Of a stretch of DNA of 64,000 bases, positions 1 through 64,000 are shown piece after piece. The number at the start of each line of letters is the position of its first letter. Positions within the stretch are counted from its first letter, which is position 1. Position numbers and translations under genes: made by a program. The notes under the pieces were generated by a model that had not been told where the DNA came from, searched no databases, and worked only from the letters and a program-made list of their open reading frames with translations. Source of the DNA: Candidatus Siliceabacter maunaloa. GTDB lineage: Bacteria; Actinomycetota; Thermoleophilia; Solirubrobacterales; Solirubrobacteraceae. The DNA lies in NCBI GenBank assembly GCA_024330185.1, contig JANDLV010000018.1, positions 1-64,000 of the forward strand, read 5' to 3'.

Positions 1-129
1 CCAGACCCCCTGGCCAGAGCAGGAAAGGTAGGCGCCCCCAGCTACGGAAAATGGGGCTAGTTGGCCGGCTCGAACCTCCAACTGACCGACACGATGCGCG
101 CTGAGACGTTTTCGGCGCGTCCGCATGGA

Positions 130-203
130 TGGGCCGGGTGGGACTCGAACCCACGTCGTACGGATTATGAGTCCGCTGCTCTGACCAACTGAGCTACCGG
201 CCC
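130..203 (-). tRNA. tRNA-Met (anticodon CAT)
   Basis: The complement folds into a full cloverleaf: acceptor GGGCCGG/CCGGCCC, D-arm GCTC/GAGC, a 5-bp anticodon stem around loop CTCATAA, T-arm GTGGG-TTCGAGT-CCCAC and discriminator A. No CCA is encoded. CAT occurs in elongator Met, initiator and lysidine-type Ile tRNAs. The fully paired first acceptor pair speaks against an initiator, so elongator Met is favoured; tRNA-Ile(CAT) cannot be excluded by eye. Confidence 0.93.
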
Positions 204-258
204 GCCGGGGACCGTACGTGACGTACGGCGACCGGGCGCTGCGATCTCATGCTGTTCG

Positions 259-331
259 CCCAGCCCATGCCGAACCCACGTCGTCGCGCTGAGATGAGTC
301 CCGCTGCGCTGACCATCTGAGCTACCGGCCC
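259..331 (-). pseudogene. Decayed tRNA-Met copy
   Basis: The 5' part repeats the neighbouring tRNA-Met: acceptor GGGCCGG, TAGCTCAG, then a GCGG-ACTCAT anticodon region and GTGGGTTCG of the T-arm. The anticodon stem no longer pairs, the T-loop is damaged and the 3' acceptor strand is absent. It lies about 55 bp upstream of the intact copy in the same orientation, so a tandem duplicate or the scar of an integration at the tRNA is likely. Not expected to give a functional tRNA. Confidence 0.7.
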
Positions 332-333
332 GG

Positions 334-417
334 CTCAAGGACCTGGGGATCGAGTCGACGGCACTCGCCCCACTGGTCTTCACGGCGCCCGGCGGGGCGC
401 TGGGCCTGCCCTCCTGA
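334..417 (+). pseudogene. Possible tail of a tyrosine integrase
   Basis: A 27-codon open stretch with no start reads LKDLGIESTALAPLVFTAPG followed by a few codons and TGA. The LVFTAPGG string resembles the region of actinophage tyrosine recombinases before the catalytic histidine motif, but the catalytic part is absent. It directly abuts the tRNA-Met remnant, the place where an integrase scar would be expected. The similarity is short and from memory, so this is a weak call. Confidence 0.22.
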
Positions 418-426
418 TCCGGGCCG

Positions 427-921
427 CTACGCGAGCGCCGTGCGCCGTCGGCGCCGCGCGCGGCCCGTCGTGCCGACATCGCCGGCGAGGTCGTCCGGCA
501 TGGGCGCCGGCGCGTGCAGCCAGTCGGTGCCCGTCCGTGCCGCCTCGCGGGCCCGGCGCTCACGGGCCACGGCCTGGTGGTCGGCCACCGCGCCGCCGAG
601 GTCCACGGCGTCATGGGCCAGCAGGGCGCCCTCGAGCTGGGCCTCGAGGACCCTGACCTCGTGGCGGGTGGCCACGCGGGCGCCCTGGCCCTTCCCCACC
701 CCGGTGAACCGATCCCATGCGCGGGCGAAGGCGAGGCAGTCGGTGCGTCCGCCGCGGCGGTGGGCGGCGAGCATGGGACACGTGCCGCCGTCGTCGTCGG
801 TGTAGGAGCCGGCGATGATCCGTCCGGTGCGCAGCCCCTCCAGCATCGCGACCTTCGTGTGGCGGGGCAGGCACTCCACGGTCAGGCGGAGGTCGTCGGT
901 GGCGCGGCTTCGTCGTCCCAT
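427..921 (-). CDS. Conserved actinobacterial protein of unknown function
   Basis: 164 residues, beginning MGRRSRATDDLRLTVECLPR. The ATG was chosen because the complement has GAGGAGCC about 9 nt upstream and recognisable conserved sequence begins there; the frame stays open further upstream but only as the antisense of the next gene. The core (about residues 10-90) has a GSYTDDDGGTCPMLAAHRRGG stretch and two cysteines; the tail is basic. I recall similar proteins in Solirubrobacterales but know no function. No signal peptide or membrane segment. Divergent from the LLM oxidoreductase, so the two share an 81-bp promoter region. Confidence 0.75.
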   Translation of the reverse strand: MGRRSRATDDLRLTVECLPRHTKVAMLEGLRTGRIIAGSYTDDDGGTCPMLAAHRRGGRTDCLAFARAWDRFTGVGKGQGARVATRHEVRVLEAQLEGALLAHDAVDLGGAVADHQAVARERRAREAARTGTDWLHAPAPMPDDLAGDVGTTGRARRRRRTALA

Positions 922-1002
922 AGTGTTCGCGGCTCCTCGTCGGTCGGCCCGGCACGGTACCGGCGGTGCGGTCGAAGTCCTGCGGCTGAAAGGAATGTTG
1001 CC

Positions 1003-2037
1003 ATGAAGCTCGGCGTTCACATCGGCTACTGGGGGCTGGGCCTCACCTCGCAGGACCAGTTGGAGGTCGTCCGGGAGGCCGAGCGTCTGGGCTACGACTC
1101 GGTCTGGACGGCGGAGGCCTACGGCTCGGACGCCGCCACCATCCTCGGCTGGCTGGCCGGGCAGACCTCCACGATCAAGCTCGGCTCGGCCATCTTCCAG
1201 ATGCCCGGACGGTCGGCGGCGATGACCGCGATGACGGCCGCGACCATCGACCAGCTCTCCGACGGGCGCATGCTGCTGGGCATCGGCTCCAGCGGGCCGC
1301 AGGTCAGCGAGGGCTGGCACGGGGTGCGCTTCGCCCGCCAGCTCCAGCGCACCCGCGAGTACGTGGCGGTGCTGCGCATGGCCCTGCGCCGCGAGCGCGT
1401 GGACTTCCACGGCGAGACGCTCGAGCTGCCCCTGCCCGACGGGCCGGGCAAGGCGCTCAAGCTGACCATCGCGCCGGTGCAGGCCGCGATCCCGATCTAC
1501 CTGGCGGCGATCGGCCCGAAGAACACCGCGCTGGCCGGCGAGGTGGCCGACGGGTGGATCCCCACGCTCTTCTCCCCCGAGCACGTGAGCGAGTTCCGCC
1601 CGCTGCTGGAGGAGGGCGCGGCACGCGCGGGGCGCTCGCTCGACGGCTTTGCCATCGCGCCGACGGTCAACGTGTTCATCTCCGACGACGTCGGGAAGGC
1701 GCGCGACCTGATGCGCCCGTTCCTGGCCCTGTACGTGGGCGGCATGGGTTCGCGCGAGAAGAACTTCTACAACGCGCTCGTGTGCCGCTACGGCTTCGAG
1801 GACGCGGCCCGGAAGGTGCAGGATCTCTACCTCGAGGGCAAGAGGGAGGAGGCCGCCGCGGCGCTGCCCGACGACTTGATCGACCTCGTGTCGCTGTGCG
1901 GCGCGCGCGCGCGCGTACGCGAGCGCCTGGAGGTCTTCCGCGAGGCGGGCGTGCACACGCTCGGCGTGTCCCCGCTGGCCTTCACCAGGGAGGAGCGCGT
2001 GGAGCAGTTGCGCCTCGTGGCGGAGCTGGCGGGCTGA
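1003..2037 (+). CDS. LLM-class F420-dependent oxidoreductase
   Basis: 344 residues of the bacterial-luciferase-like (alpha/beta)8 family, which usually uses reduced coenzyme F420 or FMN to reduce or oxidise small substrates in the cytosol. Seen: N-terminal KLGVHIGYWGLG strand, RLGYDSVWTAEAYG near residue 30, the GRMLLGIGSSGPQVSEGWHG cofactor loop near residue 90, and a VADGWIPTLFSP segment near residue 180, all typical of actinobacterial F420 members. An AAAGGA Shine-Dalgarno lies 9-10 nt before the ATG. The glycosyltransferase frame follows without a gap. The physiological substrate cannot be read from sequence. Confidence 0.9.
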   Translation: MKLGVHIGYWGLGLTSQDQLEVVREAERLGYDSVWTAEAYGSDAATILGWLAGQTSTIKLGSAIFQMPGRSAAMTAMTAATIDQLSDGRMLLGIGSSGPQVSEGWHGVRFARQLQRTREYVAVLRMALRRERVDFHGETLELPLPDGPGKALKLTIAPVQAAIPIYLAAIGPKNTALAGEVADGWIPTLFSPEHVSEFRPLLEEGAARAGRSLDGFAIAPTVNVFISDDVGKARDLMRPFLALYVGGMGSREKNFYNALVCRYGFEDAARKVQDLYLEGKREEAAAALPDDLIDLVSLCGARARVRERLEVFREAGVHTLGVSPLAFTREERVEQLRLVAELAG

Positions 2038-3371
2038 GCGGGCCGCGTCCGGGGTCCGGCGGCGCGGGCGGCCCGCGGGGGGGCGCCGGGTCCGGCCACC
2101 CGAGCGGCGCGCGGGCGGGCGCCGCCCCCGCGCGCCGCATCCTCCTCGGCGCGTTCGGGGACCCCGGGCACGCCTTCCCGATGCTCGCGCTGGGCGAGGC
2201 GCTCACGGGCCGCGGCCACGAGGTGACGCTGCAGACCTGGGAGCGCTGGCGCGCGCCGGTGGAGGCCGCAGGCATGCGCTTCGCCCCCGCACCGGAGTAC
2301 CAGGTCTTCCCCACCCGCGAGCGCCCGCTCAAGCCCTACGAGGCGGTGCTGCGCGCGACGCGCGTGCTGGAGCCCGAGCTGCGCGCCCTGGCGCCCCACG
2401 CCGTGGTGGCGGACATCCTCACCCTCGCGCCGGCACTGGCGGGCGAGCGCGCGGGGGTTCCCGTGGCCACGCTCATCCCCCACGTCGACCCGCGCCTGCC
2501 GCCGGGCGCGCCCCCCTACTCGCTGGGCGCACGCTGGCCGCACACGGCGGCGGGACGCGCGCTGTGGCGCGCGACCTACCGGGTGGTGCGCCGGGGGTTG
2601 GAGCAGGGCCGCGGCGAGCTCAACGAGACGCGCCGGCGCCTCGGGCTGCCGGCGCACGAGCACGTGCACAACGGGATCTCGCGGGCGCTGTCGATCGTCG
2701 GGACGTTCCCCCAGATCGAGTACCCGTTTCCGCGCCCGCCCGAGAGCCACATCGTCGGCCCCTTGCTGTGGGAGCCGCCGTTCGAGGAGGTCGAGCTGCC
2801 GCCGGGCGAGGGGCCGCTGGTGCTCGTCGCCCCCTCCACGGCGCAGGACGCCGGCCACCGCCTCCTGCGCGCCGCACTTGCCGGCCTGGCCGATCAGCCC
2901 GTTCGCGTGCTGGCCACGTGGAACCGCCGCACGCCCGACCCGCCGCTGGGATCCGTGCCGGCCAACGCCCGCGTGGTCGACTGGCTGTCCTACGCGCGCA
3001 CGATGCCCCGCTGCGACCTCGTCGTCTGCCACGGCGGCCATGGCACGGTCGTGCGCGCCCTGGCCAGCGGCTGCCCCGTCGTCGTCGCCCCCGCGGCCGG
3101 CGACATGAACGAGAACGCCGCCCGCGTGGCGTGGGCGGGAGTCGGCGTGCGGATCCCCCGCCGGCTGGTGAGCGCCCGCACCATCCGCCTCGCCGTGGTG
3201 CGCGCCCTCGCCGACCCGTCGATCACCGCGCGGGCGCGCGAGCTGGCGGCGTGGGCGGCGGAGAACGACGGTGCGCAGCGGGCGGCCGAGCTGATCGAGG
3301 CGTTCGCGGGTCCGTCTGGAGGTCATGGGAACATACGTTCGTGGACAAGGGATGGCTTGAGCGACGACTGA
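2034..3371 (+). CDS. GT1-family glycosyltransferase (UGT/MGT-like)
   Basis: Two-domain GT-B glycosyltransferase. The acceptor domain opens with ILLGAFGDPGHAFPMLALGE; the C-terminal nucleotide-sugar domain carries VVCHGGHGTVVRALASGCPV and an APAAGDMNENA loop, the classic donor-binding signature. It probably glycosylates a lipid or small molecule using a UDP-sugar. The start is unresolved: between the upstream stop and the first conserved strand there is no ATG, GTG or TTG in frame, only a CTG at 2034 overlapping the LLM stop. The first ATG (2181) would remove the first strand. The 3' end overlaps the HTH-HNH gene by 31 nt. Confidence 0.82.
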   Translation: MSGPRPGSGGAGGPRGGAGSGHPSGARAGAAPARRILLGAFGDPGHAFPMLALGEALTGRGHEVTLQTWERWRAPVEAAGMRFAPAPEYQVFPTRERPLKPYEAVLRATRVLEPELRALAPHAVVADILTLAPALAGERAGVPVATLIPHVDPRLPPGAPPYSLGARWPHTAAGRALWRATYRVVRRGLEQGRGELNETRRRLGLPAHEHVHNGISRALSIVGTFPQIEYPFPRPPESHIVGPLLWEPPFEEVELPPGEGPLVLVAPSTAQDAGHRLLRAALAGLADQPVRVLATWNRRTPDPPLGSVPANARVVDWLSYARTMPRCDLVVCHGGHGTVVRALASGCPVVVAPAAGDMNENAARVAWAGVGVRIPRRLVSARTIRLAVVRALADPSITARARELAAWAAENDGAQRAAELIEAFAGPSGGHGNIRSWTRDGLSDD

Positions 3372-4033
3372 CGGACGGCGTGTCATTCGAGGCCATCGGC
3401 CGCGAGCTAGGCACGGACTCCTCGTCGGTGGCCTACTGGGCGCGAAAGCACGGCCTGGCCTCGTCGTTCGCGGAACGGCATGCGGCGCGCGGCGGACTCG
3501 AGCGGGCGACGCTCGAGGCACTCGTCGCAGACGGCCTTACCGTCCGCGAGATCGCCGCCTCAGTCGACCGCAGCGCAGGGACAGTTCGCCACTGGCTCAA
3601 GCGTTATGACCTGCGCACGGACGGACGACGTCGGCCCGCGCTCGATGGCGACCCGGGTGCCGACGAGCAGCTTCGCGTCTGCCGCCACCATGGCGAGACG
3701 GCCCACCGGCTCCGCGCGGACGGTGCATACCGCTGCCGGAGGTGCAACTCCATGGCCGTCGCGAAGTGGCGTCGGCGCGTGAAAGAGCGACTCGTCGCCG
3801 AATCAGGCGGGTGCTGCGTGCTCTGCGGATACGCGGCGCATCACGCGGTCCTTCAGTTTCATCACGTTGACCCTGCCACCAAACGTTTCGGCATTGGCAG
3901 CCGTGGCCTCGGCCGGGCGTGGAGCGACCTGCGTGCCGAGGCCGCCAAGTGCGTGCTCCTGTGTCCGACCTGCCATGCGGAAGTCGGACTAGGAGTCGCT
4001 ATCCTTCCGAAGCGCCCCGCCGATCCGGGGTAG
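3341..4033 (+). CDS. HTH plus HNH endonuclease-like protein
   Basis: 230 residues from a GTG (MDKGWLERRLTDGVSFEAIG). Two homeodomain-like HTH repeats (about residues 5-40 and 50-85, the second with LTVREIAASVDRSAGTVRHW) are followed by a CxxH/CxxC pair, then an HNH-type unit: CCVLCGY, LQFHHVDP and CVLLCPTCHAEV near the C-terminus. HNH proteins are metal-dependent nucleases; this HTH-HNH architecture is recurrent in Thermoleophilia, but its target is unknown to me. The stop codon lies inside a 15-bp copy of the start of the adjacent tRNA-Asn gene, suggesting a join made at the tRNA. Confidence 0.82.
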   Translation: MDKGWLERRLTDGVSFEAIGRELGTDSSSVAYWARKHGLASSFAERHAARGGLERATLEALVADGLTVREIAASVDRSAGTVRHWLKRYDLRTDGRRRPALDGDPGADEQLRVCRHHGETAHRLRADGAYRCRRCNSMAVAKWRRRVKERLVAESGGCCVLCGYAAHHAVLQFHHVDPATKRFGIGSRGLGRAWSDLRAEAAKCVLLCPTCHAEVGLGVAILPKRPADPG

Positions 4034-4053
4034 CTCAATCCGGGGTAGCTCAA
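4024..4053 (+). repeat. 15-bp tandem repeat of the tRNA-Asn 5' end
   Basis: TCCGGGGTAGCTCAA occurs twice back to back. The second copy is the true 5' end of tRNA-Asn; the first supplies the last codons and TAG stop of the HNH gene. Confidence 0.9.
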
Positions 4054-4111
4054 TAGGCAGAGCAACACGCTGTTAACGTGAAGGTTGTGGGTTCGAGTCC
4101 CACCCCCGGAG
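4039..4111 (+). tRNA. tRNA-Asn (anticodon GTT)
   Basis: Complete cloverleaf: acceptor TCCGGGG/CCCCGGA, D-arm GCTC/GAGC, anticodon stem around CTGTTAA (GTT), T-arm GTGGG-TTCGAGT-CCCAC, discriminator G. No CCA is encoded. Sits convergently to dnaG. Confidence 0.96.
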
Positions 4112-4143
4112 CTTGACGAACGTCCGGCCGACGGGCCGGGCGT

Positions 4144-5946
4144 TCAGCGGTCCGGCGACTCGTCGGCCATCCGCTGGACGGCCACGTCGAAGCGCACCTT
4201 GAGCTGATCGCGGTGGTGGGCGAGCCTGGCGACGCTGCCACCGGCGGCGCGGGCGGCGGCCAGGTCGCGGGAGGCGCGCGCGAGGGCGAGCTGCAGGCGC
4301 TGGGCCTCGAGGCCGGCCGGCGTGGCCTCGAGCGCCTCGGCGCGCACGGCCAGCTCGGCGAGCAGGCGCGACAGCTCCTCGTCGTCCTCGGGAACGCCGG
4401 AGGTCGGGCGATCGAGGTGGTCGCGCAGGTGCTCCGCCGCGCGGCGCGGGCCGGGGAAGGCGAGCTCATGCTCGAGGTCGAGGTCGGCCAGGGCCTCGCG
4501 CCCCGGGCCGGGCAGCGCGATGCAGTAGGCCAGGAACGCCCGCTCCGAGCGCTCGCGGGGGTTCAGCGTGGGGCGCGGCGGAGCGTCGTCGCGTTGGGCG
4601 CCGTTGGCGCCCGGGGCCGGCGCGGAGCCGGGGCCTCCCCCGCCTGCACCCCTCGTCAGCAGGCGCGCGACCGTGTCGGCGGGCACGTCGATGCGGTCGG
4701 CGATCAGACGCAACAGCTCCTCGCGCAGCACCGATGGCGCGACCGGGGAGAGGACCGGGCGCAGGTCGGCCAGTACTCGATCCTTGCCCTCGGCACTGGT
4801 CAGATCCCCCGTGGCCAGTGCCCGCTCGACGCGGAAGCGCACGAAGGGAACCGCCGCCTCGACTGCCCGGCGCATCGCGGCGGCGCCGTCGCGGGCCACG
4901 AGGTCAGCGGGGTCCAGCCCCTGCGGCATCGGCACCACGCGTAGGTCGACGCGCTTTCCCGCGGCCGCCCGGGCGGCTCGCACCATCGCCTCCTGGCCGG
5001 CGCTGTCGCTGTCCAGCGCCAGCAGCACGATGGGGGCGAGGCGAGCCAGCTCGCCGACCTGCTCCTCGGTCAGCGCGGTGCCCATCGTGGCCACCGCGTT
5101 GCGCAGCCCGGCCTGGTGGAGCATCAGCACATCGGTGTAGCCCTCGGCCACCACGACCTCCCCCGCCTTGGCGGCGTGGGCGCGCGCGAGGTCGGCGGCG
5201 AAGACCATGCGGCCCTTGTGGAAGAGGTCGCCCTCGGGCGAGTTGATGTACTTCGGCCCGCGGCTCTCCCCCATCCGACGGCCGGCGAAGCCCAGCACCC
5301 GTCCGCGCGGGTCGCACAGCGGGAACATGATCTGCGAGCGGAAGCGGTCGTACAGCCGCCCCCCGTCGCGCGGACGCTGGGCCAGGCCCGCGTCGTAGAG
5401 CTCGCGCGCGGTGTAGCCCGAGCGCTGGCAGGCCATGAGCACCGTGTCCCAGGCCGAGGGCGCGTAGCCGACGCGGAACTCGCGCAGCGTGGCCTCCTCC
5501 AGGCCGCGGCCCAGCAGGTACTCGCGGGCGCCCGCGGCCTCGTCGGTCTCCCACAGCCGGCGCACGTAGAAGGCGGCGGTGCGCTCCAGCAGCTCGTGCA
5601 GGCGCTCGAACGCACGGCGCCGCTGCGCCGCCCGCGGGTCCTCGGCCTCGCGCTCGAGCTCGATCCCGTAGCGGTCGGCGACCAGCTCGACGGCGCCCTT
5701 GAAGTCCACCCCCTCGGTGTCCTGCACGAAGCGGAAGAGGTCACCGCCCGCCCCACAGCCGAAGCAGTGGAAGACCTTCTCGGACGGGCTGATGCCGAAG
5801 GATGGCGTGCGCTCGTCGTGGAAGGGGCAGCGGCCGGTCATCCGGTCGCGCCCGGCCCGGCGCAGCTCCACCCGGCCCGACACGATCTCGGCCATGTCGG
5901 CGCCGTCGCGCACCCGCTCGATGGACTCCTTGGTGTAGAGGGCCAC
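4144..5946 (-). CDS. dnaG: DNA primase DnaG
   Basis: 600 residues, normal length. Synthesises RNA primers at the replication fork. The N-terminal zinc-ribbon has C40, H43, C61 and C64 (CPFH...CFGC). The primase core includes RFRSQIMFPL and GRRMGESRGPKYINSPEG. The TOPRIM domain has the metal-binding glutamate in EGYTDVLMLHQ (near 268) and D312/D314 in ALDSDSAG. A Gly/Ala/Pro linker near 425-450 leads to the C-terminal helicase-interaction domain. The ATG start gives the canonical N-terminus. dgt lies 11 nt upstream in the same orientation, so cotranscription is likely. Confidence 0.98.
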   Translation of the reverse strand: MALYTKESIERVRDGADMAEIVSGRVELRRAGRDRMTGRCPFHDERTPSFGISPSEKVFHCFGCGAGGDLFRFVQDTEGVDFKGAVELVADRYGIELEREAEDPRAAQRRRAFERLHELLERTAAFYVRRLWETDEAAGAREYLLGRGLEEATLREFRVGYAPSAWDTVLMACQRSGYTARELYDAGLAQRPRDGGRLYDRFRSQIMFPLCDPRGRVLGFAGRRMGESRGPKYINSPEGDLFHKGRMVFAADLARAHAAKAGEVVVAEGYTDVLMLHQAGLRNAVATMGTALTEEQVGELARLAPIVLLALDSDSAGQEAMVRAARAAAGKRVDLRVVPMPQGLDPADLVARDGAAAMRRAVEAAVPFVRFRVERALATGDLTSAEGKDRVLADLRPVLSPVAPSVLREELLRLIADRIDVPADTVARLLTRGAGGGGPGSAPAPGANGAQRDDAPPRPTLNPRERSERAFLAYCIALPGPGREALADLDLEHELAFPGPRRAAEHLRDHLDRPTSGVPEDDEELSRLLAELAVRAEALEATPAGLEAQRLQLALARASRDLAAARAAGGSVARLAHHRDQLKVRFDVAVQRMADESPDR

Positions 5947-5957
5947 CGCGTGGCCCT

Positions 5958-6992
5958 CTAGACCTCGAACGGCGCCGGCACGCTCAGCGCCGCGAACGCC
6001 CGCACCGCGTAGCGATCGGTCATCCCCGCGACGTGGTCGGTGACCCGCTGGGCGAGAGCCGCCTCGCCGCGCGCGGCCGGCAGCGCCTCGGGGTGGTCGG
6101 CGAAGTGGTGGAACAGCGTGCTCACCACGCGGTCGATCTTGGCGTGCTCACGCCGTGCGGACGCGCCCATGTAGACCTCGGCGAACATGAAGTCGCGCAG
6201 GTCGGTCATGGCCGACCCGGCGGCCTCGCCCTGCACTACGTCGCCGGCCGCGCAGGACGTCTCGACCAGGTCGTGCACGAGCGCGTCGATGCGCTGCGAG
6301 CCCGTGTCGCCGAGCTTCGCGATCGCGCCCGGCGGAAGCTCGGCCTCCTCCAGGACCCCGGCGCGCAGGGCGTCGTCGATGTCGTGGTTGAGGTAGGCGA
6401 CGCGGTCCACCAGGCGTACGATGCGCCCCTCCTGCGTCGCGGGCAGAGGCGCGCGGCCGGAATGGCACACGATGCCGTCTCGCACCCGGGCGTCGAGGTT
6501 CAGTCCAGCGCCGTCGCGCTCCAGGCACTCCACGACGCGCAGCGAGTGCTCGTAGTGGCGAAAGCGCCCACCGAAGCGCTGCGCGGCGCAGCGGTCCAGC
6601 TCGGCCTCGCCGATGTGCCCGAACGGCGGGTGGCCCAGGTCGTGCCCCAGGCCGACCGCCTCCGTGAGGTCCTCGTTGAGGCCCAGCGCCCGCGCGACGG
6701 TACGAGCGATCTGGGTCACCTCGAGGGTGTGGGTCAGGCGCGTGCGGAAGTGATCGCCCTCCGGCGCGACGAAGACCTGGGTCTTGTGCTTGAGGCGACG
6801 GAAGGCCTTGCAGTGCACGATGCGGTCGCGATCGCGCTGGAACGGTGAGCGCAGCGCGCAGTCGGGCTCCTCGTCGACCCGCTGCGCCGGCCACGACCGT
6901 GCCGCTCCGGGCGCCAGGTGGTCCTCCTCCCACGCCCGTCGCCGGTCGTGCAGGCTCGCGGCAACCGGACCCGCTGGCGCATCGACGTGCAT
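5958..6992 (-). CDS. dgt: Deoxyguanosinetriphosphate triphosphohydrolase-like protein
   Basis: 344 residues of the HD-domain dGTPase family, which cleaves dNTPs to deoxynucleoside and triphosphate and so tunes dNTP pools. The metal-binding set is visible: RTRLTHTLEV (H88), GHDLGHPPFGHIGE (H117, D118, H121) and a later DRVAYLNHDIDD. RDRIVHCKAFRRLKHKTQVF is a family hallmark. The pairing with dnaG is common in Actinobacteria. The ATG at 6992 begins a proline/alanine-rich leader that precedes the conserved core, so the exact start is moderately sure. Confidence 0.95.
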   Translation of the reverse strand: MHVDAPAGPVAASLHDRRRAWEEDHLAPGAARSWPAQRVDEEPDCALRSPFQRDRDRIVHCKAFRRLKHKTQVFVAPEGDHFRTRLTHTLEVTQIARTVARALGLNEDLTEAVGLGHDLGHPPFGHIGEAELDRCAAQRFGGRFRHYEHSLRVVECLERDGAGLNLDARVRDGIVCHSGRAPLPATQEGRIVRLVDRVAYLNHDIDDALRAGVLEEAELPPGAIAKLGDTGSQRIDALVHDLVETSCAAGDVVQGEAAGSAMTDLRDFMFAEVYMGASARREHAKIDRVVSTLFHHFADHPEALPAARGEAALAQRVTDHVAGMTDRYAVRAFAALSVPAPFEV

Positions 6993-7182
6993 GGCGTCGA
7001 TTCTGGCAGGGCGCCGGGCGGCGGGCGGGCGCCAGGTGTGACGGGACGGCCCGGGTTCGTCACAGGGGCGCAAAGAACCCGCACCAAGTCCGTCACATCC
7101 GCCCTCACAGCGCTGACGGGACGAAATGCTGGCCGCAATGCCCGGCGAGACAAGGCGGTGAATCGGTGCCCGTCCGCAGCGG

Positions 7183-7188
7183 TACCCT
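7183..7188 (+). promoter_or_regulatory. -10 box TACCCT, leaderless
   Basis: TACCCT ends 7 nt before the ATG of the Uma2-family gene, placing the transcription start at the start codon. Confidence 0.55.
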
Positions 7189-7195
7189 TGGGCGC

Positions 7196-7768
7196 ATGGC
7201 CACGGCCACGGCTCCACCAGGCACCATGCTCTGGTCCCCCGACCTGGAGACCTACCAGCGCATGGCCGAGCTGGAGATCTTCGGTGACGAGCGCGTCGAG
7301 CTGCTCGACGGGCTACTCGTCGCGATGAGCCCCAAGGGCGCCGAGCACGAGCAGGCACTGAGCTACCTGACGCGGCGCGCATTCAAGGTGGTCGACGAGC
7401 GCAACGAGATCCGCATCCAGTTCGCCCTCACCCTTGCCGAGGGACGGGTCCCCGAGCCCGATCTGGCCATCGTTCCGCCCGAGATCCCCCGCCCCTACCA
7501 CCCGGCCAACGCAGCGCTGGTCTGCGAGGTCGCCGCGACATCCCTGCGCACCGACCGCACGACCAAGCTGGCCATCTACGCCAGGGCGGGCATCCCCGAG
7601 TATTGGATCCTCGACGTGAACGGCCTGACGCTCGAGGTCCACACCGGCCCGCAGGGCGACACGTACTCCACCACCAAATGGCCGCAGTCGGGGCTCGTGC
7701 ACGCGCGCTTCTGCGAGTTCAGCGTGCCGCTCGACGAGCTCTGGGCGGCGACCACCCGCTCCTACTAG
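7196..7768 (+). CDS. Uma2-family (DUF820) putative nuclease-fold protein
   Basis: 190 residues. The family has a restriction-endonuclease-like fold and is very common in cyanobacteria and high-GC Gram-positives; function is mostly unknown. Seen: a Tyr-rich N-terminus (DLETYQRMAELEIFGDERVE), LLDGLLVAMSP, the PD-(D/E)XK-like core with VPEPDLAIV, an LVCEVAATSLRTDRTTKLAIY segment (Glu and Lys of the putative active site) and IPEYWILDV. Start chosen at the ATG after the -10 box. Its stop overlaps the convergent recO stop by 2 nt. Confidence 0.9.
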   Translation: MATATAPPGTMLWSPDLETYQRMAELEIFGDERVELLDGLLVAMSPKGAEHEQALSYLTRRAFKVVDERNEIRIQFALTLAEGRVPEPDLAIVPPEIPRPYHPANAALVCEVAATSLRTDRTTKLAIYARAGIPEYWILDVNGLTLEVHTGPQGDTYSTTKWPQSGLVHARFCEFSVPLDELWAATTRSY

Positions 7769-8484
7769 GCCGTCGCAGCCCGCAGGCGGATGCCCGCGTG
7801 GTGCTCGGCCATCGCGACGATCGCCCGCTCGGCCTGGCGAAGGTGGCGCGGCTGCGCCGCCGGCGCCTCGGCCAGCGGGCGGCCCAGGGCATCGCACAGG
7901 AACGCATGGGCGCCGGCGTCAAGCGGGAAGGCCGAGGCCTCGCAGGCGCCGCAGACCACGCCGCCCGCCGCGCCCGAGAACCCGCTGAGGTGCTCGCGCC
8001 CCCCGCACGCGGCGCAGGCGCCGAGCTGGGGGACGAAGCCGGCGGCCAGCAGCAGCTTGAGGCGGAAGGCGAGCTGGTTGGCGTGGCCGGCGTGCGCGGC
8101 GTCGGCGTCGAGCAGGCCCAACTCCGCGCAAAGCAGGTTGTAGGCCGGGCCCTGCGGCTCGGCGCTGTCGATGAGCTGTGCGACGGCGTCACAGGCGCGC
8201 CCGGCCCCGTCCAGCGTGCGGGCGTTCTCGCGCAGACGCGGGTGAGGGTGGATCGTGTCCGCCCCGGTGACGGTGAGCAGATCGCTGCGGCCTTCGTGGA
8301 GGATCAGGTCCACCCGTGAGAAGGGTTCCAGCCGCCCCCCGAAGCGGCTGCGCGCGCGACGCACGCCCTTGGCGATGGCCGATACCCGGCCGCGCGTGGG
8401 GCTGAGAAGGTGCAGGATCCGGTCGGCCTCGCCGAAGCGCATCGAGCGCAGCACGACGGCCTCGAGCTTCAGCGAGCCGGCCAT
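7765..8484 (-). CDS. recO: DNA repair protein RecO
   Basis: 239 residues. RecO loads RecA on SSB-coated DNA with RecR (RecFOR pathway). The N-terminal OB fold begins LKLEAVVLRSMRFGEADRIL and continues GVRRARSRFGGRLEPFSRVD; a zinc-finger segment near residues 155-180 has CAACGG and VVCGAC. A helical C-terminus follows. Full length with a clear ATG. The glutaredoxin starts divergently 28 nt away. Confidence 0.95.
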   Translation of the reverse strand: MAGSLKLEAVVLRSMRFGEADRILHLLSPTRGRVSAIAKGVRRARSRFGGRLEPFSRVDLILHEGRSDLLTVTGADTIHPHPRLRENARTLDGAGRACDAVAQLIDSAEPQGPAYNLLCAELGLLDADAAHAGHANQLAFRLKLLLAAGFVPQLGACAACGGREHLSGFSGAAGGVVCGACEASAFPLDAGAHAFLCDALGRPLAEAPAAQPRHLRQAERAIVAMAEHHAGIRLRAATA

Positions 8485-8495
8485 CGGGGGGTCAC

Positions 8496-8501
8496 TATCC
8501 T
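8496..8501 (+). promoter_or_regulatory. -10 box TATCCT for the glutaredoxin gene
   Basis: TATCCT ends 10 nt before the ATG, implying a very short or absent leader. Confidence 0.5.
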
Positions 8502-8511
8502 TGATGAGGCG

Positions 8512-8766
8512 ATGAGCAAGATCACGATCTACACCACGGTTCCCTGCGGCTACTGCACCCGCGTCAAGTCCCTCCTGGACCAGCGTGGCCTCGAGTACGA
8601 GGAGATCAACCTCGCACGCGACGCGGACGGCAGGAGCCAGCTCCTAGAGCGCACGGGCATGATGACCTTCCCCCAGGTCTTCGTCGGCGACGAGCTCGTC
8701 GGTGGGTTCACCGAGACCGTCCAGGCCCAGCGCTCGGGACGGCTGAGCGAGCTGCTCGCGGCCTGA
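8512..8766 (+). CDS. grxC: Glutaredoxin
   Basis: 84 residues, a complete glutaredoxin fold. Thiol-disulfide oxidoreductase of the cytosol. Active site TVPCGYCTRVK (CGYC), the cis-proline loop MTFPQVFVGDELVGGFTE and a short C-terminal helix are all present. The reductant in an actinobacterium is unclear because most lack glutathione; mycoredoxin-type function with mycothiol is possible, though those usually have CPWC-like sites. Convergent with mutM across a 33-bp tandem repeat. Confidence 0.93.
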   Translation: MSKITIYTTVPCGYCTRVKSLLDQRGLEYEEINLARDADGRSQLLERTGMMTFPQVFVGDELVGGFTETVQAQRSGRLSELLAA

Positions 8767-8767
8767 C

Positions 8768-8866
8768 CACCCATCACCGGCTGCGCCGGCGGGGCACAGG
8801 CACCCATCACCGGCTGCGCCGGCGGGGCACAGGCACCCATCACCGGCTGCGCCGGCGGGGCACAGG
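8768..8866 (+). repeat. 33-bp tandem repeat, three copies
   Basis: Three near-perfect copies (starting at 8768, 8801, 8834) of a 33-bp unit containing CCGGCTGCGCCGG, which can form a 5-bp hairpin with a 3-nt loop. The array lies between convergent genes and its last copy encodes the C-terminal residues of MutM. It may act as a weak bidirectional terminator. Confidence 0.95.
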
Positions 8867-9685
8867 CTGGCAGCGCTCGCAGACGTAGGTCCCCCGCCCC
8901 GCGGCCACCAGCTTGCGGATCGGCGTCCCGCACGTGGGGCACGGCTCCCCGGCGCGGCGGTGGACGAGGAACGCGTGCTGGAAGGAGCCCTGCACGCCGT
9001 CGGCGTGGCGAAAGTCGTCGATGCTCGCGCCGCCGGCGTCGATCCCGGCCTCCAGCACCGCGACCACGGCGTCGCGCAGGGCGCCCAACTGGGCTCCGCG
9101 CAGGGCGCCCGCCGGGCGCAGCGGGTGGATGCGCGCGCGGAACAGCGCCTCGTCGGCGTATATGTTGCCGACGCCGGCCACCTTGGTCTGGTCGAGCAGG
9201 AAGGCCTTGACGGGGGCGCGCCGACCACGGGCCAACGACCGCAGATGCGCCGCGGTGAAGGCCTCCGACAGCGGCTCCACGCCCAGCCGCGCGGCGTGGA
9301 AGGCCTCCAGCGCCGCCGAGCCCAGCAGCAGCTCGCCCGTCCCGAACCGCCGCGGGTCGCAGAACACCACCCGATGGCCCTCCTCCAGCAGGAAGGTCAC
9401 CCGCGCATGCGGCGGGTCCTGGTCGGGCGGCGGGTCGTAGAGCATGGTGCCGGTCATGCGCAGGTGGCACGCCACTGACACCCCACCAGCCAGCTCCCAG
9501 GTCAGGTACTTCCCACGCCGCGACAGCGCCCGCACCGCGCGCCCGCCCACGGCGGCCTCGACCTCGCGCGGATCCAGCGGGTCGCACCAGCGCGCGTCGG
9601 CGACGGTCAGCGCCTCCAGCGTCCGCCCCTCGACCAGCGGCGCGAGCTGGCGGCGGATCGTCTCGACCTCGGGCAGCTCGGGCAT
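8840..9685 (-). CDS. mutM: Formamidopyrimidine-DNA glycosylase
   Basis: 281 residues, normal length. Bifunctional glycosylase/AP-lyase that removes 8-oxoguanine and formamidopyrimidines. The catalytic N-terminus MPELPEVETIRR (P2, E3), K59 in SRRGKYL, FCDPRRFG, the DQTKVAGVGNIYADE helix-two-turn-helix and the C-terminal zinc finger (CPTC near 249, CERC near 269) are all present. The tail PVPRRRSR comes from the tandem repeat and is probably dispensable. Confidence 0.97.
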   Translation of the reverse strand: MPELPEVETIRRQLAPLVEGRTLEALTVADARWCDPLDPREVEAAVGGRAVRALSRRGKYLTWELAGGVSVACHLRMTGTMLYDPPPDQDPPHARVTFLLEEGHRVVFCDPRRFGTGELLLGSAALEAFHAARLGVEPLSEAFTAAHLRSLARGRRAPVKAFLLDQTKVAGVGNIYADEALFRARIHPLRPAGALRGAQLGALRDAVVAVLEAGIDAGGASIDDFRHADGVQGSFQHAFLVHRRAGEPCPTCGTPIRKLVAAGRGTYVCERCQPVPRRRSR

Positions 9686-9695
9686 CAGTGGACCA

Positions 9696-10865
9696 CTAGC
9701 CCACGAACGAGCGGCCGGGCAGCGCCGCGTCGTCCCGGCCGGTCAGCCAGGCCACCACGCTGGCCCCCACGTCGGCCAGGGCGCCGTCGTGGCGCCGGCC
9801 GCCGTGGCCGGCGAAGGTGGCCAGCAGCGGGACGTGCTCGCGGGTGTGGTCGGTGTGGTCGGCCAGCGGATCGCACCCGTGGTCGGCGGTCAGGACCAGC
9901 AGGTCGCCCTCCCCCAGGCACTCCAGCCAGCCGGCCACCGCCGTGTCGATGGCCCGCAGCGCTGCGTGGAAGCCATCGATGTCCTTGCGGTGGCCGTAGA
10001 CTTGGTCGGTCTCGACGAGGTTGGTGAACACCAGCCCGTGCTCGAGCTCGCCGACCAGCCGGCCCGTCTCGTGCAGCGCCACCGCGTTGGTGGCTCCCGG
10101 GTGCGCGGCGGCGAAGCCGCGCCCGGCGAACAGGTCGTGCGTCTTGCCCACAGCGTGTGTCTCGATGCCCGCCTCGCGCAGCGCGTCGAGGGCCGAGCGT
10201 GCCGGCGGCGCCACGCTGAAGTCGCGACGGCCGTCGGTGCGCGCGAAGGCGCCCGCGGAACCGCGGAACGGGCGGGCGATGACGCGGGAGACCGCGTGCT
10301 CGCCGGCCATGACCTCCCGCGCTGCGGCGCAGGCCGCGTACAGGTCGGGCTCGGCCAGCACGTCGGTGTGAGCCGCGAGCTGGGCGACGGAGTCCTGCGA
10401 GGTGTAGAGGATGAGCGCGCCCGTGCGCAGGTGCTCGGTGGCGAAGTCCTCCAGCGCTGCCATCCCGTCGTAGGGGCGATTGCACAGCAGCGCGCGGCCG
10501 GTGGCCCGCTCCAGCGCCTCGAGCACCGCGGGCGGGAAGCCGTCGGGGTAGGTCGGCGCCGGCTCGCGCGCGATCACCCCCATCAGCTCCCAGTGGCCGC
10601 TGGTGGAATCCTTGCCGGGGCCCTGCGGGCACAGGCGCCCGTGGGCCACGGGCGCGCCGGCCGGGACGACGCCCTCCAGGGGGAGGATCGTGCCCAGCCC
10701 GAGGCGCTCCAGGGTGGGCAGGGAAAGCCCCCCTGCTGCGCGGGCCAGGTGGACGAGGGTGTCGGCCCCCTCGTCGCCGTAGGCGGCGGCGTCGGGTGCC
10801 GCGCCGGCGCCGCACGCGTCGAGGACGACGACGAAGGCGCGCCGGGGCGCGGCGACCGCGCTCAC
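9696..10865 (-). CDS. deoB: Phosphopentomutase
   Basis: 389 residues. Interconverts ribose-1-phosphate and ribose-5-phosphate (and the deoxy forms) in nucleoside salvage; alkaline-phosphatase superfamily metalloenzyme. Seen: AFVVVLDACGAGAAPDA (first metal Asp), GKDSTSGHWELMG, YTSQDSVAQLAAH, VETDQVYGHRKD, and LTADHGCDPLADHTDHTREH for the second metal site. The GTG start overlaps the upstream lipoprotein stop as GTGA, so translation is probably coupled. Confidence 0.95.
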   Translation of the reverse strand: MSAVAAPRRAFVVVLDACGAGAAPDAAAYGDEGADTLVHLARAAGGLSLPTLERLGLGTILPLEGVVPAGAPVAHGRLCPQGPGKDSTSGHWELMGVIAREPAPTYPDGFPPAVLEALERATGRALLCNRPYDGMAALEDFATEHLRTGALILYTSQDSVAQLAAHTDVLAEPDLYAACAAAREVMAGEHAVSRVIARPFRGSAGAFARTDGRRDFSVAPPARSALDALREAGIETHAVGKTHDLFAGRGFAAAHPGATNAVALHETGRLVGELEHGLVFTNLVETDQVYGHRKDIDGFHAALRAIDTAVAGWLECLGEGDLLVLTADHGCDPLADHTDHTREHVPLLATFAGHGGRRHDGALADVGASVVAWLTGRDDAALPGRSFVG

Positions 10866-11437
10866 GCCCGGGGCTCGGGCTCCGAGAGCTCGATCGAGTC
10901 GAGGACCGGCAGGAAGGTCTGCTCGTTGACCCGGAAGAAGTCCCTCGGCCCGGCGTAGGCGTCGACGACGACCTCGGCCCCGAAGGCGTAGGCGTGCACG
11001 GACTGCACGGTGCGCCGGCGGCCGGCGATCTCGGTCGAGACGGTCAGCGCGACCGCGGGCCGGCCGTCGAGCTCGACGATCCCCTCGTCCAGCACGAGCA
11101 GGTCGGGGTCGCGGGCGCGCGCCGCGGCCAGGAGGTTCTCCAGCGCCGCCTCGAGCTGGTCCGGTGTGGACGGGAGCGGCTCGCTGCGCGGGTAGCGCCA
11201 CACCGAGATGACGCCGGTGCCGGTCGAGATGCTGACCACGTGCGGTGCCCCCGGCTCGCTGTAGTCCCATCCCCGTGGCGCACCCAGCGCGACGCCGGCC
11301 TCCTCGAGGTCGACCGGCTCGAAGCCGAACGGGGCGCCCGGGCGGGAGGCGTCGGGCGCCGGAGTGCGCTGCGCGCCGCACCCCGCGGCCAGGGCCGCGA
11401 CGGCGAGCAGCAGCAGGAGCGGGAGCGTGCGGCGCAC
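10862..11437 (-). CDS. Predicted lipoprotein of unknown function
   Basis: 191 residues. A lipoprotein signal peptide ([20 protein letters not shown], lipobox LAAGC with C20) should anchor it to the outer face of the membrane. The mature part is an alpha+beta domain with GVALGAPRGWDYSEP, VISVWRYPRSEP and a final RVNEQTFLPVLDSIEL. This resembles small LpqN/PsbP-like surface lipoproteins in pattern only. GTG start with a GACAAT -10-like element 6 nt upstream. The 4-nt overlap with deoB suggests a dicistronic unit. Confidence 0.75.
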   Translation of the reverse strand: MRRTLPLLLLLAVAALAAGCGAQRTPAPDASRPGAPFGFEPVDLEEAGVALGAPRGWDYSEPGAPHVVSISTGTGVISVWRYPRSEPLPSTPDQLEAALENLLAAARARDPDLLVLDEGIVELDGRPAVALTVSTEIAGRRRTVQSVHAYAFGAEVVVDAYAGPRDFFRVNEQTFLPVLDSIELSEPEPRA

Positions 11438-11536
11438 GCCTGCATTGTCTCAGCCCGGTAGGCAGGGCATCGCGCGAGGCATTCGTCGTCGCTGCCCTCG
11501 CCGGCGAGCGGGGACAGTGCGTCAGCACGGCCCCGC

Positions 11537-12550
11537 TCAGTCGGCGACCGGCAGCGGCGTCGAGGCCCGCGTCGCCCGCGGATGGGCGGCCTGGTAGACG
11601 TCGCGCAGGCGCTGCGCGGAGAGGTGGGTGTAGACCTGCGTCGTGGCCACGTCGGCGTGGCCGAGCATCTCCTGGACCGCGCGCAGGTCGCAGCCCCCGG
11701 CCAGCAGGTGGGTGGCGAAGCTGTGGCGCAGCGTGTGGGGGCTCATCCGACCCTCGAGCCCTGCCGTCCGGGCGTGACGCTGGACGATCTTGTACAGGCC
11801 CTGCCGGGTCAGGCCGGTCCCCCGGCGGTTGACGAAGAGGTGGGCCTCCTGGCGATCGCCGGCAAGGTGGGGCCGGCCGCGCTCCAGGTAGGCGCGCACG
11901 GCGCCGACGGCCTGCCGTCCCACGGGTACCAGGCGCTCCTTGGAGCCCTTGCCGCGCGCCCGCAGCATGCCGTGGCGCAGGTCGACGTCGCCGACGGTGA
12001 GGTCCACTGCCTCCGAAGCGCGCAGGCCGCAGGCGTACATGAGCTCAAGCAGCGCGCGGTCGCGCAGCGCGGGGGGCTGCGTGCCACGGGGAGCCGACAG
12101 CAGGCGGGTGACCTCGCCGCGGGCCAGGACGTGGGGCAGGCGCTGGCTCTTGCGCGGGGAGCGCAGGCGGGCGGTGGGGTCGGCCTCCATGACGCCCTCG
12201 CGACGCAGGTGGCGGTAGAAGGAGCGCAGGCAGGCCGCCTTGCGCTGCAGCGTGGCCGGTGCGACCGCCGGGCGGTCGGGTCCCCCGGCGGCCAGCCCGT
12301 CCAGGAACCCCGCGAGATCGTCGTGACCGGCCTGCAGCACGTCGACGCCGCCGGCCCGCAGGTACCCGCCGAACTGGAGCAGGTCGGAGCGGTAGGCCTC
12401 CAGCGTGTTGCGCGACAGGCCGCGCTCGAACTCCAGGTAGGCCAGGAAGTCGAGGACGTGGTGCTCCAGGGACGAGGGCTGCGCGGGCGCAGGGGCGGGC
12501 TCGGCGGGGACGGTGGCCACGGTGCGGGCTTCGCCGTGGGCGGGCGACAT
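11537..12550 (-). CDS. xerD: Tyrosine recombinase XerD-like
   Basis: 337 residues. Site-specific recombinase that resolves chromosome dimers at dif with XerC. The N-terminal SAM-like domain (FLAYLEFERGLSRNTLEAYR, about 34-53) precedes the catalytic domain with the full set: R177 in ACGLRASE, K202 in GKGSKERLVPV, H272/R275 in HTLRHSFATHLL, H298 in LGHADVATTQ and nucleophile Y307 in QVYTHLS. ATG start chosen downstream of the NUDIX gene; an earlier in-frame start would overlap it. The housekeeping neighbourhood supports XerD over a phage integrase. Confidence 0.95.
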   Translation of the reverse strand: MSPAHGEARTVATVPAEPAPAPAQPSSLEHHVLDFLAYLEFERGLSRNTLEAYRSDLLQFGGYLRAGGVDVLQAGHDDLAGFLDGLAAGGPDRPAVAPATLQRKAACLRSFYRHLRREGVMEADPTARLRSPRKSQRLPHVLARGEVTRLLSAPRGTQPPALRDRALLELMYACGLRASEAVDLTVGDVDLRHGMLRARGKGSKERLVPVGRQAVGAVRAYLERGRPHLAGDRQEAHLFVNRRGTGLTRQGLYKIVQRHARTAGLEGRMSPHTLRHSFATHLLAGGCDLRAVQEMLGHADVATTQVYTHLSAQRLRDVYQAAHPRATRASTPLPVAD

Positions 12551-12609
12551 CCTGCGGCAACCGCGGCGCCCCGGCGGGCCCCGAGCCGCAGCGCCCGGCA
12601 GGCCCCGCG

Positions 12610-13167
12610 TCAGCCCGCCGCGGCGCCCTCTTCGCGGGCGCGGCGCAGCCACAGCAGCCCGATGAGGGTCTTGGCGTCGAGGGTCGTGTCGATGGCCGCG
12701 TCCAGCTCGACCAGCGGCCAGCGGACGAGCTCGATGCGCTCCTCCTCCTCGACCTCCGGCTGGTCCACCTTGCGCAGGCCGGTGGCCAGGAAGACGTGGA
12801 CCTGCTCGTCGGTGAAGCCGGCGCTGGAGAAGTAGGTCGTCGCGTGCTGCCAGGAGTCGGCGGCCAGGCCGATCTCCTCGGCCAGCTCGCGCTGCGCCGC
12901 GGCCAGCGGCTCCTCGCCCTCGACGTCCAGGCGGCCGGCCGGGAGCTCCAGGACGTCGGAGCGGTCGATGGCCTCGCGCGGCTGACGGACGAGGTAGAGG
13001 TGCTCGTCGTCGTAGGCCACGACGCCCACGGCGCCGTCGTGATGGACCTTCTCGCGCGTGGCCTCGCCACCGTCGTCGTGGCGGAAGCGCCCGTACTCGA
13101 CGGAGAAGATCGCCCCCTCGAAGACCGTCTCTCGCTCGATGGCCTCGAAGCCCGGGCCGTCGGTCAT
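12610..13167 (-). CDS. NUDIX hydrolase, ADP-ribose pyrophosphatase type
   Basis: 185 residues. Hydrolyses nucleoside-diphosphate-linked compounds such as ADP-ribose to AMP and ribose-5-phosphate. Seen: VLELPAGRLDVEGEEPL followed by AQRELAEEIGL (the NUDIX box with REL.EE.G) and a TTYFSSAGFTDEQVHVFLA stretch after it, typical of ADP-ribose pyrophosphatases. The ATG overlaps the upstream M20 peptidase stop as ATGA. Downstream lies xerD, as in several actinobacterial genomes. Confidence 0.92.
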   Translation of the reverse strand: MTDGPGFEAIERETVFEGAIFSVEYGRFRHDDGGEATREKVHHDGAVGVVAYDDEHLYLVRQPREAIDRSDVLELPAGRLDVEGEEPLAAAQRELAEEIGLAADSWQHATTYFSSAGFTDEQVHVFLATGLRKVDQPEVEEEERIELVRWPLVELDAAIDTTLDAKTLIGLLWLRRAREEGAAAG

Positions 13168-14300
13168 GTCGCGCACTCCTCGAGCAAAGCCATGGTCACG
13201 TCCACCATGCCCTCCAGCGCGGCCACCGACACACGTTCGTCGGGTTGATGCGCGCCCTGCGTCCCGTTGGCCAGGTTGACCACGGGCAGACCGGCCTCGA
13301 CGAGCGCGTTGGCGTCCGACCCCCCGCCGCTGGCCACGCGGCGCGGCGTGTGGCCACACGCACGCAGGGCCGCCTCGGCGGCGCGCAGCGCGGGCGCGTC
13401 GTCCTCGTGGCGGTAGGCGGCGAAGACCCGTTCCACCGTGACGTCGAGGTCACAGGCGCAGACCGGCACGTTGGCGGCGTCCTGGAGGCGGTCGACCAGC
13501 GCGGTCATGGCCGCCTCGGCCCGCGCCTCGTCGTGGGAACGGGTCTCCCCCACCACCCGGCAGCGCCCGGGCACGACGTTGGTGCCGGCGCCGCCGCCGT
13601 GGATCGACGCGACGTTGGCGGTCGTCTGCTCGTCGATGCGCCCCAGCGGCATGGCGGCGATCGCGCGCGCGGCGGCCACGACGGCGCTGCGCCCGTCCTC
13701 GGGGCGGATGCCCGCGTGCGCGGCGCGGCCGTGCAGGTCGGCTGCGAGGTGGTAGGAGGCCGGCGCGGCCACGATGACCTCCCCGATCGGCGTGGCGTGA
13801 TCGAAGACGTAGCCGAGCTCCGCGCGCAGCCAGGAGCGGTCCAGCGCGCGGGTACCGGCCAGCCCCGTCTCCTCAGCGACCGTGAACAGCAGCTCGAGCC
13901 CGACCGGCGAGCCCTCGACGCCCACCCGGTGGGCCAGCGCGAGCAGGACGGCGACCGCTGCCTTGTTGTCGGCGCCCAGGATGGCGGGGCGCGCGTTGCA
14001 CCAGGCGCCGTCGACCAGCTCGGGCTCTACGACGCCCCCCTCCACGGGGACGGTGTCCGCATGGGCGCAGAGGAGCACCGTGCGCGCCGCACGGCCCGGG
14101 ATCCGCACCAGCACGTTGCCGGCCCCGGCGCCCGCCCGTGGCCCGGCGTCGTCCTCCTCGTGCTCGAGCCCCAGGCCGCGTAGCTCGGCGATCACGCGGT
14201 CCATGCACGCACGCTCGGAGCCCGTGGGGCTGGCGATGGCGCACAGCGCCGCGAACAGCTCGTTGAGCCGCCGGCGCTCCAACTCGCTCGCGGGCCGCAC
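13164..14300 (-). CDS. M20 family zinc peptidase (tripeptidase T-like)
   Basis: 378 residues. Dinuclear zinc aminopeptidase that trims small peptides in the cytosol. Metal ligands: H80 and D82 in LLCAHADTVPVEG, bridging D111 in ILGADNKAAVAV, catalytic E143/E144 in TVAEETGLAGT, D167 in YVFDHATPIG, and a late H in GTQGAHQPDER. A lid domain sits at about 175-290. The GTG start was chosen because a TAAGGT -10 box lies 8 nt upstream; a TTG 30 nt earlier is the alternative. Cotranscribed with the NUDIX gene (ATGA overlap). Confidence 0.92.
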   Translation of the reverse strand: MRPASELERRRLNELFAALCAIASPTGSERACMDRVIAELRGLGLEHEEDDAGPRAGAGAGNVLVRIPGRAARTVLLCAHADTVPVEGGVVEPELVDGAWCNARPAILGADNKAAVAVLLALAHRVGVEGSPVGLELLFTVAEETGLAGTRALDRSWLRAELGYVFDHATPIGEVIVAAPASYHLAADLHGRAAHAGIRPEDGRSAVVAAARAIAAMPLGRIDEQTTANVASIHGGGAGTNVVPGRCRVVGETRSHDEARAEAAMTALVDRLQDAANVPVCACDLDVTVERVFAAYRHEDDAPALRAAEAALRACGHTPRRVASGGGSDANALVEAGLPVVNLANGTQGAHQPDERVSVAALEGMVDVTMALLEECAT

Positions 14301-14308
14301 GGCGCGCG

Positions 14309-14314
14309 ACCTTA
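14309..14314 (-). promoter_or_regulatory. -10 box TAAGGT for the M20 peptidase
   Basis: On the complement TAAGGT ends 8 nt before the GTG start, a leaderless arrangement that also decides the start choice. Confidence 0.55.
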
Positions 14315-14435
14315 GCGCCAGCCAGCGCAAGGCGGCTCCACCTGCTCGTGCAGGGCGGGAGGTGTTCTCAGGAGACGGTCTGTGGGTAGGTCGCAGCGAA
14401 AGCAGACCCCTCTGATCGGAAAGGCGGCATGGTCA

Positions 14436-14606
14436 ATGGCCACCAACTCGCAATCCAGGACGTGGCTGGCCGGCGGGGCCCTCGCGGCGCTCGGCGCGAT
14501 CATCGCACTGCTGTTCACCGACAGCGGGATCCTGGCGGGACTGCTCGGCATCATCGCGCTGGTGTTCATCGCGACAGGCCTGACGGCCGGCCGCGGCAAG
14601 ACCTGA
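14436..14606 (+). CDS. Small membrane protein (56 residues)
   Basis: Starts MATNSQSRTWLAGGALAALG and has two hydrophobic segments (about 9-25 and 29-48), ending with a charged GRGKT tail; probably an inner-membrane hairpin. An AAAGG element lies upstream. I do not recognise the family. It precedes the DUF4383 gene by 24 nt in the same orientation. Confidence 0.65.
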   Translation: MATNSQSRTWLAGGALAALGAIIALLFTDSGILAGLLGIIALVFIATGLTAGRGKT

Positions 14607-14630
14607 CGGCGTTGTGCGACGCTGGCAGCC

Positions 14631-14987
14631 GTGACCACGCAGCTCGCCGGCCGCACCATCGCCCAGCTCTTCTGCCTCGCGCTGGGGGTTGGGGTGGTGA
14701 CGTCGGGCCTGCTGGGCGTGACGCTCGTGCTGGAGACCGACGGCTGGCACGATGCCGTGCACCTCGTCACGGGCGTGGCGCTCGCGGGCGTGGCGCTCTC
14801 TCGCAGGGGCGCTCCGCGAGCGCTCGTTGCCTTCGGGGCCTTCTACGCCGCTGTCGCGCTCACCGGCTTCGTCGACGGACGGGAGATGCTCGGCCTCATA
14901 GCGATCAACCCCGTCGACAACGTCCTGCACGCAGGACTCGCCGTCGCGGCGCTCGCCGCGGGCGCGCTCAGGATCGGTGGGCGATGA
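14631..14987 (+). CDS. DUF4383 membrane protein
   Basis: 118 residues, GTG start. Four predicted membrane segments and a C-terminal [20 protein letters not shown] motif, the hallmark of DUF4383, a small actinobacterial membrane family of unknown function. Its last 20 bp overlap, tail to tail, the end of a pyrG fragment. A decayed copy of its 3' end lies at 16931-17006 beside the intact pyrG, so this gene end is part of the segmental duplication. Confidence 0.8.
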
Positions 14988-15311
14988 TCTCGGGGTCGTC
15001 GAGCCCGACCGGCGCCCGCTGACGAGCACGATCCAGAGCGGCCCCGACGAAGCCGCGAAACAGCGGCGAGGGCTTCTCGGGGCGCGACTTGAACTCGGGG
15101 TGGAACTGCGAGGCCACGAAGAAGGGGTGCTCGGGCAACTCGACGATCTCCACCAGACGCTCGTCGGGGGAGGTGCCCGAGAGGACCATGCCCGCGGCGC
15201 GCAGGCGCTTGTGCATCATCGGGTTGACCTCGTAGCGGTGGCGGTGGCGCTCGTAGATGACCGCCTCGCCGTAGAGCTCGAGCGCACGCGTGCTCTGGTG
15301 GAGCCTCACCG
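14896..15311 (+). repeat. Segmental duplication, copy A (DUF4383 end plus pyrG end)
   Basis: This 416-bp segment matches 16931-17328 in the same orientation, with scattered substitutions, a 15-bp gap in the DUF4383 part and an extra codon in the pyrG part. The two copies bracket a 1.6-kb cluster of exported-protein genes. Confidence 0.95.
14968..15311 (-). pseudogene. pyrG: pyrG 3' fragment (CTP synthase C-terminus)
   Basis: About 114 codons nearly identical to the end of the intact pyrG, from [20 protein letters not shown] to DPEIIAHRS and stop. They include HPEFKSRP, which holds the catalytic His and Glu of the glutaminase triad. Everything before residue ~447 of CTP synthase is missing; the frame then runs into unrelated sequence at 15312. 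No start or promoter belongs to it. Substitutions are few and mostly conservative, so the duplication looks fairly recent. Confidence 0.93.
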
Positions 15312-15376
15312 CGAACCGGGGACGACCGACCGAGAGACCGGCCGACCAGTCGGGACAAGGCGACGGATGACAGACG

Positions 15377-15640
15377 TTAACAGTAGACTCGAGCACCGGG
15401 TATACGAAGGTCCCGCTGATCGTCGTCCATGTACCGCTCTTGTCCGACCACTTCTTTCGCGCGGTCAGCCAAGTCATCGCACCGTGTACCGTCATCCACG
15501 GCGACCCAGGCAACCACGCCTGCCGCGATCAGTATAAAAACACACAAGCCCGCGAGAGCCCAACGCCGCTTCCGAGAACTCGGCCGCGGGGCTTTCCTAC
15601 CTCTCTCGCGCCGGCGCGCCATCGCCGTTTGCCTGGTCAT
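15377..15640 (-). CDS. Small membrane-anchored protein, exported cluster gene 3
   Basis: 87 residues: a very basic N-terminus (about 28 residues), one membrane segment ([20 protein letters not shown]) and a short extracytoplasmic tail with two cysteines ([20 protein letters not shown] ... VYC). Type II membrane topology is likely. A GGCAGGA element precedes the ATG, which overlaps the previous gene by 44 nt; a second ATG at 15622 is possible. No family recognised. Part of a leftward three-gene cluster of lower GC than its surroundings. Confidence 0.6.
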
Positions 15641-16304
15641 CGCTACGTCCTGCCTCGGCAGCTTCGTCGGCAGACCGCTGAGGATTCAGAATCCGTTCCC
15701 TAACAACGCTTGGCACCTCGTCAAGCTGAATCTCGCGTGTGACCCCGCTGGTCATCTCAATCCCGACGTTCACTGGTCCCAGCACGTGACCCTCGAAAGC
15801 AAGCGCAAACGTCTTGCTAGCGTCAACGAGCGTGGTCTTCGGTGCCTGTCCGGCTGGCCCCACAGTAGCGTGAGTGGCATCTGGCCCAGTCCAGCCCCAG
15901 AACAGCGTGACGAACCCGCTATCGGTCCGACGGGCCGTGCGGTGAAGCTCAGCTGGCCGGCCCTCCGAGAGGGCACTGGGAGCAAGGCAAGAACCTACTT
16001 CCTCGACCCGAAAAGGCCGCACTGTTGCGTCTCGACCGAGCAGGCCAACACGCGATCCCGCCTTCGGCCCGAGCATCGCGCATCTTGACCCGTCTTGACT
16101 CCGGTAGGTCCACAGCGCCCATGGCGGTCCCCCTCCAGGGTTCGGCGTCGTAGCTCCGTTGGCGTGTGAACCCGGCGCGGACTGAAGGTTCTGTTGTGGT
16201 TCAGGCGCAGTGTCGTCTTGGGGCATCACGGCACTAGCCGTTACGACGCCCAAGAGCGACAAGAGCACAAGTGCCACAATGAAACCGATCGTGCGGTGTG
16301 TCAT
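15597..16304 (-). CDS. Exported protein of unknown function, cluster gene 2
   Basis: 235 residues with a signal peptide (THRTIGFIVALVLLSLLG, cleavage probably after the ASA near 25), a Pro/Gln/Asn-rich linker, then a beta-rich domain containing WALWTYRSQDGSRCAMLGPK, LGRDATVRPFRVEEVGSC and GFVTLFWGWTGPDATHA. Two cysteines could pair outside the cell. The C-terminus is charged and Ala/Glu/Arg rich. I do not recognise the family. Starts 6 nt after the stop of the gene before it, so the two are cotranscribed. Confidence 0.65.
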   Translation of the reverse strand: MTHRTIGFIVALVLLSLLGVVTASAVMPQDDTAPEPQQNLQSAPGSHANGATTPNPGGGPPWALWTYRSQDGSRCAMLGPKAGSRVGLLGRDATVRPFRVEEVGSCLAPSALSEGRPAELHRTARRTDSGFVTLFWGWTGPDATHATVGPAGQAPKTTLVDASKTFALAFEGHVLGPVNVGIEMTSGVTREIQLDEVPSVVRERILNPQRSADEAAEAGRSDDQANGDGAPARER

Positions 16305-16310
16305 AGGGAA

Positions 16311-16760
16311 TCAAGCAACGCACGAGTTGTGCGCAAAATGGGTATGTGCCGAGATCCGATTGTTGTAATAGACGTAGGCGTAGCCCGTGCACTCACGATA
16401 TGGGTAAGTGCCGGTGAAAAAGTCGCAAGTAGAATCGTTGGTGAGATCGTAGCCAAAATATGCAGAACCAGCACTCCCAGCCTCACAGTACTTATCGGTT
16501 CGCCCGCAGGTGTTATTCATGCGACTATGCATGTAGTTATCGGTTGTCGACCCGCCGTGGACAAAGCCATGATAGGCATAGCCGCTAATCCCACGGCAAT
16601 CCGCCTGGTGATAGTGACCAGCAAGCGCAACCTGAATCAACGCACTAAACAAGAAGGCACTCAGCAGTGCGAGCAGCGGCAGTACAACCTTGCGCGATAG
16701 GTGCGGACGCGCTGCTGGATGGAGTCTGGTAAAGGTCACCGTTGCGAGCCTCCCCGGCAC
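16311..16760 (-). CDS. Secreted Cys/Tyr-rich protein, cluster gene 1
   Basis: 149 residues. A signal peptide (about 22-47, KVVLPLLALLSAFLFSALIQ then VALA) precedes a mature domain unusually rich in Tyr, His, Ser, Thr and Asn with six cysteines, including HYHQADCRGISGYAYHG and CTGYAYVYYNN. Codon and base use are clearly less GC-rich than neighbours. Start is uncertain: GTG at 16760 or GTG at 16739. Possibly a disulfide-stabilised secreted toxin, adhesin or envelope protein; no homologue is recognised, so this is only a description. Confidence 0.65.
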   Translation of the reverse strand: MPGRLATVTFTRLHPAARPHLSRKVVLPLLALLSAFLFSALIQVALAGHYHQADCRGISGYAYHGFVHGGSTTDNYMHSRMNNTCGRTDKYCEAGSAGSAYFGYDLTNDSTCDFFTGTYPYRECTGYAYVYYNNRISAHTHFAHNSCVA

Positions 16761-16930
16761 GAGTGACGTTAGCGAGTCGCGGCCGCGTGCGCAAGCATGA
16801 CTCGGCGCGGCGGACCATCACAACCGCCCGGCTACCGAGGCCACACTGCCCTCCGCCTCGAACGCCGGTAATTGGGCGACCACCATCAGCAACCGGCCGA
16901 TCGGCACCAGGGCGCCGGGAACGCTCAGCG

Positions 16931-20423
<3,493 letters not shown>

Positions 20424-20523
20424 GCCAACGGTGTACCAGCGCGCCAGGACGGATCAGGCGCGCGTGGCCAGTCAGCCACAGACTCGGCGCACTTGGTGAC
20501 GATCTCGCGCGCCGGCGCGGGCC

Positions 20524-21372
20524 TCACGCGGCCAGCTTGCCGAACTTGTCGCGCAGGCGCTTGTAGAACGACGAGCCCGGCTCCTGGGCCAGCGCGCCGG
20601 CGTCGCGCAGGAAGCGGGTGGTGAGGCTCTCGCCAGGACCGAGCTCCCCGGCCACCACCCCGTCCACCGTCACGTCGACCGCCTCGCGCGAACGGTTGTC
20701 GATGGTCAGCGGGTCGTCGGGGGCGACCACCAGCGCGCGGGCGGCCAGGGAGTGGGGCGCGATGAAGGACACGGCGAAGCCCTCCACGCCCCAGGCCAGC
20801 ACGGGACCCCCGTTGGCCAGGTTGTACCCCGTGGAACCCGCCGGCGTGGCCACCACGAGGCCGTCGCAGCGCACCCGGCCCACCTCGGCGCCGTCCAGCC
20901 CGTAGGCCAGGTGGGCCACCCGCTCGCCGACCTTGCGGTGGATGGAGACGTCGTTGATGGCGGCGTGGATCCCGCCGCCGGCCTCGACCGACAGGGCGGG
21001 CAGCGAGAGCACCTCGAAGTCGCGGCGCAACGCCCGGTGGAAGCCGTCGTCGCCCAGCTCGTCGGGCTCGACGGTGGCCAGGAAGCCGACCTCGCCGAAG
21101 TTGACGGCGAACACCGGCACGCCGGTGCCGGCGTAGCGGCGCAGGGCACGCAGGATCGTGCCGTCGCCGCCCAGCACCACGCAGAGATCGACATCGTTGA
21201 CCACCTCCGCGTCGGCCGCCACGCCCCGGGCGGCCACGATCGCGTGCTTGGCGGTCTCGCGCTCGTCGAAGCGCAGCTCGACGCCCTCGTCGCCTGCCGC
21301 GGCGCGCAGGGCGGCGAGAGCGGGCGCGACCTCCTCGACCCTCTGATGGGTGAAGACCGTCGCCCCCCTCAT
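20524..21372 (-). CDS. nadK: NAD kinase
   Basis: 282 residues. Phosphorylates NAD to NADP. Seen: GGDGTILRALRRYAG (GGDGT at 68-72), FAVNFGEVGFL, AINDVSIHRK, VATPAGSTGYNLANGGP and FIAPHSLAARALVV, in the canonical order. The ATG overlaps the tlyA stop as ATGA, which indicates translational coupling. Confidence 0.97.
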   Translation of the reverse strand: MRGATVFTHQRVEEVAPALAALRAAAGDEGVELRFDERETAKHAIVAARGVAADAEVVNDVDLCVVLGGDGTILRALRRYAGTGVPVFAVNFGEVGFLATVEPDELGDDGFHRALRRDFEVLSLPALSVEAGGGIHAAINDVSIHRKVGERVAHLAYGLDGAEVGRVRCDGLVVATPAGSTGYNLANGGPVLAWGVEGFAVSFIAPHSLAARALVVAPDDPLTIDNRSREAVDVTVDGVVAGELGPGESLTTRFLRDAGALAQEPGSSFYKRLRDKFGKLAA

Positions 21373-22172
21373 GGGGCCTCCTCCGGCTCGGCGGCCGCCG
21401 CGACGGCCTCGATGTCCTCCAGCGCCCCCGCGCGCCCGGCCTCGGCCAGCCAGACGAAGGTCTCCCGGTTGCCCTTGGGCCCCGGCAGTCCTGACGAGGC
21501 GAAGCCCAGCACCGCCGCGCCCAGGCCCTCGGCGCAGCGGGCCACGTCGACCAGGGCACGGCGACGGCCGGCCGCCTCGCGCACGACCCCGCCGCGGCCG
21601 ACGCCCCCCCGGCCGACCTCGAACTGCGGCTTGACCATGGCCAGCGCGTCGAAGCGGGGTGCGACGAGGGCCAGCACCGCGGGCAGGACCTTGGTCAGGG
21701 AGATGAAGGACACGTCGGCCACGACGAGATCGGGCGCCCAGGGCAGCGACCCGCGCCCCACCGAGCGGGCGTTGACACGCTCCAGCACGGTCACGCGCGT
21801 GTCGGTGCGCAGGCTCCAGGCCAGCTCGCCGTAGGCCACGTCGAGCGCCACGACCTGCGCGGCGCCCCGCTGCAGCAGGCAGTCGGTGAAGCCGCCGCTC
21901 GACGCGCCGACGTCCAGGGCCCGGCGCCCGGCGACGTCGACCTCCAGCGCGTCGAGCGCGTTGGCGAGCTTCACCCCCCCGCGCGAGACGTAGGCAGGGC
22001 CCTGCGCGACCTCCACGACCACGTCGGTGGCCACCTGCTGGCCCGGCTTGTCCACCCGCCGCCGCTGCGCGCCGACCAGGACCTCCCCGGCCATGACCGA
22101 CGCGGCCGCCCGCGAGCGGCTGGCGAAGAGCCCGCGCTGGGCGAGCAGGGTGTCCAGGCGGACGCGAGCCAC
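21369..22172 (-). CDS. tlyA: TlyA-family rRNA 2'-O-methyltransferase
   Basis: 267 residues. An N-terminal S4 RNA-binding domain (RLDTLLAQRGLFASRSRAAA) is followed by an FtsJ-like SAM domain with LDVGASSGGFTDCLL, a K-D-K-E-type set (KLANALDAL, VADVSFISL, MVKPQFEVG), and a ProGly-rich strand. TlyA methylates 16S/23S rRNA cytidines in Actinobacteria and governs capreomycin sensitivity there. GTG start 8 nt after a TACGCT -10 box. First gene of tlyA-nadK. Confidence 0.95.
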   Translation of the reverse strand: MARVRLDTLLAQRGLFASRSRAAASVMAGEVLVGAQRRRVDKPGQQVATDVVVEVAQGPAYVSRGGVKLANALDALEVDVAGRRALDVGASSGGFTDCLLQRGAAQVVALDVAYGELAWSLRTDTRVTVLERVNARSVGRGSLPWAPDLVVADVSFISLTKVLPAVLALVAPRFDALAMVKPQFEVGRGGVGRGGVVREAAGRRRALVDVARCAEGLGAAVLGFASSGLPGPKGNRETFVWLAEAGRAGALEDIEAVAAAAEPEEAP

Positions 22173-22180
22173 CGGCGGGC

Positions 22181-22186
22181 AGCGTA
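22181..22186 (-). promoter_or_regulatory. -10 box TACGCT for tlyA, leaderless
   Basis: TACGCT on the complement ends 8 nt before the GTG start of tlyA. Confidence 0.5.
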
Positions 22187-22347
22187 GACGCGCGAGGGGC
22201 GGGACGGGGCAATACGAACCTGTGTGCGTCACCTCACACCCGTACAGGCGTTCGATGGGCATAGTGCTTCTTGCGGCCCAGAGCCACAGACTTCCCTCAC
22301 AGATCACAAAGCAGCACCCAATCACATAGCAGTATCTCTCCTCCCCC

Positions 22348-22376
22348 GAAACGGCCCGCCTCTGGCGGGTCGTTTC
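22348..22376 (-). terminator. Strong hairpin after the MepA-like gene
   Basis: GAAACGGCCCGCC, loop TCT, GGCGGGTCGTTTC: a 13-bp stem with one G-T pair, starting just after the stop at 22381 on the complement. There is no T-run, as is common for actinobacterial terminators. The rest of 22187-22347 shows no gene that I can support. Confidence 0.75.
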
Positions 22377-22380
22377 ACTT

Positions 22381-23118
22381 TCAGCCCCGGGGCGCCAGGA
22401 CGCGGATGTGGACGTGGCCGTCGTGGTGGGGCAGGCGCTGGACGCGCTCGGCCGGCCCCGTCAGCCCGACGGTGAGGCCCACGAAGGCGTAGCGCACCTC
22501 GGGACGCGCGACGAAGGCGTCGACCAGTTCCTGGGCCAGACGGCGATCGACCTGGGAGGCCCGGGCGGGCTTGCGACGGCGCCCGTCGCGGCGCGGGTAG
22601 TAGATGTCGATGTCCAGCCCGTTCTGGTGCGAGGCGTGGCCCAGGCCCCCGTACTCACGCCCGAACCAGCCGCCGCGGGGGCGGCTGAGGTCGCCGATGA
22701 GCACCCGCGGAGCGTCGGGGTTGGCCTCCCTGTAGTCGCGCAGCGCGGCGTACACCACCCGCAGCAGGCGTCCGGTGCCGTAGCGGCGCCACTCGCGGCT
22801 GGGGGCGCGCTCGAGGATCGAGTCGAAGGTCGTGAAGTCCCGGCCTTCGGCCGGCAGCAGGAGGCCGTTGCGCAGCCGCCCGTCGTTCGGCTTGCCCACG
22901 GCCCGCGAGCGGTCCTCGGAGGCGGACGGCGGCGTCCAGGCCCGCGCCTGGGCCCGGGCGGCGGCCTGCTTGGCCACCGGCGCGGTGGCCTCGAGGGCCA
23001 GCGGGCGCACCGGGCGCACCTCGTCCCGCGAGGCTGCGGCCGCCCCGCCGGCGAGCGCCGCGGCGACGGCCGCGACACCGAGGGCAACGATGGCGAGGCT
23101 GCGGTGGCGCGTGGGCAT
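22381..23118 (-). CDS. MepA-like murein endopeptidase (M74)
   Basis: 245 residues. A signal peptide (RHRSLAIVALGVAAVAAALA) directs it outside. The catalytic domain matches the LAS-type peptidase pattern: LIGDLSRPRGGWFGREYGG, GHASHQNGLDIDIYYPRRD (zinc His and Asp) and a C-terminal HHDGHVHIRV with the remaining histidine ligands. MepA cleaves D-Ala-meso-DAP cross-links in peptidoglycan and is penicillin-insensitive. In this monoderm it would act in the cell wall. Followed by a strong hairpin terminator. Confidence 0.88.
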   Translation of the reverse strand: MPTRHRSLAIVALGVAAVAAALAGGAAAASRDEVRPVRPLALEATAPVAKQAAARAQARAWTPPSASEDRSRAVGKPNDGRLRNGLLLPAEGRDFTTFDSILERAPSREWRRYGTGRLLRVVYAALRDYREANPDAPRVLIGDLSRPRGGWFGREYGGLGHASHQNGLDIDIYYPRRDGRRRKPARASQVDRRLAQELVDAFVARPEVRYAFVGLTVGLTGPAERVQRLPHHDGHVHIRVLAPRG

Positions 23119-23196
23119 CGGCGGGGCAGTATGGCGGGGGGACGCCCCCGGGTACGCCGGCGGGTGGCGTGCGCCTCGGGCCCCTGGCCGTGGAAG

Positions 23197-23830
23197 CTAC
23201 TGGAAGAAGAACCGCGTGACGTGGAAGAAGACCGGAGCGGCGAAGGTCAGCGAGTCGATCCGGTCCAGCACGCCGCCGTGGCCCGGGATGAGCGCGCTGT
23301 AGTCCTTCACGCCGCGGTCGCGCTTGATCGCTGCCATGACCAGGCCGCCGAGGAAGCCCGCGAGCGCGACGAGCAGCGACATGGCGGCCGCCTCGAGCGG
23401 CTCGAAGGGCGTCGCCCAGTACAGCGCGGTGCCGATGAGCGTGGCGCACGTCACCCCGCCGACGAAGCCCTCCCAGGTCTTGTTCGGGCTCACGCTGGGG
23501 GCGATCTTGTGGCTGCCCAGGAGCTTGCCGAAGACGTACTGCAGGACGTCGGAGAGCTGCACGACGAGGACGAGGAACAGCAGCAGCAGCGCCTCGCGAC
23601 CGCTGTAGCCGGGGACGTCGAGCAGCAGCAGGGCCGGGGCGTGGCTGATCGCGTAGACGCAGATCGCCAGGCCCCACTGGATCGTCGCCGTGCGCTTGAG
23701 GAAGTCCTGCGTCTCGCCGATGATCGCGAGGACGGCGGGGATCAGCAGGAACGCGTAGACGGGGATGAGGATCGAGAACAAGGCCTGGGCGGTGATGGCG
23801 GGCCAGCAGGGCCTGGCGCCGTGGCTCGTC
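23197..23830 (-). pseudogene. cdsA-like phosphatidate cytidylyltransferase, 5'-truncated
   Basis: The frame encodes about 200 residues of the YnbB-type CDP-diglyceride synthase, from LFSILIPVYAFLLIPAVLAI to the C-terminal motif with IKRDRGVKDYSALIPGHGG, LDRIDSLTFAAPVFF and stop. Five to six membrane segments remain. The N-terminal ~100 residues of the family are missing. At 23831 the sequence turns into a copy of the end of the gene at 24692-25453, and the residual frame upstream is not CdsA-like. Probably non-functional unless a TTG near 23780 is used. CDP-diacylglycerol synthesis is essential, so another copy should exist elsewhere. Confidence 0.75.
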
Positions 23831-23906
23831 CACGACGACGCCGACCGCCTCGTCGCCGGCGGAGCCCGCCCGGATCGGGGGTAGCGCCCGGCTCGTCCAT
23901 CCGCAC
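23831..23906 (+). repeat. Copy of the 3' end of the 24692-25453 gene (left)
   Basis: About 76 bp matching 24704-24778 at roughly 93 percent by eye, same orientation, with a 2-bp insertion. It abuts the cdsA truncation point. The two copies flank the broken PIN module. Confidence 0.9.
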
Positions 23907-23960
23907 CCAGGGGCAAAAGTGGCGATCCGACGAAACGCGCGAAGTCACCGATCCGCGCGG

Positions 23961-23966
23961 TAGATT
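23961..23966 (+). promoter_or_regulatory. -10 box TAGATT for the antitoxin-like gene
   Basis: TAGATT ends 9 nt before the GTG at 23976. Confidence 0.5.
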
Positions 23967-23975
23967 GTAGCGGTC

Positions 23976-24140
23976 GTGAAACGATCCGAGCCCCCGACAG
24001 TCGTGGCCGTCGACGAACCGGCGCTCGCCGACGATGAGCGTGCTGCGCGGCTGGCGTCGCTCGCCGAACGGCTGCGCAGACCTGATGGACTGGACCGCGA
24101 TGCGCTCAGTCGCGTCGAGCAGGTGCCCGGCGACGAGTGA
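23976..24140 (+). CDS. Small antitoxin-like protein
   Basis: 54 residues, MKRSEPPTVVAVDEPALADD at the start and a DDERAARLASLAERLRR amphipathic helix after it. Acidic and helical, like the partners of PIN toxins. No DNA-binding motif is clear. GTG start 9 nt after TAGATT. It is followed after 15 nt by a PIN-domain gene, so it is taken as its antitoxin by position only. Confidence 0.55.
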   Translation: MKRSEPPTVVAVDEPALADDERAARLASLAERLRRPDGLDRDALSRVEQVPGDE

Positions 24141-24155
24141 CCCGCCGACGCGCTC

Positions 24156-24597
24156 GTGCAGGCACACGATCTGCTGCGCTCAGGCGCGCCGTTCATCGCT
24201 GACACGTCAACGTGGTGGCGCGCACTCACGCTGCCCGATGATTTCGCGGAGCTCGTACAGGCGGCCGTGCGCGATGATCGATTCTGGATCACGCCGATCG
24301 TTCGCGTGGAGGTCCTCTACTCGGCGCGCTCCAGCGCGGAGTTCGTCGCGCTGGAAGCGGAGCTCGATGCGCTTCGGATCGTGCGCAACGATCGCGCGGC
24401 CGCCCGACGCGGCGATGTCCGCCCTCGCCGAGCTGGCTGCACACAACGACGGCTATCACCGGGTCCCGCTGACCGACGCGCTGATCGCGGCGGCAGCGGC
24501 CGAGCACGGTGGCCTGGCGGTGCTGCACCGCGACGCGCATTTCGAGCGACTCTCAGAGGCGCTTGCGTTCGACAGCGTCACGTTGCCAGGACCCTGA
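24156..24597 (+). pseudogene. PIN-domain toxin (VapC-like), frameshifted
   Basis: The first part reads IADTSTWWRALTLPDDFAEL and VRVEVLYSARSSAEF, a PIN domain with the first Asp and the mid-domain Glu. At 24401-24406 (CGCCCG) the frame breaks. With one C removed, translation continues RAAADAAMSALAELAAHNDG and TDALIAAAAAEHGGLAVLHRD to a stop at 24597, restoring the C-terminal half with its Asp residues. So it is a VapC-type RNase inactivated by a single-base insertion, unless the base is a sequencing error. Confidence 0.8.
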
Positions 24598-24691
24598 GCG
24601 AGGCCCGCGCGCGGCCCGAATCGTGCGTAGGGCGTCCGCGAGGAGCAGCCCTCGCGACCGGGTTCGCGGCCGTGGTCCTGTAGTGGCGGTG

Positions 24692-25453
24692 CTACTCCCC
24701 CACCACGACGACGCCGACCGCCTCGTCGCCCGCGGAGCCCGCCCGGATCGGGTAGCGGCCCGGCTCGTCTACCCGCACGCTGAAGCGGCTGATCACGCCG
24801 GGGCCGGCCTGGACGGTCACACCCAGGCCGTCGAGGGCCACCTGGTCGGGGACGTCGGAGCGCACGCCGAGCGCGACGACGTCGTCGGGTGCTGCGCGGA
24901 TCTCCTGCACGCCTCCCACCGGCTCGCCGCCCCGGAGCTGGATCAGCGCGGAGACGTCGGCGCTCGCGGCCTCCCCGGGCCCCACGAGGGCCAGCTCCGC
25001 GGGCGACAGCGGCTGGGGCGGCACGCCGCCGGCCTCCAGCGGGCCCTGCCCGCAGGACACGCGCGGGTTGCCCTCGGCCTCGTCGGCGGCCGAGAACACG
25101 GTCACGGCCACCGTTCCTCCGCTGATCACGGGCGCCCGCATGCGCCCGAAGGCCACGCCGTTGGGTCCGGCCACCAGGTCGTCGACGGCGGGCAGCCCCT
25201 GCTCGCCGCACTCGACGGCCACCTCGACGCGGTGGCGGCTGCCGGGCTCCAGGCCCCAGACGGCCAGCGGGCCCACGGTCCGGCCGTCGACGCGGCCCAC
25301 GGAGGCCAGCCCCGCCGGGCCGCCGGGCTCCACCGGGCGCAGCTCGAGGGCGGCGGGGCGCACGGCGTCGCTGTTGACCAGGCCGCCCAGCGCGAGGCCG
25401 GCCAGCAGGAAGCCCAGCGCGCAGGCGACGAGGATGACGCCGCGGCGGCTCAT
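24692..25453 (-). CDS. Membrane-anchored protein with cupredoxin-like C-terminal domain
   Basis: 253 residues. An N-terminal membrane anchor (RRGVILVACALGFLLAGLAL) is followed by an extracytoplasmic beta-rich region with VAVECGEQGLPAVDDLVAGP and VTVFSAADEAEGNPRVSCGQ. The last 60 residues (VALDGLGVTVQAGPGVISRF, then VDEPGRYPIRAG) resemble the EfeO/CopC-type cupredoxin fold but lack the usual copper ligands. The function is unknown. Its 3' end was copied to 23831-23906. Confidence 0.7.
   Translation of the reverse strand: MSRRGVILVACALGFLLAGLALGGLVNSDAVRPAALELRPVEPGGPAGLASVGRVDGRTVGPLAVWGLEPGSRHRVEVAVECGEQGLPAVDDLVAGPNGVAFGRMRAPVISGGTVAVTVFSAADEAEGNPRVSCGQGPLEAGGVPPQPLSPAELALVGPGEAASADVSALIQLRGGEPVGGVQEIRAAPDDVVALGVRSDVPDQVALDGLGVTVQAGPGVISRFSVRVDEPGRYPIRAGSAGDEAVGVVVVGE
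24704..24778 (+). repeat. Direct repeat partner of 23831-23906 (right)
   Basis: The original copy, lying inside the 3' end of the gene at 24692-25453. Confidence 0.9.
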
Positions 25454-25508
25454 CGCGAGCGATCCCGTTCCGAGGCCACGCAGCGGACGGTCGAGCAATG
25501 ACGCGCCG

Positions 25509-26603
25509 TCACGCCAGCAGGGCGGCCAGCCGGGCGGCGGCCTCGTCGAGGGCGGCGTGGGCATCGTCGAGCAGGCCGCGGTAGCGCAGGAAGCCGTGGA
25601 CCATCCCGGGCCACACGTGGACGTCGGCGTCCACGCCGGCGTCGCGCAGGCGCTGCGCGTAGTCCAGTCCGTCGTCGAGCAGCGGATCGAGCTCGGCCTG
25701 CACGATTAGGGCCGGGGGCAGGCCGGCCAGGTCGGGTGCACGCAGCGGAGATGCCTCGGGCGCGCGTGCGGCGCGACCGGGGGCGTAGGCGTCCCAGTAC
25801 CAGCGCATCTGCTCGCGGGTGAGGCCGAAGCCGCTGCCCAGCTCGTCGTAGGAGGCTGCGGCCAGGGCGCCGTCCAACGCCGGGTAGGCCAGGAGCTGGG
25901 CGCGCAGACGCGGCCGCGGGTCGTCGGGGTCGGCGTGCGCGCGGCGCGCGGCGGCCGCGGCGAGGTTGGCACCCGCGCTCTCCCCCGCGACGGCCAGGCG
26001 GTCGGGGTCGGCGCCCAGCTCGTGGGCGTGGCCGTGCAGCCAGGAGAGGACGGCCCACGCGTCGTCGAGCGCGGCGGGAAACGGGTGCTCGGGAGCCAGG
26101 CGGTAGTCGGCCGACACCACGACGGCGCCCGTGCGGTTGGCCAGCGCGCGGCACAGGGCATCGACGCCGTCGAGGTCGCCGACCACCCAGCCGCCGCCGT
26201 GGAGGAAGAGGATCGCCGGCTGCGCCGCGGTCGCGACGGGCGGGTCGAGGGCCGCCGCACCCTGGTCCAGGCCGCCGCCCTCGCTGCCACGGGTCTCCGG
26301 GGCGTCGCCCTCCTCCAGCGCGGGCATGTAGACGCGCACGGGCACGCCGCCGGCCTCCAGGTCGAGACATCGGGCCACCGGCTCGCGCGGGCCGGTGCGG
26401 GCCTCGTTCAGTGCGCGGTAGTCCGCCCGCGCGGTCTCGACGTCGTCGGGCGGCGGCTCGTCGCCGCCCTCCAGCAGCGGGCCTACCTGCGGGTGCGCAC
26501 GGGCCAGGCGCTCCTCGAGCGCGGCGGGCCCGGCCGAGCCCGCGCCGCCGCCGGCGCCGGCGCGGTGTGAGACTGCCCGGGGGCCCGGCTCAGGCGGCGA
26601 CAT
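25509..26603 (-). CDS. Alpha/beta hydrolase of the HSL (lipase/esterase) family
   Basis: 364 residues. Serine esterase: HGGGWVVGDLDGV oxyanion motif, nucleophile in VAGESAGANLA, Asp in VQAELDPLLDDG and His in PGMVHGFLRYRG. ADYRLAPEHPFPAALDDA is a family hallmark. A low-complexity Ala/Gly/Pro leader (about 1-40) and an inserted acidic loop near 100-120 are unusual. ATG start with GAAGG and AAAGG nearby. Cytosolic, as no signal peptide is seen. The natural substrate is unknown. Confidence 0.9.
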   Translation of the reverse strand: MSPPEPGPRAVSHRAGAGGGAGSAGPAALEERLARAHPQVGPLLEGGDEPPPDDVETARADYRALNEARTGPREPVARCLDLEAGGVPVRVYMPALEEGDAPETRGSEGGGLDQGAAALDPPVATAAQPAILFLHGGGWVVGDLDGVDALCRALANRTGAVVVSADYRLAPEHPFPAALDDAWAVLSWLHGHAHELGADPDRLAVAGESAGANLAAAAARRAHADPDDPRPRLRAQLLAYPALDGALAAASYDELGSGFGLTREQMRWYWDAYAPGRAARAPEASPLRAPDLAGLPPALIVQAELDPLLDDGLDYAQRLRDAGVDADVHVWPGMVHGFLRYRGLLDDAHAALDEAAARLAALLA

Positions 26604-26623
26604 CCTTTCGCCTTCGCCACCCG

Positions 26624-28573
26624 TCACGCCACCGCGGAGCGCACGCCGACGGCGCTCAGGATGCGCTCGGCGATCCGCTCGCCGGTGTAGCCGACCTCGT
26701 GGTGCAGCAGGGCCGGCTTGCCGTGGGTGACGTAGCGGTCGGGCAGCCCGACGCGCAGGATCCGGGGCACCGTCAGGCCGGTGTCGTTGAGCGCCTCCCA
26801 CACCGCCGAACCGAAGCCCCCGGCCAGCACGCCCTCCTCGACGGTGACCAGCAGCTCGTGCTCGGCGGCGAGCTGGGCCAGCAGCGCGCCGTCTAGCGGC
26901 TTGGCGAAGCGCGCGTCGGCCACGGTGACGTCCAGCCCCTGCCCTGCGAGGAGGTCGGCGGCCTCCAGGCCTTTCTGCACGCCGGTCCCGTAGCCCACGA
27001 TGGCCACGCGGCGGCCCTCGCGCAACAGCTCGCCGGTGCCCAGCTCGATGGTGTGGGGCGGGTCGGGCAGCGGCACGCCGACCCCCTCGCCGCGCGGGTA
27101 GCGCAGCGCGATCGGGCCCTCGTCGTAGACCAGCGCCGTGTGGAGCATGTCGACCAGCACCGCCTCGTCGCGCGGGGCCATCAGGACGATGTTGGGCAGC
27201 GCGCGCAGGTAGGCGATGTCGAAGACGCCGTGGTGGGTGGGCCCGTCGTCGCCGACCAGCCCGGCGCGGTCCATGGCCAGCACCACGTTGAGCCTCTGCA
27301 GGCACACGTCGTGGACGATCTGGTCGAACGCCCGCTGGAGGAAGGTCGAGTAGATGGCCGCCACGGGCTTGGCCCCCTCGAGCGCGAGCCCGGCGGCGAA
27401 CAGCAGCGCCTGCTGCTCGGCGATGCCCACGTCGTAGTAGCGCTCGGGCATCGCCTTCTGGAGGATGTTCAGCCCCGTCCCGGAGTTCATCGCCGCGGTG
27501 ATCCCCAGGACCCGCGGGTCGCGCCGACACTCGGCCACCAGAGCGTCGCCGAAGACCTTCGTGTACTGCGCCGGCGACGGGTTGGCGTCCCCCCCGGCGG
27601 GCACCGCCTTGACCGTGGCGGGCACGCGGTTGGCGATCGACTTGGGCTTGGCGGCATGCCACTTCTCCATGCCCTCCAGGCCGCCGTCCTCGGCGGGGGC
27701 GAAGCCCTTGCCCTTCACCGTGGCCACGTGGACGACCACCGGGCGCTGGGCGGCCAGGGCGTGGCGCAGCGCGCTGCGCAACGTCCGGGTGTCGTGGCCG
27801 TCGATGATGCCCATGTACGCCCAGCCCAGCTCCTCCCACCACAGGTTGGGCGCCCAGAAGGCCTTGATCGACTCCTTGAGCTGGGGGCCCAGGCGCTCGA
27901 AGGCGTGGCCGACGCGGCCGGGCAGCTCCGCGAGGTTCTTCTCCACCTCCTCACGCGCGTGCCAGAGCCTGGGGTTGAGGCGCATGCGGTTGAAGGAGGC
28001 GCTCAGCGCGCCCACGTTGGGCGAGATGGACATGCCGTTGTCGTTGAGCACGACGACGATCGGGGTGCCCAGCCCGCCGGCCTGCGAGATCGCCTCGAAG
28101 GCCACGCCGCCGGTCATGGCGCCGTCGCCGGCCACCGCGACGACCTTGCCGGCGTCGGGCTCGCCGCGGCGGCGCATGGCCTCCTTCAGCCCGACCGCGT
28201 AGCCGATCGAGGTGGAGGCGTGCCCGGCGCCCATGATGTCGTGCTCGCTCTCGTCGATCGAGCAGAAGGGCGCCAGGCCCTCGTACTGGCGGATGGTGGC
28301 CAGGCCCTCGCGCCGGCCCGTGAGCACCTTGTGGGGATAGGCCTGGTGGCCGACGTCCCACAGGATCTTGTCGCGCGGGGAGTCCAGCAGCGAGTGCAGC
28401 GCGACGGCCAGCTCGCACGTGCCCAGGTTGGCCCCGAAGTGCCCGCCGATCTCGCCGACCGTGTCGATGATGTGCTCGCGGACCTCCTGGGCGACCCGGG
28501 CCAGCGCGTCCTCGCTGAGGCCGTGGAGGTCCCGGGGGCGGTCGATGGTGTCGAGGAGACGGGGCGTGCTCAT
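26624..28573 (-). CDS. dxs: 1-deoxy-D-xylulose-5-phosphate synthase
   Basis: 649 residues, full length. Condenses pyruvate and glyceraldehyde-3-phosphate (thiamine diphosphate) as the first step of the MEP isoprenoid pathway. Seen: HIIDTVGEIGGHFGANLG, WDVGHQAYPHKVLTGR, VVAVAGDGAMTGGVAFEA (ThDP/Mg), the transketolase central domain with YYDVGIAEQQALLFAAGLAL, DDGPTHHGVFDIAYLRALP and a C-terminal domain ending GLPDRYVTHGKP. ispA lies 18 nt upstream, so the two isoprenoid genes form one unit. Confidence 0.98.
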   Translation of the reverse strand: MSTPRLLDTIDRPRDLHGLSEDALARVAQEVREHIIDTVGEIGGHFGANLGTCELAVALHSLLDSPRDKILWDVGHQAYPHKVLTGRREGLATIRQYEGLAPFCSIDESEHDIMGAGHASTSIGYAVGLKEAMRRRGEPDAGKVVAVAGDGAMTGGVAFEAISQAGGLGTPIVVVLNDNGMSISPNVGALSASFNRMRLNPRLWHAREEVEKNLAELPGRVGHAFERLGPQLKESIKAFWAPNLWWEELGWAYMGIIDGHDTRTLRSALRHALAAQRPVVVHVATVKGKGFAPAEDGGLEGMEKWHAAKPKSIANRVPATVKAVPAGGDANPSPAQYTKVFGDALVAECRRDPRVLGITAAMNSGTGLNILQKAMPERYYDVGIAEQQALLFAAGLALEGAKPVAAIYSTFLQRAFDQIVHDVCLQRLNVVLAMDRAGLVGDDGPTHHGVFDIAYLRALPNIVLMAPRDEAVLVDMLHTALVYDEGPIALRYPRGEGVGVPLPDPPHTIELGTGELLREGRRVAIVGYGTGVQKGLEAADLLAGQGLDVTVADARFAKPLDGALLAQLAAEHELLVTVEEGVLAGGFGSAVWEALNDTGLTVPRILRVGLPDRYVTHGKPALLHHEVGYTGERIAERILSAVGVRSAVA

Positions 28574-28591
28574 GATGGGGGTACGGACAGC

Positions 28592-29530
28592 CTAGTCCTG
28601 GCGGGTCAGGATGAAGTCGGTGATCTGCTCGAGCTCCGGCGCACTCCCGGGGGCCGCCCGGGCGAGGGCCGCCCGCGCGCCGCGATGGGACTGTGCCGCC
28701 AGCTCGCGCGCGCCCGCCAGCCCGTGCTCGCTGACGTAGGTGCGCTTGCCGTGACGCTCGTCGCTGCCCCTCGGCTTGCCCAGCGCGTCGTCGGTCCCGG
28801 TGACGTCGAGGATGTCGTCCACGATCTGGAACAGCACGCCGAGCTCGGCCGCGAAGCTGCGAAAGGCCATTGTGACAGCCGCCGGGGCGCCGGCGAGCAA
28901 CAGGACGCCCTCCACGGACGCGCAGATGAGCCGCCCGGTCTTGAGGGCGTGCACCTCGCGCAGGCCGTCGGCGCCGTCGGGCGCGCAGCCGTCCACGTCG
29001 AGGTACTGGCCGCCGACCATGCCGTCCACGCCGGTCGCCGCGGCCAGCTCCCCGACCGCGCGCAGGACGTCGCCGGGCGCGCCCTCCTGGTGGACGAGCA
29101 CGTGGCGGAACGCCTCCGCGTAGAGGCCGTCCCCGGCCAGGATGGCGACGTCCTCCCCGAAGACCTTGTGGTTGGTCGGGCGCCCGCGGCGCAGGTCGTC
29201 GTCGTCCATGGCTGGCAGGTCGTCGTGGATGAGCGAGTAGGTGTGGATCAGCTCGACGGCGGCGGCGAAGGGCAGCACCTCGTGCTCGTCGCGGCCCGTG
29301 GCCCGGGCGGTGGCCAGGGAGAGGACGGGGCGGATCCGCTTGCCCCCTGCCAGCAGCGAGTAGTGCATGGCCTCCTCGAGGCCGCGGGTGGAGCCGCTGG
29401 GCGGGCCGAAGCGCATGTCGGCCAGGTAGGCGTCGACAGTGGCGCGCAGGGCGTTGGGGTAGGCGGCGCGGGCCACCGCGCCCGGCCGGGCGGCCGGCGC
29501 GGCCGCGCTCTGCGCACCGCCGCCGCTCAC
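28592..29530 (-). CDS. ispA: Short-chain polyprenyl diphosphate synthase
   Basis: 312 residues. Elongates allylic diphosphates (farnesyl or geranylgeranyl) in the cytosol. Both aspartate-rich motifs are present: first LIHDDLPAMDDDDLRRGRPT near 105, second FQIVDDILDVTGTDD near 235, with GGKRIRP near 70. The DDLPAMDDDD form with two intervening residues is the FPP/GGPP synthase type. The GTG start overlaps the xseB stop (GTGA). Confidence 0.95.
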   Translation of the reverse strand: MSGGGAQSAAAPAARPGAVARAAYPNALRATVDAYLADMRFGPPSGSTRGLEEAMHYSLLAGGKRIRPVLSLATARATGRDEHEVLPFAAAVELIHTYSLIHDDLPAMDDDDLRRGRPTNHKVFGEDVAILAGDGLYAEAFRHVLVHQEGAPGDVLRAVGELAAATGVDGMVGGQYLDVDGCAPDGADGLREVHALKTGRLICASVEGVLLLAGAPAAVTMAFRSFAAELGVLFQIVDDILDVTGTDDALGKPRGSDERHGKRTYVSEHGLAGARELAAQSHRGARAALARAAPGSAPELEQITDFILTRQD

Positions 29531-29745
29531 AGCAGCCGATCCTGACCGGGGATCGGCTCGCGCCCCGCGGCACGCGCCCGGCGGTCCAGCTCGGCCGAGG
29601 CCTGGGAGGCCAGGCCCGCGCACTCCTCCACCAGCGACGCGGCGGCGTCGGCGCTGAGGTCCCCGCTGCGAAGCTGCTCCGCCGCGCGGTCCAGGCGTGT
29701 GACCAGGGCGTCGAGCTCGTCGGTGTCCTGCGCGGGCTCACTCAC
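29527..29745 (-). CDS. xseB: Exodeoxyribonuclease VII small subunit
   Basis: 72 residues, the expected size. Seen: ELDALVTRLDRAAEQLRSGD and SLVEECAGLASQASAELDRR, matching XseB's two-helix coiled structure. The large subunit XseA is not adjacent in this window. Overlaps ispA by 4 nt; 40 nt after nusB. Confidence 0.85.
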   Translation of the reverse strand: MSEPAQDTDELDALVTRLDRAAEQLRSGDLSADAAASLVEECAGLASQASAELDRRARAAGREPIPGQDRLL

Positions 29746-29785
29746 GGCTGCGTCGCCTGTCGCTCATCGCTGCGCGGCCTGCCGC

Positions 29786-30190
29786 TCATCGTTGCGCCGC
29801 CTCTTCGCGCAGGACCGCGGCCAGGATGCCGTTGACGAAGCCCGGCGCGTCGGCGCCGCAGAAGGTCTTGGCCGTCTCGACCGCCTCGTCGATCGCCCCC
29901 TCCGGCGGGATCGGCTCGTCGCCGGGGATCGCATCGGGGTGGAGCATCTCCACGATGGCCGCGCGCAGGATCGCCCGCTCCAGGGGCGCGATGCGGGTGA
30001 CCGTCCACCTGTGCGCGTGGCGCTCCAGCAGCGCGTCGGCCTCCTCGGCGTTGTCGGCCGTCGCGTGCGCGAGCGCGCGGGTGAAGGAGCGCGCGTCGCG
30101 CGGGAAGACGTCGTCCAGCGGCCGGCCGGTCAGGTCGTGCTGGTAGAGGGCGAAGACCGCCTGGCGGCGCTGCTCGGAGCGGCGGGACAC
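29786..30190 (-). CDS. nusB: Transcription antitermination factor NusB
   Basis: 134 residues. Binds boxA RNA with S10 for rRNA antitermination. Seen: RRSEQRRQAVFALYQHDLTG at the N-terminus, RIAPLERAILRAAIVEMLH in the centre and IDEAVETAKTFCGADAPGFV followed by NGILAAVL. GTG start 6 nt after a TAGGCT -10 box. Follows efp in the usual actinobacterial order, separated by about 105 bp of GC-rich spacer. Confidence 0.96.
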   Translation of the reverse strand: MSRRSEQRRQAVFALYQHDLTGRPLDDVFPRDARSFTRALAHATADNAEEADALLERHAHRWTVTRIAPLERAILRAAIVEMLHPDAIPGDEPIPPEGAIDEAVETAKTFCGADAPGFVNGILAAVLREEAAQR

Positions 30191-30196
30191 GCGATG

Positions 30197-30202
30197 AGCC
30201 TA
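30197..30202 (-). promoter_or_regulatory. -10 box TAGGCT for nusB, leaderless
   Basis: TAGGCT on the complement ends exactly 6 nt before the GTG, so transcription should start at the initiation codon. Confidence 0.55.
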
Positions 30203-30295
30203 CGCCCGCGGCCCGTGCGGGCGCTCAGCGCTCGGGCGACATGAGCCCGGCCCCGGGCCCGCCCGGCCCTCAGGCCCGCGCCACGCGCCACGCCC

Positions 30296-30856
30296 TCAGG
30301 CCCGCGCCATGTACTCGCCCGAGGAGGTCTGGACCTTGACGCGGTCGCCGACGTCCACGAACAGCGGCACCTGGATCTTCGCGCCCGTCTCCAGCGTGGC
30401 CGGCTTGTTGCCCCCGCCGGAGACCGTGTCGCCCTTGAGGCCCGGATCGGTCTGGGTCACCTCGAGCTCGACCGAGGAGGGAAGCTGGAGGTCGGACGGG
30501 CGGTCGTCGATGAAGAGCACGTCGACCTCGTCGCTGGGCCGCGTCCAGCGCAGCGCGTCCTGGACGGACTCCTGGGGCACGGCCATCTGCTCGTAGGACG
30601 AGGTGTCCATGAAATGTGCCTCGGTCCCGTCGGCGTAGAGGAACTGCATCTTGCGCGCCTCCGTGCGCACCGAGCGGAACTTCTCCCCCGCCCGGAACGT
30701 CCTGTCGATCACCGCCCCGTCGGCCGCCCGGCGCAGCTTCGTCCGCACGAACGCCGCGCCCTTGCCGGGCTTGACGTGCTGGGAGTCGACGACCTTGAAG
30801 ATCGTCCCCTCCACCTCGATGTGGTTGCCGTTCTTGAACTGGTTGGTGGTGATCAT
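30296..30856 (-). CDS. efp: Elongation factor P
   Basis: 186 residues, full length. Relieves ribosome stalling at polyproline. Three beta-barrel domains: MITTNQFKNGNHIEVEG, the loop KPGKGAAFVRTK with K32 at the tip, and C-terminal LKGDTVSGGGNKPATLETGA. The loop lysine fits the actinobacterial/bacterial EF-P type. No lysine-modification genes are seen here. The ATG overlaps the stop of the upstream DUF559-type gene (ATGA), and a CATACT -10-like element lies 10 nt before it, so efp may be read both from its own promoter and by coupling. Confidence 0.97.
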   Translation of the reverse strand: MITTNQFKNGNHIEVEGTIFKVVDSQHVKPGKGAAFVRTKLRRAADGAVIDRTFRAGEKFRSVRTEARKMQFLYADGTEAHFMDTSSYEQMAVPQESVQDALRWTRPSDEVDVLFIDDRPSDLQLPSSVELEVTQTDPGLKGDTVSGGGNKPATLETGAKIQVPLFVDVGDRVKVQTSSGEYMARA

Positions 30857-31749
30857 CCGGCCGCGGAGTATGGCGCGCCGGCGGCGGCAACCCGGGCGAA
30901 GGTCGGGCGCGGGCGTGCGAAGACCTGCTCCCAGCTCACACGGACCACACGCTCGCCATGGGCCTCCAGCAGCTTCTGCCGCTCGGCGTCGTCGGCGCGG
31001 GCCAGCGGGTTGTCGTGCCAGGCGGCGCCGTCGGCCTCGACGACGAGGCGCTGCTGCGGCCAGCGGAAGTCGGGGATCACCCGGCGGCCACTCAGGATCA
31101 GCGGGCGGTTGACGTCGGGGTGGGCGAGACCGCCACCTAGGAGGAGGTCGAGGGTGGCGTCCTCCTGCTCGCTGCGCGTGGGGACGCCGGCGGCCACGAT
31201 CGTCGCAAGGCGGCGGGCGCCGCGGCGGCGCGGCAGGCGGGCGAGGATCTCGACGAGCTGCGGGATGTTGACCCGCTTGCGCGCAAGCGCTTCGCGAAGG
31301 GCGCGGCGGAGGCGCTCGTCCGAGATCCTGGTGCCGGCGAGGTCGAGGAGGGTGCTCGCCGGGGAGGTGACCGGGATGCCCTGATGGCGGCGGCGATCCC
31401 TCGCATCGAGGGAGAGGGTGCGGTGGACGCGGATGCCCTGGTGGATCCGGCTTGCCGAGCCGACGACCGTGACCTCGAGATCGCGGTCGTCCCAACGGAC
31501 GAACTGCCAGAATGCCGCCGCAGCGTAGTGACTGAGCACCGTCCCGGGGCCGCACGCCTTGACCGCTGCGAGGAAAAACCCCTCCAGCGGGGGCTTGGCG
31601 TGGCCGACGGCGTAGACGCCGCGGTACATCGGGTGCAGGCGGCCGTTGGCGACGCGCGCGGCGATGGCGTCCGGCTTGAGCCCGCACGCATACAGCTCCT
31701 CCACGCAGAGCACGCTCCACTCGGACGCCGCGCGCCGTGCGATCTCCAC
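30853..31749 (-). CDS. AbiEi-like N-terminus plus DUF559 (Vsr-like) nuclease-fold protein
   Basis: 298 residues. An N-terminal winged-helix antitoxin-like domain (EELYACGLKPDAIAARVANG then MYRGVYAVGH) is followed by a C-terminal DUF559/Vsr-type region: LILSGRRVIPDFRWPQQRLV, VEADGAAWHD and ERVVRVSWEQV, with Asp/Glu positions like PD-(D/E)XK nucleases. This architecture is frequent and multicopy in Thermoleophilia. GTG at 31749 was chosen because it follows a large palindrome; a GTG 84 nt earlier is possible. Its last 4 nt overlap efp. Confidence 0.82.
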   Translation of the reverse strand: MEIARRAASEWSVLCVEELYACGLKPDAIAARVANGRLHPMYRGVYAVGHAKPPLEGFFLAAVKACGPGTVLSHYAAAAFWQFVRWDDRDLEVTVVGSASRIHQGIRVHRTLSLDARDRRRHQGIPVTSPASTLLDLAGTRISDERLRRALREALARKRVNIPQLVEILARLPRRRGARRLATIVAAGVPTRSEQEDATLDLLLGGGLAHPDVNRPLILSGRRVIPDFRWPQQRLVVEADGAAWHDNPLARADDAERQKLLEAHGERVVRVSWEQVFARPRPTFARVAAAGAPYSAAG

Positions 31750-31754
31750 ATCGG

Positions 31755-31803
31755 GTCGAGTGTCGACTTGTTCGGCCTCAGGCCGAGTAACTCGACACTC
31801 GAC
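31755..31803 (-). repeat. 49-bp nested palindrome before the DUF559 gene
   Basis: Outer arms GTCGAGTGTCGA/TCGACACTCGAC (12 bp, perfect) enclose an inner hairpin TCGGCC-TCA-GGCCGA with short unpaired flanks. It could be a REP-like element or an operator/RNA hairpin just 5' of the chosen GTG. Confidence 0.9.
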
Positions 31804-31939
31804 GGGAGGGAGGGCGGGCGGGCATGGGCCCACACTGGCGCCCGAGGTGTCACGGCGCTACGCCGGAATGCGACGCACGCGTGCCGAGACTGCTACGCGC
31901 GGCCCGCGGCCCGCACGAAGGGGGCCGCGGGCGCGAACG

Positions 31940-32125
31940 TCAGGCGCGCCTGGCGCCGGCGCCGCCGAAGCGGCCGGCGAGGCCGAAGCCGCCGCTGGTG
32001 ACGCCTGCCAGCAGGACGACGATCGCGGCGATGATCGCGACGATGGTGGGAAGGCCCAGCACGGTGGCCAGGAAGTAGACCAATGCCGCCAGGACGACGG
32101 CGATGATGATGCCGATCAGGGACAA
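31940..32125 (-). CDS. Small two-helix membrane protein
   Basis: 61 residues: MSLIGIIIAVVLAALVYFLA, then VLGLPTIVAIIAAIVVLLAG, and a Gly/Arg tail. A GAGAGGAG Shine-Dalgarno 6-7 nt before a TTG decides the start. No family name is known to me. Probably a stand-alone gene, between the DUF559 gene and the PAS remnant. Confidence 0.65.
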   Translation of the reverse strand: MSLIGIIIAVVLAALVYFLATVLGLPTIVAIIAAIVVLLAGVTSGGFGLAGRFGGAGARRA

Positions 32126-32150
32126 GACTCGCTCCTCTCGATGATGCCTG

Positions 32151-32480
32151 TCATGTGATGGTGCCCACAAGCTCGGGCGCGCAAGCGCTCCTGGACGCCT
32201 GATCTAGTCGGCGGCCCCTACAGCACCACACTCGTTGCCCGCGGCGGCCAGCGACAGCCCGCTGCGGTCGCCGCGCGCGGCTGCGGATGCGAAAGCGCCC
32301 GTGGACGGGACGGTTCTCGTGCAGAGCGGGACTGCGCCCGAGGATCGCCCCCGCCGCCTCGTCGTAGAAGAGGACGTCGCCCTGGGCGTCGGTGAGGAAC
32401 GCGGCCACCTGGACGATGGAGATCAGGTTGCGCGCCAGGATGAGCTCGAGCGGCTGCTGGGGCGGACCGTCGTCGGTCAT
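32151..32480 (-). pseudogene. PAS-domain protein remnant
   Basis: The N-terminus (PLELILARNLISIVQVAAFL then TDAQGDVLFYDEAAGAILGR) is a clear PAS sensor start. It then jumps to ENRPVHGRFRIRSRA, which in related proteins lies some 30-40 residues later, and turns into an Arg-rich low-complexity tail, suggesting an internal deletion and a frameshift. As written it is a 109-residue frame that cannot form a full PAS fold. Starts 18 nt after pepQ's stop. Confidence 0.6.
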
Positions 32481-32497
32481 CGGACCATCATTCACCT

Positions 32498-33562
32498 TCA
32501 GTCCACCACCTGCAGCGCCTTGTCCATCCCGCTGAGCGCCGCGCACCCGTCCCGGGTCACGGCGACGAGGTCCTCGATGCGCACGCCGACCTGCCCGGGG
32601 ACGTAGACCCCCGGCTCCACGGTCACCACCATCCCGGCCTCCAGCTGGGTCTCGCCGCGCACCGACAGGCGCGGGCCCTCGTGGACCTCCAGCCCCACGC
32701 CGTGGCCCAGCCCGTGGCCGAAGTGCTCCTTGTGGCCGGCGGCCTCGATGAGGTCGCGGGCGACCCTGTCGACCTCCTTCCCCGTCGGGCCGGGGCGCAC
32801 AGCGTCCAGGGCGGCCTGCTGGGCGCGCAGCACGAGCTCGTACACGCCGCGCGCGCCATCCTCCAGCGGCCCGGTGGCGAAGGTGCGCGTGCAGTCCGAC
32901 GCGTAGCCGTCGAGCTGGGCGCCCCAGTCGACCACCACCAGCGTGTCGGTCGGGACGGCCACGTCGCGCGGCTCGGCGTGGGGCAGCGCAGCGTGTGCGC
33001 CGGCGGCGACGATGGGCGGGAAGGAGGGCCCCGAGGCGCCGAGGCGGCGCATGGTCACCTCGATGTCCAGGGCGACCTCGCGCTCGGTGCGCCCGACGAG
33101 CCCCCGGGCCAGCACCTCCCCGAGCGCAACGTCCGCGAGCACCGCGGCGGCGCGGATGCGCTCCAACTCCCCGGCGTCCTTGATCGCGCGCAGGTCCTCG
33201 ACCAGTCCGCCGGCGGCGACGAGCTCGACGCCCTCGGCCAGCTCCCCCAGGCGGCCGTGGTCGCGCACGGACAGGCCGGCGTCGTCGAAGCCCAGGCGCA
33301 GCGGGCCGCCCAGTGGCTCGGCGACCTGCTCGAGGAGGTCCTGGTGGATCTCGCGCTCGAACGCCTCGCCGACCTGCTCGGCGGCCTGGGTGACGTAGCG
33401 GAAGTCGGTGACGAAGCGCCGCACGCCGGGGCCGGTGACCACCGCGGCGTTGGACCCGGTGAAGCCGGTGAGCCAGCGCACGTTGACGAGGTCGGTGACC
33501 AGGAGGGCGTCGAGCTCGCGCTCGCGCAGCACGGCGTCCACCCGCCCGACTCGCCCGGTCAA
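32498..33562 (-). CDS. pepQ: Xaa-Pro dipeptidase/aminopeptidase (M24B)
   Basis: 354 residues. The creatinase-like N-domain has NVRWLTGFTGSNAAVVTGPG. The catalytic pita-bread domain shows all five metal ligands: VVVDWGAQLDGYASDCTRTF (two Asp), GHGLGHGVGLEVHEGP (His), GMVVTVEPGVYVPG (Glu) and GVRIEDLVAVT (Glu). Cleaves X-Pro bonds. The TTG start overlaps aroQ's stop as TTGA. Gene order aroQ-pepQ is conserved in many Gram-positives. Confidence 0.95.
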   Translation of the reverse strand: MTGRVGRVDAVLRERELDALLVTDLVNVRWLTGFTGSNAAVVTGPGVRRFVTDFRYVTQAAEQVGEAFEREIHQDLLEQVAEPLGGPLRLGFDDAGLSVRDHGRLGELAEGVELVAAGGLVEDLRAIKDAGELERIRAAAVLADVALGEVLARGLVGRTEREVALDIEVTMRRLGASGPSFPPIVAAGAHAALPHAEPRDVAVPTDTLVVVDWGAQLDGYASDCTRTFATGPLEDGARGVYELVLRAQQAALDAVRPGPTGKEVDRVARDLIEAAGHKEHFGHGLGHGVGLEVHEGPRLSVRGETQLEAGMVVTVEPGVYVPGQVGVRIEDLVAVTRDGCAALSGMDKALQVVD

Positions 33563-33999
33563 CCGAGCGCCTCGCGCAGGCGCTCCAGCGCCGTGCGGTA
33601 GCCGTCGGCGCCCTCGCCGCTGACCGTCGCGACGCACAGGTCGCGGACGACCGAGGTGCGGCGGAACGCCTCGCGCTCCGCCACCTTGGACAGGTGCACC
33701 TCGACCGCGGGCACCCCGGCGATCTCCAGCGCGTCGCGGATGGCCCAGGCGTAGTGGGTCCACGCGCCCGGGTTGAGGATGAGGCCGTCAACGGTGCCGC
33801 GGGCCGCGTGCAGGCGCTCGACGTAGGCGTGCTCGGCGTTGGTCTGGAAGCACGTCGCCTCCAGGCCAAGCTCGGTCGCGAACGCGGCTATGCGCTCCTC
33901 GAGCTGCGCCAGGGTCAGCGCGCCGTAATGACCGGCGTCGCGCCGGCCGAGCTGGTCGAGGTTGACCCCGTGGAGGATCTCCACCCGTCGCGTCGTCAA
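33559..33999 (-). CDS. aroQ: 3-dehydroquinate dehydratase, type II
   Basis: 146 residues. Third step of the shikimate pathway. Seen: ILHGVNLDQLGRRDAGHYG (catalytic Tyr region; the more usual form is GPNLNLLG), FQTNAEHAYVERLH (NSEGE-like), LILNPGAWTHYAWAIRDAL (Asn) and AVEVHLSKVAEREAFR (His). All catalytic positions are kept despite the unusual first motif. The TTG start overlaps the aroKB stop (TTGA). Confidence 0.93.
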   Translation of the reverse strand: MTTRRVEILHGVNLDQLGRRDAGHYGALTLAQLEERIAAFATELGLEATCFQTNAEHAYVERLHAARGTVDGLILNPGAWTHYAWAIRDALEIAGVPAVEVHLSKVAEREAFRRTSVVRDLCVATVSGEGADGYRTALERLREALG

Positions 34000-35552
34000 G
34001 GCGTCAACTCTGCCACGGCGGCGCGCAGCTCGTCGTCGGCCACGTCGTGGCCATGGCGGACGTCCCCCGGCTGCGCGACCAGGACGAAGGGTGTCCGCGC
34101 GCCCGTGCGCTTCTTGTCGCGGCGGGTGAGGGCGACGACCCCGTCCGGGTCGACGCCGGCGGGCAGCGCGACCGGCAGGCCCGTCTCGCGCAGCAGCTCA
34201 CGCACGCGCGCGCGCAGCGCCTCCTGCCCGGAGAGGCGCAGCGCGGCCAGCAGCCCGAGGGCGACGGCCTCTCCGTGGCGCAGCATGGCGTACCCCGTGG
34301 CGGTCTCCAGCGCGTGGGCGACGGTATGCCCGAGGTTGAGGACCTGGCGCCGGCCGCCGTCGCGCTCGTCGGCGCGCACCACCGTGAGCTTCGTGCGCGC
34401 GCACGCGAGGACCATGGCGCCGTCGACCGGGTCGCCGCGCTCGACGCGCGCCCACAGCGCCCCGCCGGCGATGAGCGCGGTCTTGACCACCTCGGCGTAG
34501 CCGGCCGCGCGCTCGGCGGCGGGGAGGGTCTCGAGGGTCGACGGGACCACGTGGACCGCCGCGGGCTGGTGGTAGGCGCCGACGTAGTTCTTGGCGTGGC
34601 GGAGGTCGACGCCGGTCTTGCCGCCGTAGGCGGAGTCGACCTGCGCGACGAGCGTCGTGGGGATGTGCACGACGGGCACGCCGCGCTGGTAGGTCGCCGC
34701 GCAGAAGCCGGCGAGGTCGCCGACGACGCCGCCGCCGACGGCGACGACCCGTCCGGCGCGGGTGAGGCCCGCGGCGACCATCGCCTCCCAGACCCGCTGC
34801 GCGGTGGCCAGGGTCTTGTGGGCTTCGCCGGGAGGGAAGAGGATGGGCGCGGTCGGGAGGGCGGGCGCACGGCGCGGCGCCGCTGGGGCGTCCGGCGCGG
34901 ATGCGCCCACGGGCGCCGCCGTGGGGCTTCGCGCGAACCGCTCCGCGAACAGCTCCCCCACCACCTCGTCGCTGACCACCACGTCGCCCTCAGCGATCGC
35001 CGGCCAGGCCTCCTCCCCCATCCACACCGGATACTCGCCCGAGGCGGTGTGGGCCCACAGGAGCCGCTCGCCCGGGCGCAGGGCGCGCAGCGCCGGGAGC
35101 GCGCGCAAGACGACGTCCCGATCGACCGGGGGCAGGATGGCGTCGGCGGCCGCCTCGTAGGCCGCCTCCCGCTGGGCGTGCAGCCCCGCGAACGCCGCGC
35201 GGTCGCGCGTGAGCGGGCGGTCGTGGCCCGCGGCGCGCGCCCACGCCTCCTCCTCGGTGACCTCGAGCCACACCACAGTGTGGTCGCGCAGCGCCTCGCG
35301 CACGCGCGCCGAGCCCAGCGCGCCGCCGCCGAGCGCCACCACGCCGTCGTGCTCCAGGGCGCCCAGCACGATCGCCTCCTCGCGCTCGCGGAACGCCGCC
35401 TCCCCGTGGCGCGCGAAGCAGTCGGCGATCGGGCCGTGCTCGCTCTCGAACAGCGCGTCGGTGTCCAGCGCGCCCGGGTCGACCGTCCGCGCCGCCGTCG
35501 ACTTGCCGGCCCCCATGAAGCCGGTGAAGACCAGGGCCCGCTGCGCGCTCAC
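33996..35552 (-). CDS. aroKB: Fused shikimate kinase / 3-dehydroquinate synthase
   Basis: 518 residues joining two enzymes. Residues 1-165 are shikimate kinase: Walker A GFMGAGKST (11-19), TDALFESEHG, HGEAAFREREEAIV, LGGGALGSARVR and RPLTRDRAAFAGL. From about 175 it is dehydroquinate synthase: VAVGGGVVGDLAGFCAATYQ, PTTLVAQVDSAYGGKTGVDL, GYAEVVKTALI, LNLGHTVAHALE and DKKRTGA. It so catalyses steps 2 and 5 of the pathway. The joint is an Ala/Pro-rich loop inside the N-part of the synthase. GTG start overlaps aroC (GTGA). Confidence 0.95.
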   Translation of the reverse strand: MSAQRALVFTGFMGAGKSTAARTVDPGALDTDALFESEHGPIADCFARHGEAAFREREEAIVLGALEHDGVVALGGGALGSARVREALRDHTVVWLEVTEEEAWARAAGHDRPLTRDRAAFAGLHAQREAAYEAAADAILPPVDRDVVLRALPALRALRPGERLLWAHTASGEYPVWMGEEAWPAIAEGDVVVSDEVVGELFAERFARSPTAAPVGASAPDAPAAPRRAPALPTAPILFPPGEAHKTLATAQRVWEAMVAAGLTRAGRVVAVGGGVVGDLAGFCAATYQRGVPVVHIPTTLVAQVDSAYGGKTGVDLRHAKNYVGAYHQPAAVHVVPSTLETLPAAERAAGYAEVVKTALIAGGALWARVERGDPVDGAMVLACARTKLTVVRADERDGGRRQVLNLGHTVAHALETATGYAMLRHGEAVALGLLAALRLSGQEALRARVRELLRETGLPVALPAGVDPDGVVALTRRDKKRTGARTPFVLVAQPGDVRHGHDVADDELRAAVAELTP

Positions 35553-36724
35553 GCGGCGCGGCGCCGCCAGTCGATGCGCTCCTCGTAGGAGCGCAGGGCG
35601 CGGTGGACGTCGTCGATGCCGTCCCCCCCGAACTTGGCCCGGTAGGCGCTCGCCAGCACGAACGCGACCATGGCCTCCCCCACCACGCCCGCCGCGGGCA
35701 CCGTGCACGAGTCGGTGCGCTCGCGCAGCGCCTGCGCCGGCTCGCGGGTGGCGATGTCCACCGAGCGCAGCGGCTGGGTCAGCGTGGGCAACGGCTTCAT
35801 GGCGCCGCGCACCACGAGCGGCTCGCCGGTGGTCATGCCGCCCTCCAGGCCGCCCGAGCGGTTGGTCTCGCGGAAGAAGCCCCGGTCGACGGAGTGGAAG
35901 ATCTCGTCGTGGGCGCCCGAGCCCGGCCGGGCGGCCAGGTCGAACCCGTCGCCCAGCGCGCAGCCCTTGATTGCCTGGATGGAGCAGATGGCCAGCGCAA
36001 GGCGGCCGTCCAGGCGCTCCTCCCAGCTCACGTGGGAGCCCAGCCCGGGCGTGAGCCCGAACACCACCACCTCGAAGACCCCGCCCAGCGACTCGTTGGC
36101 CTTGCGCTGCACGTTGATGTGCCCGACCATCGCGCGACTCGCTTCGGGGTCCAGGCAGCGCACGGGGTCGTCGTCCACGCCCTCGAAGTCCTCGATCGCG
36201 AGCGCCCCGGAGCGCTGCGGCGCGTGCTCTGTGCCGATCTGCACGACGTGGGAGCGCACCTGCACGCCGAGCGCCACCAGGAAGGCCCGCGCCAGCGCGC
36301 CCCCCGCCACGCGGGCCGCCGTCTCGCGCGCGCTGGCGCGCTCGAGCACGTCGCGCACGTCGGTGAACCCGTACTTCCAGGTGCCCACCAGGTCGGCGTG
36401 GCCCGGGCGCGGGAGGTGGACCTCGTCGACCGCGGCCTCCACCGGCCAGGGGTTCATCCGCTCCTCCCAGTTGGCGAAGTCGCGGTTGTCGATGCGCAGC
36501 GCCACCGGGCCGCCAAGCGTGTGCCCGTGGCGCACCCCGGCGGTGACCTCGGCGCGGTCACGCTCGATCTTCATCCGCCCCCCGCGACCGTGCCCGAGCT
36601 GGCGGCGGGCCATGTCGCGGTCCATGGCCTCGCGGTTGAGCTCCAGCCCCGCGGGCAGGCCCTCGACGACGCAGGTGAGCCCGGGCCCGTGGGACTCCCC
36701 GGCGGTGATGAGGCGCAGCGACAT
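35549..36724 (-). CDS. aroC: Chorismate synthase
   Basis: 391 residues. Last shikimate step, needs reduced FMN. Seen: RLITAGESHGPGLTCVVEGL at the start, RRQLGHGRGGRMKIERDRAE, HADLVGTWKYGFTDVRDVLE, SARETAARVAGGALAR and RSGGLEGGMTTGEPLVVRGA. ATG 10 nt after TATGCT. First gene of an operon aroC-aroKB-aroQ-pepQ where every junction is a 4-nt stop/start overlap. Confidence 0.97.
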   Translation of the reverse strand: MSLRLITAGESHGPGLTCVVEGLPAGLELNREAMDRDMARRQLGHGRGGRMKIERDRAEVTAGVRHGHTLGGPVALRIDNRDFANWEERMNPWPVEAAVDEVHLPRPGHADLVGTWKYGFTDVRDVLERASARETAARVAGGALARAFLVALGVQVRSHVVQIGTEHAPQRSGALAIEDFEGVDDDPVRCLDPEASRAMVGHINVQRKANESLGGVFEVVVFGLTPGLGSHVSWEERLDGRLALAICSIQAIKGCALGDGFDLAARPGSGAHDEIFHSVDRGFFRETNRSGGLEGGMTTGEPLVVRGAMKPLPTLTQPLRSVDIATREPAQALRERTDSCTVPAAGVVGEAMVAFVLASAYRAKFGGDGIDDVHRALRSYEERIDWRRRAA

Positions 36725-36734
36725 GCGGGCGCGG

Positions 36735-36740
36735 AGCATA
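36735..36740 (-). promoter_or_regulatory. -10 box TATGCT for the aro operon
   Basis: TATGCT on the complement ends 10 nt before aroC's ATG, a very short leader. Confidence 0.5.
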
Positions 36741-36817
36741 CGCGGGGACGCCGGCCGCCAGTGACCGCCGCTGCCGTCCCGCGCGGTCGCTCCGCGCCCG
36801 CCGCCGGTCGCCCCTCC

Positions 36818-37858
36818 CTACCGCTTGTAGCAGTCCTCCGGGCTGCCGCCCGCCGACCAGGTGCCCCGGGCCGGGTCGAACAGCACGGCGCCGTAGTCCT
36901 GGCCGACCGTCTTGAGCAGGCAGGAGCCGAAGCTCGAGCGGCGCTCGCGGTGCGCGGTGGCACGACGCTCGTCGCGCGTGGTCACCTTGCGGATCTCGTC
37001 CACGACGATCTGATAAACGACCTTCTCGCCGCCCTCGCGGCCGTCCTCCTCGACGCTCAGCGTGGCGTCGCTGCCCTCGCCCAGGCGCAGCAGCGAGCAG
37101 TCGCGCTCCGCGCGGGCCTCGCAGTTGGAGCCCTGCACGTCGACGGAGCGATGGATCACGAAGCCCGCAGAGCTGCCGCCGTTGAAGACGCCCAGGAACA
37201 GGGCCGACGGCCGGCCCGCGGTGGGCAGCGGCGTGAGGGACGCGGGGTCGTCGAGATCGCGTACGAGGCTTCCGTCGCGGTAGACGCGCGCGTCGACCTC
37301 CCACAGGGTGAAGGTCCGATCTGGCTCGCGGCGGGCCGCGGGCTCGGGGGTCTCGACGGGGCCGGTGCTCACGCGGTCGGCCTGATCGTCGCCGGCCGAG
37401 CCCCCGCCACCGCTCGGGGCGCCGCCAGCACTCGGGGCGCCGCCACCTCCTCCGCCCGACATGCCGCCGCCGAACGGGTCGCCGCCGAATGGGTCGCCGC
37501 CACCCTGCGCCTCACCGCCCGGAGCCGGAGCGGGATCGGACAGACCGGTCTGCGGGGCGACCACGCCCGGCGCCGAGGCCACAGCGGCCACGCTGTCGCC
37601 CACGCTGCGGCGGAACGGGTCGTTGGCGACACCCAGCAGCTCGCGGTCGGCGTTGAGCTCGACCGCGTCGGCGGGGACGACCACGCCGCTGGTGATGCCC
37701 GGGCCCCCAGCGCCACCGAGGGGCGCCTGCGCGGGCTCGCTCCTCGAGGCGGTCAGCCCGATCGCGGCGGCGGCGACGATGCCCACGACCAGCAGGACGG
37801 CGACGGGCCACAGGCGCTTGTCGACGAGGTCGCGGGCGATGCCGCGGACGGTGTTCAT
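36818..37858 (-). CDS. Pilus-assembly-associated membrane protein (PilP position)
   Basis: 346 residues. A cytoplasmic N-terminus, one membrane segment (WPVAVLLVVGIVAAAAIGLT, about 17-36), an extracellular Gly/Ser/Pro-rich linker (about 95-160), then a compact domain with FTLWEVDARVYRDGSLVRDL and FVIHRSVDVQGSNC and cysteines in CEARAERDC and a C-terminal EDCYKR. It occupies the pilP place after pilM-N-O with an ATGA overlap, but no PilP sequence is visible. Probably links the inner-membrane alignment complex to the outside. Confidence 0.7.
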   Translation of the reverse strand: MNTVRGIARDLVDKRLWPVAVLLVVGIVAAAAIGLTASRSEPAQAPLGGAGGPGITSGVVVPADAVELNADRELLGVANDPFRRSVGDSVAAVASAPGVVAPQTGLSDPAPAPGGEAQGGGDPFGGDPFGGGMSGGGGGGAPSAGGAPSGGGGSAGDDQADRVSTGPVETPEPAARREPDRTFTLWEVDARVYRDGSLVRDLDDPASLTPLPTAGRPSALFLGVFNGGSSAGFVIHRSVDVQGSNCEARAERDCSLLRLGEGSDATLSVEEDGREGGEKVVYQIVVDEIRKVTTRDERRATAHRERRSSFGSCLLKTVGQDYGAVLFDPARGTWSAGGSPEDCYKR

Positions 37859-38562
37859 GGGGTTCCTCCGGTCACTGTGGCGGTTGCGGGAGCCCCCGTG
37901 CCGCCCTCGGCGGGCGGGGCTGCACTCGTGGCGCCGGCCGGGCCGGCGGGCGTCGCGCCGCCAAGGGCGCTCTGGCCCTCGGGCAGCGTGAAGGCGGTGG
38001 CCTGGACGGAGACCTGTGGCGGCGAGCCCGGCTCGGCCTCGCCGAGCGAGAAGCCGTCGATGCGCAGCAGGCGACCGTCCACGGCCAGCCGCTCGTCCTC
38101 GTCCTCCACCTCGACGTAGCGCTGCAGGCCGCCCAGGAAGTCCGACAGGCGGAAGAACGGCCCGACGTAGTCGAAGGAGAACGGCTCGGCGGGCAGCGTC
38201 TGGGTCGCCTCGGCGGTCGCAGCGTCTGCCGGGGCCTGCCCCGCTGTGAAGGAGCGGAAGTCGACCTTCTCGCTGCGTGCGGTGGCGCCGATCTGGAAGA
38301 GCAGGCTCGCCGTGGCGTCCTCCGCGGGCGCGGCCTTGCCGACCGCGGCCAGCACCGCGTAGTTGTCGCGGTACCCGGCCCTGGCCTGCTGGAAGCGGCC
38401 GAGGTCGTTGCGGGCCTGGTCCAACACGGCCTGTGCCTCGGTGACCTGCTGGCCGAGCTGCGAGGCCTCCTCGCGCTTGGGGCTGACGAGCAGGAACCAC
38501 AGGCCCGCCAGCAGGAGGGCACCGGCCACCACGGACAGGGCGATGCGGTCCCGCGCGCTCAT
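37855..38562 (-). CDS. pilO: Type IV pilus alignment protein PilO-like
   Basis: 235 residues: one N-terminal membrane segment (IALSVVAGALLLAGLWFLLV), a coiled-coil (REEASQLGQQVTEAQAVLDQ and on), then the ferredoxin-like domain with VDFRSFTAGQ, PFSFDYVGPFFRLSDFLGGL and LAVDGRLLRIDGFSL. An Ala/Pro/Gly tail follows. PilO pairs with PilN in the membrane and connects to PilM. ATGA overlaps at both ends bind it to pilN and the downstream gene. Confidence 0.85.
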   Translation of the reverse strand: MSARDRIALSVVAGALLLAGLWFLLVSPKREEASQLGQQVTEAQAVLDQARNDLGRFQQARAGYRDNYAVLAAVGKAAPAEDATASLLFQIGATARSEKVDFRSFTAGQAPADAATAEATQTLPAEPFSFDYVGPFFRLSDFLGGLQRYVEVEDEDERLAVDGRLLRIDGFSLGEAEPGSPPQVSVQATAFTLPEGQSALGGATPAGPAGATSAAPPAEGGTGAPATATVTGGTP

Positions 38563-39380
38563 TGGTCGGCCCCTGCGCCGGCGGGCGGGGCCGGGGTGGC
38601 CTCGCCCTCGCCGGTGGCCTGTTCGTCCTCGGAGCCGGCGTCAGCCTCGCCGGCGGGCGCGGGCGCGGACCCGGGGGCCGCGGCGGCCACGCCGGCCGCC
38701 GCAGCACCCGGCAGCGGCGCGAAGCTCACCGTCACGTCGAAGGCCGTGTCGCAGTCCGCGGGCGCACCGGCGACGGGCTCGCCCTCCTCGTCCTCGGTGA
38801 CCGAAGCGAGGTTGACGTCGCGCACGCCGCTCATCTGGCGCAGGCGCACCATCATGTCGGCCACGTCGCGGTCGCTGGTGGTGCAGCCTGCCATCTGAAG
38901 GCTGGGCCCGCCGGCCTCGGCTGCGCCCGCGGCCGCGCCCGGAGCCGGAGCTGGAGCCGGGGCCGTGGCCGGGGCGGCGCCCGCAGCGCCACCCCCCGCG
39001 GGCGCGACCGACGCCGTCAGCGTGCCCAGCCGCGCGTCGGCGGGCAGGGCGACGGAGAGCTCCTCCACCACCTGCGACCAGTCGATGCGCGCGCCGGCGA
39101 GGGTGCGCAGCGCGCTGACGCGCTGGGTACGCAGCTCGGCGAACTCCTCGAAGGGGCGCAGGGTCTCGGCCTGCGCGGCGATCTGCGTGGCCTCGGCCTG
39201 CACCTCGGCCAGCTCGGTCTCGCGGTCGGCGACCTGGCGGGAGAGCACGGCGTAGGCGGCCAGGGCGACCAGCAGCACGCCGAGCACGCCGAGCACCGCG
39301 TAGACGCCGCCGCCCGAGCGCCCGGGGACGCCGGAGCCTCCGCGCCGCTCGTCGGCGGGGATGAGGTTGACGGCCTTCAC
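38559..39380 (-). CDS. pilN: Type IV pilus assembly protein PilN-like
   Basis: 273 residues. Begins MKAVNLIPADERRGGSG, the INLLP-type motif by which PilN binds PilM. A membrane segment (about 26-48), coiled coil (RQVADRETELAEVQAEATQI), the fold core IDWSQVVEELSVALPADARL, and a long Ala/Pro-rich insert before MAGCTTSDRDVADMMVRLRQ, VRDVNLASVTEDEEGE and DVTVSFAPLPG. GTG start overlapping pilM (GTGA). Confidence 0.87.
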   Translation of the reverse strand: MKAVNLIPADERRGGSGVPGRSGGGVYAVLGVLGVLLVALAAYAVLSRQVADRETELAEVQAEATQIAAQAETLRPFEEFAELRTQRVSALRTLAGARIDWSQVVEELSVALPADARLGTLTASVAPAGGGAAGAAPATAPAPAPAPGAAAGAAEAGGPSLQMAGCTTSDRDVADMMVRLRQMSGVRDVNLASVTEDEEGEPVAGAPADCDTAFDVTVSFAPLPGAAAAGVAAAAPGSAPAPAGEADAGSEDEQATGEGEATPAPPAGAGADQ

Positions 39381-40444
39381 GACGCGACCTCCGTGACGGC
39401 CAGGCCCGCGGGCACGGCCATCGTCTCGGCGGCGATGCCGTTGAGCGCACCCTCGCGCAGCTCGGGCACCCGGCCGACCTCGACCTCGGTGCCCAGCGCG
39501 GCGCGCAAGCCCTCCACGAAGGCGGTCAGCGCGGCGGCCGGGCCGGTGAGGACGACCCGGCGCACGGGCTCGGCGCCCGCCTGCTGGCCGTAGAAGGTGA
39601 GGGTGCCCTGGACGTCGGCGGCGACGCGGCGCACGCCCTCCTCCAGCGTGTCGCGCGCGGAGGCGACGATACGCTCGTCGCCGTCGACCGGCGCGCCGGC
39701 GGGGACGCGGCCGACGTGCTCCAGCCACCCGCGGGCGTGCTCGACGGTGAGCTCGTGGCGCGGGGCCAGCGCGTTGGCCATTGCCTCGATCCCGGAGGCG
39801 GCGACGCGGGTGAACACGCACGTGCCCGCGTGGGCCACGGCCAGGGTGATCATCCCGGCGGCGTTGACGTACAGGGTGGTCAGCGGCTCGGCGCCCTCGG
39901 GGCGGTGCAGCGCGCGGATCATCGCGAAGGCGCTGAGGTCGATCCCCGCCGGCTTGAGCCCGGCGCGGCGCACCGCGGTGAGCAGGCGCATGACCGAGTC
40001 GCGCACGGCCACCACGACGATCACGCGGGTGCGCGGGCCGTCGGGCGTGTCCACCGCGCCGACGAGCTGGTAGTCGAGGACCGCCTGGTCGAGCGGGATC
40101 GGCAGCTCGGCGGTGGCCTGGAAGCGCACCGCGGCGTCGAGGTCCTTGTCGCTGAGCAGCGGCGGGAGGTCCAGCGTGCGCACGACGACGCGCGAGGACG
40201 CGATCCCCACGCGGACCTTGCGGTCCAGCCCGCTGTCGTCGAACAGGGCCTTGAGGGCGAGCGCGAGGCCGTCGGGGTCGGTGACCTCTCCGTCGGGCAC
40301 CAGGGCCGGCTCCAGCGACCGGTAGGCGCACCGCTCGACGCCCAGGACGCCGTTGACGCTCACCTGGGCGGCGGCGACGAACCCGGGCTCGACCACGAGG
40401 CCGACGACCGAGCCGTCCTTCTTCCTGGGGCGCACGAAGTCCAC
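39377..40444 (-). CDS. pilM: Type IV pilus assembly ATPase-fold protein PilM
   Basis: 355 residues. Actin-like cytoplasmic protein that docks PilN at the pilus base. Seen: VVGLVVEPGFVAAAQVS, LPPLLSDKDLDAAVRFQATA then ELPIPLDQAVLDYQ (a strong PilM hallmark), VVVAVRDSVMRLL, GLKPAGIDLSAFAMIRAL, LYVNAAGMITLAVAH and VVLTGPAAALTAFVEGLRAA. GTG start. Its expected upstream neighbour pilD is 2.4 kb away, displaced by toxin-antitoxin modules, so it may depend on a local promoter that I could not define. Confidence 0.93.
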   Translation of the reverse strand: MDFVRPRKKDGSVVGLVVEPGFVAAAQVSVNGVLGVERCAYRSLEPALVPDGEVTDPDGLALALKALFDDSGLDRKVRVGIASSRVVVRTLDLPPLLSDKDLDAAVRFQATAELPIPLDQAVLDYQLVGAVDTPDGPRTRVIVVVAVRDSVMRLLTAVRRAGLKPAGIDLSAFAMIRALHRPEGAEPLTTLYVNAAGMITLAVAHAGTCVFTRVAASGIEAMANALAPRHELTVEHARGWLEHVGRVPAGAPVDGDERIVASARDTLEEGVRRVAADVQGTLTFYGQQAGAEPVRRVVLTGPAAALTAFVEGLRAALGTEVEVGRVPELREGALNGIAAETMAVPAGLAVTEVAS

Positions 40445-40492
40445 GAGGGAGGTATCGGCAGCCGGGCGGGCCGAGCTTGAGGAGCTCGCGGG

Positions 40493-40585
40493 TCAGGGCA
40501 TGCCGGGGGACGCGACGGTGAGGCCTTGGGCGCGCGCGGCCGCGAGGAGCTCGCGGTCGTAGGCGATGAGCACTTGGCGGTCCGC
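40493..40585 (-). pseudogene. C-terminal remnant of a PIN-domain protein
   Basis: The complement reads DRQVLIAYDRELLAAARAQG then LTVASPGMP and stop, the usual last strand and helix of a PIN RNase (Asp of the Y-D-R motif). Nothing upstream continues the domain: it runs at once into the promoter of the CcdA-like gene on the other strand. About 30 codons of a lost toxin. Confidence 0.6.
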
Positions 40586-40593
40586 GCAGTGTG

Positions 40594-40599
40594 TATGGT
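40594..40599 (+). promoter_or_regulatory. -10 box TATGGT for the CcdA-PIN module
   Basis: TATGGT ends exactly 6 nt before the ATG at 40606, a leaderless promoter. Confidence 0.6.
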
Positions 40600-40605
40600 G
40601 TGCGC

Positions 40606-40866
40606 ATGGCGCGGGTGAACATCACGCTGCCCGACGAGCTGCTCGAACGGGCCAGGTCGGCGGGCTTGAACGTCTCGCGGGTGTCCGCCCTCGCGCTGGC
40701 CGAGGAGCTCGACCGGCGCGCCAAGACCGCAGAGCTGGATGCCTACCTGAGCCGCCTGGACGCCGAGCTCGGCCCCGTCGCCGAGGACGAGCGCACCGCA
40801 GCGCGGGAGTGGGCGGACAGAGTGCTGCCCTCACCCTCCGGGCTCGGCGCGGCGCGCACCGGGTGA
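40606..40866 (+). CDS. CcdA-like antitoxin
   Basis: 86 residues. A ribbon-helix-helix N-terminus (ARVNITLPDELLERARSAGL then NVSRVSALALAEEL) should bind its own promoter; the acidic C-terminal half (TAELDAYLSRLDAELGPVAE) should wrap the toxin. Start fixed by the -10 box 6 nt upstream. Its stop overlaps the toxin's GTG (GTGA), the standard toxin-antitoxin layout. Confidence 0.85.
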   Translation: MARVNITLPDELLERARSAGLNVSRVSALALAEELDRRAKTAELDAYLSRLDAELGPVAEDERTAAREWADRVLPSPSGLGAARTG

Positions 40867-41249
40867 CGCTCGTCCTCGATGCCGGAGGGCTCAGCGCGCT
40901 GGCCGGCCAGCGAGGCAGGCTCGAGGAGCTACGCCGCCGCGCCCACTGGCCCGCGCAGGTTCCGGCGGTCGTCCTGACCGAAGCGCTGACCGGGGATCAC
41001 CGCCGCGACGTGCACGTGAACCGGCTGCTCAAGGCGTGCCAGGTCCGCGCCGTGGACGAGCAGACGTCCCGCGAGGCGGCCCGCCTGCGCACCGCGACCG
41101 GTCGCGCGGGGACCGTCTCCGCGGTCGATGCCATCGTGGCCGCCTTCGCGGGTGCCCGCCCTGACGCGATCGTGCTCACCAGTGATCCACGCGACCTCGA
41201 AGCGCTGGCCGAGTACGCCGCGCTGCCGATCACCGTCGCCGGTGTCTAG
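40863..41249 (+). CDS. PIN-domain toxin (VapC-like RNase)
   Basis: 128 residues. The four acidic positions of a PIN nuclease are visible: LVLDAGGLSAL (D near 6), VVLTEALTGDH (E), GTVSAVDAIVAAFAG (D) and IVLTSDPRDLEALAEY (D). Expected to cleave tRNA or other RNA in a metal-dependent way when the antitoxin is lost. Full length and apparently intact. Paired with a CcdA-like rather than VapB-like antitoxin. The cassette lies between pilM and a dead pilD copy. Confidence 0.87.
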   Translation: MTLVLDAGGLSALAGQRGRLEELRRRAHWPAQVPAVVLTEALTGDHRRDVHVNRLLKACQVRAVDEQTSREAARLRTATGRAGTVSAVDAIVAAFAGARPDAIVLTSDPRDLEALAEYAALPITVAGV

Positions 41250-41331
41250 TAGGGACCACGGCGCCGACGTGTTCCTCATGCCCGTCGGCAACGGGAGGGC
41301 CGTCTGGACGACGTGATCGCCCGCCGAATGC

Positions 41332-41855
41332 CTATGCGAACGAGTCCAGGTACCAGTCGACGACCGCGTCGCCGGCGAACAGGCCGAAGAGGCCGCCGAG
41401 GGCCAGGAAGGGGCCGAAGGGGACCGCGGTCTTGCGGCCCTCCTTGACGCCCTTGCGGGCCATCACCGCCATCCCGACCACGGTTCCTGCGACCAGGGCG
41501 CGAGGTCGATCGCCGCCACGGGCACCAGCAGCGTCACGAAGACCAGGGGAAGAATGACCTCGCTTCCCACGCCGAAGCGCACCACGCACAGCGCGTAGAG
41601 CACCGCGGTCACCGCCTCCACCACCGGGTAGCGCGCCGAGATCGACGCCGCGCACGAACGGCACCGCCCGCGCAGCAGCAGCCAGGAGAAGATGGGGACG
41701 TTGTCGTAGGGCTTCACGGGCGTCTCACAACCGGGGCACCGCGACGCGGGGCGCACCAGCGACTCCCTGCGCGAAAGCCGGTATGACACCACGTTCAGAA
41801 ACGAGCCGATGGTGGCGCCGAACACGGCGGCCAACAGGGAGGCGGCGGCGGTCAT
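41332..41855 (-). pseudogene. pilD: Prepilin peptidase duplicate with internal deletion
   Basis: Both ends match the intact pilD at 42871-43629: N-terminal part (GSFLNVVSYRLSRRESLV, CPGC and CRSC, to AAIDL) and C-terminal part (ALVAGTVVGMAVMARKGVKE to WYLDSFA and stop). About 235 bp between them are gone, removing residues ~119-197 with the second catalytic Asp and shifting the frame. So it cannot be an active prepilin peptidase. With the intact gene it brackets the RHH-MazF module. Confidence 0.95.
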
Positions 41856-41960
41856 GGGTCCTTCATCGGGGGGACGGCCCGCGGTGTTGAGCCGAACCCC
41901 GGATCTACCGCATTAGCTTCGTCAAGGCGCTGCTCGACCCGCCCAGCCAATGACTAACCG

Positions 41961-41966
41961 TATGAT
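41961..41966 (+). promoter_or_regulatory. -10 box TATGAT for the RHH-MazF module
   Basis: A near-consensus TATGAT, 6 nt before the ATG at 41973. Confidence 0.7.
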
Positions 41967-41974
41967 GTCATCAT
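41962..41974 (+). promoter_or_regulatory. Operator-like palindrome ATGATGTCATCAT
   Basis: A perfect 13-nt palindrome (ATGATG-T-CATCAT) covering most of the -10 box and the start codon. This is where an antitoxin autorepressor is expected to bind. Confidence 0.6.
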
Positions 41975-42230
41975 GTCCAAAGCCACTCAGATAGCGTTCC
42001 AGCTCGACAACGAGAGCCTGCGCCAGATCGACGAGCTCGCGACCGCCAAGTCCTGGTCGCGGGCGCAAGTGCTTCGCGTCGCCGTCGACGAACTGCTCGC
42101 TACGCGACGGGAGGCGACGATCGACGCCCAGCTCGCCGCCGGCTATGGCGCGCAACCGCCGGGCGCCGAGGAGGATGCGTGGGCGGAGATGACCGTCGAT
42201 GCACTGCGGACGGCCGACCTTGCCTGGTAG
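41973..42230 (+). CDS. Ribbon-helix-helix antitoxin
   Basis: 85 residues. The N-terminal half (TQIAFQLDNESLRQIDELAT then KSWSRAQVLRVAVDELL) is a ribbon-helix-helix DNA-binding domain; the C-terminal half (GAEEDAWAEMTVDALRTADL) is acidic and probably binds MazF. Start fixed by TATGAT 6 nt upstream. The toxin frame overlaps its end. Confidence 0.85.
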   Translation: MSKATQIAFQLDNESLRQIDELATAKSWSRAQVLRVAVDELLATRREATIDAQLAAGYGAQPPGAEEDAWAEMTVDALRTADLAW

Positions 42231-42561
42231 TGGACCGCCACGTCGTGGCGAGATCTGGCTTGCCGAGATGGACAAGGCGCGGCCAGCGGTCGTGATGCAT
42301 CGCGACTTTGCCGGACGAGCCCTCAATGCGGTTCTCGTCGCGCCGTTGACGACCACGATCCGTGACATCCCGACCGCCGTCAAGCTGGGGCCGAACGACG
42401 GCGTCGATCGCGAATGCGTCGCGATGCTCGACGCGCTGACGCTGCTGCGCAAGGACCGGTTCGTGCGACGCGTCGGTGAACTCACACCCAGCCGCATGGC
42501 CGACCTCTGTCATGCGCTCGCGATTGCAGTGGCGTGCGAGCTCCCGCTCGCGAGCGGTTGA
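42199..42561 (+). CDS. mazF: MazF/PemK-type endoribonuclease toxin
   Basis: About 120 residues. Core motif PPRRGEIWLAEMDKARPAVV, then LNAVLVAPLTTTIRDIPTAV, ECVAMLDALTLLRKDRFVRR and a C-terminal helix. MazF cleaves single-stranded mRNA at short motifs. The start is uncertain: ATG at 42199 overlaps the antitoxin by 32 nt; a TTG at 42220 would give the usual short N-terminus. The usual Pro-Thr/Arg-Gly after the D is shortened here, a small deviation. Otherwise intact. Confidence 0.87.
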   Translation: MHCGRPTLPGSGPPRRGEIWLAEMDKARPAVVMHRDFAGRALNAVLVAPLTTTIRDIPTAVKLGPNDGVDRECVAMLDALTLLRKDRFVRRVGELTPSRMADLCHALAIAVACELPLASG

Positions 42562-42840
42562 CTCGTGTTCAGGCGCACCCCCCGATCGGGTACGTCCACC
42601 CGGCCTGCTCGAGGCGCCCGAAGACCTTGGTGTTCCGAAACCCCGAGTCGGCGCGCAACAAGCAAGCAGTGAGCAGCGACCGCAAAGCAGCTCCGCAATC
42701 GCGAGCCGCTCAAGGAAGAGAGGGCTTCCCAGCCGCCCAAGAAGACGCCGAGCAAGCCACCGGCGCCGATGAACGTCTGCCGCTGGACCTGCAGCCGGAC
42801 AACAAGCCCGAATCCGAGAAGTGACGGACTGACACCTCGC
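42562..42840 (+). other. Spacer with no recognisable gene
   Basis: An open frame on the plus strand ends at 42824 (...LDLQPDNKPESEK), Lys/Gln/Pro-rich, overlapping mazF at its start, with no ribosome-binding site or known motif. I could not support it as a gene. The base composition is less GC-rich than pilD's. Confidence 0.4.
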
Positions 42841-42872
42841 AGGTCGCGCTGCGGCGCAGCCGCCGGCGACCT
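42841..42872 (-). terminator. Hairpin at the end of pilD
   Basis: AGGTCGC/GCGACCT arms with an inner GCTGC-GGC-GCAGC hairpin, touching the pilD stop codon. No T-run. It may end the pilD message and so separate it from pilM. Confidence 0.5.
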
Positions 42873-43629
42873 ACGCGAACGAGTCCAGGTACCAGTCGAC
42901 GAACGCCTCGCCGGCGAACAGGCCGAAGAGCCCGCCGAGGGCGAGGAAGGGACCGAAGGGGACCGCGGTCTTGCGGCCCTCCTTGACGCCCTTGCGCGCC
43001 ATCACGGCCAGGCCCACGACGGTGCCCGCGACCAGGGCGACGAGCATGGCCGGCCCGACCGCACGACCGAGGAAGAGGCCCATGACCCCGGCGAGCTTGA
43101 CGTCGCCCATCCCCATTCCGCTCGGGTAGGCCAGCGCGGCCAAGAGCAGGAAGCCGCCCGCGGCGAGCCCGGCGATGAGCCGCTCGGGCAGCGAGCCGGC
43201 GTCGACGGCCACGGCGACGCCGAGCGCGACCAGCGCCGCGGGCCCGACGAGCACGTTGGGGATGATCCGGTGCTCGAGGTCGATCGCCGCGACGGGCACC
43301 AGCAGCGTCACGAAGACCAGGGGCAGGATGACCTCGCTTCCCACGCCGAAGCGCACGACGCACAACGCGTAGAGCACCGCGGTCACCGCCTCCACCAGGG
43401 GATAGCGCGCGGAGATCGGCGCCGCGCACGAACGGCAGCGCCCGCGCAGCAGCAGCCACGAGAAGATGGGGACGTTGTCGTAGGGCTTGACGTCCTCCCC
43501 GCAGCCGGGGCACCGCGAGCCGGGATGGACCAGCGACTCACGGCGGGGCAGGCGATAGGAGACCACGTTGAGGAAGGATCCCATCACGGCGCCGACGAGG
43601 GCGGCGAAGAGCGAAGTTGTGACGATCAC
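42871..43629 (-). CDS. pilD: Prepilin peptidase / N-methyltransferase
   Basis: 252 residues, polytopic. Cleaves prepilin leaders and methylates the new N-terminus. The zinc-binding methylase region has C40/C43 (CPGC) and C65/C68 (CRSC); the aspartyl protease pair is D117 in VAAIDLEHRIIPN and D176 in GMGMGDVKLAG. Seven to eight membrane segments. GTG start. Lies 31 nt after the PilX-like gene. Its substrates are presumably PilA and the minor pilins immediately upstream. Confidence 0.95.
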   Translation of the reverse strand: MIVTTSLFAALVGAVMGSFLNVVSYRLPRRESLVHPGSRCPGCGEDVKPYDNVPIFSWLLLRGRCRSCAAPISARYPLVEAVTAVLYALCVVRFGVGSEVILPLVFVTLLVPVAAIDLEHRIIPNVLVGPAALVALGVAVAVDAGSLPERLIAGLAAGGFLLLAALAYPSGMGMGDVKLAGVMGLFLGRAVGPAMLVALVAGTVVGLAVMARKGVKEGRKTAVPFGPFLALGGLFGLFAGEAFVDWYLDSFA

Positions 43630-43660
43630 TCTGACCTCATCGGCACGCGGAGGGCGCGGC

Positions 43661-44929
43661 TCAAGGGCCCGGCGGGATCTCGCGCCAGGTGTTCTGGATG
43701 ATGCCGGCCGAGCCGTAGGAGCGCGGAGCGTCGAAGGCCCTGCTGTCGACCGTGATGTAGGCGGCTTGGTCCTGGATGAAAACACCGCCCTGACCCTCCA
43801 CGAAGACCGCGCCGGTGACCCCGCCGTTGCCCGCCAGCTTCACAAGCATCGCACTGGACGACGGTTCCGCGTTGGCGTGGTAGAGCAACCCGTAGAAGTC
43901 GATGTTCCCCCCGAACTCGATCGGGCCGTTCTCGATGATCAGTGCGCCCGGTTTCGCGGAGGTGTTGATGGACGCCCTGCCGCTGTAGACGGTGTTGCAG
44001 GTCTCAACCCACACGATCTCTCCGGCGAGCTTCTCCACGTCCGCATCGGCCGGACAGCTCGGGTACCAGGTGCCGTTGGCGATGGCCGCCTGCTCGAGGT
44101 CGGACAGCGCCTCCTCCGTCAGGGCGGCCGGCTCGTCGTAGCCGATCTGCGGCTTGGTGCCGTTGAGCTGGTCCTGGAGGTGGGGGTTGCCGGGCGACCA
44201 CAGCTCGGCGAGCTTTCCCTTGTGACCCGCGCAGAGGCTGTCGGAGGTCGGCGTCGCGCAGCGCAACAGGATCCCGGTGTTCACCGCCGCCCGGGCGTCG
44301 ATGATCCCGTCCTTGCCCTTGGGTTCGATCTCCAGCCGGCCGGCGAGCAGCGCGGCACGCGGAAGCTGATGGGTGACCCGCTCGGCCTGCACCAGCGCGA
44401 CCATCGCGCGGGTGCGTCCCCGGACCGTGGCCTGAGCGCGGACCCAGAGCCGGCAGTCGGCGTTGCTGTCATATCCCGGCTGTCCCGCGGTGAACTCGTC
44501 GGAGTAGAAGCTGGTCGGACTGGCTTCGGTGCTGGTGCAGGTGTTCAGCTCCGCGCCTTTGTTGTCGCGCACCTCGGTGCGCCACGAGGTCAGGCTCTCG
44601 ACGTCGGGGGAGGTGAAAAGTTCCGCGATGGTTGCCTTGCTCGGGCACTTGGACGACGAGGGAGAGGCCTCGGTGCACGGGCTGCTGAAGTCGAGCCCGG
44701 CGCCCACGGCCCCGGGGCCCGGCCAGCGCTGTGACAGCGGGAAGATCTGCGCGCCGAGCGTGCCCTCGCCGAGGTTGAAGGCGGTCTCGCCGACGCGCTC
44801 CAGGCCCGACTGCTCCTGCTGGACGTCGACCTGGGCCAGCCCGGCGAGGCCGACGGTGAGCATGATCATCGTCAGCAGCAGCGCCGTCACCAGGGCAGAG
44901 CCTCGCTCGGCGGCCGCATGGCGCCTCAC
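43661..44929 (-). CDS. Minor pilin-like protein (PilX type)
   Basis: 422 residues. N-terminus RRHAAAERGSALVTALLLTM with a hydrophobic helix resembles PilX: a short basic leader, Gly before the hydrophobic stretch, but no Glu at +5 in the usual form. The large extracellular part is Ser/Thr/Asn-rich with several Cys pairs and a beta-helix-like end (GALIIENGPIEFGGNIDFYG, GVTGAVFVEGQGGVFIQDQA). PilX-family proteins prime pilus assembly. GTG start overlapping the PilW-like gene (GTGA). Confidence 0.78.
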   Translation of the reverse strand: MRRHAAAERGSALVTALLLTMIMLTVGLAGLAQVDVQQEQSGLERVGETAFNLGEGTLGAQIFPLSQRWPGPGAVGAGLDFSSPCTEASPSSSKCPSKATIAELFTSPDVESLTSWRTEVRDNKGAELNTCTSTEASPTSFYSDEFTAGQPGYDSNADCRLWVRAQATVRGRTRAMVALVQAERVTHQLPRAALLAGRLEIEPKGKDGIIDARAAVNTGILLRCATPTSDSLCAGHKGKLAELWSPGNPHLQDQLNGTKPQIGYDEPAALTEEALSDLEQAAIANGTWYPSCPADADVEKLAGEIVWVETCNTVYSGRASINTSAKPGALIIENGPIEFGGNIDFYGLLYHANAEPSSSAMLVKLAGNGGVTGAVFVEGQGGVFIQDQAAYITVDSRAFDAPRSYGSAGIIQNTWREIPPGP

Positions 44930-45861
44930 GGGATCACCACCGGCTTGTCCGACCCGCCGCTCAGGCTGGCAGGGTCACGCACCTCGAGCCAGACCGTGTA
45001 GGTGCCCGAGTTCAGGCGCAGCTCGGGGAAGTCGACTGCGTTGGTCGGGCACTCGCAGATGACGCCATCTCCGAGCTGCTTCGGCAGCCCGCCCGACGTC
45101 TGGACCATCCACGCGTAGGTCAGCGGCTGTCCCTCGGGGTCCGACGAGCCCGAGCCGTCCAGGAGCAGCTTGCCTCCGGCCGCCGGCGTGGCGGCGAAGA
45201 CGGCGGTCGGCGCCCGGTTCTGGTTACGCAGGAACGCGCCGCTGCGCAGCAGCGTCTCCCCGGGGGGCCGCAGCGGGTCCATGTCGACGAAGAGGCCGAC
45301 GTTCACGGTGGTGATCGCCGCCGGGTCGGCGGTGTCGTACGTGAACACCGCGCGGTCCTGGTTGGTCACGCCCTGGGCGACGACCTGGTCCTCGTCGGCG
45401 TCCCACCCGCTGCCGCTGCCGGGACACGCGGTGGCCGTTGGCATGAGCGGCGGCGCAACGGTCGCCCACGTCTGCACCTGCATCCACAGCCGAGCCGGGG
45501 CGCCGGCTTCGAGGCAGTAGCGCACGCGGCGCACGTTGCCCGCGTTCAGCCCGGGGTTCGGCCCGTCCGGATCGACCGTCTGGAAGATGAGATCCGCGGG
45601 CCCCGCGCGCTCGAGGGCCTGCGGGCTGATCGCGTTGGGGCTGGCGAGGTTGCGAAGTTCCTTGACGAGCTGGCCGACGTTACGACGTACAGCGTCCTGC
45701 GACTCGTTGCGCGTCGCCGCCCGGGCGCTGTCGCTCTCGAAGTTGGTGAAGGTGGCCAGCGTGGCGCCCAGGACGATGAGCATCAGGGTGCTGGCCAGCA
45801 GCAGCTCGATGAGCGAGATCCCGCGCTGCTCGCGCGCCAGGCGCCGCGCCAGAGCCCTCAT
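44926..45861 (-). CDS. Minor pilin-like protein (PilW type) with PKD-like domain
   Basis: 311 residues. Class III prepilin signal: REQRG before ISLIELLLASTLMLIVLG, with Gly-1 and Glu+5. The first part of the head follows PilW; the C-terminal ~85 residues look like a PKD/Ig-like domain (NRAPTAVFAATPAAGGKLLL, DGSGSSDPEGQPLTYAWMV, SGTYTVWLEVRDPA). PKD domains on pilins usually mediate contact outside the cell. ATGA/GTGA overlaps on both sides show one operon. Confidence 0.85.
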   Translation of the reverse strand: MRALARRLAREQRGISLIELLLASTLMLIVLGATLATFTNFESDSARAATRNESQDAVRRNVGQLVKELRNLASPNAISPQALERAGPADLIFQTVDPDGPNPGLNAGNVRRVRYCLEAGAPARLWMQVQTWATVAPPLMPTATACPGSGSGWDADEDQVVAQGVTNQDRAVFTYDTADPAAITTVNVGLFVDMDPLRPPGETLLRSGAFLRNQNRAPTAVFAATPAAGGKLLLDGSGSSDPEGQPLTYAWMVQTSGGLPKQLGDGVICECPTNAVDFPELRLNSGTYTVWLEVRDPASLSGGSDKPVVIP

Positions 45862-47414
45862 CGCGTCACCGGCCCGAGCATCGCCGACTCGCCGAGCTTG
45901 CTGTTCACCGCGGTGATCGAGTACGAGTGGGTGACGCCGTCCGTCTGCGTGTCGACGTAGCGGTAGAGACCGTCGGCGTCCGCGGTGCCTGCCATCCGGT
46001 CGTAGCGGTGCTCGTAGAGCTGGCCGTCGCGGTAGATCCGGTAGAACTCGACCTCGGTCGAGGGCGATGGCGTCCAGCTCAGGGTCACGGCGTCCGCCTC
46101 ACGCGTCGCGGTCAGGTCGCTGGGCGAGTCGGGCGAGGATGCTCCCGTCGTGACGGCGCCTTCTGGGGTCACTTCTAACGGCACGTCGCCTTCCCGCAGG
46201 ACGCCGGCCGTGGTTCTGTCCACGGCGACGACGTAGTAGTCGCCGTCGGCGCCGTCGAGCAGGCGGCAGTTCGTCGCGCGGGTCAGCTCGCAGGCCGGCT
46301 CCCCGACGTCGCCGACCACCCGGTACACCCGGTAGCCCTCGATGTCGCGCTCCTGGTTGGCGGTCCACTCGAACTCCACCGCGTCGCTGTTGCGCCCGGC
46401 GACGAAGCCGGCGGGCGCTTTTGGCTGGCGGCGGTTGACCGCGATGGTCATCGACCGGGTCGGACCCGCGATGCCGCTGGCGTCGGCCGCCCTGGCGCCG
46501 ACGATGTACGAGCCGTCGAGGACCGCACCGGCCTGGTCGACCTCCCCCAGCGGCCATTGCCAGCTCAACGCGGGCTGCGCAGCGGGGTCGATCTCCTGGA
46601 TGGCCCCGTTCACCGACCACGCGACGGCGGCTGGTGGCCGCGAGGGTGTCGCGCTGAAGGAGACCGACGACGTACCCGGGCCGATCGCCACCGTGGCGGG
46701 CGCGCGGGTGAGCGTGTCGATCCTGATGGCCGCCGCCGAGCCGGGATTGGGGACGGTGGCCGACTGCAGCGCGTATTTCCCGCCGGTCCCGCGGTCCCAG
46801 GTCACCAGCGTGACGATGCGCTTGTAGTCGTCGGGCGTTTGGTCCGCCGGAGGGGTCGGGCTGCACGGATCGCAGCCGGCGCGGGCCTCTACCAGGTTGT
46901 CCACCGCGCCGTCGCCGTCGAGGTCGATGCCGCAGCGACCCACGTCGATCGCTGGGCCATCTGGCAGCGGCTGGCCGCTGCCCGCGACGGTCAGCAGCTC
47001 GCGGCAGCGGGCCGGCGTGGTGTCCGTCGCGCTGGTCGCGCAGAAGCTCGCCGCGTCGTGGGCGCCGATGCCTTCGTCGGAGTCGTCGTCGACCGAGCAG
47101 GCGCCGAGCGTGACCGTGTAGATGACTCCGCCTCTGCTGACCTTCCAACTCGTGTCCGTGAGCGCCAGCTTGCCCAGGCCGGGCTTGGCCTGGACGGCCG
47201 GCACGACTGTGGCGGGCGCCAACTGGTCATAGGGGACCGAGCGGGCGGCCTCGACGACCTCGCGCTGCAGCCCGATGGCCTGCTCGCGGGCCTTGGTCCC
47301 GGCGGTGGCCGCGTTGGCGGTGTTGAGCATCAGCGCGGTGCCGGCCATGCCGACCATCAGGATGAAGAAGGCGACCAGCACCTCCACCAGCGTGAATCCC
47401 CGCTCGTCGGACAT
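45858..47414 (-). CDS. Minor pilin-like protein (PilV type) with fibronectin III-like domains
   Basis: 518 residues. Prepilin signal DERG before FTLVEVLVAFFILMVGMAGT (Gly-1, Glu+5). A short PilV-like head with an acidic DDDSDEGIGAHD loop and DLDGDGAVDN (possible calcium site) leads to two C-terminal Fn3-like domains (PAGFVAGRNSDAVEFEWTAN ... YRVYRV; PSDLTATREADAVTLSWTPS ... YRIYRDG). At about 520 residues it is far larger than ordinary PilV, so likely a tip adhesin. First gene of pilV-W-X-D, after the pilA terminator. Confidence 0.85.
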   Translation of the reverse strand: MSDERGFTLVEVLVAFFILMVGMAGTALMLNTANAATAGTKAREQAIGLQREVVEAARSVPYDQLAPATVVPAVQAKPGLGKLALTDTSWKVSRGGVIYTVTLGACSVDDDSDEGIGAHDAASFCATSATDTTPARCRELLTVAGSGQPLPDGPAIDVGRCGIDLDGDGAVDNLVEARAGCDPCSPTPPADQTPDDYKRIVTLVTWDRGTGGKYALQSATVPNPGSAAAIRIDTLTRAPATVAIGPGTSSVSFSATPSRPPAAVAWSVNGAIQEIDPAAQPALSWQWPLGEVDQAGAVLDGSYIVGARAADASGIAGPTRSMTIAVNRRQPKAPAGFVAGRNSDAVEFEWTANQERDIEGYRVYRVVGDVGEPACELTRATNCRLLDGADGDYYVVAVDRTTAGVLREGDVPLEVTPEGAVTTGASSPDSPSDLTATREADAVTLSWTPSPSTEVEFYRIYRDGQLYEHRYDRMAGTADADGLYRYVDTQTDGVTHSYSITAVNSKLGESAMLGPVTR

Positions 47415-47489
47415 GCAGCGCCTATCGGCGTGGCTGGGCGGGGGGTTGAGGGGCGCCGGTCGTGGGTGGACGACCAGCGCAGAACGCAG

Positions 47490-47517
47490 ACGGGGCGGGC
47501 CCGAAGGCCCGCCCCGT
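47490..47517 (-). terminator. pilA terminator
   Basis: A perfect 12-bp stem ACGGGGCGGGCC/GGCCCGCCCCGT around a TTCG loop on the complement, 26 nt after the pilA stop. No T-run. It separates pilA from the minor pilin operon. Confidence 0.85.
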
Positions 47518-47542
47518 GTGGTGGGTCATCGTAGGTGGGGAG

Positions 47543-47947
47543 CTACCAGGTGGTGCTCTTGCAGCCACCGTTCGACGCGCCGGTGGCGGTGCAGCTACGC
47601 TCGTAGCCGGTCCCACTCTTCGTGATCGTGAATGTGTTCTTCGTCGCCGAGGTCTGGGTGACCGAGTATGCGCCGACCGTCGGGGTCGTGCTGGGCGTGA
47701 CGCCAGTGGCCAGTGGGTTGTCCGTGTCCGGGCAGGTGGTGGCGCCGCCGGAGAAGCACGACTCCATCTGGGAGACCGCGTTGCGGACGTCGGCCTTGGC
47801 CGAGGAGTCCTGGCCCTTGGCCTGCTGGCCCAGGAACGTCGGCAGGGCGATCGCGGCGAGGATGCCGATGATCAGGATGACGACCAGGAGCTCGATGAGG
47901 GTGAAGCCCTTCTGGTCGGCGGCGCGGTTGCGCAGCTTGTGAAGCAT
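47543..47947 (-). CDS. pilA: Type IV major pilin
   Basis: 134 residues. Leader MLHKLRNRAADQKG, then the N-methylated helix FTLIELLVVILIIGILAAIA (Gly-1, Glu+5). The head has SCFSGGATTCPDTDNP and a C-terminal CTATGASNGGC; the last Cys pair can form the D-loop disulfide. AGGAGGGCAC directly before the ATG is one of the best ribosome-binding sites in the window. Controlled by a cyclic-di-GMP riboswitch in its leader and closed by a strong terminator. Confidence 0.96.
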   Translation of the reverse strand: MLHKLRNRAADQKGFTLIELLVVILIIGILAAIALPTFLGQQAKGQDSSAKADVRNAVSQMESCFSGGATTCPDTDNPLATGVTPSTTPTVGAYSVTQTSATKNTFTITKSGTGYERSCTATGASNGGCKSTTW

Positions 47948-48001
47948 GTGCCCTCCTATAGGGACTGGATGTATGAGGTGCCAGTTCCTTGGAGCTGACC
48001 C

Positions 48002-48015
48002 GGGCCCGCAGGCCC
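48002..48015 (-). terminator. Possible expression-platform hairpin of the riboswitch
   Basis: GGGCC-TGCG-GGCCC on the complement, 3 nt after the aptamer and about 55 nt before pilA. It may be the ligand-controlled terminator or a translation-control element. No T-run, so the mode is unclear. Confidence 0.45.
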
Positions 48016-48018
48016 TTC

Positions 48019-48098
48019 GGTGGTAGCCCGGCTGGCTCCTCACGTCGGAGCCCCTTGGCTTTGCGTCCCACCCTCGCGAGTGGTTTGCCCTTTGCACC
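48019..48098 (-). promoter_or_regulatory. Cyclic-di-GMP-I (GEMM) riboswitch upstream of pilA
   Basis: The complement has the conserved core of the class I aptamer in order: GGTGCAAAGGGCAAACC, a short hairpin ACTCGCGAGGGT, GGGACGCAAAGCC, a GGGGCTC...GAGCC-type variable stem, then CCGGGCTACCACC closing P1 (GGTG/CACC). This matches the GEMM-I consensus (GGGCAAACC, GGGACGCAAAGCC, tetraloop receptor) on which c-di-GMP binds. The target gene, a type IV pilin, is a classic member of the regulon. Confidence 0.92.
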
Positions 48099-48139
48099 TT
48101 GGTCTGGCAGGTGCTGTATCGGCCCTCCCGCGCGGAGCT

Positions 48140-49372
48140 TTAGCCGCGGGCGAGGAAAGCTCGCGAAGTGGACGAACGACCGAGCAGCCGGTGGACCATC
48201 CACCCGGTGAGCGGCAGCGCCCAGGCCAGGTAGACGACGGACGCACCGTCGGCGCCGAGCACACGCCCGGCGTGCTCGAACGTGATCCAGTGCACGGCGA
48301 TGAACGCGAGGGTGAGGAAGGGTGGCCGGTCGCGACGCTCCAGTGCCTCCCAGGTCGCCAGCGCCAGTAGCGCAGGCAGCGCATAATAGGTGAAGTTCCA
48401 CGGGTCCAGCCAGCACCGCAGGTGAAGCACGAGCGCGAGGAGCAGCAGCGGCTCGTAGACGGACGCGACACCGCGACGGCGCCACCACCAGACGCCGGCG
48501 GCGACGACGGGCACGGTGAGGATGAGCGGTCGCGTGAGCGGCATGAGCCACCCGGGGGCGTGGCGCAGCCCGTCCATTCCCATCTGCGGGGGCAGGCGAC
48601 CCGGTTCACCGAGTAGGAACCACACCTGCCACGGCGTAAAGATGGCGCCGGTGTCCCCGACTGCGACGGTGGCCTCCGCGAAGCCCCCGCCGAACAGCAG
48701 CAGCGGCGCGAGCACCGCGCCGGCGACCCCTCCGCACGCCAGCGCGCTGGGAAGCGCGCTGCGCACCGGCACCGCGGCCAGGACGACCGGCACGGCGACC
48801 AGGGCCCACGGCTTGTTGGCCACCGCCAGGCCGACCAGCACGCCGGCGACAATCGGCCGCCTCCGCGCGGCCAGCACGGCGGCGACGCACAGCGCGCCCC
48901 CCAGGAGCTCCTCGGGGTGGCCGAACTCGAGCGCCGACAGGGCGGCGGGGCTGGCGGTGAGCGCGCCGAGCACGACGACTCGATCGAGCCGCGAACGGCC
49001 CATCTCCCGCATCCGCCCCGCAACGAAGACGGCGAGCCCGGCACACGCCGCCAGGCCCGGCAGCGAGACAGCGCGGAAGACGGCGAGCTCTCCCCCGCCC
49101 CACAGCGCTGGCGCCCACGCGAAGGGCGCGCGCAGGACGAACGAGCCGCCATAGGCCGGGACCGCGGCCAGGAAGCCCTCCAGGTCGCCCGTGCGCAGCG
49201 CCCAGAACGCCGCCGACGCCTCCACGTCGTAGTCGCTGAACGCGAAGCCGACCAGGCCCAGGAAGGCCATGACGGCAGTGAATGCCAGCGCAAGCGCGAT
49301 GTGCGGCAGGTGGCCCAGGGCCTGCGCGCGCACGCGCGACGGGGCGTGGAGTACTGACACATGCACCGACAC
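48140..49372 (-). CDS. Polytopic membrane protein, GT-C glycosyltransferase-like
   Basis: 410 residues with about ten membrane segments. An extracellular loop FSDYDVEASAAFWALRTGDL then AAVPAYGGSFVLRAPFA and motifs SALEFGHPEELLGGALCVAA, VANKPWALVAVPVVL and LDPWNFTYYALPALLALATW resemble GT87/DUF2029-type polyprenol-phosphate-sugar transferases, with an acidic pair in the first loop. The role may be sugar transfer to the envelope or pilin. GTG start is uncertain (three GTGs within 12 nt). Placed just upstream of the pilA riboswitch. Confidence 0.7.
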   Translation of the reverse strand: MSVHVSVLHAPSRVRAQALGHLPHIALALAFTAVMAFLGLVGFAFSDYDVEASAAFWALRTGDLEGFLAAVPAYGGSFVLRAPFAWAPALWGGGELAVFRAVSLPGLAACAGLAVFVAGRMREMGRSRLDRVVVLGALTASPAALSALEFGHPEELLGGALCVAAVLAARRRPIVAGVLVGLAVANKPWALVAVPVVLAAVPVRSALPSALACGGVAGAVLAPLLLFGGGFAEATVAVGDTGAIFTPWQVWFLLGEPGRLPPQMGMDGLRHAPGWLMPLTRPLILTVPVVAAGVWWWRRRGVASVYEPLLLLALVLHLRCWLDPWNFTYYALPALLALATWEALERRDRPPFLTLAFIAVHWITFEHAGRVLGADGASVVYLAWALPLTGWMVHRLLGRSSTSRAFLARG

Positions 49373-49612
49373 AGGTCAGCCATCGGCTGCGCCCGCGTCG
49401 CGCTTGAGCAGAGCTCATCGTCGATGCGCCGCTCGAGCTGGCGCCACCCGCAGGGCGGCCGTCTCGGAGCCCACGGTCAGCCCTCCTCGTCGGGCGGAAG
49501 CGGACCCGGGAGCTGGTCGGCGATCTTCTGCTGAGTGGCGACCGCCCGCCGTGGCGGCGGCGCAGATCGTCAACGCTGACGGTGATCGCGGGCTCCAGCG
49601 TGTCTGCGAAGC
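49373..49612 (-). other. Degenerate stretch, no intact gene
   Basis: On the complement short coding-like pieces in different frames (SFADTLEPAITVSVDDLRR; ATQQKIADQLPGPLPPDEEG with a stop) suggest the end of a frameshifted gene. No family can be named. No promoter or repeat was seen. Confidence 0.35.
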
Positions 49613-49851
49613 TCAGGCTGGCGCGATCCGCCGCCTGATCCGGCTCACGATCTCCTCCAGCTCCGTCTCGCCGGCCGCCACTCGGCGCACGACCTCGGCG
49701 TCCTCGTCACCGAAGCCCGCGAATGGCGCGGCCAGCGCGGACTCCGCCAACCCAGGCCGGATAGCCGCTCGAGTTGCTCGGCCGAAACCTCCAGGACCTC
49801 CGCGGCCACAGTGAGGTAATCGCCCACCTCGGTGCGCCACAGGCGCCACAC
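49613..49851 (-). pseudogene. Fic/Doc-family toxin remnant
   Basis: Starts GTG: VWRLWRTEVGDYLTVAAEVL then EVSAEQLERL; after a frameshift near 49750 the other frame gives LAESALAAPFAGFGDEDAEV then VRRVAAGETELEEIVSRIRR. Such N- and C-terminal sequences bracket the Fic core in related proteins, and here the whole HPFxxGN catalytic core is absent. So it is a doubly broken (deleted and frameshifted) AMP/UMP-transferase-like or Doc-like toxin. It follows its antitoxin-like gene by 9 nt. Confidence 0.65.
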
Positions 49852-49860
49852 GGTCCCGTC

Positions 49861-50025
49861 CTACTTCGCCAGCTCGTCCAACGTCTCCCGGTGACGCTCG
49901 ATGAGCCTGCGGACCTCCTCGGAGGTTACGCGCCGCTCCTGCGACCACTGCCCGCCGCGAGACTGCTCGACCGCCTCCGCGGGCGGATGCGGCGTGGTCT
50001 TGTTCGACATCTCCTGCTTCTTCAT
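49861..50025 (-). CDS. Small antitoxin-like gene before the Fic remnant
   Basis: 54 residues, KKQEMSNKTTPHPPAEAVEQ then TSEEVRRLIERHRETLDELA. A charged C-terminal helix like those of Phd or Fic-inhibitory antitoxins. A weak -10 (CACAAT) lies 7 nt upstream of the ATG. Its toxin is dead, so this gene is probably relic. Confidence 0.5.
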   Translation of the reverse strand: MKKQEMSNKTTPHPPAEAVEQSRGGQWSQERRVTSEEVRRLIERHRETLDELAK

Positions 50026-50077
50026 CGTGAACATTGTGAATGCTCGAGGGGCGCCACCGCAAGAGCCCCCCTCCATG

Positions 50078-50150
50078 CGCCGCGGCGGGGACAGTCACCG
50101 ACGACGACCTCGCACTGGCCGTGCCGTTCGTGTACGAGCTCGCCGGGCGG
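50078..50150 (+). repeat. Fragment copied from the hydrolase at 54.4-55.4 kb
   Basis: 73 bp matching 54828-54900 in the same orientation with about seven differences. In frame it still reads TVTDDDLALAVPFVYELAG, against TVTDDELATAVPLVYELAG in the gene. Remnant of a larger duplicate. Confidence 0.88.
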
Positions 50151-50180
50151 ATCGCTCAAGCTGCGCCTCACGGCAACCAT

Positions 50181-50312
50181 CGCACCTGGCCGGCCAGCCC
50201 CCGGTCGGCCGGGTTGGCGACCATCAGCCCGCGCTCGGAGACGGTCTGCACGTCGTGACCGTCGGCACGTAGGCGCTGCGCATTCGCGGAGTAGTGCTCG
50301 TCGAGCAGCAGC
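50181..50312 (-). pseudogene. DUF5615 (PIN-like) toxin fragment
   Basis: The complement reads LLLDEHYSANAQRLRADGHD then VQTVSERGLMVANPADRGLA, the N-terminal third of a DUF5615 protein (LLLDE, RGHD-like pair). It ends at the hydrolase fragment, so the toxin's remaining two thirds are lost. A related intact toxin lies at 51836-52195. Confidence 0.65.
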
Positions 50313-50440
50313 CTCCCCCGAGGACCCGCTGCGTGCGCGGCCAGGGCGCTACGGGACTGCGCCGTCTCGGCAGCCCGTTGTGTCAGATGGTCGAGCGTCT
50401 CGGCGGAGAAAGGGAACGAGCGCGACCGCGGCGCGTCCCG

Positions 50441-50588
50441 TCAGCCGTTGGCCTCCTGGACGTGGACCTCGATCTCGGCCTCGCTCACCAGGCCGGCCCC
50501 TCGCAGTCGATACGCGAGGGCTCGTGCCCACTGGCCCATCTGCTCCTCCGCCAGATCGCTGCGCATGGCCCCGAGCGAAGTCCTTCAT
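50441..50588 (-). pseudogene. Antitoxin-like partner of the broken DUF5615, frameshifted
   Basis: From ATG 50588 (7 nt after TACCAT) it reads MKDFARG and then leaves frame; an ATG at 50566 one base off continues RSDLAEEQMGQWARALAYRL then RGAGLVSEAEIEVHVQEANG and stop (41 residues). Removing one C near 50567 would join the two. Which start is used now, if any, is not known. Confidence 0.5.
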
Positions 50589-50635
50589 ACCGGACATGGT
50601 ATCGCGGGCCTCTTTGCCGTATGCAGAAGCCGCTT

Positions 50636-51742
50636 TCACTGGCCGCGCAGCCACGCTGCGAAGAACGGATCGATCACCCGCCGGCCGGTGCGGTTCGAGG
50701 CATCGGCCACCAGGTGGCCGTGACCAACCAAGCGCTCCACCGCGACCTGCGTGGAGCCGCTCTTGGCCAGGCCGAAACGCTCTGCCGCCTCCCGGCTCGT
50801 GAGGGCGACCGACCGGTGCGCGACGACCTTCAGGACGCGGCGCTCGAGCTCGGTCGAGGCCTCCCACAGGACGTCGATCTCTCCCTGGGCCTCCCGGCGC
50901 GCGTCTTCGAGCGCAGCCACCCACTGCTCGATCCGCGCGGCCCTGCGGGGAGCGGTCCGCTGGTAGAGATGGTGGGCCAGGAGCATCGCTCGTTGTGGGT
51001 GACCCTCCGCAGCGTCAAGCAGCGGACCGAGGCCCTCCCCAGGGTCGCGTCCTCCCTCCGCGAAGCGCTTGGCGACGTACTCGCCGATCTGGTCGGCGGC
51101 CAGCGGACCGAGCTCCACCGGAGCGGACTGCGCGAAGAAGGCGTGGCGGCGATCGGCGAACAGGCCGCGCATGAGCCCCGGGTGCGAGCCCGAGAACACG
51201 TAGCCGGCAGCGCGTCCATGAGATTCGAGCTCGGCCCGGAACACCCCGGGCAAGGACGCGTGGATGCGCACGACCTCCTGGAACTCGTCGAAGGCGATGA
51301 CGCACTGGCGCCCTGTGCGCTCCTGCACCCGGCGCGGGAGTGCGAGACGGTCCAGCAGCCCCGGAGGGCCCACCCTCGCCTGCGCCGAGACCCCCACGCC
51401 TCCGGGCGCGACGCTCACGGTGGGGCGCAAGGTCCGCACGAGCCCGTCGAACCACCGGCGCAGCGAGCCCGTGAGCTGGCCACTGTAGGCCCGCTCGATC
51501 CGGTCGGCCACGTCCTCAGCGGTCACGCAGCCCAGGAAGTTCACCTCGACCGGCACCGCTCCAGCGTCCTCGGCCGCCGAGAGCAACGCCCGGATCATCG
51601 AGGTCTTTCCGAAGCGTCGCGGGCCTTCGAGCCGGCTGTTGCGGGCATCGAGCGCTCTGTCGCGTAGGCCAGCGAGCTCAGCAGTCCGATCGATGAGCGC
51701 TTCTCGCGGAACTGGCTCGTCGTAGATGAACGGACTCGCCAT
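50636..51742 (-). CDS. AAA/STAND-like ATP-binding protein (ATPase_2 type)
   Basis: 368 residues. P-loop LEGPRRFGKTSMIRAL near 50, Walker B VIAFDEFQEVVRIHASLPGV near 170, sensor-like GYVFSGSHPGLMRGLF, a helical lid with GHPQRAMLLAHHLYQRT and a C-terminal winged-helix (SREAAERFGLAKSGSTQVAV). Typical of archaeal-type ATPases found in prokaryotic defence and mobile regions; role unknown. ATG 7 nt after a TAATCT -10. Preceded by a 9-bp inverted repeat, suggesting a repressor. Confidence 0.85.
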   Translation of the reverse strand: MASPFIYDEPVPREALIDRTAELAGLRDRALDARNSRLEGPRRFGKTSMIRALLSAAEDAGAVPVEVNFLGCVTAEDVADRIERAYSGQLTGSLRRWFDGLVRTLRPTVSVAPGGVGVSAQARVGPPGLLDRLALPRRVQERTGRQCVIAFDEFQEVVRIHASLPGVFRAELESHGRAAGYVFSGSHPGLMRGLFADRRHAFFAQSAPVELGPLAADQIGEYVAKRFAEGGRDPGEGLGPLLDAAEGHPQRAMLLAHHLYQRTAPRRAARIEQWVAALEDARREAQGEIDVLWEASTELERRVLKVVAHRSVALTSREAAERFGLAKSGSTQVAVERLVGHGHLVADASNRTGRRVIDPFFAAWLRGQ

Positions 51743-51749
51743 GGTGCTT

Positions 51750-51755
51750 AGATTA
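51750..51755 (-). promoter_or_regulatory. -10 box TAATCT for the ATPase gene
   Basis: TAATCT on the complement ends 7 nt before the ATG. Confidence 0.6.
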
Positions 51756-51758
51756 GCA

Positions 51759-51785
51759 CTCGATGGTGCTATTACTACCATCGAG
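51759..51785 (-). promoter_or_regulatory. Operator-like inverted repeat at the ATPase promoter
   Basis: CTCGATGGT, 9-nt spacer, ACCATCGAG. It lies directly upstream of the -10 box, covering the -35 region. Confidence 0.6.
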
Positions 51786-51835
51786 CGGTGTGGCGATGCG
51801 CACCGCCCAAGAACCCGAGAAGCTCTTGCTGGTCA

Positions 51836-52195
51836 TCACAGCCACGCGCGCAGGCCGGTGGGCTCGTCGGACGGGACCCCGCGAGCGAGCACGTCGAGCG
51901 CGGTGACCATCATGCCCACCGTGCGCGGGTCGCCGCGCGGGTACCTGGCGGGATGCACGAGGATGAGGCCGTGGTGTACGACGCTGCGTGCGTCGTGGTC
52001 GTTGGCGATGCGCACGTAGTCCGCCACGTTCTCGGTGACCACCGAACGGCGCTCGAGTTGCGCGGCGGCGAAGACGCCCGGGTCTGGCAGGCTGCTCAGC
52101 TCCGGGCGCTCCACGACGGCGACCGCGTCGTGGCCGCGGGCTCGGAGCCCGTCGGCGATGCTGGGTGGGTACATCTCGTCGAGCAGCAGCCTCAA
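51836..52195 (-). CDS. DUF5615 PIN-like toxin
   Basis: 119 residues. LRLLLDEMYPPSIADGLRAR with the first acidic pair, GHDAVAVVERPELSSLPDPG, AAAQLERRSVVTENVADYVR (NxxDF-like) and ILVHPARYPRGD. DUF5615 (Mut7-C-like PIN fold) proteins are predicted RNases in toxin-antitoxin modules. The TTG start overlaps the antitoxin stop as TTGA. It looks intact, unlike the copy 1.7 kb to the left. Confidence 0.83.
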   Translation of the reverse strand: MRLLLDEMYPPSIADGLRARGHDAVAVVERPELSSLPDPGVFAAAQLERRSVVTENVADYVRIANDHDARSVVHHGLILVHPARYPRGDPRTVGMMVTALDVLARGVPSDEPTGLRAWL

Positions 52196-52623
52196 GCAAG
52201 CGCTTCCTGCGCCTGTTGCCATGCGGCGTGCTGGCGATCGGCCTCCTCGCGGTTGAACCCGATGCGCTCGTCGACCTCGTCGCGGTACTCCCCGTAGTAG
52301 CGCACGGCACCGCGGACCTGGGCGACGGTCAGGGCTCCCCAGTCGGCTGTCGCCCGGATGGCTTGCTCGCCCTTCTCACCGGTGTTCCGTAACGTCTGGA
52401 TGACCTCCCAGACGTCGGGTCCCCCGGCGAGCGCGGCGCGGCGCCCGGATGGTCCGTCGCGGAACACGATGCCCGGGTGACCGTCCATGCGCAGGCCCTC
52501 TTCGATGAGACGCTCGCCCGCGCGCGTCTTGGTCTCGCCGCGACCACGACTGTGCGCTTCCAGCCTCTCCATCGTCCGCTTTCCAAGGCGCATCGAAAAC
52601 GGCTTCTGTGATCCGGCGGCCAC
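52192..52623 (-). CDS. Antitoxin of the DUF5615 module (RHH plus DUF433-like)
   Basis: 143 residues. MRLGKRTMERLEAHSRGRGE then TKTRAGERLIEEGLRMDGHP form a CopG-like helix pair; GIVFRDGPSGRRAALAGGPD then VWEVIQTLR is a VapB45/DUF433-like segment; AVRYYGEYRDEVDERIGFNR closes. GTG 52623 was preferred over GTG 52632 because TACAGT lies 7 nt before it. Overlaps the toxin by 4 nt. Confidence 0.8.
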   Translation of the reverse strand: MAAGSQKPFSMRLGKRTMERLEAHSRGRGETKTRAGERLIEEGLRMDGHPGIVFRDGPSGRRAALAGGPDVWEVIQTLRNTGEKGEQAIRATADWGALTVAQVRGAVRYYGEYRDEVDERIGFNREEADRQHAAWQQAQEALA

Positions 52624-52628
52624 GTAGC

Positions 52629-52640
52629 GCACTGTAGTGC
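52629..52640 (-). promoter_or_regulatory. -10 box TACAGT inside an inverted repeat
   Basis: GCACT-GT-AGTGC spans the -10 box (complement TACAGT at 52631-52636) 7 nt before the antitoxin's GTG. Suits autorepression. Confidence 0.55.
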
Positions 52641-52681
52641 CCTTCGCTACAGAGCGCTGTCCGGCCGGGTTCGCGCGGCGC

Positions 52682-52687
52682 TACACT
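52682..52687 (+). promoter_or_regulatory. -10 box TACACT for the HTH-NTase pair
   Basis: TACACT ends 9 nt before the ATG at 52697. Confidence 0.5.
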
Positions 52688-52696
52688 TCCTTTGAT

Positions 52697-53026
52697 ATGG
52701 ACGACGGCTTCGGGCGTCTGCTGCGACGCGCGCGTAAGGACCAGGGCCTATCTCAGCAACGCCTGGCTGTTCGCGCCGGCACCAGCCAGGCCTACATCTC
52801 GGCCGTGGAGCGGGGCCGCGTCTCCGCTCGCCTGGAGCAGGCCGACCGTCTCCTGCGTTGCCTCGGGCAGGAGCTCCAGCTCTCGACCCGTCCGATGCCG
52901 ATGCGCTCCGATCCGGACACGCTCGCCCGGCTCGAGGCGCTGCTTCCGCAGGAGCGCATCGAGCGCTGTGCCGAGGCCTACAACTTCCAGGCGATGCTGC
53001 GCGAGCGCGCCGGAGATGATGACTGA
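52697..53026 (+). CDS. XRE-family HTH protein (antitoxin-like)
   Basis: 109 residues. A full cI-like HTH: GRLLRRARKDQGLSQQRLAV then RAGTSQAYISAVERGRVSAR; then a DRLLRCLGQELQLSTRPMPM strand seen in HTH antitoxins of nucleotidyltransferase modules, and an acidic helical tail. It overlaps the NTase gene by 11 nt. Likely represses the pair and neutralises the toxin. Confidence 0.85.
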   Translation: MDDGFGRLLRRARKDQGLSQQRLAVRAGTSQAYISAVERGRVSARLEQADRLLRCLGQELQLSTRPMPMRSDPDTLARLEALLPQERIERCAEAYNFQAMLRERAGDDD

Positions 53027-53756
53027 CTTCCGGCCCCTGGAGATCCTGCGCGTGCTGCTCGACGAGGAGGTCGACTTCCTCCTGGTTGGCGGGATCGCGG
53101 TCGCCACCTACGCCACCGATCGCGCGACCGGCGACATCGACATCATGGTCCCGACCGGCGATGCCTCCAACAAGGAGCGTCTCGAGCGGGCTCTGCAGAC
53201 GCTGGACGCGCAGCTCCTGGGCACGCAGGCCGGACACGGACGGGTGCCCGCGCCCGACGACCCGTACCCCACCCTCCTGTTCTCCACCCGCCACGGGAAA
53301 CTGGACGTGCTGTACCGGCCGGACGGCAGCTCCCGCTACGAGGATGTCCGTGCACGCGCGAGGGAGATCACCGTGCTCGAGCGGAAGGTACGGGTGGCCG
53401 CCAGCGACGACCTCATCCGGATGAAGCTCGCCGCCGGCCGGCGACAGGACCTCGACGACGTGGCCACGCTCACCACTCGCGGCGGCGCGAGGACACCTCG
53501 GCGCGCGCGACGTGTCCTCGCTTCGTGGAGGCTGTCGGCGACCGTCGACCCCGAGGCCGCCGTGGAGCTCTTGGCCGGCAGGGTGGTCGAGGCCGACCGC
53601 AACGGGCGCGCCTGGATGAGCGACGGCCACCTCATCATGGAGGTCCAGCGCCCCGATCTGTCCGACGAGCACCTGCGCGCGTGGGTGGCAGCTCTCCACG
53701 ATCGGCTTCGAGGGGTCGGCCTCGTGGACGACGAACCCGATCTCGAGATCGGTTGA
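53016..53756 (+). CDS. Nucleotidyltransferase toxin-like protein (AbiEii/MNT type)
   Basis: 246 residues. Pol-beta nucleotidyltransferase core: VDFLLVGGIAVATYATDRAT then GDIDIMVP (GG...R.T.DID), a third Asp in HGKLDVLYRPDGS, and AASDDLIRMKLAAGRRQDLD DVATL. Such enzymes add nucleotides to tRNA ends or proteins. Beyond ~165 an extra ~80-residue domain (VELLAGRVVEADRNGRAWMS, HLIMEVQRPDLSDEHL) is not part of the usual fold. Starts MM at 53016/53019. Partnered with the HTH gene. Confidence 0.83.
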   Translation: MMTDFRPLEILRVLLDEEVDFLLVGGIAVATYATDRATGDIDIMVPTGDASNKERLERALQTLDAQLLGTQAGHGRVPAPDDPYPTLLFSTRHGKLDVLYRPDGSSRYEDVRARAREITVLERKVRVAASDDLIRMKLAAGRRQDLDDVATLTTRGGARTPRRARRVLASWRLSATVDPEAAVELLAGRVVEADRNGRAWMSDGHLIMEVQRPDLSDEHLRAWVAALHDRLRGVGLVDDEPDLEIG

Positions 53757-53793
53757 GCCCCGAGCCGGCTTCGGCCTGGTGGGGGCGCACCGG

Positions 53794-54057
53794 TTATCGT
53801 GCCCTGTAGATCTCGCGACGGTGGCCGACGCGAAGGACCAGAACGAGGAGCTGGTCGTCCTCGATCTCGTAGATGATGCGGTACTCGCCGGTGCGAACCC
53901 TCCACTCGCCCGAGCCGCCAACGAGCCGGGTCGCGGCTGGTGGACGGGGTTCGGTGGCGAGAAGCTCGAGTGCTGCCTGAATACGTCGGCGTACCTGCGG
54001 GTCGAACTTGCGAAGCTGGCGCGCGGCGGGGGGTGCCAGCACTATGCGGTAGGTCAC
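53794..54057 (-). CDS. relE: RelE/ParE-family toxin
   Basis: 87 residues, intact. TYRIVLAPPAARQLRKFDPQ then VRRRIQAALELLATEPRPPA, GGSGEWRVRTGEYRIIYEIE and VLRVGHRREIYR: the RelE fold with the Arg-rich active surface and C-terminal Tyr. Cleaves mRNA in the ribosomal A site. GTG start overlapping the antitoxin (GTGA). Confidence 0.93.
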   Translation of the reverse strand: MTYRIVLAPPAARQLRKFDPQVRRRIQAALELLATEPRPPAATRLVGGSGEWRVRTGEYRIIYEIEDDQLLVLVLRVGHRREIYRAR

Positions 54058-54332
54058 GCAAGGCCGAGATCGGCCTTGACCTGCTCCCATGGGATCGGGG
54101 TCTCGCCGGTCGCCTGCATCTCGGCACGTGCCTTGGCGGCGGCCCGGATGTCGGCCATGTCCTCGGCGAGCTCGAGGACTTGATCCAGGTCATCGGCATC
54201 GATGACCGCTGCCACACGACGACCGCGGCGGGCGAGGTAGATCGGCGCGTGCTCGGTACGGACACGGTCAATGATCAACGCCAGCCGGCGGCGCGCGTCG
54301 GAGACGGTGAACGTGGCAGTGTCGATGGACAC
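54054..54332 (-). CDS. Phd/YefM-family antitoxin
   Basis: 92 residues. SIDTATFTVSDARRRLALII then DRVRTEHAPIYLARRGRRVA and AVIDADDLDQVLELAED: the Phd/YefM DNA-binding fold, followed by a toxin-wrapping tail (PIPWEQVKADLGLA). GTG 54332 lies exactly 6 nt after a TACACT -10, so it was preferred to the ATG 15 nt earlier. Confidence 0.92.
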   Translation of the reverse strand: MSIDTATFTVSDARRRLALIIDRVRTEHAPIYLARRGRRVAAVIDADDLDQVLELAEDMADIRAAAKARAEMQATGETPIPWEQVKADLGLA

Positions 54333-54338
54333 GCACCA

Positions 54339-54344
54339 AGTGTA
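54339..54344 (-). promoter_or_regulatory. -10 box TACACT for the Phd-RelE module
   Basis: TACACT on the complement ends 6 nt before the GTG, leaderless. Confidence 0.6.
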
Positions 54345-54407
54345 CATCTGGTGCTATTCGTACCTCGACCGTCCGCGAGGGGATCGGATAGCTGCGAGCC
54401 TGAGCGC

Positions 54408-55449
54408 ATGAACATCCTGGGAGAGCGCCACCGGGCCGGCTGGCTGCGCGGCCCGCAAGGTCCGCGAGCGGCTCGCCGCCCACGGTCTGCACGTCGTCAC
54501 GCCCGAGCACCGCGGCGGCGGGCTGTCGCGACACACGCCCGACGGTGCGCTGCTGCCCGGCGAGACGGTCACGCTGGAGCAGGCGGCGTGCGACGTGCTC
54601 GCCGTGCGCGACGCCGTCGGAGGCGAGCGGGCGATCCTCGCGGGCACCTCCTACGGCGGCTACCTGGCGCTGGAGACGGCCCGCCTCGCGTCCGGTCGCT
54701 TCGAGGCGCTCGTGCTGGACAGCACCGCGGCGACCGTCTCGCGCCCGGAGCGCGACCACCAGCGGGCCTGCTTCTGGGACGGCACCGAGCCGGGCTTCGC
54801 GCGGCGGGCCGAGCGCGTCCGCGCGCTCGCCGCGGCGGGGACCGTCACCGACGACGAGCTCGCGACGGCCGTGCCGCTCGTGTACGAGCTTGCCGGGGCG
54901 GAGGCCGTCGACATGCTGCTCACCCGCGCCGAGGGCGACCACGTCACCGCGCTCAAGCGTATGCACCGCCTCGGCGCGCGAGAGGCCGAGGGCGGTCGCA
55001 AGCCGCTGGTCTTCGACGGCGACCTGACGCTGGCGATCTGGCTCGGACGGATGACGCCGGAACGCCCGGACGGCAGGCCCTTCGACCGCAGCCGTGCGCT
55101 CACCGAGGTCCGCGCCGCGCGCCCCGAGGTGCCCGACGACCCCTTCGACGCCACCCCGTGGCTTGCCGCGCTCACCACGCCCGCACTGGTCCTGCAGGGC
55201 GCGCGCGACATGCGGGTGGCGCCCGCCGCAGTCGACGAGCTCGTCGCGGGCCTGCCCGACGCCCGGCGCATCACCTTCGCCCATGCCGGCCACGACCTCC
55301 TACGCCTGCGCACCCGAGCGTGCGGCCCGATCCTCGCGGGCCTCGCGCGCGGCGGCCTGGTCGACGCCGAGCGAGCCGCGATGGCGACCGCGCACCGGCG
55401 TCCGCGCTGGGAGCCGTGGGCGGCACGGCTGGCCGCTGCACTGCCGTAG
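54408..55449 (+). pseudogene. Alpha/beta hydrolase (prolyl aminopeptidase-like), 5' damaged
   Basis: A start-like piece MNILGERHRAG is out of frame with the rest. The main frame runs VRERLAAHGLHVVTPEHRGG, LAGTSYGGYLALETARLASG (nucleophile Ser), VLQGARDMRVAP (Asp) and ITFAHAGHDLLR (His). Between them the first strands and the HGGPG-type oxyanion loop are missing. The longest in-frame translation starts at GTG 54595 and lacks the N-terminal part. Probably inactive. A 73-bp piece of this gene lies at 50078-50150. Confidence 0.7.
54828..54900 (+). repeat. Direct repeat partner of 50078-50150
   Basis: Internal to the hydrolase. The two repeats bracket 4.7 kb that holds the DUF5615, ATPase, HTH-NTase and Phd-RelE genes. 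Confidence 0.88.
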
Positions 55450-55505
55450 CCGCGCGATCGGGGTGACGCCAGATCGGTTGAGCCCGTCGTCACGGTGCCG
55501 GCGTC

Positions 55506-56069
55506 TCAGGGCGTCGGCAGGACGCGGTAGCCGAAGCGCCGGTGGGCCTCGGCGATCAGCTCCGGCGAGCGCGGTTGCTCGCTGCCGATCGGCCACGCCT
55601 CCGACTCGGCGGCACCGGCCTCGCCGAACAGGGTGATGCCGAGCAGCTTCTGCGCGGGGTCATGGCGGATCAGGTAGCGGACGCCCGCGAAGCCCTTCTC
55701 GAGAGCGCGCACGGCGAAGGTCTGGCTGGGCTCATAGTCCTGATCCGCACCCAGCGACGCGGTGACGCCGAAGCCCAGCGCGCGCCGGGAGGTCAGGTCG
55801 GCGAGGCCGACGTCACGCCCGAGCTGCACCGACAGCAGCGAACGATGCCTCACCTCGGCCTCGGGCAACAGCATCGTCTTGCGGAACACCTCGACCCAGG
55901 CGCCAAGCGGTCGCTCGGCGAGATAGCAGGCGCCCATGCCGGTGCCGACGGGATCGAATCGTCCGCTCCCATCGGCAGAGAACCACCACGGCGATCGGTC
56001 GGCGTCGTGGATACGGTGGATGATTCGGTCGCCGCGCAGGGTGCGCCGCGGGAACCGGTCGAGCTTCAC
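55506..56069 (-). CDS. RES-domain toxin
   Basis: 187 residues. IIHRIHDADRSPWWFSADGS then GRFDPVGTGMGACYLAERPL is the RES hallmark (Arg, Tyr, Ser/Glu pocket); later DLTSRRALGFGVTASLGADQ and GFAGVRYLIRHDPAQKLLGI. RES toxins degrade NAD by phosphorolysis or hydrolysis. GTG start overlapping the antitoxin (GTGA). Looks intact. Confidence 0.9.
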   Translation of the reverse strand: MKLDRFPRRTLRGDRIIHRIHDADRSPWWFSADGSGRFDPVGTGMGACYLAERPLGAWVEVFRKTMLLPEAEVRHRSLLSVQLGRDVGLADLTSRRALGFGVTASLGADQDYEPSQTFAVRALEKGFAGVRYLIRHDPAQKLLGITLFGEAGAAESEAWPIGSEQPRSPELIAEAHRRFGYRVLPTP

Positions 56070-56707
56070 CGGCTCAGGCGCGCGGCATCCTGGCGAGCCA
56101 CGGTGATGAGCCGCCCGGCATCGTGCCCGTCACGCACCCACTGGACGGGCGACCGGCCACCGAGCGCCTGATCTGGCGACACGAGCCATGACGCGGCCGT
56201 CCAGTCGCTGGCCGCGACGTCGGCGACCACCCAGTACGCAGACACGAGCCCCTCCAGCGCCCTGCCGTCGCGAAACTGGAACGCGGGGAACCGGCGGCGT
56301 CCGGCGCTGTCCCGCAATCCGATGAGCCGCCGCGCGCGAAGCAGCTCGTCGACGCGCTGGCGGGAGAGATCGCCGAGCAGCTCGCGTACGTCGGCGCTCG
56401 ACAGCAGCGGCCCGAGCTCGTGCTCCCAGACCTCTTCGGACACGGCCAGAAGCGCTGCTCGGCGGGCGGATGGGACTGTGAGCGACCGATCGGCGAGCAA
56501 GGTCCCGACGGTCTCCGCGAAGGCCACGACCGCATCCTCGGAGACGTTTGCGCGCGCCGCGAGCTCCCGCACCGTTGGACCCGAGGCCCGGATGGCCTCT
56601 TCCTGGACGGCAGCCTTCCTGTGCTGCAGTTCGTCCGTGGCGGCGCGCAGGGACGCCTCGGCTCGGTCGAGGGCCTCCATGAGATCTTCGTGGTCCTTGA
56701 CATCCAT
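56066..56707 (-). CDS. Xre/MbcA-ParS-type antitoxin
   Basis: 213 residues. An N-terminal coiled coil (HEDLMEALDRAEASLRAATD) is followed by an HTH-like part (QRVDELLRARRLIGLRDSAG) and a C-terminal DUF2384 domain (DWTAASWLVSPDQALGGRSP then VQWVRDGHDAGRL), the toxin-binding part of MbcA/ParS antitoxins. Larger than typical. ATG exactly 6 nt after a TATCAT -10. Confidence 0.87.
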   Translation of the reverse strand: MDVKDHEDLMEALDRAEASLRAATDELQHRKAAVQEEAIRASGPTVRELAARANVSEDAVVAFAETVGTLLADRSLTVPSARRAALLAVSEEVWEHELGPLLSSADVRELLGDLSRQRVDELLRARRLIGLRDSAGRRRFPAFQFRDGRALEGLVSAYWVVADVAASDWTAASWLVSPDQALGGRSPVQWVRDGHDAGRLITVARQDAARLSR

Positions 56708-56713
56708 GACGAC

Positions 56714-56719
56714 ATGATA
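56714..56719 (-). promoter_or_regulatory. -10 box TATCAT for the Xre-RES module
   Basis: TATCAT on the complement ends 6 nt before the ATG, leaderless. Confidence 0.6.
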
Positions 56720-56775
56720 AGAGGAGAGCACCTTCACGACAAGGGTGTCGGACCCCCGAGCCCAGACCATGCGCA

Positions 56776-56785
56776 TAGCATGCTA
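56776..56785 (+). promoter_or_regulatory. Operator-like palindrome TAGCATGCTA
   Basis: A perfect 10-bp palindrome whose last two bases are the first two of the -10 box of the FitA-like gene. Confidence 0.5.
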
Positions 56786-56789
56786 GCCT
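56784..56789 (+). promoter_or_regulatory. -10 box TAGCCT for the FitA-PIN module
   Basis: TAGCCT ends 9 nt before the ATG at 56799. Confidence 0.5.
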
Positions 56790-56798
56790 CGAATGCAC

Positions 56799-57023
56799 AT
56801 GAAGATGATCCAGGTACGCAATGTCCCGGAGGACCTGCACCGCGCGCTGAAGGCCCGCGCCGCGCGGGAAGGGGTGACGATGTCGGACCTCGTCCTCGGC
56901 GAGCTTCCGCGCCTGGCCCACAAGCCCTCGCCCCAGCAGCTCCTGGACCGCATCCGGCAGCGCACACCCGTGGGGGGACCTTCCGCTGCGGAGCTCATCC
57001 GCGCCGAACGCGAGCTGCGCTGA
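56799..57023 (+). CDS. FitA-like antitoxin
   Basis: 74 residues. KMIQVRNVPEDLHRALKARA then AREGVTMSDLVLGEL is the FitA-type ribbon-helix-helix; RIRQRTPVGGPSAAELIRAE binds the toxin. Three ATGs lie close together (56793, 56799, 56805); 56799 was chosen from the -10 spacing. The stop is adjacent to the toxin GTG. Confidence 0.87.
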   Translation: MKMIQVRNVPEDLHRALKARAAREGVTMSDLVLGELPRLAHKPSPQQLLDRIRQRTPVGGPSAAELIRAERELR

Positions 57024-57434
57024 GTGCTCGTGGTCGACGCGAGCGCCCTCGTCGAGCTTCTGCTCGGGCGTTCGGCGGCGGCTCAGGTCGCACAGCACTT
57101 CCGAACGCATGACTTCGACCTCCACGCCCCCCACCTTGTCGGTGTCGAGGTGGCCAGCGCCCTGCGGCGCATCGTCGCCGTCGGAGAGGCCGACGCGCCT
57201 CGGGCGACGGACGCCTTGACGGATCTCCTGGACCTCCCGCTCGAGCGCTACGCGCACGAGGCGCTCCTGCCCAGAGCGTGGACGCTGCGCGACAACCTGT
57301 CCGCCTACGACGCGACCTACGTGGCTCTGGCCGAGGTGCTCGACGATGGCGGAGCCCCGCTGCTCACGGCCGACCGCCGTCTCGCTCGCGCGGCCGGCGC
57401 GCACAGCGACCTCGAGGTCCTCCTCGTCGGCTGA
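57024..57434 (+). CDS. vapC: PIN-domain toxin (VapC/FitB-like)
   Basis: 136 residues. LVVDASALVELLLGRSAAAQ (first Asp), APHLVGVEVASALRRIVAVG (Glu), LRDNLSAYDATYVALAEVLD (Asp) and PLLTADRRLARAAG (Asp): all four acidic residues present. An RNase toxin. GTG start directly after the antitoxin stop. Confidence 0.92.
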   Translation: MLVVDASALVELLLGRSAAAQVAQHFRTHDFDLHAPHLVGVEVASALRRIVAVGEADAPRATDALTDLLDLPLERYAHEALLPRAWTLRDNLSAYDATYVALAEVLDDGGAPLLTADRRLARAAGAHSDLEVLLVG

Positions 57435-57602
57435 GAGCCCGCGCGCGCCGCTGACGATTCAGGGCAGTGGCGCCAGCCAGCGTTCGCTGTTGGGAATGCC
57501 GTTGCACGCTCCGAGCGCGCGTCGGGACGTGCCCGCCATGTAGCGCTGTAGCGCGTCAACTGCCGTATGCCGGAACAGCCTTGCGACCGACGGCACGGGC
57601 CC

Positions 57603-58811
57603 CTACCCGATCTCGTCGTACACCTTGAACATCGGCATGTACATCGAGATGACGATGAAGCCGACGATGGCGCCGACGAGCACGATCATGACGGGCTCGA
57701 GGATCGAGGTGAGGGCCTTGACCGCGGCCTCGACCTCGGAGTCGTAGAAGTCGGCGACCTTGCTGAGCATCCCGTCGAGGTTGCCCGCCTCCTCGCCCAC
57801 GGCGATCATGTGGGTGACCATCGCGGGGAAGACGGCGACGGACTCCAGGGGAGCGGCGATCGTGCCGCCGCGCTTCACGGAGTCGATCACGTCGTCCATG
57901 GCGCGCTCGACGACGGTGTTGCCGGCCGTCTTGCCGGTGATCTCGATGGCCTCGAGGACCGGCACGCCGGCGGAGGTCAGCGCGCTGAACGTGCGCGACC
58001 AGCGCGCCAGGGAGACCTTCTGGACGATGTCGCCGATCTTGAAGGGGATGCGCAGGCGCAGCCTGTCCCACTGCGGCCGCCCCCACGCGCTCCTGCGCCA
58101 CTTCTGGAAGGCGACAAAGCCCCCCACCCCGCCCGCGATCCACACGAACCAGAGCTTCGTCATGGTCTCGGACAGGAAGACCGTGAACTTGGTGATGGCG
58201 GGGAGCTCACCGTCGAACTCCTCGAACACGCCCACGAACACCGGAACGATGAAGACGATCAGGGCGATGAGCACGAGCATCGAGAAGCCCAGCACGACCG
58301 CCGGGTAGGCCATCGCGCCCTTGACCTTGCGCCGCAGGTCGCCGTCGGCCTCGAGCTGGTCGGCGACGCGCAGCAGCGCCTCCTCGAGCATGCCGCCGGT
58401 CTCGCCCGCGCGGACCATGCTCACGTACAGCGGCCCGAAGATCTTGGGGTGGCGCGCCAGGGACTCGCTGAGCGGCAGGCCCGCCTCGACGTCCTTGCGT
58501 ACCGCCACCAGCGTCTCCTTGAGCTTCTTGCTCTCGGTCTGATCCTCGAGCACGTACAGCGTGCGCAGGATCGATAGGCCCGAGGAGATCATGGTCGAGA
58601 GCTGACGCGTCATGATCGTCAGCTCCTGGGCCTTGACGCGATCGAAGAGCGCGATGTTCAGCTCACGGCTCTTGGCCTTGTCGGCGATGTCCAGGACGAT
58701 CAGCCCGCGGGCGCGAAGCTGCTCGGTGACGTTCTGCTTGGAGTCGGCGTCGACCTCGCCGCGCGAGGGGGTGCCGGCGGAGTCGATGGCGCGGAAGGCG
58801 TAGGTGGCCAT
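57603..58811 (-). CDS. pilC: Type IV pilus inner-membrane platform protein PilC
   Basis: 402 residues. Platform protein that couples the pilus motor ATPases to the fibre. MATYAFRAIDSAGTPSRGEV then VTEQLRARGLIVLDI at the start; two GspF domains, each with a GE.GG-type motif: MVRAGETGGMLEEALLRVAD near 135 and IAVGEEAGNLDGMLSKVADF near 335; three long membrane helices. Ends SMYMPMFKVYDEIG. Starts 2 nt after pilT's stop. Confidence 0.96.
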   Translation of the reverse strand: MATYAFRAIDSAGTPSRGEVDADSKQNVTEQLRARGLIVLDIADKAKSRELNIALFDRVKAQELTIMTRQLSTMISSGLSILRTLYVLEDQTESKKLKETLVAVRKDVEAGLPLSESLARHPKIFGPLYVSMVRAGETGGMLEEALLRVADQLEADGDLRRKVKGAMAYPAVVLGFSMLVLIALIVFIVPVFVGVFEEFDGELPAITKFTVFLSETMTKLWFVWIAGGVGGFVAFQKWRRSAWGRPQWDRLRLRIPFKIGDIVQKVSLARWSRTFSALTSAGVPVLEAIEITGKTAGNTVVERAMDDVIDSVKRGGTIAAPLESVAVFPAMVTHMIAVGEEAGNLDGMLSKVADFYDSEVEAAVKALTSILEPVMIVLVGAIVGFIVISMYMPMFKVYDEIG

Positions 58812-58813
58812 GG

Positions 58814-59986
58814 CTAGGCGCCGCGGCCCGGCGGGGGAGCGCTGGAGGGCGCGCCCAACCCGTTGGAGGCGCCGTTGAGCGCGGGCGCGGCCAGCATGCC
58901 GCCGGCGCCGCCGGCCTCGCCCAGCAGGCGGGTGAGCTCGGCGGGCACCGCGGCGCGGCTCTCGGCCATGGAGCGGGTGATCTTGCCGGCGCGCACCAAT
59001 GCGGCCAGCGCGCTGTCCATGGTCTGCATCCCAAACGACGAGCCGGTCTGGATGACCGAGTAGATCTGGTGGGTCTTGCCCTCGCGGATGAGGTTGCGCA
59101 CCGCGGGCGTGGGCACGAGGATCTCGCACGCCGCCACGCGGCCGCTGCCGTCGGCGGTGGGCACGAGCTGCTGGGTCATGATGCCCTGCAGGGCGACTGA
59201 GAGCTGGGTGCGGATCTGCGCCTGCTGGGCGCCCGGGAAGACATCGATGATGCGGTCGATGGTCTGCGGCGCGTCCTGGGTGTGCAGCGTCGCGAAGACA
59301 AGGTGGCCGGTCTCCGCGGCGGTCACGGCGGTGCCGATGGTCTCCATGTCGCGCATCTCCCCCACCAGGATCACGTCGGGGTCCTGGCGCAGGGCGGCCT
59401 TGAGGCCCAGGGCGAAGCTGGCCGCGTCGGAGCCCAGCTCGCGCTGGTTGATCAGGCAGCGCTTGTGGCTGTGGAGGAACTCGATCGGGTCCTCGATGGT
59501 CAGGATGTGGTCGTCGCGCGACCCGTTGATCGCGTCGACCACCGCGGCCAGCGAGGTGGACTTGCCCGAGCCGGTGGGCCCGGTGACGAGGATCAGCCCG
59601 CGCGGCTTGTGGACCCACTCGTGCACCACGGCGGGCAGGCCCAGCGAGTCGATGTTCACGATCTGCGCGGGGATCCGGCGAAAGGCGGCGCTCAGCGCGG
59701 TGCGCTGGAAGTACGCGTTGACGCGGAAGCGACCGTGCCCCGGGATGGAGTAGGCGAAGTCGAGCTGCCAGTCGGTCTCCAGGCGCTGACGCTGGTCGCT
59801 GGTGAGGATGGAGTAGATGAGCTCGCGGGTGTCGATCGGCTTGAGGACCGGGAAGTCCTCCAGCGCGACGAGCTGGCCTCGCATGCGCACCGTCGGCCGC
59901 GCGCCGGCGGTGAGGTGCAGGTCCGACGCGTTGCGCTCGATGACCTCGAGGAGGATCTCGGCGAAGTCGATCTCCATGGCGCTCAT
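58814..59986 (-). CDS. pilT: Type IV pilus retraction ATPase PilT
   Basis: 390 residues. SDLHLTAGARPTVRMRGQLV at the N-terminus; Walker A GPTGSGKST (136-144); Asp box ILTIEDPIEFLH; Walker B VILVGEMRDMETIGTAVTAA; His box HLVFATLHTQDAPQTIDRII; and AIRNLIREGKTHQI-like ending (PAVRNLIREGKTHQIYSVIQ), a PilT hallmark. Retracts the pilus. GGGGAGGA precedes the ATG. No extension ATPase PilB is seen in the window. Confidence 0.96.
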   Translation of the reverse strand: MSAMEIDFAEILLEVIERNASDLHLTAGARPTVRMRGQLVALEDFPVLKPIDTRELIYSILTSDQRQRLETDWQLDFAYSIPGHGRFRVNAYFQRTALSAAFRRIPAQIVNIDSLGLPAVVHEWVHKPRGLILVTGPTGSGKSTSLAAVVDAINGSRDDHILTIEDPIEFLHSHKRCLINQRELGSDAASFALGLKAALRQDPDVILVGEMRDMETIGTAVTAAETGHLVFATLHTQDAPQTIDRIIDVFPGAQQAQIRTQLSVALQGIMTQQLVPTADGSGRVAACEILVPTPAVRNLIREGKTHQIYSVIQTGSSFGMQTMDSALAALVRAGKITRSMAESRAAVPAELTRLLGEAGGAGGMLAAPALNGASNGLGAPSSAPPPGRGA

Positions 59987-60624
59987 CGGTCGTCCTCCCC
60001 CGCCAGCGCGTCGCGCACGGCCTGGTCGAGCTCGCGCGTCACGGTGTAGCCGGGCACGGCCTGGACGGCGCCGTCGGGCGCGATGACCAGCGTGGTCGGC
60101 GTCGACTCCACGCGCACGTCGTTGGTCACCGCCGCGTAGGAGCCCAGCTCCTCCAGGCGCTCGACGATCACGCGCACGTCGCCGTCGCGCCGGTCTACGC
60201 GCGAGACCGCGCGGCGCACGGCCCGGTCGTCGCTGGAGCGCCCGTTCCAGAAGAGGAGGACCACCGCGCGCCCGCGCTCGAGCTGCTCGAGCACCTCGAC
60301 CGAGCCCTCGCCCATCTGCGCGGCGAGGGAGGGGTCGACGCCGCCCGTCGCGCCGGGCGCGCTGGGCGCCGCCGACGGCGTGGAGGGGTCGGTGGGAGTG
60401 ACGGCGCCGGGGGCGGGCTCGGTCGGGTCGGCCTGGCGGGCGGCGTTCGCAGCATCGGACGCGGCCGCGCCCTGCTGCGCCTCGTCGACGGCCTCCACCA
60501 CGGGAGCGACCGGGCCGGCATCCGCGGGAGCGTCGGCGCCCGGGCGCAGCACGGTGAGCCACGCCACGGCCAGCAGCACGACGGCGGCCAGCGCGACGAG
60601 TAGGGGGCGGGAGACCTGGTCCAT
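59983..60624 (-). CDS. Membrane-anchored thioredoxin-fold-like protein
   Basis: 213 residues. One N-terminal membrane segment (PLLVALAAVVLLAVAWLTVL), an Ala/Pro/Thr-rich linker (about 30-95), then a thioredoxin-like domain: GRAVVLLFWNGRSSDDRAVR, VRVIVERLEELGSYAAVTND and VESTPTTLVIAPDGAVQAVP (cis-Pro). The CxxC is replaced by GRSSD, so it is not a redox enzyme. ATGA overlap with pilT suggests a role in pilus function. Confidence 0.75.
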   Translation of the reverse strand: MDQVSRPLLVALAAVVLLAVAWLTVLRPGADAPADAGPVAPVVEAVDEAQQGAAASDAANAARQADPTEPAPGAVTPTDPSTPSAAPSAPGATGGVDPSLAAQMGEGSVEVLEQLERGRAVVLLFWNGRSSDDRAVRRAVSRVDRRDGDVRVIVERLEELGSYAAVTNDVRVESTPTTLVIAPDGAVQAVPGYTVTRELDQAVRDALAGEDDR

Positions 60625-60665
60625 TCCGTCCCTGCATCGGCACGCGACCCCGCTGGACTTGAGGA

Positions 60666-60851
60666 CTACCCCCGGGCTTCTCGACGCGCGGCCTGCGCGT
60701 CGTGCTCGCGCTGGAACACGCCGCTGCCCTCGCACCAGGGGCAGGGCACCTCGGAGCGCTCGCCGCCGAGGTTGGAGATCACCTTGCCGCTGCCACTGCA
60801 CGGACGGCACGGCTGCTGCGCGGGCGGAGAGTCTTCTTCGGAGGCGGCCAT
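60666..60851 (-). CDS. Small zinc-finger protein (DnaJ-type CxxCxGxG)
   Basis: 61 residues. Two half motifs CRPCSGSGKVISNLGG and CPWCEGSGVF make one DnaJ-type zinc knuckle; the rest is charged. It resembles small actinobacterial zinc-ribbon proteins of unknown function. ATG 10 nt after a TACACT -10 (complement, 60862-60867). Upstream of the pilT unit with 41 bp between. Confidence 0.72.
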   Translation of the reverse strand: MAASEEDSPPAQQPCRPCSGSGKVISNLGGERSEVPCPWCEGSGVFQREHDAQAARREARG

Positions 60852-60861
60852 GGGCCGCGGG

Positions 60862-60867
60862 AGTGTA
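60862..60867 (-). promoter_or_regulatory. -10 box TACACT for the zinc-finger gene
   Basis: TACACT on the complement ends 10 nt before the ATG; may also serve pilT-pilC. Confidence 0.45.
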
Positions 60868-60958
60868 GGCACAGGCTCGCCAGGCTGGGCGCCAGATGTT
60901 GCACGTCGCTCTGTAGCGTCATAGTTTGATGCGATCTGCACTTGTGCGAGTTCGGTGC

Positions 60959-60964
60959 TAGCAT
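60959..60964 (+). promoter_or_regulatory. -10 box TAGCAT for the 61-kb PIN module
   Basis: TAGCAT ends 9 nt before the ATG at 60974. Confidence 0.5.
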
Positions 60965-60973
60965 CCTGCGACA

Positions 60974-61195
60974 ATGCGGACGCTCTACCTGCGCAACGTG
61001 CCCGACGATGTCGTTGAACGCTTGGAGCGGCTTGCGGCTCGTGACGCGACCTCGGTGGGAGCGGTGGCGGTGAGAGAGCTCGCCGATGTGTCCCGCAGGG
61101 CCGACAACCCTGCCCTGCTGGGGGCTCTTCCCGACCTCGGCATCGACGCCGAGGCGATCGTCGCGGCGGTGGACGACGCACGAGCCGAGCGGTGA
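60974..61195 (+). CDS. FitA/VapB-like antitoxin
   Basis: 73 residues. [20 protein letters not shown] then [14 protein letters not shown] is a ribbon-helix-helix domain; the acidic tail [17 protein letters not shown] binds the toxin. Its TGA overlaps the toxin GTG. Confidence 0.85.
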
Positions 61196-61575
61196 TCGTC
61201 GCCGACGCCTCGGCGGCCGTCTCGGCACTGCTCAACGCAGGCCCTGCGCGCCGCGCGCTGGCCGATGACCAGCTCCACGCCCCGCACCTCATCGATTCCG
61301 AGATCGCAAACGCACTCCGTCGCCAGGTCGCCGCTCAGCGCCTGGAGGCCGCTGCTGCGTGGACTGCGCTCGATCAGTGGCGACGGCTGGGCATGACACG
61401 CTACCCAGCTGTCGGGCTGCTGGAGAGGGTGTGGGAGTTGCGCGAGAACATCTCGGCCTACGACGCCTCCTACATCGCCCTCGCAGAGCTCTTGGACTGC
61501 ACCCTGGTCACCGCCGACGCCCGACTGGGCCGCGCCCCCAGGAGCCGCTGCTCCATCACCGTTGTGCCCCGGTAG
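61192..61575 (+). CDS. vapC: PIN-domain toxin (VapC-like)
   Basis: 127 residues. [16 protein letters not shown] (first Asp), [20 protein letters not shown] (Glu), [20 protein letters not shown] (Asp) and [17 protein letters not shown] (Asp). All four acidic residues are kept and it closely resembles the toxin at 57024-57434, so the two modules are probably related by descent. GTG start (GTGA overlap). Confidence 0.92.
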
Positions 61576-61648
61576 CCGATCGCTCAGCGAGACGGCGCCG
61601 TATCTGACAGGGGTGACCAGACGAGCCCGACGGGGAGCGAGAAGACCG

Positions 61649-61855
61649 ATGAGCGACGGGCCGCGCCACCAGCCCGAGGTGGAGGGGACGCCGACTGCGC
61701 ACGAGGACGATGCACCGCCAGCGCCCGATCCTGACGCGGACGGATCGCCTTTCCCGCGCGCCGACACTGAGGAGGTTCTCGGCGGTCGGCGGGGCCTGAG
61801 CGCGGCCCTCGGACGCTTCGTCGTACAGGCGCATCAGCCGCCGCTCGCCACCTGA
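61649..61855 (+). CDS. Small hypothetical protein
   Basis: 68 residues, SDGPRHQPEVEGTPTAHEDD at the start; very acidic and Pro-rich, disordered, with a short C-terminal helix (GLSAALGRFVVQAHQ). No family recognised; an AGCGAGAAG stretch upstream is a poor ribosome-binding site. Codon use is like real genes but the call is tentative. Confidence 0.4.
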   Translation: MSDGPRHQPEVEGTPTAHEDDAPPAPDPDADGSPFPRADTEEVLGGRRGLSAALGRFVVQAHQPPLAT

Positions 61856-61876
61856 CCGTCCGCCATCATCTGCGCG

Positions 61877-62785
61877 GTGCCCTGCGGCCGCTACGCGCCC
61901 TCCCCCACCGGCCCGCTGCACGTCGGCAACCTGCGCACCGCGCTGGCCGCCTGGCTGTTCGCGCGCAGCGACGGCGCGCGGTTCCTCGTGCGCGTCGAGG
62001 ATCTGGACGCCTCGCGCGTGCGCCCGGGCATCGAGGAGGCCCAGCTCGCCGACCTCGCGGCGCTGGGCCTCGACCACGACGGGCCCGTCGTGCGCCAGTC
62101 CGAGCGCCGCGCCCTGCACGACGCGGCCATAGAGCGGCTCGACCGCGACGGGCTCCTCTACCCCTGCTTCTGCACGCGGGCGGAGATCCGCGAGGCCGCC
62201 TCGGCACCCCACGGCGCCCTCCCCGAGGGCGCCTATCCCGGGACCTGCGCGACCCTCACCGCCGCCCAGCGCGCCCAGCGCGAGCGCGGGGGCCGTCCGC
62301 CCGCGCTGCGGCTGCGGGCCGAGGCGGCGCCCATCTCCTTCACCGACCGCATCCACGGCGGACGCCACGGCGTGGTCGACGACCTCGTCGTGCGCCGCAA
62401 CGACGGCGCTCCCGCCTACAACCTCGCGGTCGTGGTCGACGACGCCGACCAGGGCGTCGACGAGGTCGTGCGCGGCAATGACCTGCTGGAGACCACGCCG
62501 CGCCAGCTCCTGCTCGCCGACCTGCTCGGCCTGCCCCGCCCCGCCCACGCGCACGTGCCCCTCGTCCTGGGCCCCGACGGCAAGCGCCTGGCCAAGCGCC
62601 ACGGCGCGGTCACGCTGGCCGACCGCGTCGCCGCGGGGGAGACGCCCGCCGACATGCGGAGCTGGTGCGCGCGCACCCTCGGGCTGGCCGCCGACCCCGC
62701 CGAGCGCCCGGATCTCGACACCCTGCTGGCACGCTTCGATCCGGCCCGCCTGCGCCGCGAGCCCACGACCCGGGACGCAGGCTGA
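61877..62785 (+). CDS. gluQ: Glutamyl-Q tRNA(Asp) synthetase-like protein
   Basis: 302 residues, the length of GluQ-RS (catalytic domain only, without the anticodon-binding domain of GltX). GRYAPSPTGPLHVGNLRTAL (class I HIGH-like), FLVRVEDLDASRVRPG, YPCFCTRAEIREA with a zinc-site-like Cys pattern, FTDRIHGGRH, AYNLAVVVDDADQGVDEVVR, GNDLLETTPRQLLLADLLGL and GPDGKRLAKRHGAVTL (KMSKS-like). Glutamylates queuosine of tRNA-Asp. GTG start. Confidence 0.92.
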   Translation: MPCGRYAPSPTGPLHVGNLRTALAAWLFARSDGARFLVRVEDLDASRVRPGIEEAQLADLAALGLDHDGPVVRQSERRALHDAAIERLDRDGLLYPCFCTRAEIREAASAPHGALPEGAYPGTCATLTAAQRAQRERGGRPPALRLRAEAAPISFTDRIHGGRHGVVDDLVVRRNDGAPAYNLAVVVDDADQGVDEVVRGNDLLETTPRQLLLADLLGLPRPAHAHVPLVLGPDGKRLAKRHGAVTLADRVAAGETPADMRSWCARTLGLAADPAERPDLDTLLARFDPARLRREPTTRDAG

Positions 62786-62844
62786 GGGCGAACTTCCCTG
62801 CTCAAGTGCGCAACCCTGGCGCCCGATGGTGTTGGATGCCGAAG

Positions 62845-64000
62845 ATGCCTGCTATCGCCACCAAGCACCCCGCACGCCCCAAGCGCACGGCCGCCGCGGC
62901 GCACCAATGCCGACGGCTCCGCCGTGGCTGGTACGGGCTGGGCCTCGGAGCGATCGCCGCCGCCGGCGCCCTCGCCGCCCCCGCTCCCGCCGCCGCCGAG
63001 GTGACCCTCGAGGGCCGCGGCTTCGGCCACGGCGTCGGCATGTCCCAGTACGGCGCCAAGGGCTTCGCCGAGCGCGAGGATCGCTCCTACGACTCGATCC
63101 TGCGCCACTACTACACCGGCACCGAGGTGACGAAGGTCGACGCGCGGCGCATCAACGTGCTGCTCAAGCGCTCGCCCTCCCACAAGCTGTGCGGCGCCAC
63201 CCGCGCGGGCGGGGGCGGGCAAGCAGTCGACCTGGTGAGCGAGCGCTGCTACCGCCTCCACCCCGCCGGGCAGGCCAGCGTGCGCGTCGTCGACCTGAGC
63301 ACCGACCGCCTCGTGACGACCCTGCGCGGCCCCGTGCGGGTGACCGGAGGGAGCCGCACCGAGCTGCGCGGGGCCGCCGAGAACGGCCAGAGCGACGGCG
63401 AGTATCGCGGCGCCATGGAGTTCCACCGCGCCGAGGGCGGACTGCACGCAATCAACGACGTCCACAGCCGCCACTACGTCTTCGGCGTCGTGCCCGCCGA
63501 AGTGCCCACGAGCTGGCCGATCGAGGCGCTCAAGGCCCAGGCGGTCGCGGCGCGCTCCTACGCGTTCACCTCGTTGCGCCCCGGACAGCCCTTCGACGTC
63601 TTCGCCGACACGCGCTCGCAGGTCTACCGCGGCTTCACCGGCGAGGACGACCGCGGCCAGCAGGCCGTGCAGGAGACGCGCGAGGAGGTCGTCACCTACC
63701 AGGGCGACATCGCGCAGACGTTCTTCTTCTCCACCTCGGGCGGGCGCACGGCCTCCAACGAGAACGGCTTCGCGGGCGGAACGCCGCTGCCCTACCTGCG
63801 CCCGGTCGACGACCCCCATGACGACGTCTCCCCCGTGCACACCTGGACCGCCCGATTCAGCGAGGCCGAGGCCGGCGAGCGACTCGGGGTGGGCACGCTG
63901 GAGTCGCTGCGGGTCACCCAGCGCGACAGCGACGACCGCGTGGGCAGCGTCGAGGTGCGGGGCAGCGGCGGCTCCAAGACGCTCAGCGGCGCCCAGGTGC
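62845..64000 (+). CDS. SpoIID/LytB-domain protein, incomplete at window edge
   Basis: At least 385 residues, open to the end of the window. Basic leader, signal-like hydrophobic stretch (WYGLGLGAIAAAGALAAPAP), then GRGFGHGVGMSQYGAKGFAE, a SpoIID hallmark, and later HYVFGVVPAEVPTSWPIEAL then KAQAVAARSYAFTS, the core of the SpoIID/LytB domain. SpoIID-type enzymes are lytic transglycosylases on peptidoglycan; in non-sporulating Actinobacteria they are secreted wall proteins. ATG chosen for the signal peptide. Confidence 0.88.
   Translation, partial: MPAIATKHPARPKRTAAAAHQCRRLRRGWYGLGLGAIAAAGALAAPAPAAAEVTLEGRGFGHGVGMSQYGAKGFAEREDRSYDSILRHYYTGTEVTKVDARRINVLLKRSPSHKLCGATRAGGGGQAVDLVSERCYRLHPAGQASVRVVDLSTDRLVTTLRGPVRVTGGSRTELRGAAENGQSDGEYRGAMEFHRAEGGLHAINDVHSRHYVFGVVPAEVPTSWPIEALKAQAVAARSYAFTSLRPGQPFDVFADTRSQVYRGFTGEDDRGQQAVQETREEVVTYQGDIAQTFFFSTSGGRTASNENGFAGGTPLPYLRPVDDPHDDVSPVHTWTARFSEAEAGERLGVGTLESLRVTQRDSDDRVGSVEVRGSGGSKTLSGAQV

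What the first reader, a model, noticed from the sequence alone, without database searches (positions are those of the whole stretch)
48002..48098. Cyclic-di-GMP-I riboswitch controls the major pilin
All conserved blocks of the GEMM-I aptamer are present in order in the pilA leader, followed by a GC hairpin and a strong Shine-Dalgarno. It links c-di-GMP to pilin expression in a monoderm actinobacterium, where such elements are little studied.
Basis: partly seen in the sequence, partly recalled or inferred. Interest (0 to 1): 0.6.

Follow-up and report, generated by a model that had tools for sequence, protein, structure and literature searches.

The report
c-di-GMP riboswitch controlling an actinobacterial pilin
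The leader RNA of the main pilus-subunit gene of a soil actinobacterium (order Solirubrobacterales) carries a genuine c-di-GMP-sensing riboswitch, set inside a conserved RNA clamp and placed behind a promoter of the type read by a sigma factor that the same molecule controls in relatives, so one signal probably gates the pilus twice.

Summary
Confirmed: window 48099-48019, minus strand, matches Rfam RF01051 (c-di-GMP-I) at 61.4 bits (cut-off 35), about 71 nt before the pilA start codon. The aptamer is an ordinary family member; c-di-GMP-I elements occur in 155 of 396 sampled genomes of the phylum. The leader around it is the new part. (1) A WhiG/FliA-type promoter (TAAA-N15-GCCGATAC, 11/12) lies just upstream, the only site that good in 64 kb. 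The genome encodes WhiG and a single-motif RsiG, the pair that c-di-GMP controls in Streptomyces and Rubrobacter. (2) In 49 pilA leaders the aptamer sits inside a conserved outer helix (GCCAG/CUGGC) with compensatory changes; several aptamer-less pilA leaders keep that helix as a plain hairpin. (3) The Shine-Dalgarno lies in a covarying local hairpin. (4) One related genus carries a GEMM-derived RNA unknown to Rfam in the same place. No intrinsic terminator was found, so I favour translational control. Its direction is unproven; I lean slightly to c-di-GMP favouring the pilus-permissive state. The literature that could be searched describes WhiG-RsiG control of pili in Rubrobacter and a class II riboswitch on C. 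difficile pilA1, but not this double gate.

The parts
48139..48142 (-). -35 element TAAA of a WhiG/FliA (sigma-28) type promoter
   Evidence: TAAA-N15-GCCGATAC, 11 of 12 consensus positions; shuffled upstream regions reach >=10 in about 0.4%
48116..48123 (-). -10 element GCCGATAC of the same promoter; transcript predicted to begin near 48109
   Evidence: only site scoring >=11 on either strand of the 64-kb window; start site is inferred, not mapped
48104..48108 (-). 5' strand of outer helix P0 (GCCAG)
   Evidence: pairs with 47984-47980; 95.9% paired in 49 leaders, compensatory changes at 3 of 5 pairs
48019..48099 (-). c-di-GMP-I (GEMM-I) riboswitch aptamer, RF01051
   Evidence: 61.4 bits, E 1.5e-9; P1 = GGUG 48098-48095 with CACC 48022-48019
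   Evidence: sequence; forms in the constrained fold; no T run, no terminator-like site on this strand
47980..47984 (-). 3' strand of outer helix P0 (CUGGC)
   Evidence: kept as a plain hairpin in aptamer-less pilA leaders
47948..47965 (-). P5, Shine-Dalgarno hairpin GUCCC-UAUAGGA-GGG(c)AC
   Evidence: fold; across 49 leaders matched-flank stem score 9.63 vs 7.49 +/- 0.28 permuted; at the window itself the fold is not clearly below shuffles (z -0.33)
47951..47957 (-). Shine-Dalgarno AGGAGGG
   Evidence: sequence
47543..47947 (-). pilA, type IV major pilin precursor (MLHKLRNRAADQKGFTLIELLVVILIIGILAAIALP...)
   Evidence: PF07963 N_methyl E 5e-10; homologues in 120 of 232 genomes of the order
43661..47414 (-). 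minor pilin-like genes following pilA (518, 311 and 422 aa)
   Evidence: N_methyl above its cut-off in the 518-aa protein; below-cut-off N_methyl and PilX_N hits in the other two
42871..43785 (-). prepilin peptidase of the pilus cluster
   Evidence: PF06750 and PF01478
39377..40444 (-). PilM of the pilus cluster
   Evidence: PF11104 E 2.1e-25
57603..60004 (-). PilC-like (T2SSF) and PilT/PilB-like (T2SSE) genes
   Evidence: PF00482 and PF00437

Best explanation
A c-di-GMP-I riboswitch in the 5' leader of pilA, transcribed from a WhiG-type promoter. Shown by sequence: promoter-like element, aptamer, outer helix P0 (GCCAG/CUGGC) enclosing aptamer and spacer hairpin, and a local Shine-Dalgarno hairpin P5 before the start codon. 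Inferred: (a) WhiG reads the promoter and the genome's RsiG holds WhiG when bound to c-di-GMP, as in Rubrobacter; (b) c-di-GMP binding closes the aptamer's P1 and so brings together the two P0 strands, about 120 nt apart; (c) closing P0 changes ribosome access to the P5-masked Shine-Dalgarno, so control is translational rather than by an intrinsic terminator. Because aptamer-less pilA genes keep P0 as a constitutive hairpin, the ligand-bound form should resemble their expressed state; I lean slightly (about 55:45) to c-di-GMP favouring pilA translation. Together with WhiG-RsiG, pilA would be gated twice by one signal.
For: RF01051 61.4 bits. Aptamer-pilA arrangement in 49 leaders, three families of the order. 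Promoter score >=10/12 in 51% of pilA aptamer sites vs about 0.4% shuffled and 0% for the reversed consensus. WhiG: NF004935 equivalog, 366.9 bits, cut-off 343. RsiG: 86 aa, E about 5e-10 to R. radiotolerans RsiG structures 7lq2-7lq4. Ten GGDEF matches. P0: 95.9% paired, double changes C-G>U-A (L046, L056), A-U>G-C (L022, L107), G-C>A-U (L114); 0 of 2000 strand permutations reach it, 133 of 5000 on the 13 distinct haplotypes. GYCRG plus CUGRC in 31/38 pilA vs 6/108 other aptamer sites. P0 as plain hairpin in L240, L241, L213, L197, L209, L189, where Rfam finds no aptamer even at E 1. P5: z about 7.6 over permutation. No minus-strand terminator-like site. WhiG-RsiG control of pili is proposed from structures and mapped promoters in Rubrobacter (PMC8325347).
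Against: No ligand-binding, transcript-start or expression data. RsiG's motif has H where the published motif has Q. P0 and P5 do not overlap, so the route from aptamer to ribosome site is not explained: none of the cross-pairings tested gave a clear competitor (P4 x Shine-Dalgarno 6/500 is weak after 12 tests). The expressed state of aptamer-less leaders is assumed. Class I switches in C. difficile act as OFF switches (PMC6200980), against the ON lean. Permutation tests do not remove relatedness. P5 is weak in the window itself.
Confidence: 0.68

Rival explanations
1. Same riboswitch, opposite sign: c-di-GMP binding switches pilA off, in line with the RsiG-WhiG block, so that existing pilA mRNA is silenced as transcription stops.
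For: High c-di-GMP arms RsiG against WhiG in Streptomyces (PMC8325347); class I switches in C. difficile are OFF switches (PMC6200980). In the own genome's second site the Shine-Dalgarno abuts the aptamer 3' end, which suggests OFF there.
Against: In pilA leaders the start codon lies roughly 55-95 nt beyond the aptamer and P0 is a constitutive hairpin where the aptamer is missing.
Confidence: 0.42
2. The aptamer acts on mRNA stability or Rho access: P0 pairs the first nucleotides of the transcript, so closing it could protect the 5' end or block Rho rather than alter ribosome access.
For: GCCAG lies 7-10 nt after the -10 element in many leaders, so near the predicted transcript start; no intrinsic terminator.
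Against: P5 masks the Shine-Dalgarno with covarying stems, pointing to translation; in family f3 GCCAG lies farther from the -10.
Confidence: 0.25
3. A decayed aptamer that no longer binds c-di-GMP; what matters is the P0/P5 leader.
For: Some relatives have lost it (L240, L241) or carry a strongly altered version (L268-L281).
Against: Full-length 61.4-bit match; P1 covaries across leaders; a canonical second copy at 64.6 bits in the same genome.
Confidence: 0.05
4. The ligand is another cyclic dinucleotide such as cGAMP, as for GEMM-Ib in Geobacter.
For: cGAMP aptamers belong to the same GEMM-I class (PMC8835794).
Against: The window has G at model position 10 (AAGGGC), which by my own knowledge corresponds to G20, the c-di-GMP type; cGAMP types have A.
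Confidence: 0.05

Closest known systems
c-di-GMP-I (GEMM-I) riboswitch, RF01051
   Same: Full-length match well over the curated score; same core blocks, P1-P3, GNRA-type P2 loop (GCGA).
   Different: P3 lacks the CUAA...UAUG receptor of the Rfam consensus; the aptamer is enclosed by the extra helix P0 and followed by a Shine-Dalgarno hairpin, which RF01051 does not include.
Cdi-2-4, the class II c-di-GMP riboswitch of C. difficile pilA1 (PMC6200980)
   Same: A c-di-GMP riboswitch in the leader of a major type IV pilin gene of a monoderm.
   Different: Unrelated aptamer class; it is a transcriptional ON switch, whereas here no terminator is seen and the promoter is WhiG-type.
[quoted passage not shown]
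   Same: WhiG ortholog, single-motif RsiG homolog, WhiG-type promoter in a type IV pilus cluster.
   Different: That paper does not mention a riboswitch; here the transcript itself adds a second c-di-GMP sensor, and the RsiG motif has H for Q.
c-di-GMP-I-GGC (RF03167) and c-di-GMP-I-UAU (RF03168)
   Same: Variant aptamers of the same clan; some diverged pilA leaders fit them best (L219, L215, L184, L194).
   Different: Only L219 passes a cut-off; the genus-g14 RNAs match none of the clan even at E 1.

Membership tests
c-di-GMP-I riboswitch (RF01051) | Covariance-model score at or above the gathering score, full length | tested here: met
   61.4 vs 35 bits, model 1-87
c-di-GMP-I riboswitch (RF01051) | Conserved core GGCAAA...GACGCAAAGCC...AGCCGGGCUNCC with P1, P2, P3 | tested here: met
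   Alignment; 4 positions flagged there as not forming standard pairs
c-di-GMP-I riboswitch (RF01051) | GNRA tetraloop docking into a receptor in P3 (common in the family, not in all members) | tested here: inconclusive
   GCGA loop present; the CUAA and UAUG receptor columns are largely deleted in the alignment
c-di-GMP-I riboswitch (RF01051) | Position in a 5' leader upstream of a gene on the same strand | tested here: met
   pilA start about 71 nt downstream on the minus strand; arrangement conserved
c-di-GMP-I riboswitch (RF01051) | Binds c-di-GMP and changes expression of the gene | not testable with these tools
   needs binding and reporter assays
WhiG/FliA-dependent promoter | TAAA-N14-16-GCCGATAA with at most two mismatches upstream of the gene | tested here: met
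   11/12 match
WhiG/FliA-dependent promoter | Mapped transcript start and dependence on WhiG | not testable with these tools
   no transcript data
WhiG sigma factor | NCBIfam equivalog NF004935 | tested here: met
   366.9 bits, cut-off 343
RsiG anti-sigma factor, single-motif type | E(X)3S(X)2R(X)3Q(X)3D motif in a small coiled-coil protein | tested here: inconclusive
   EVEVSYRRRLLHGKID: four of five residues, Q replaced by H; E about 5e-10 to R. radiotolerans RsiG
Type IV major pilin | N-terminal methylation motif GFTLIE with hydrophobic segment, in a pil gene cluster | tested here: met
   PF07963; PilM, PilC/PilT-like and prepilin peptidase genes nearby

The most novel reading that the evidence does not exclude
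The pilA leader hairpin P0, placed just after a WhiG-type promoter, is a socket that carries exchangeable sensor domains: the canonical c-di-GMP-I aptamer in most lineages, nothing in some, and in one genus (g14) a GEMM-derived RNA outside Rfam whose altered core and 3' half sense something other than, or more than, c-di-GMP.
Probability: 0.3. Interest if true: 0.75.

Novelty: new variant of a known kind. Interest (0 to 1): 0.57.

Why it matters
If the model holds, one second messenger gates the same pilin gene twice in a monoderm lineage: through the WhiG-RsiG sigma/anti-sigma pair at the promoter and through an RNA sensor in the transcript. This makes it possible to ask whether the two layers act in the same direction or oppose each other (threshold or pulse). 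The presence of WhiG-type promoters before half of a 20-site sample of c-di-GMP-I riboswitches elsewhere in the phylum suggests the pairing is general. The natural series of leaders with canonical, altered or no aptamer inside one conserved helix is a ready set for learning how an aptamer is plugged into a leader.

Tried and rejected
1) Switching by AGGUGC (P1 5' strand) pairing with GCACCU after CUGGC: striking in the window, but not above permutation across leaders (131 of 500); rejected as a general mechanism. 2) Intrinsic termination: no terminator-like site on the minus strand. 3) Thermodynamic duplex test of P0 against shuffles: uninformative in GC-rich RNA, replaced by column-based tests. 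4) Exact DNA pattern for the RsiG motif: no credible hit; a looser pattern found it. 6) Named relatives by genome-contig scan: only three, Solirubrobacterales/Actinobacteria MAGs. 7) Spacer/Shine-Dalgarno pairing (P4 x SD, 6/500): not accepted after 12 tests. 8) RNAalifold on the whole leader alignment recovers only part of the aptamer and not P0 or P5.

Full report
Observation. A search of the window with all Rfam models finds one riboswitch: RF01051 at 48099-48019 on the minus strand, 61.4 bits against a gathering score of 35, E 1.5e-9, full length. The next gene on that strand is pilA, starting at ATG 47947-47945 with Shine-Dalgarno AGGAGGG. Its product carries the type IV pilin methylation motif, and PilM, prepilin peptidase and PilC/PilT-like genes lie nearby.

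Distribution. The genome holds two such riboswitches; the other (64.6 bits, L001) precedes a 331-aa protein with a signal-peptide-like N-terminus, with the Shine-Dalgarno abutting the aptamer. 79 of 151 sampled genomes of the order have RF01051, and 155 of 396 across the phylum, 100 of 237 genera. In the order, 42 of 150 sites precede a pilin; of 99 other sites with a callable start, 78 precede a protein with a signal- or membrane-like N-terminus (a crude hydrophobicity rule) and 56 have the start within 20 nt of the aptamer. The riboswitch itself is therefore a known kind in a lineage where it is common but scarcely discussed in the papers I could search.

Promoter. Directly upstream of the aptamer is TAAA-N15-GCCGATAC (48142-48116), 11 of 12 positions of the WhiG/FliA consensus, and the only site this good on either strand of the 64 kb. 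Over 49 pilA sites 51% score 10 or more; 13% of other aptamer sites in the order and 50% of a 20-site sample from elsewhere in the phylum do so; shuffled sequence gives about 0.4% and the reversed consensus 0%. The genome encodes a WhiG ortholog (closest solved structures are the 6pfj/6pfv sigma-factor entries, the S. venezuelae WhiG complex by my own knowledge) and an 86-aa RsiG homolog with one c-di-GMP motif, Q replaced by H, plus ten GGDEF matches. [quoted passage not shown] that paper does not mention riboswitches. Double control of pilA by c-di-GMP is my inference.

Outer helix P0. Aligned pilA leaders show GCCAG a few nucleotides before the aptamer and CUGGC in the spacer before the Shine-Dalgarno (window 48108-48104 and 47984-47980). 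95.9% of cells pair, with compensatory changes at three of five pairs: C-G to U-A (L046, L056), A-U to G-C (L022, L107), G-C to A-U (L114). No permutation of 3' strands among 2000 reaches the observed value; with only the 13 distinct haplotypes it is 133 of 5000. Both motifs occur in 31 of 38 pilA leaders and 6 of 108 other aptamer leaders. The strongest independent support is that pilA leaders lacking the aptamer keep P0 as a short hairpin: L240, from the genus of L022 and L107 (GAGCUGGGGCU...GGGCUUCGGCUC), L241, from the genus of L020, L024 and L052, and L213, L197, L209 and L189. Rfam finds no c-di-GMP aptamer in these leaders at E up to 1. The aptamer thus sits in the loop of a hairpin that exists without it.

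Shine-Dalgarno hairpin P5. The bases flanking the Shine-Dalgarno pair within each leader (GAAUCC-AAGGA-GGAUUC in L026, UGAUCC-AAGGA-GGAUCA in L054, AUUCUC-AGGA-GAGAAU in L078, GACUC-AAGGAGGAC-GAGUC in L042; window GUCCC-UAUAGGA-GGG(c)AC). The mean stem score is 9.63, against 7.49 +/- 0.28 when flanks are exchanged between leaders. A second test gives 0 of 500 for P5, 2 of 500 for P0 and 1 of 500 for the known helix P1 as positive control. P5 is weak in the window's own leader (z -0.33). These tests keep column make-up but not relatedness, so they are support rather than proof.

Mechanism. No terminator-like site lies on the transcribed strand, and the ribosome-binding region is in a conserved hairpin, so I favour translational control. 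c-di-GMP should stabilise P1 and thereby bring the P0 strands together. Since aptamer-less pilA genes keep P0 closed at all times, the bound form should resemble their expressed state; that leans slightly to c-di-GMP favouring pilA translation, while the sign of class I switches in C. difficile (PMC6200980) and the RsiG logic lean the other way. A competing pairing suggested by the window alone (AGGUGC with GCACCU) is not conserved (131 of 500). How P0 acts on P5 is unexplained.

A variant in the same place. In genus g14 the pilA leaders keep the WhiG-type promoter, GCCAG/CUGGC and P5, but between the P0 strands lies GGCARAGC...GYGU-NGCAAAGCCGGCGRCYCUC...GGGGGACGCAUCGCC, which Rfam does not recognise. 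A model built from five finds 14 genomes, one match each, all in g14; a pilA-like gene was read directly downstream in most of them, and the loci where the check did not report one are short or lacked the anchor the script looked for. A model from the 14 finds nothing outside g14 in 399 genomes of the class. Its helices covary (6 pairs changed on both sides; covariation score 0.255 vs 0.185, 0 of 500 shuffles), and the model weakly matches canonical aptamers at their own places (L060, L142, L042, L002), so it is probably derived from c-di-GMP-I. Several g14 genomes also hold canonical c-di-GMP-I sites elsewhere. Whether its ligand changed is open.

Verdict. The aptamer is a normal family member; the leader architecture and the likely double c-di-GMP gate are what is new.

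Noticed in passing
L268-L281 (14 genomes of genus g14), e.g. L275:1501-1571 minus strand: A GEMM-derived, covarying RNA unknown to Rfam replaces the canonical aptamer inside the P0 helix of pilA leaders; one per genome, found only in this genus.
   Followed up: partly
G000:C34:34044-34123 (L001:1501-1580): Second c-di-GMP-I riboswitch of the same genome (64.6 bits), before a 331-aa protein with a signal-peptide-like N-terminus; the Shine-Dalgarno directly abuts the aptamer.
   Followed up: partly
L248-L267 (20 riboswitch sites across the phylum): Half of these c-di-GMP-I riboswitches have a WhiG-type promoter (>=10/12) within 80 nt upstream, two of them perfect 12/12 when 120 nt are scanned (L253, L260), suggesting a phylum-wide pairing of the two c-di-GMP systems.
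   Followed up: partly
L078 and L079 (G030); L046 and L068 (G079): Tandem pilA genes, each with its own riboswitch and leader.
   Followed up: no
window 41332-41855 (minus strand): Broken, apparently truncated second copy of the prepilin peptidase found intact at 42871-43785 (seen in the ORF translations).
   Followed up: no
window 40591-41249 and 42199-42561 (plus strand): Small genes that look like toxin-antitoxin modules (ribbon-helix-helix plus PIN-like; PemK-like) inside the pilus cluster, judged from the translations only.
   Followed up: no
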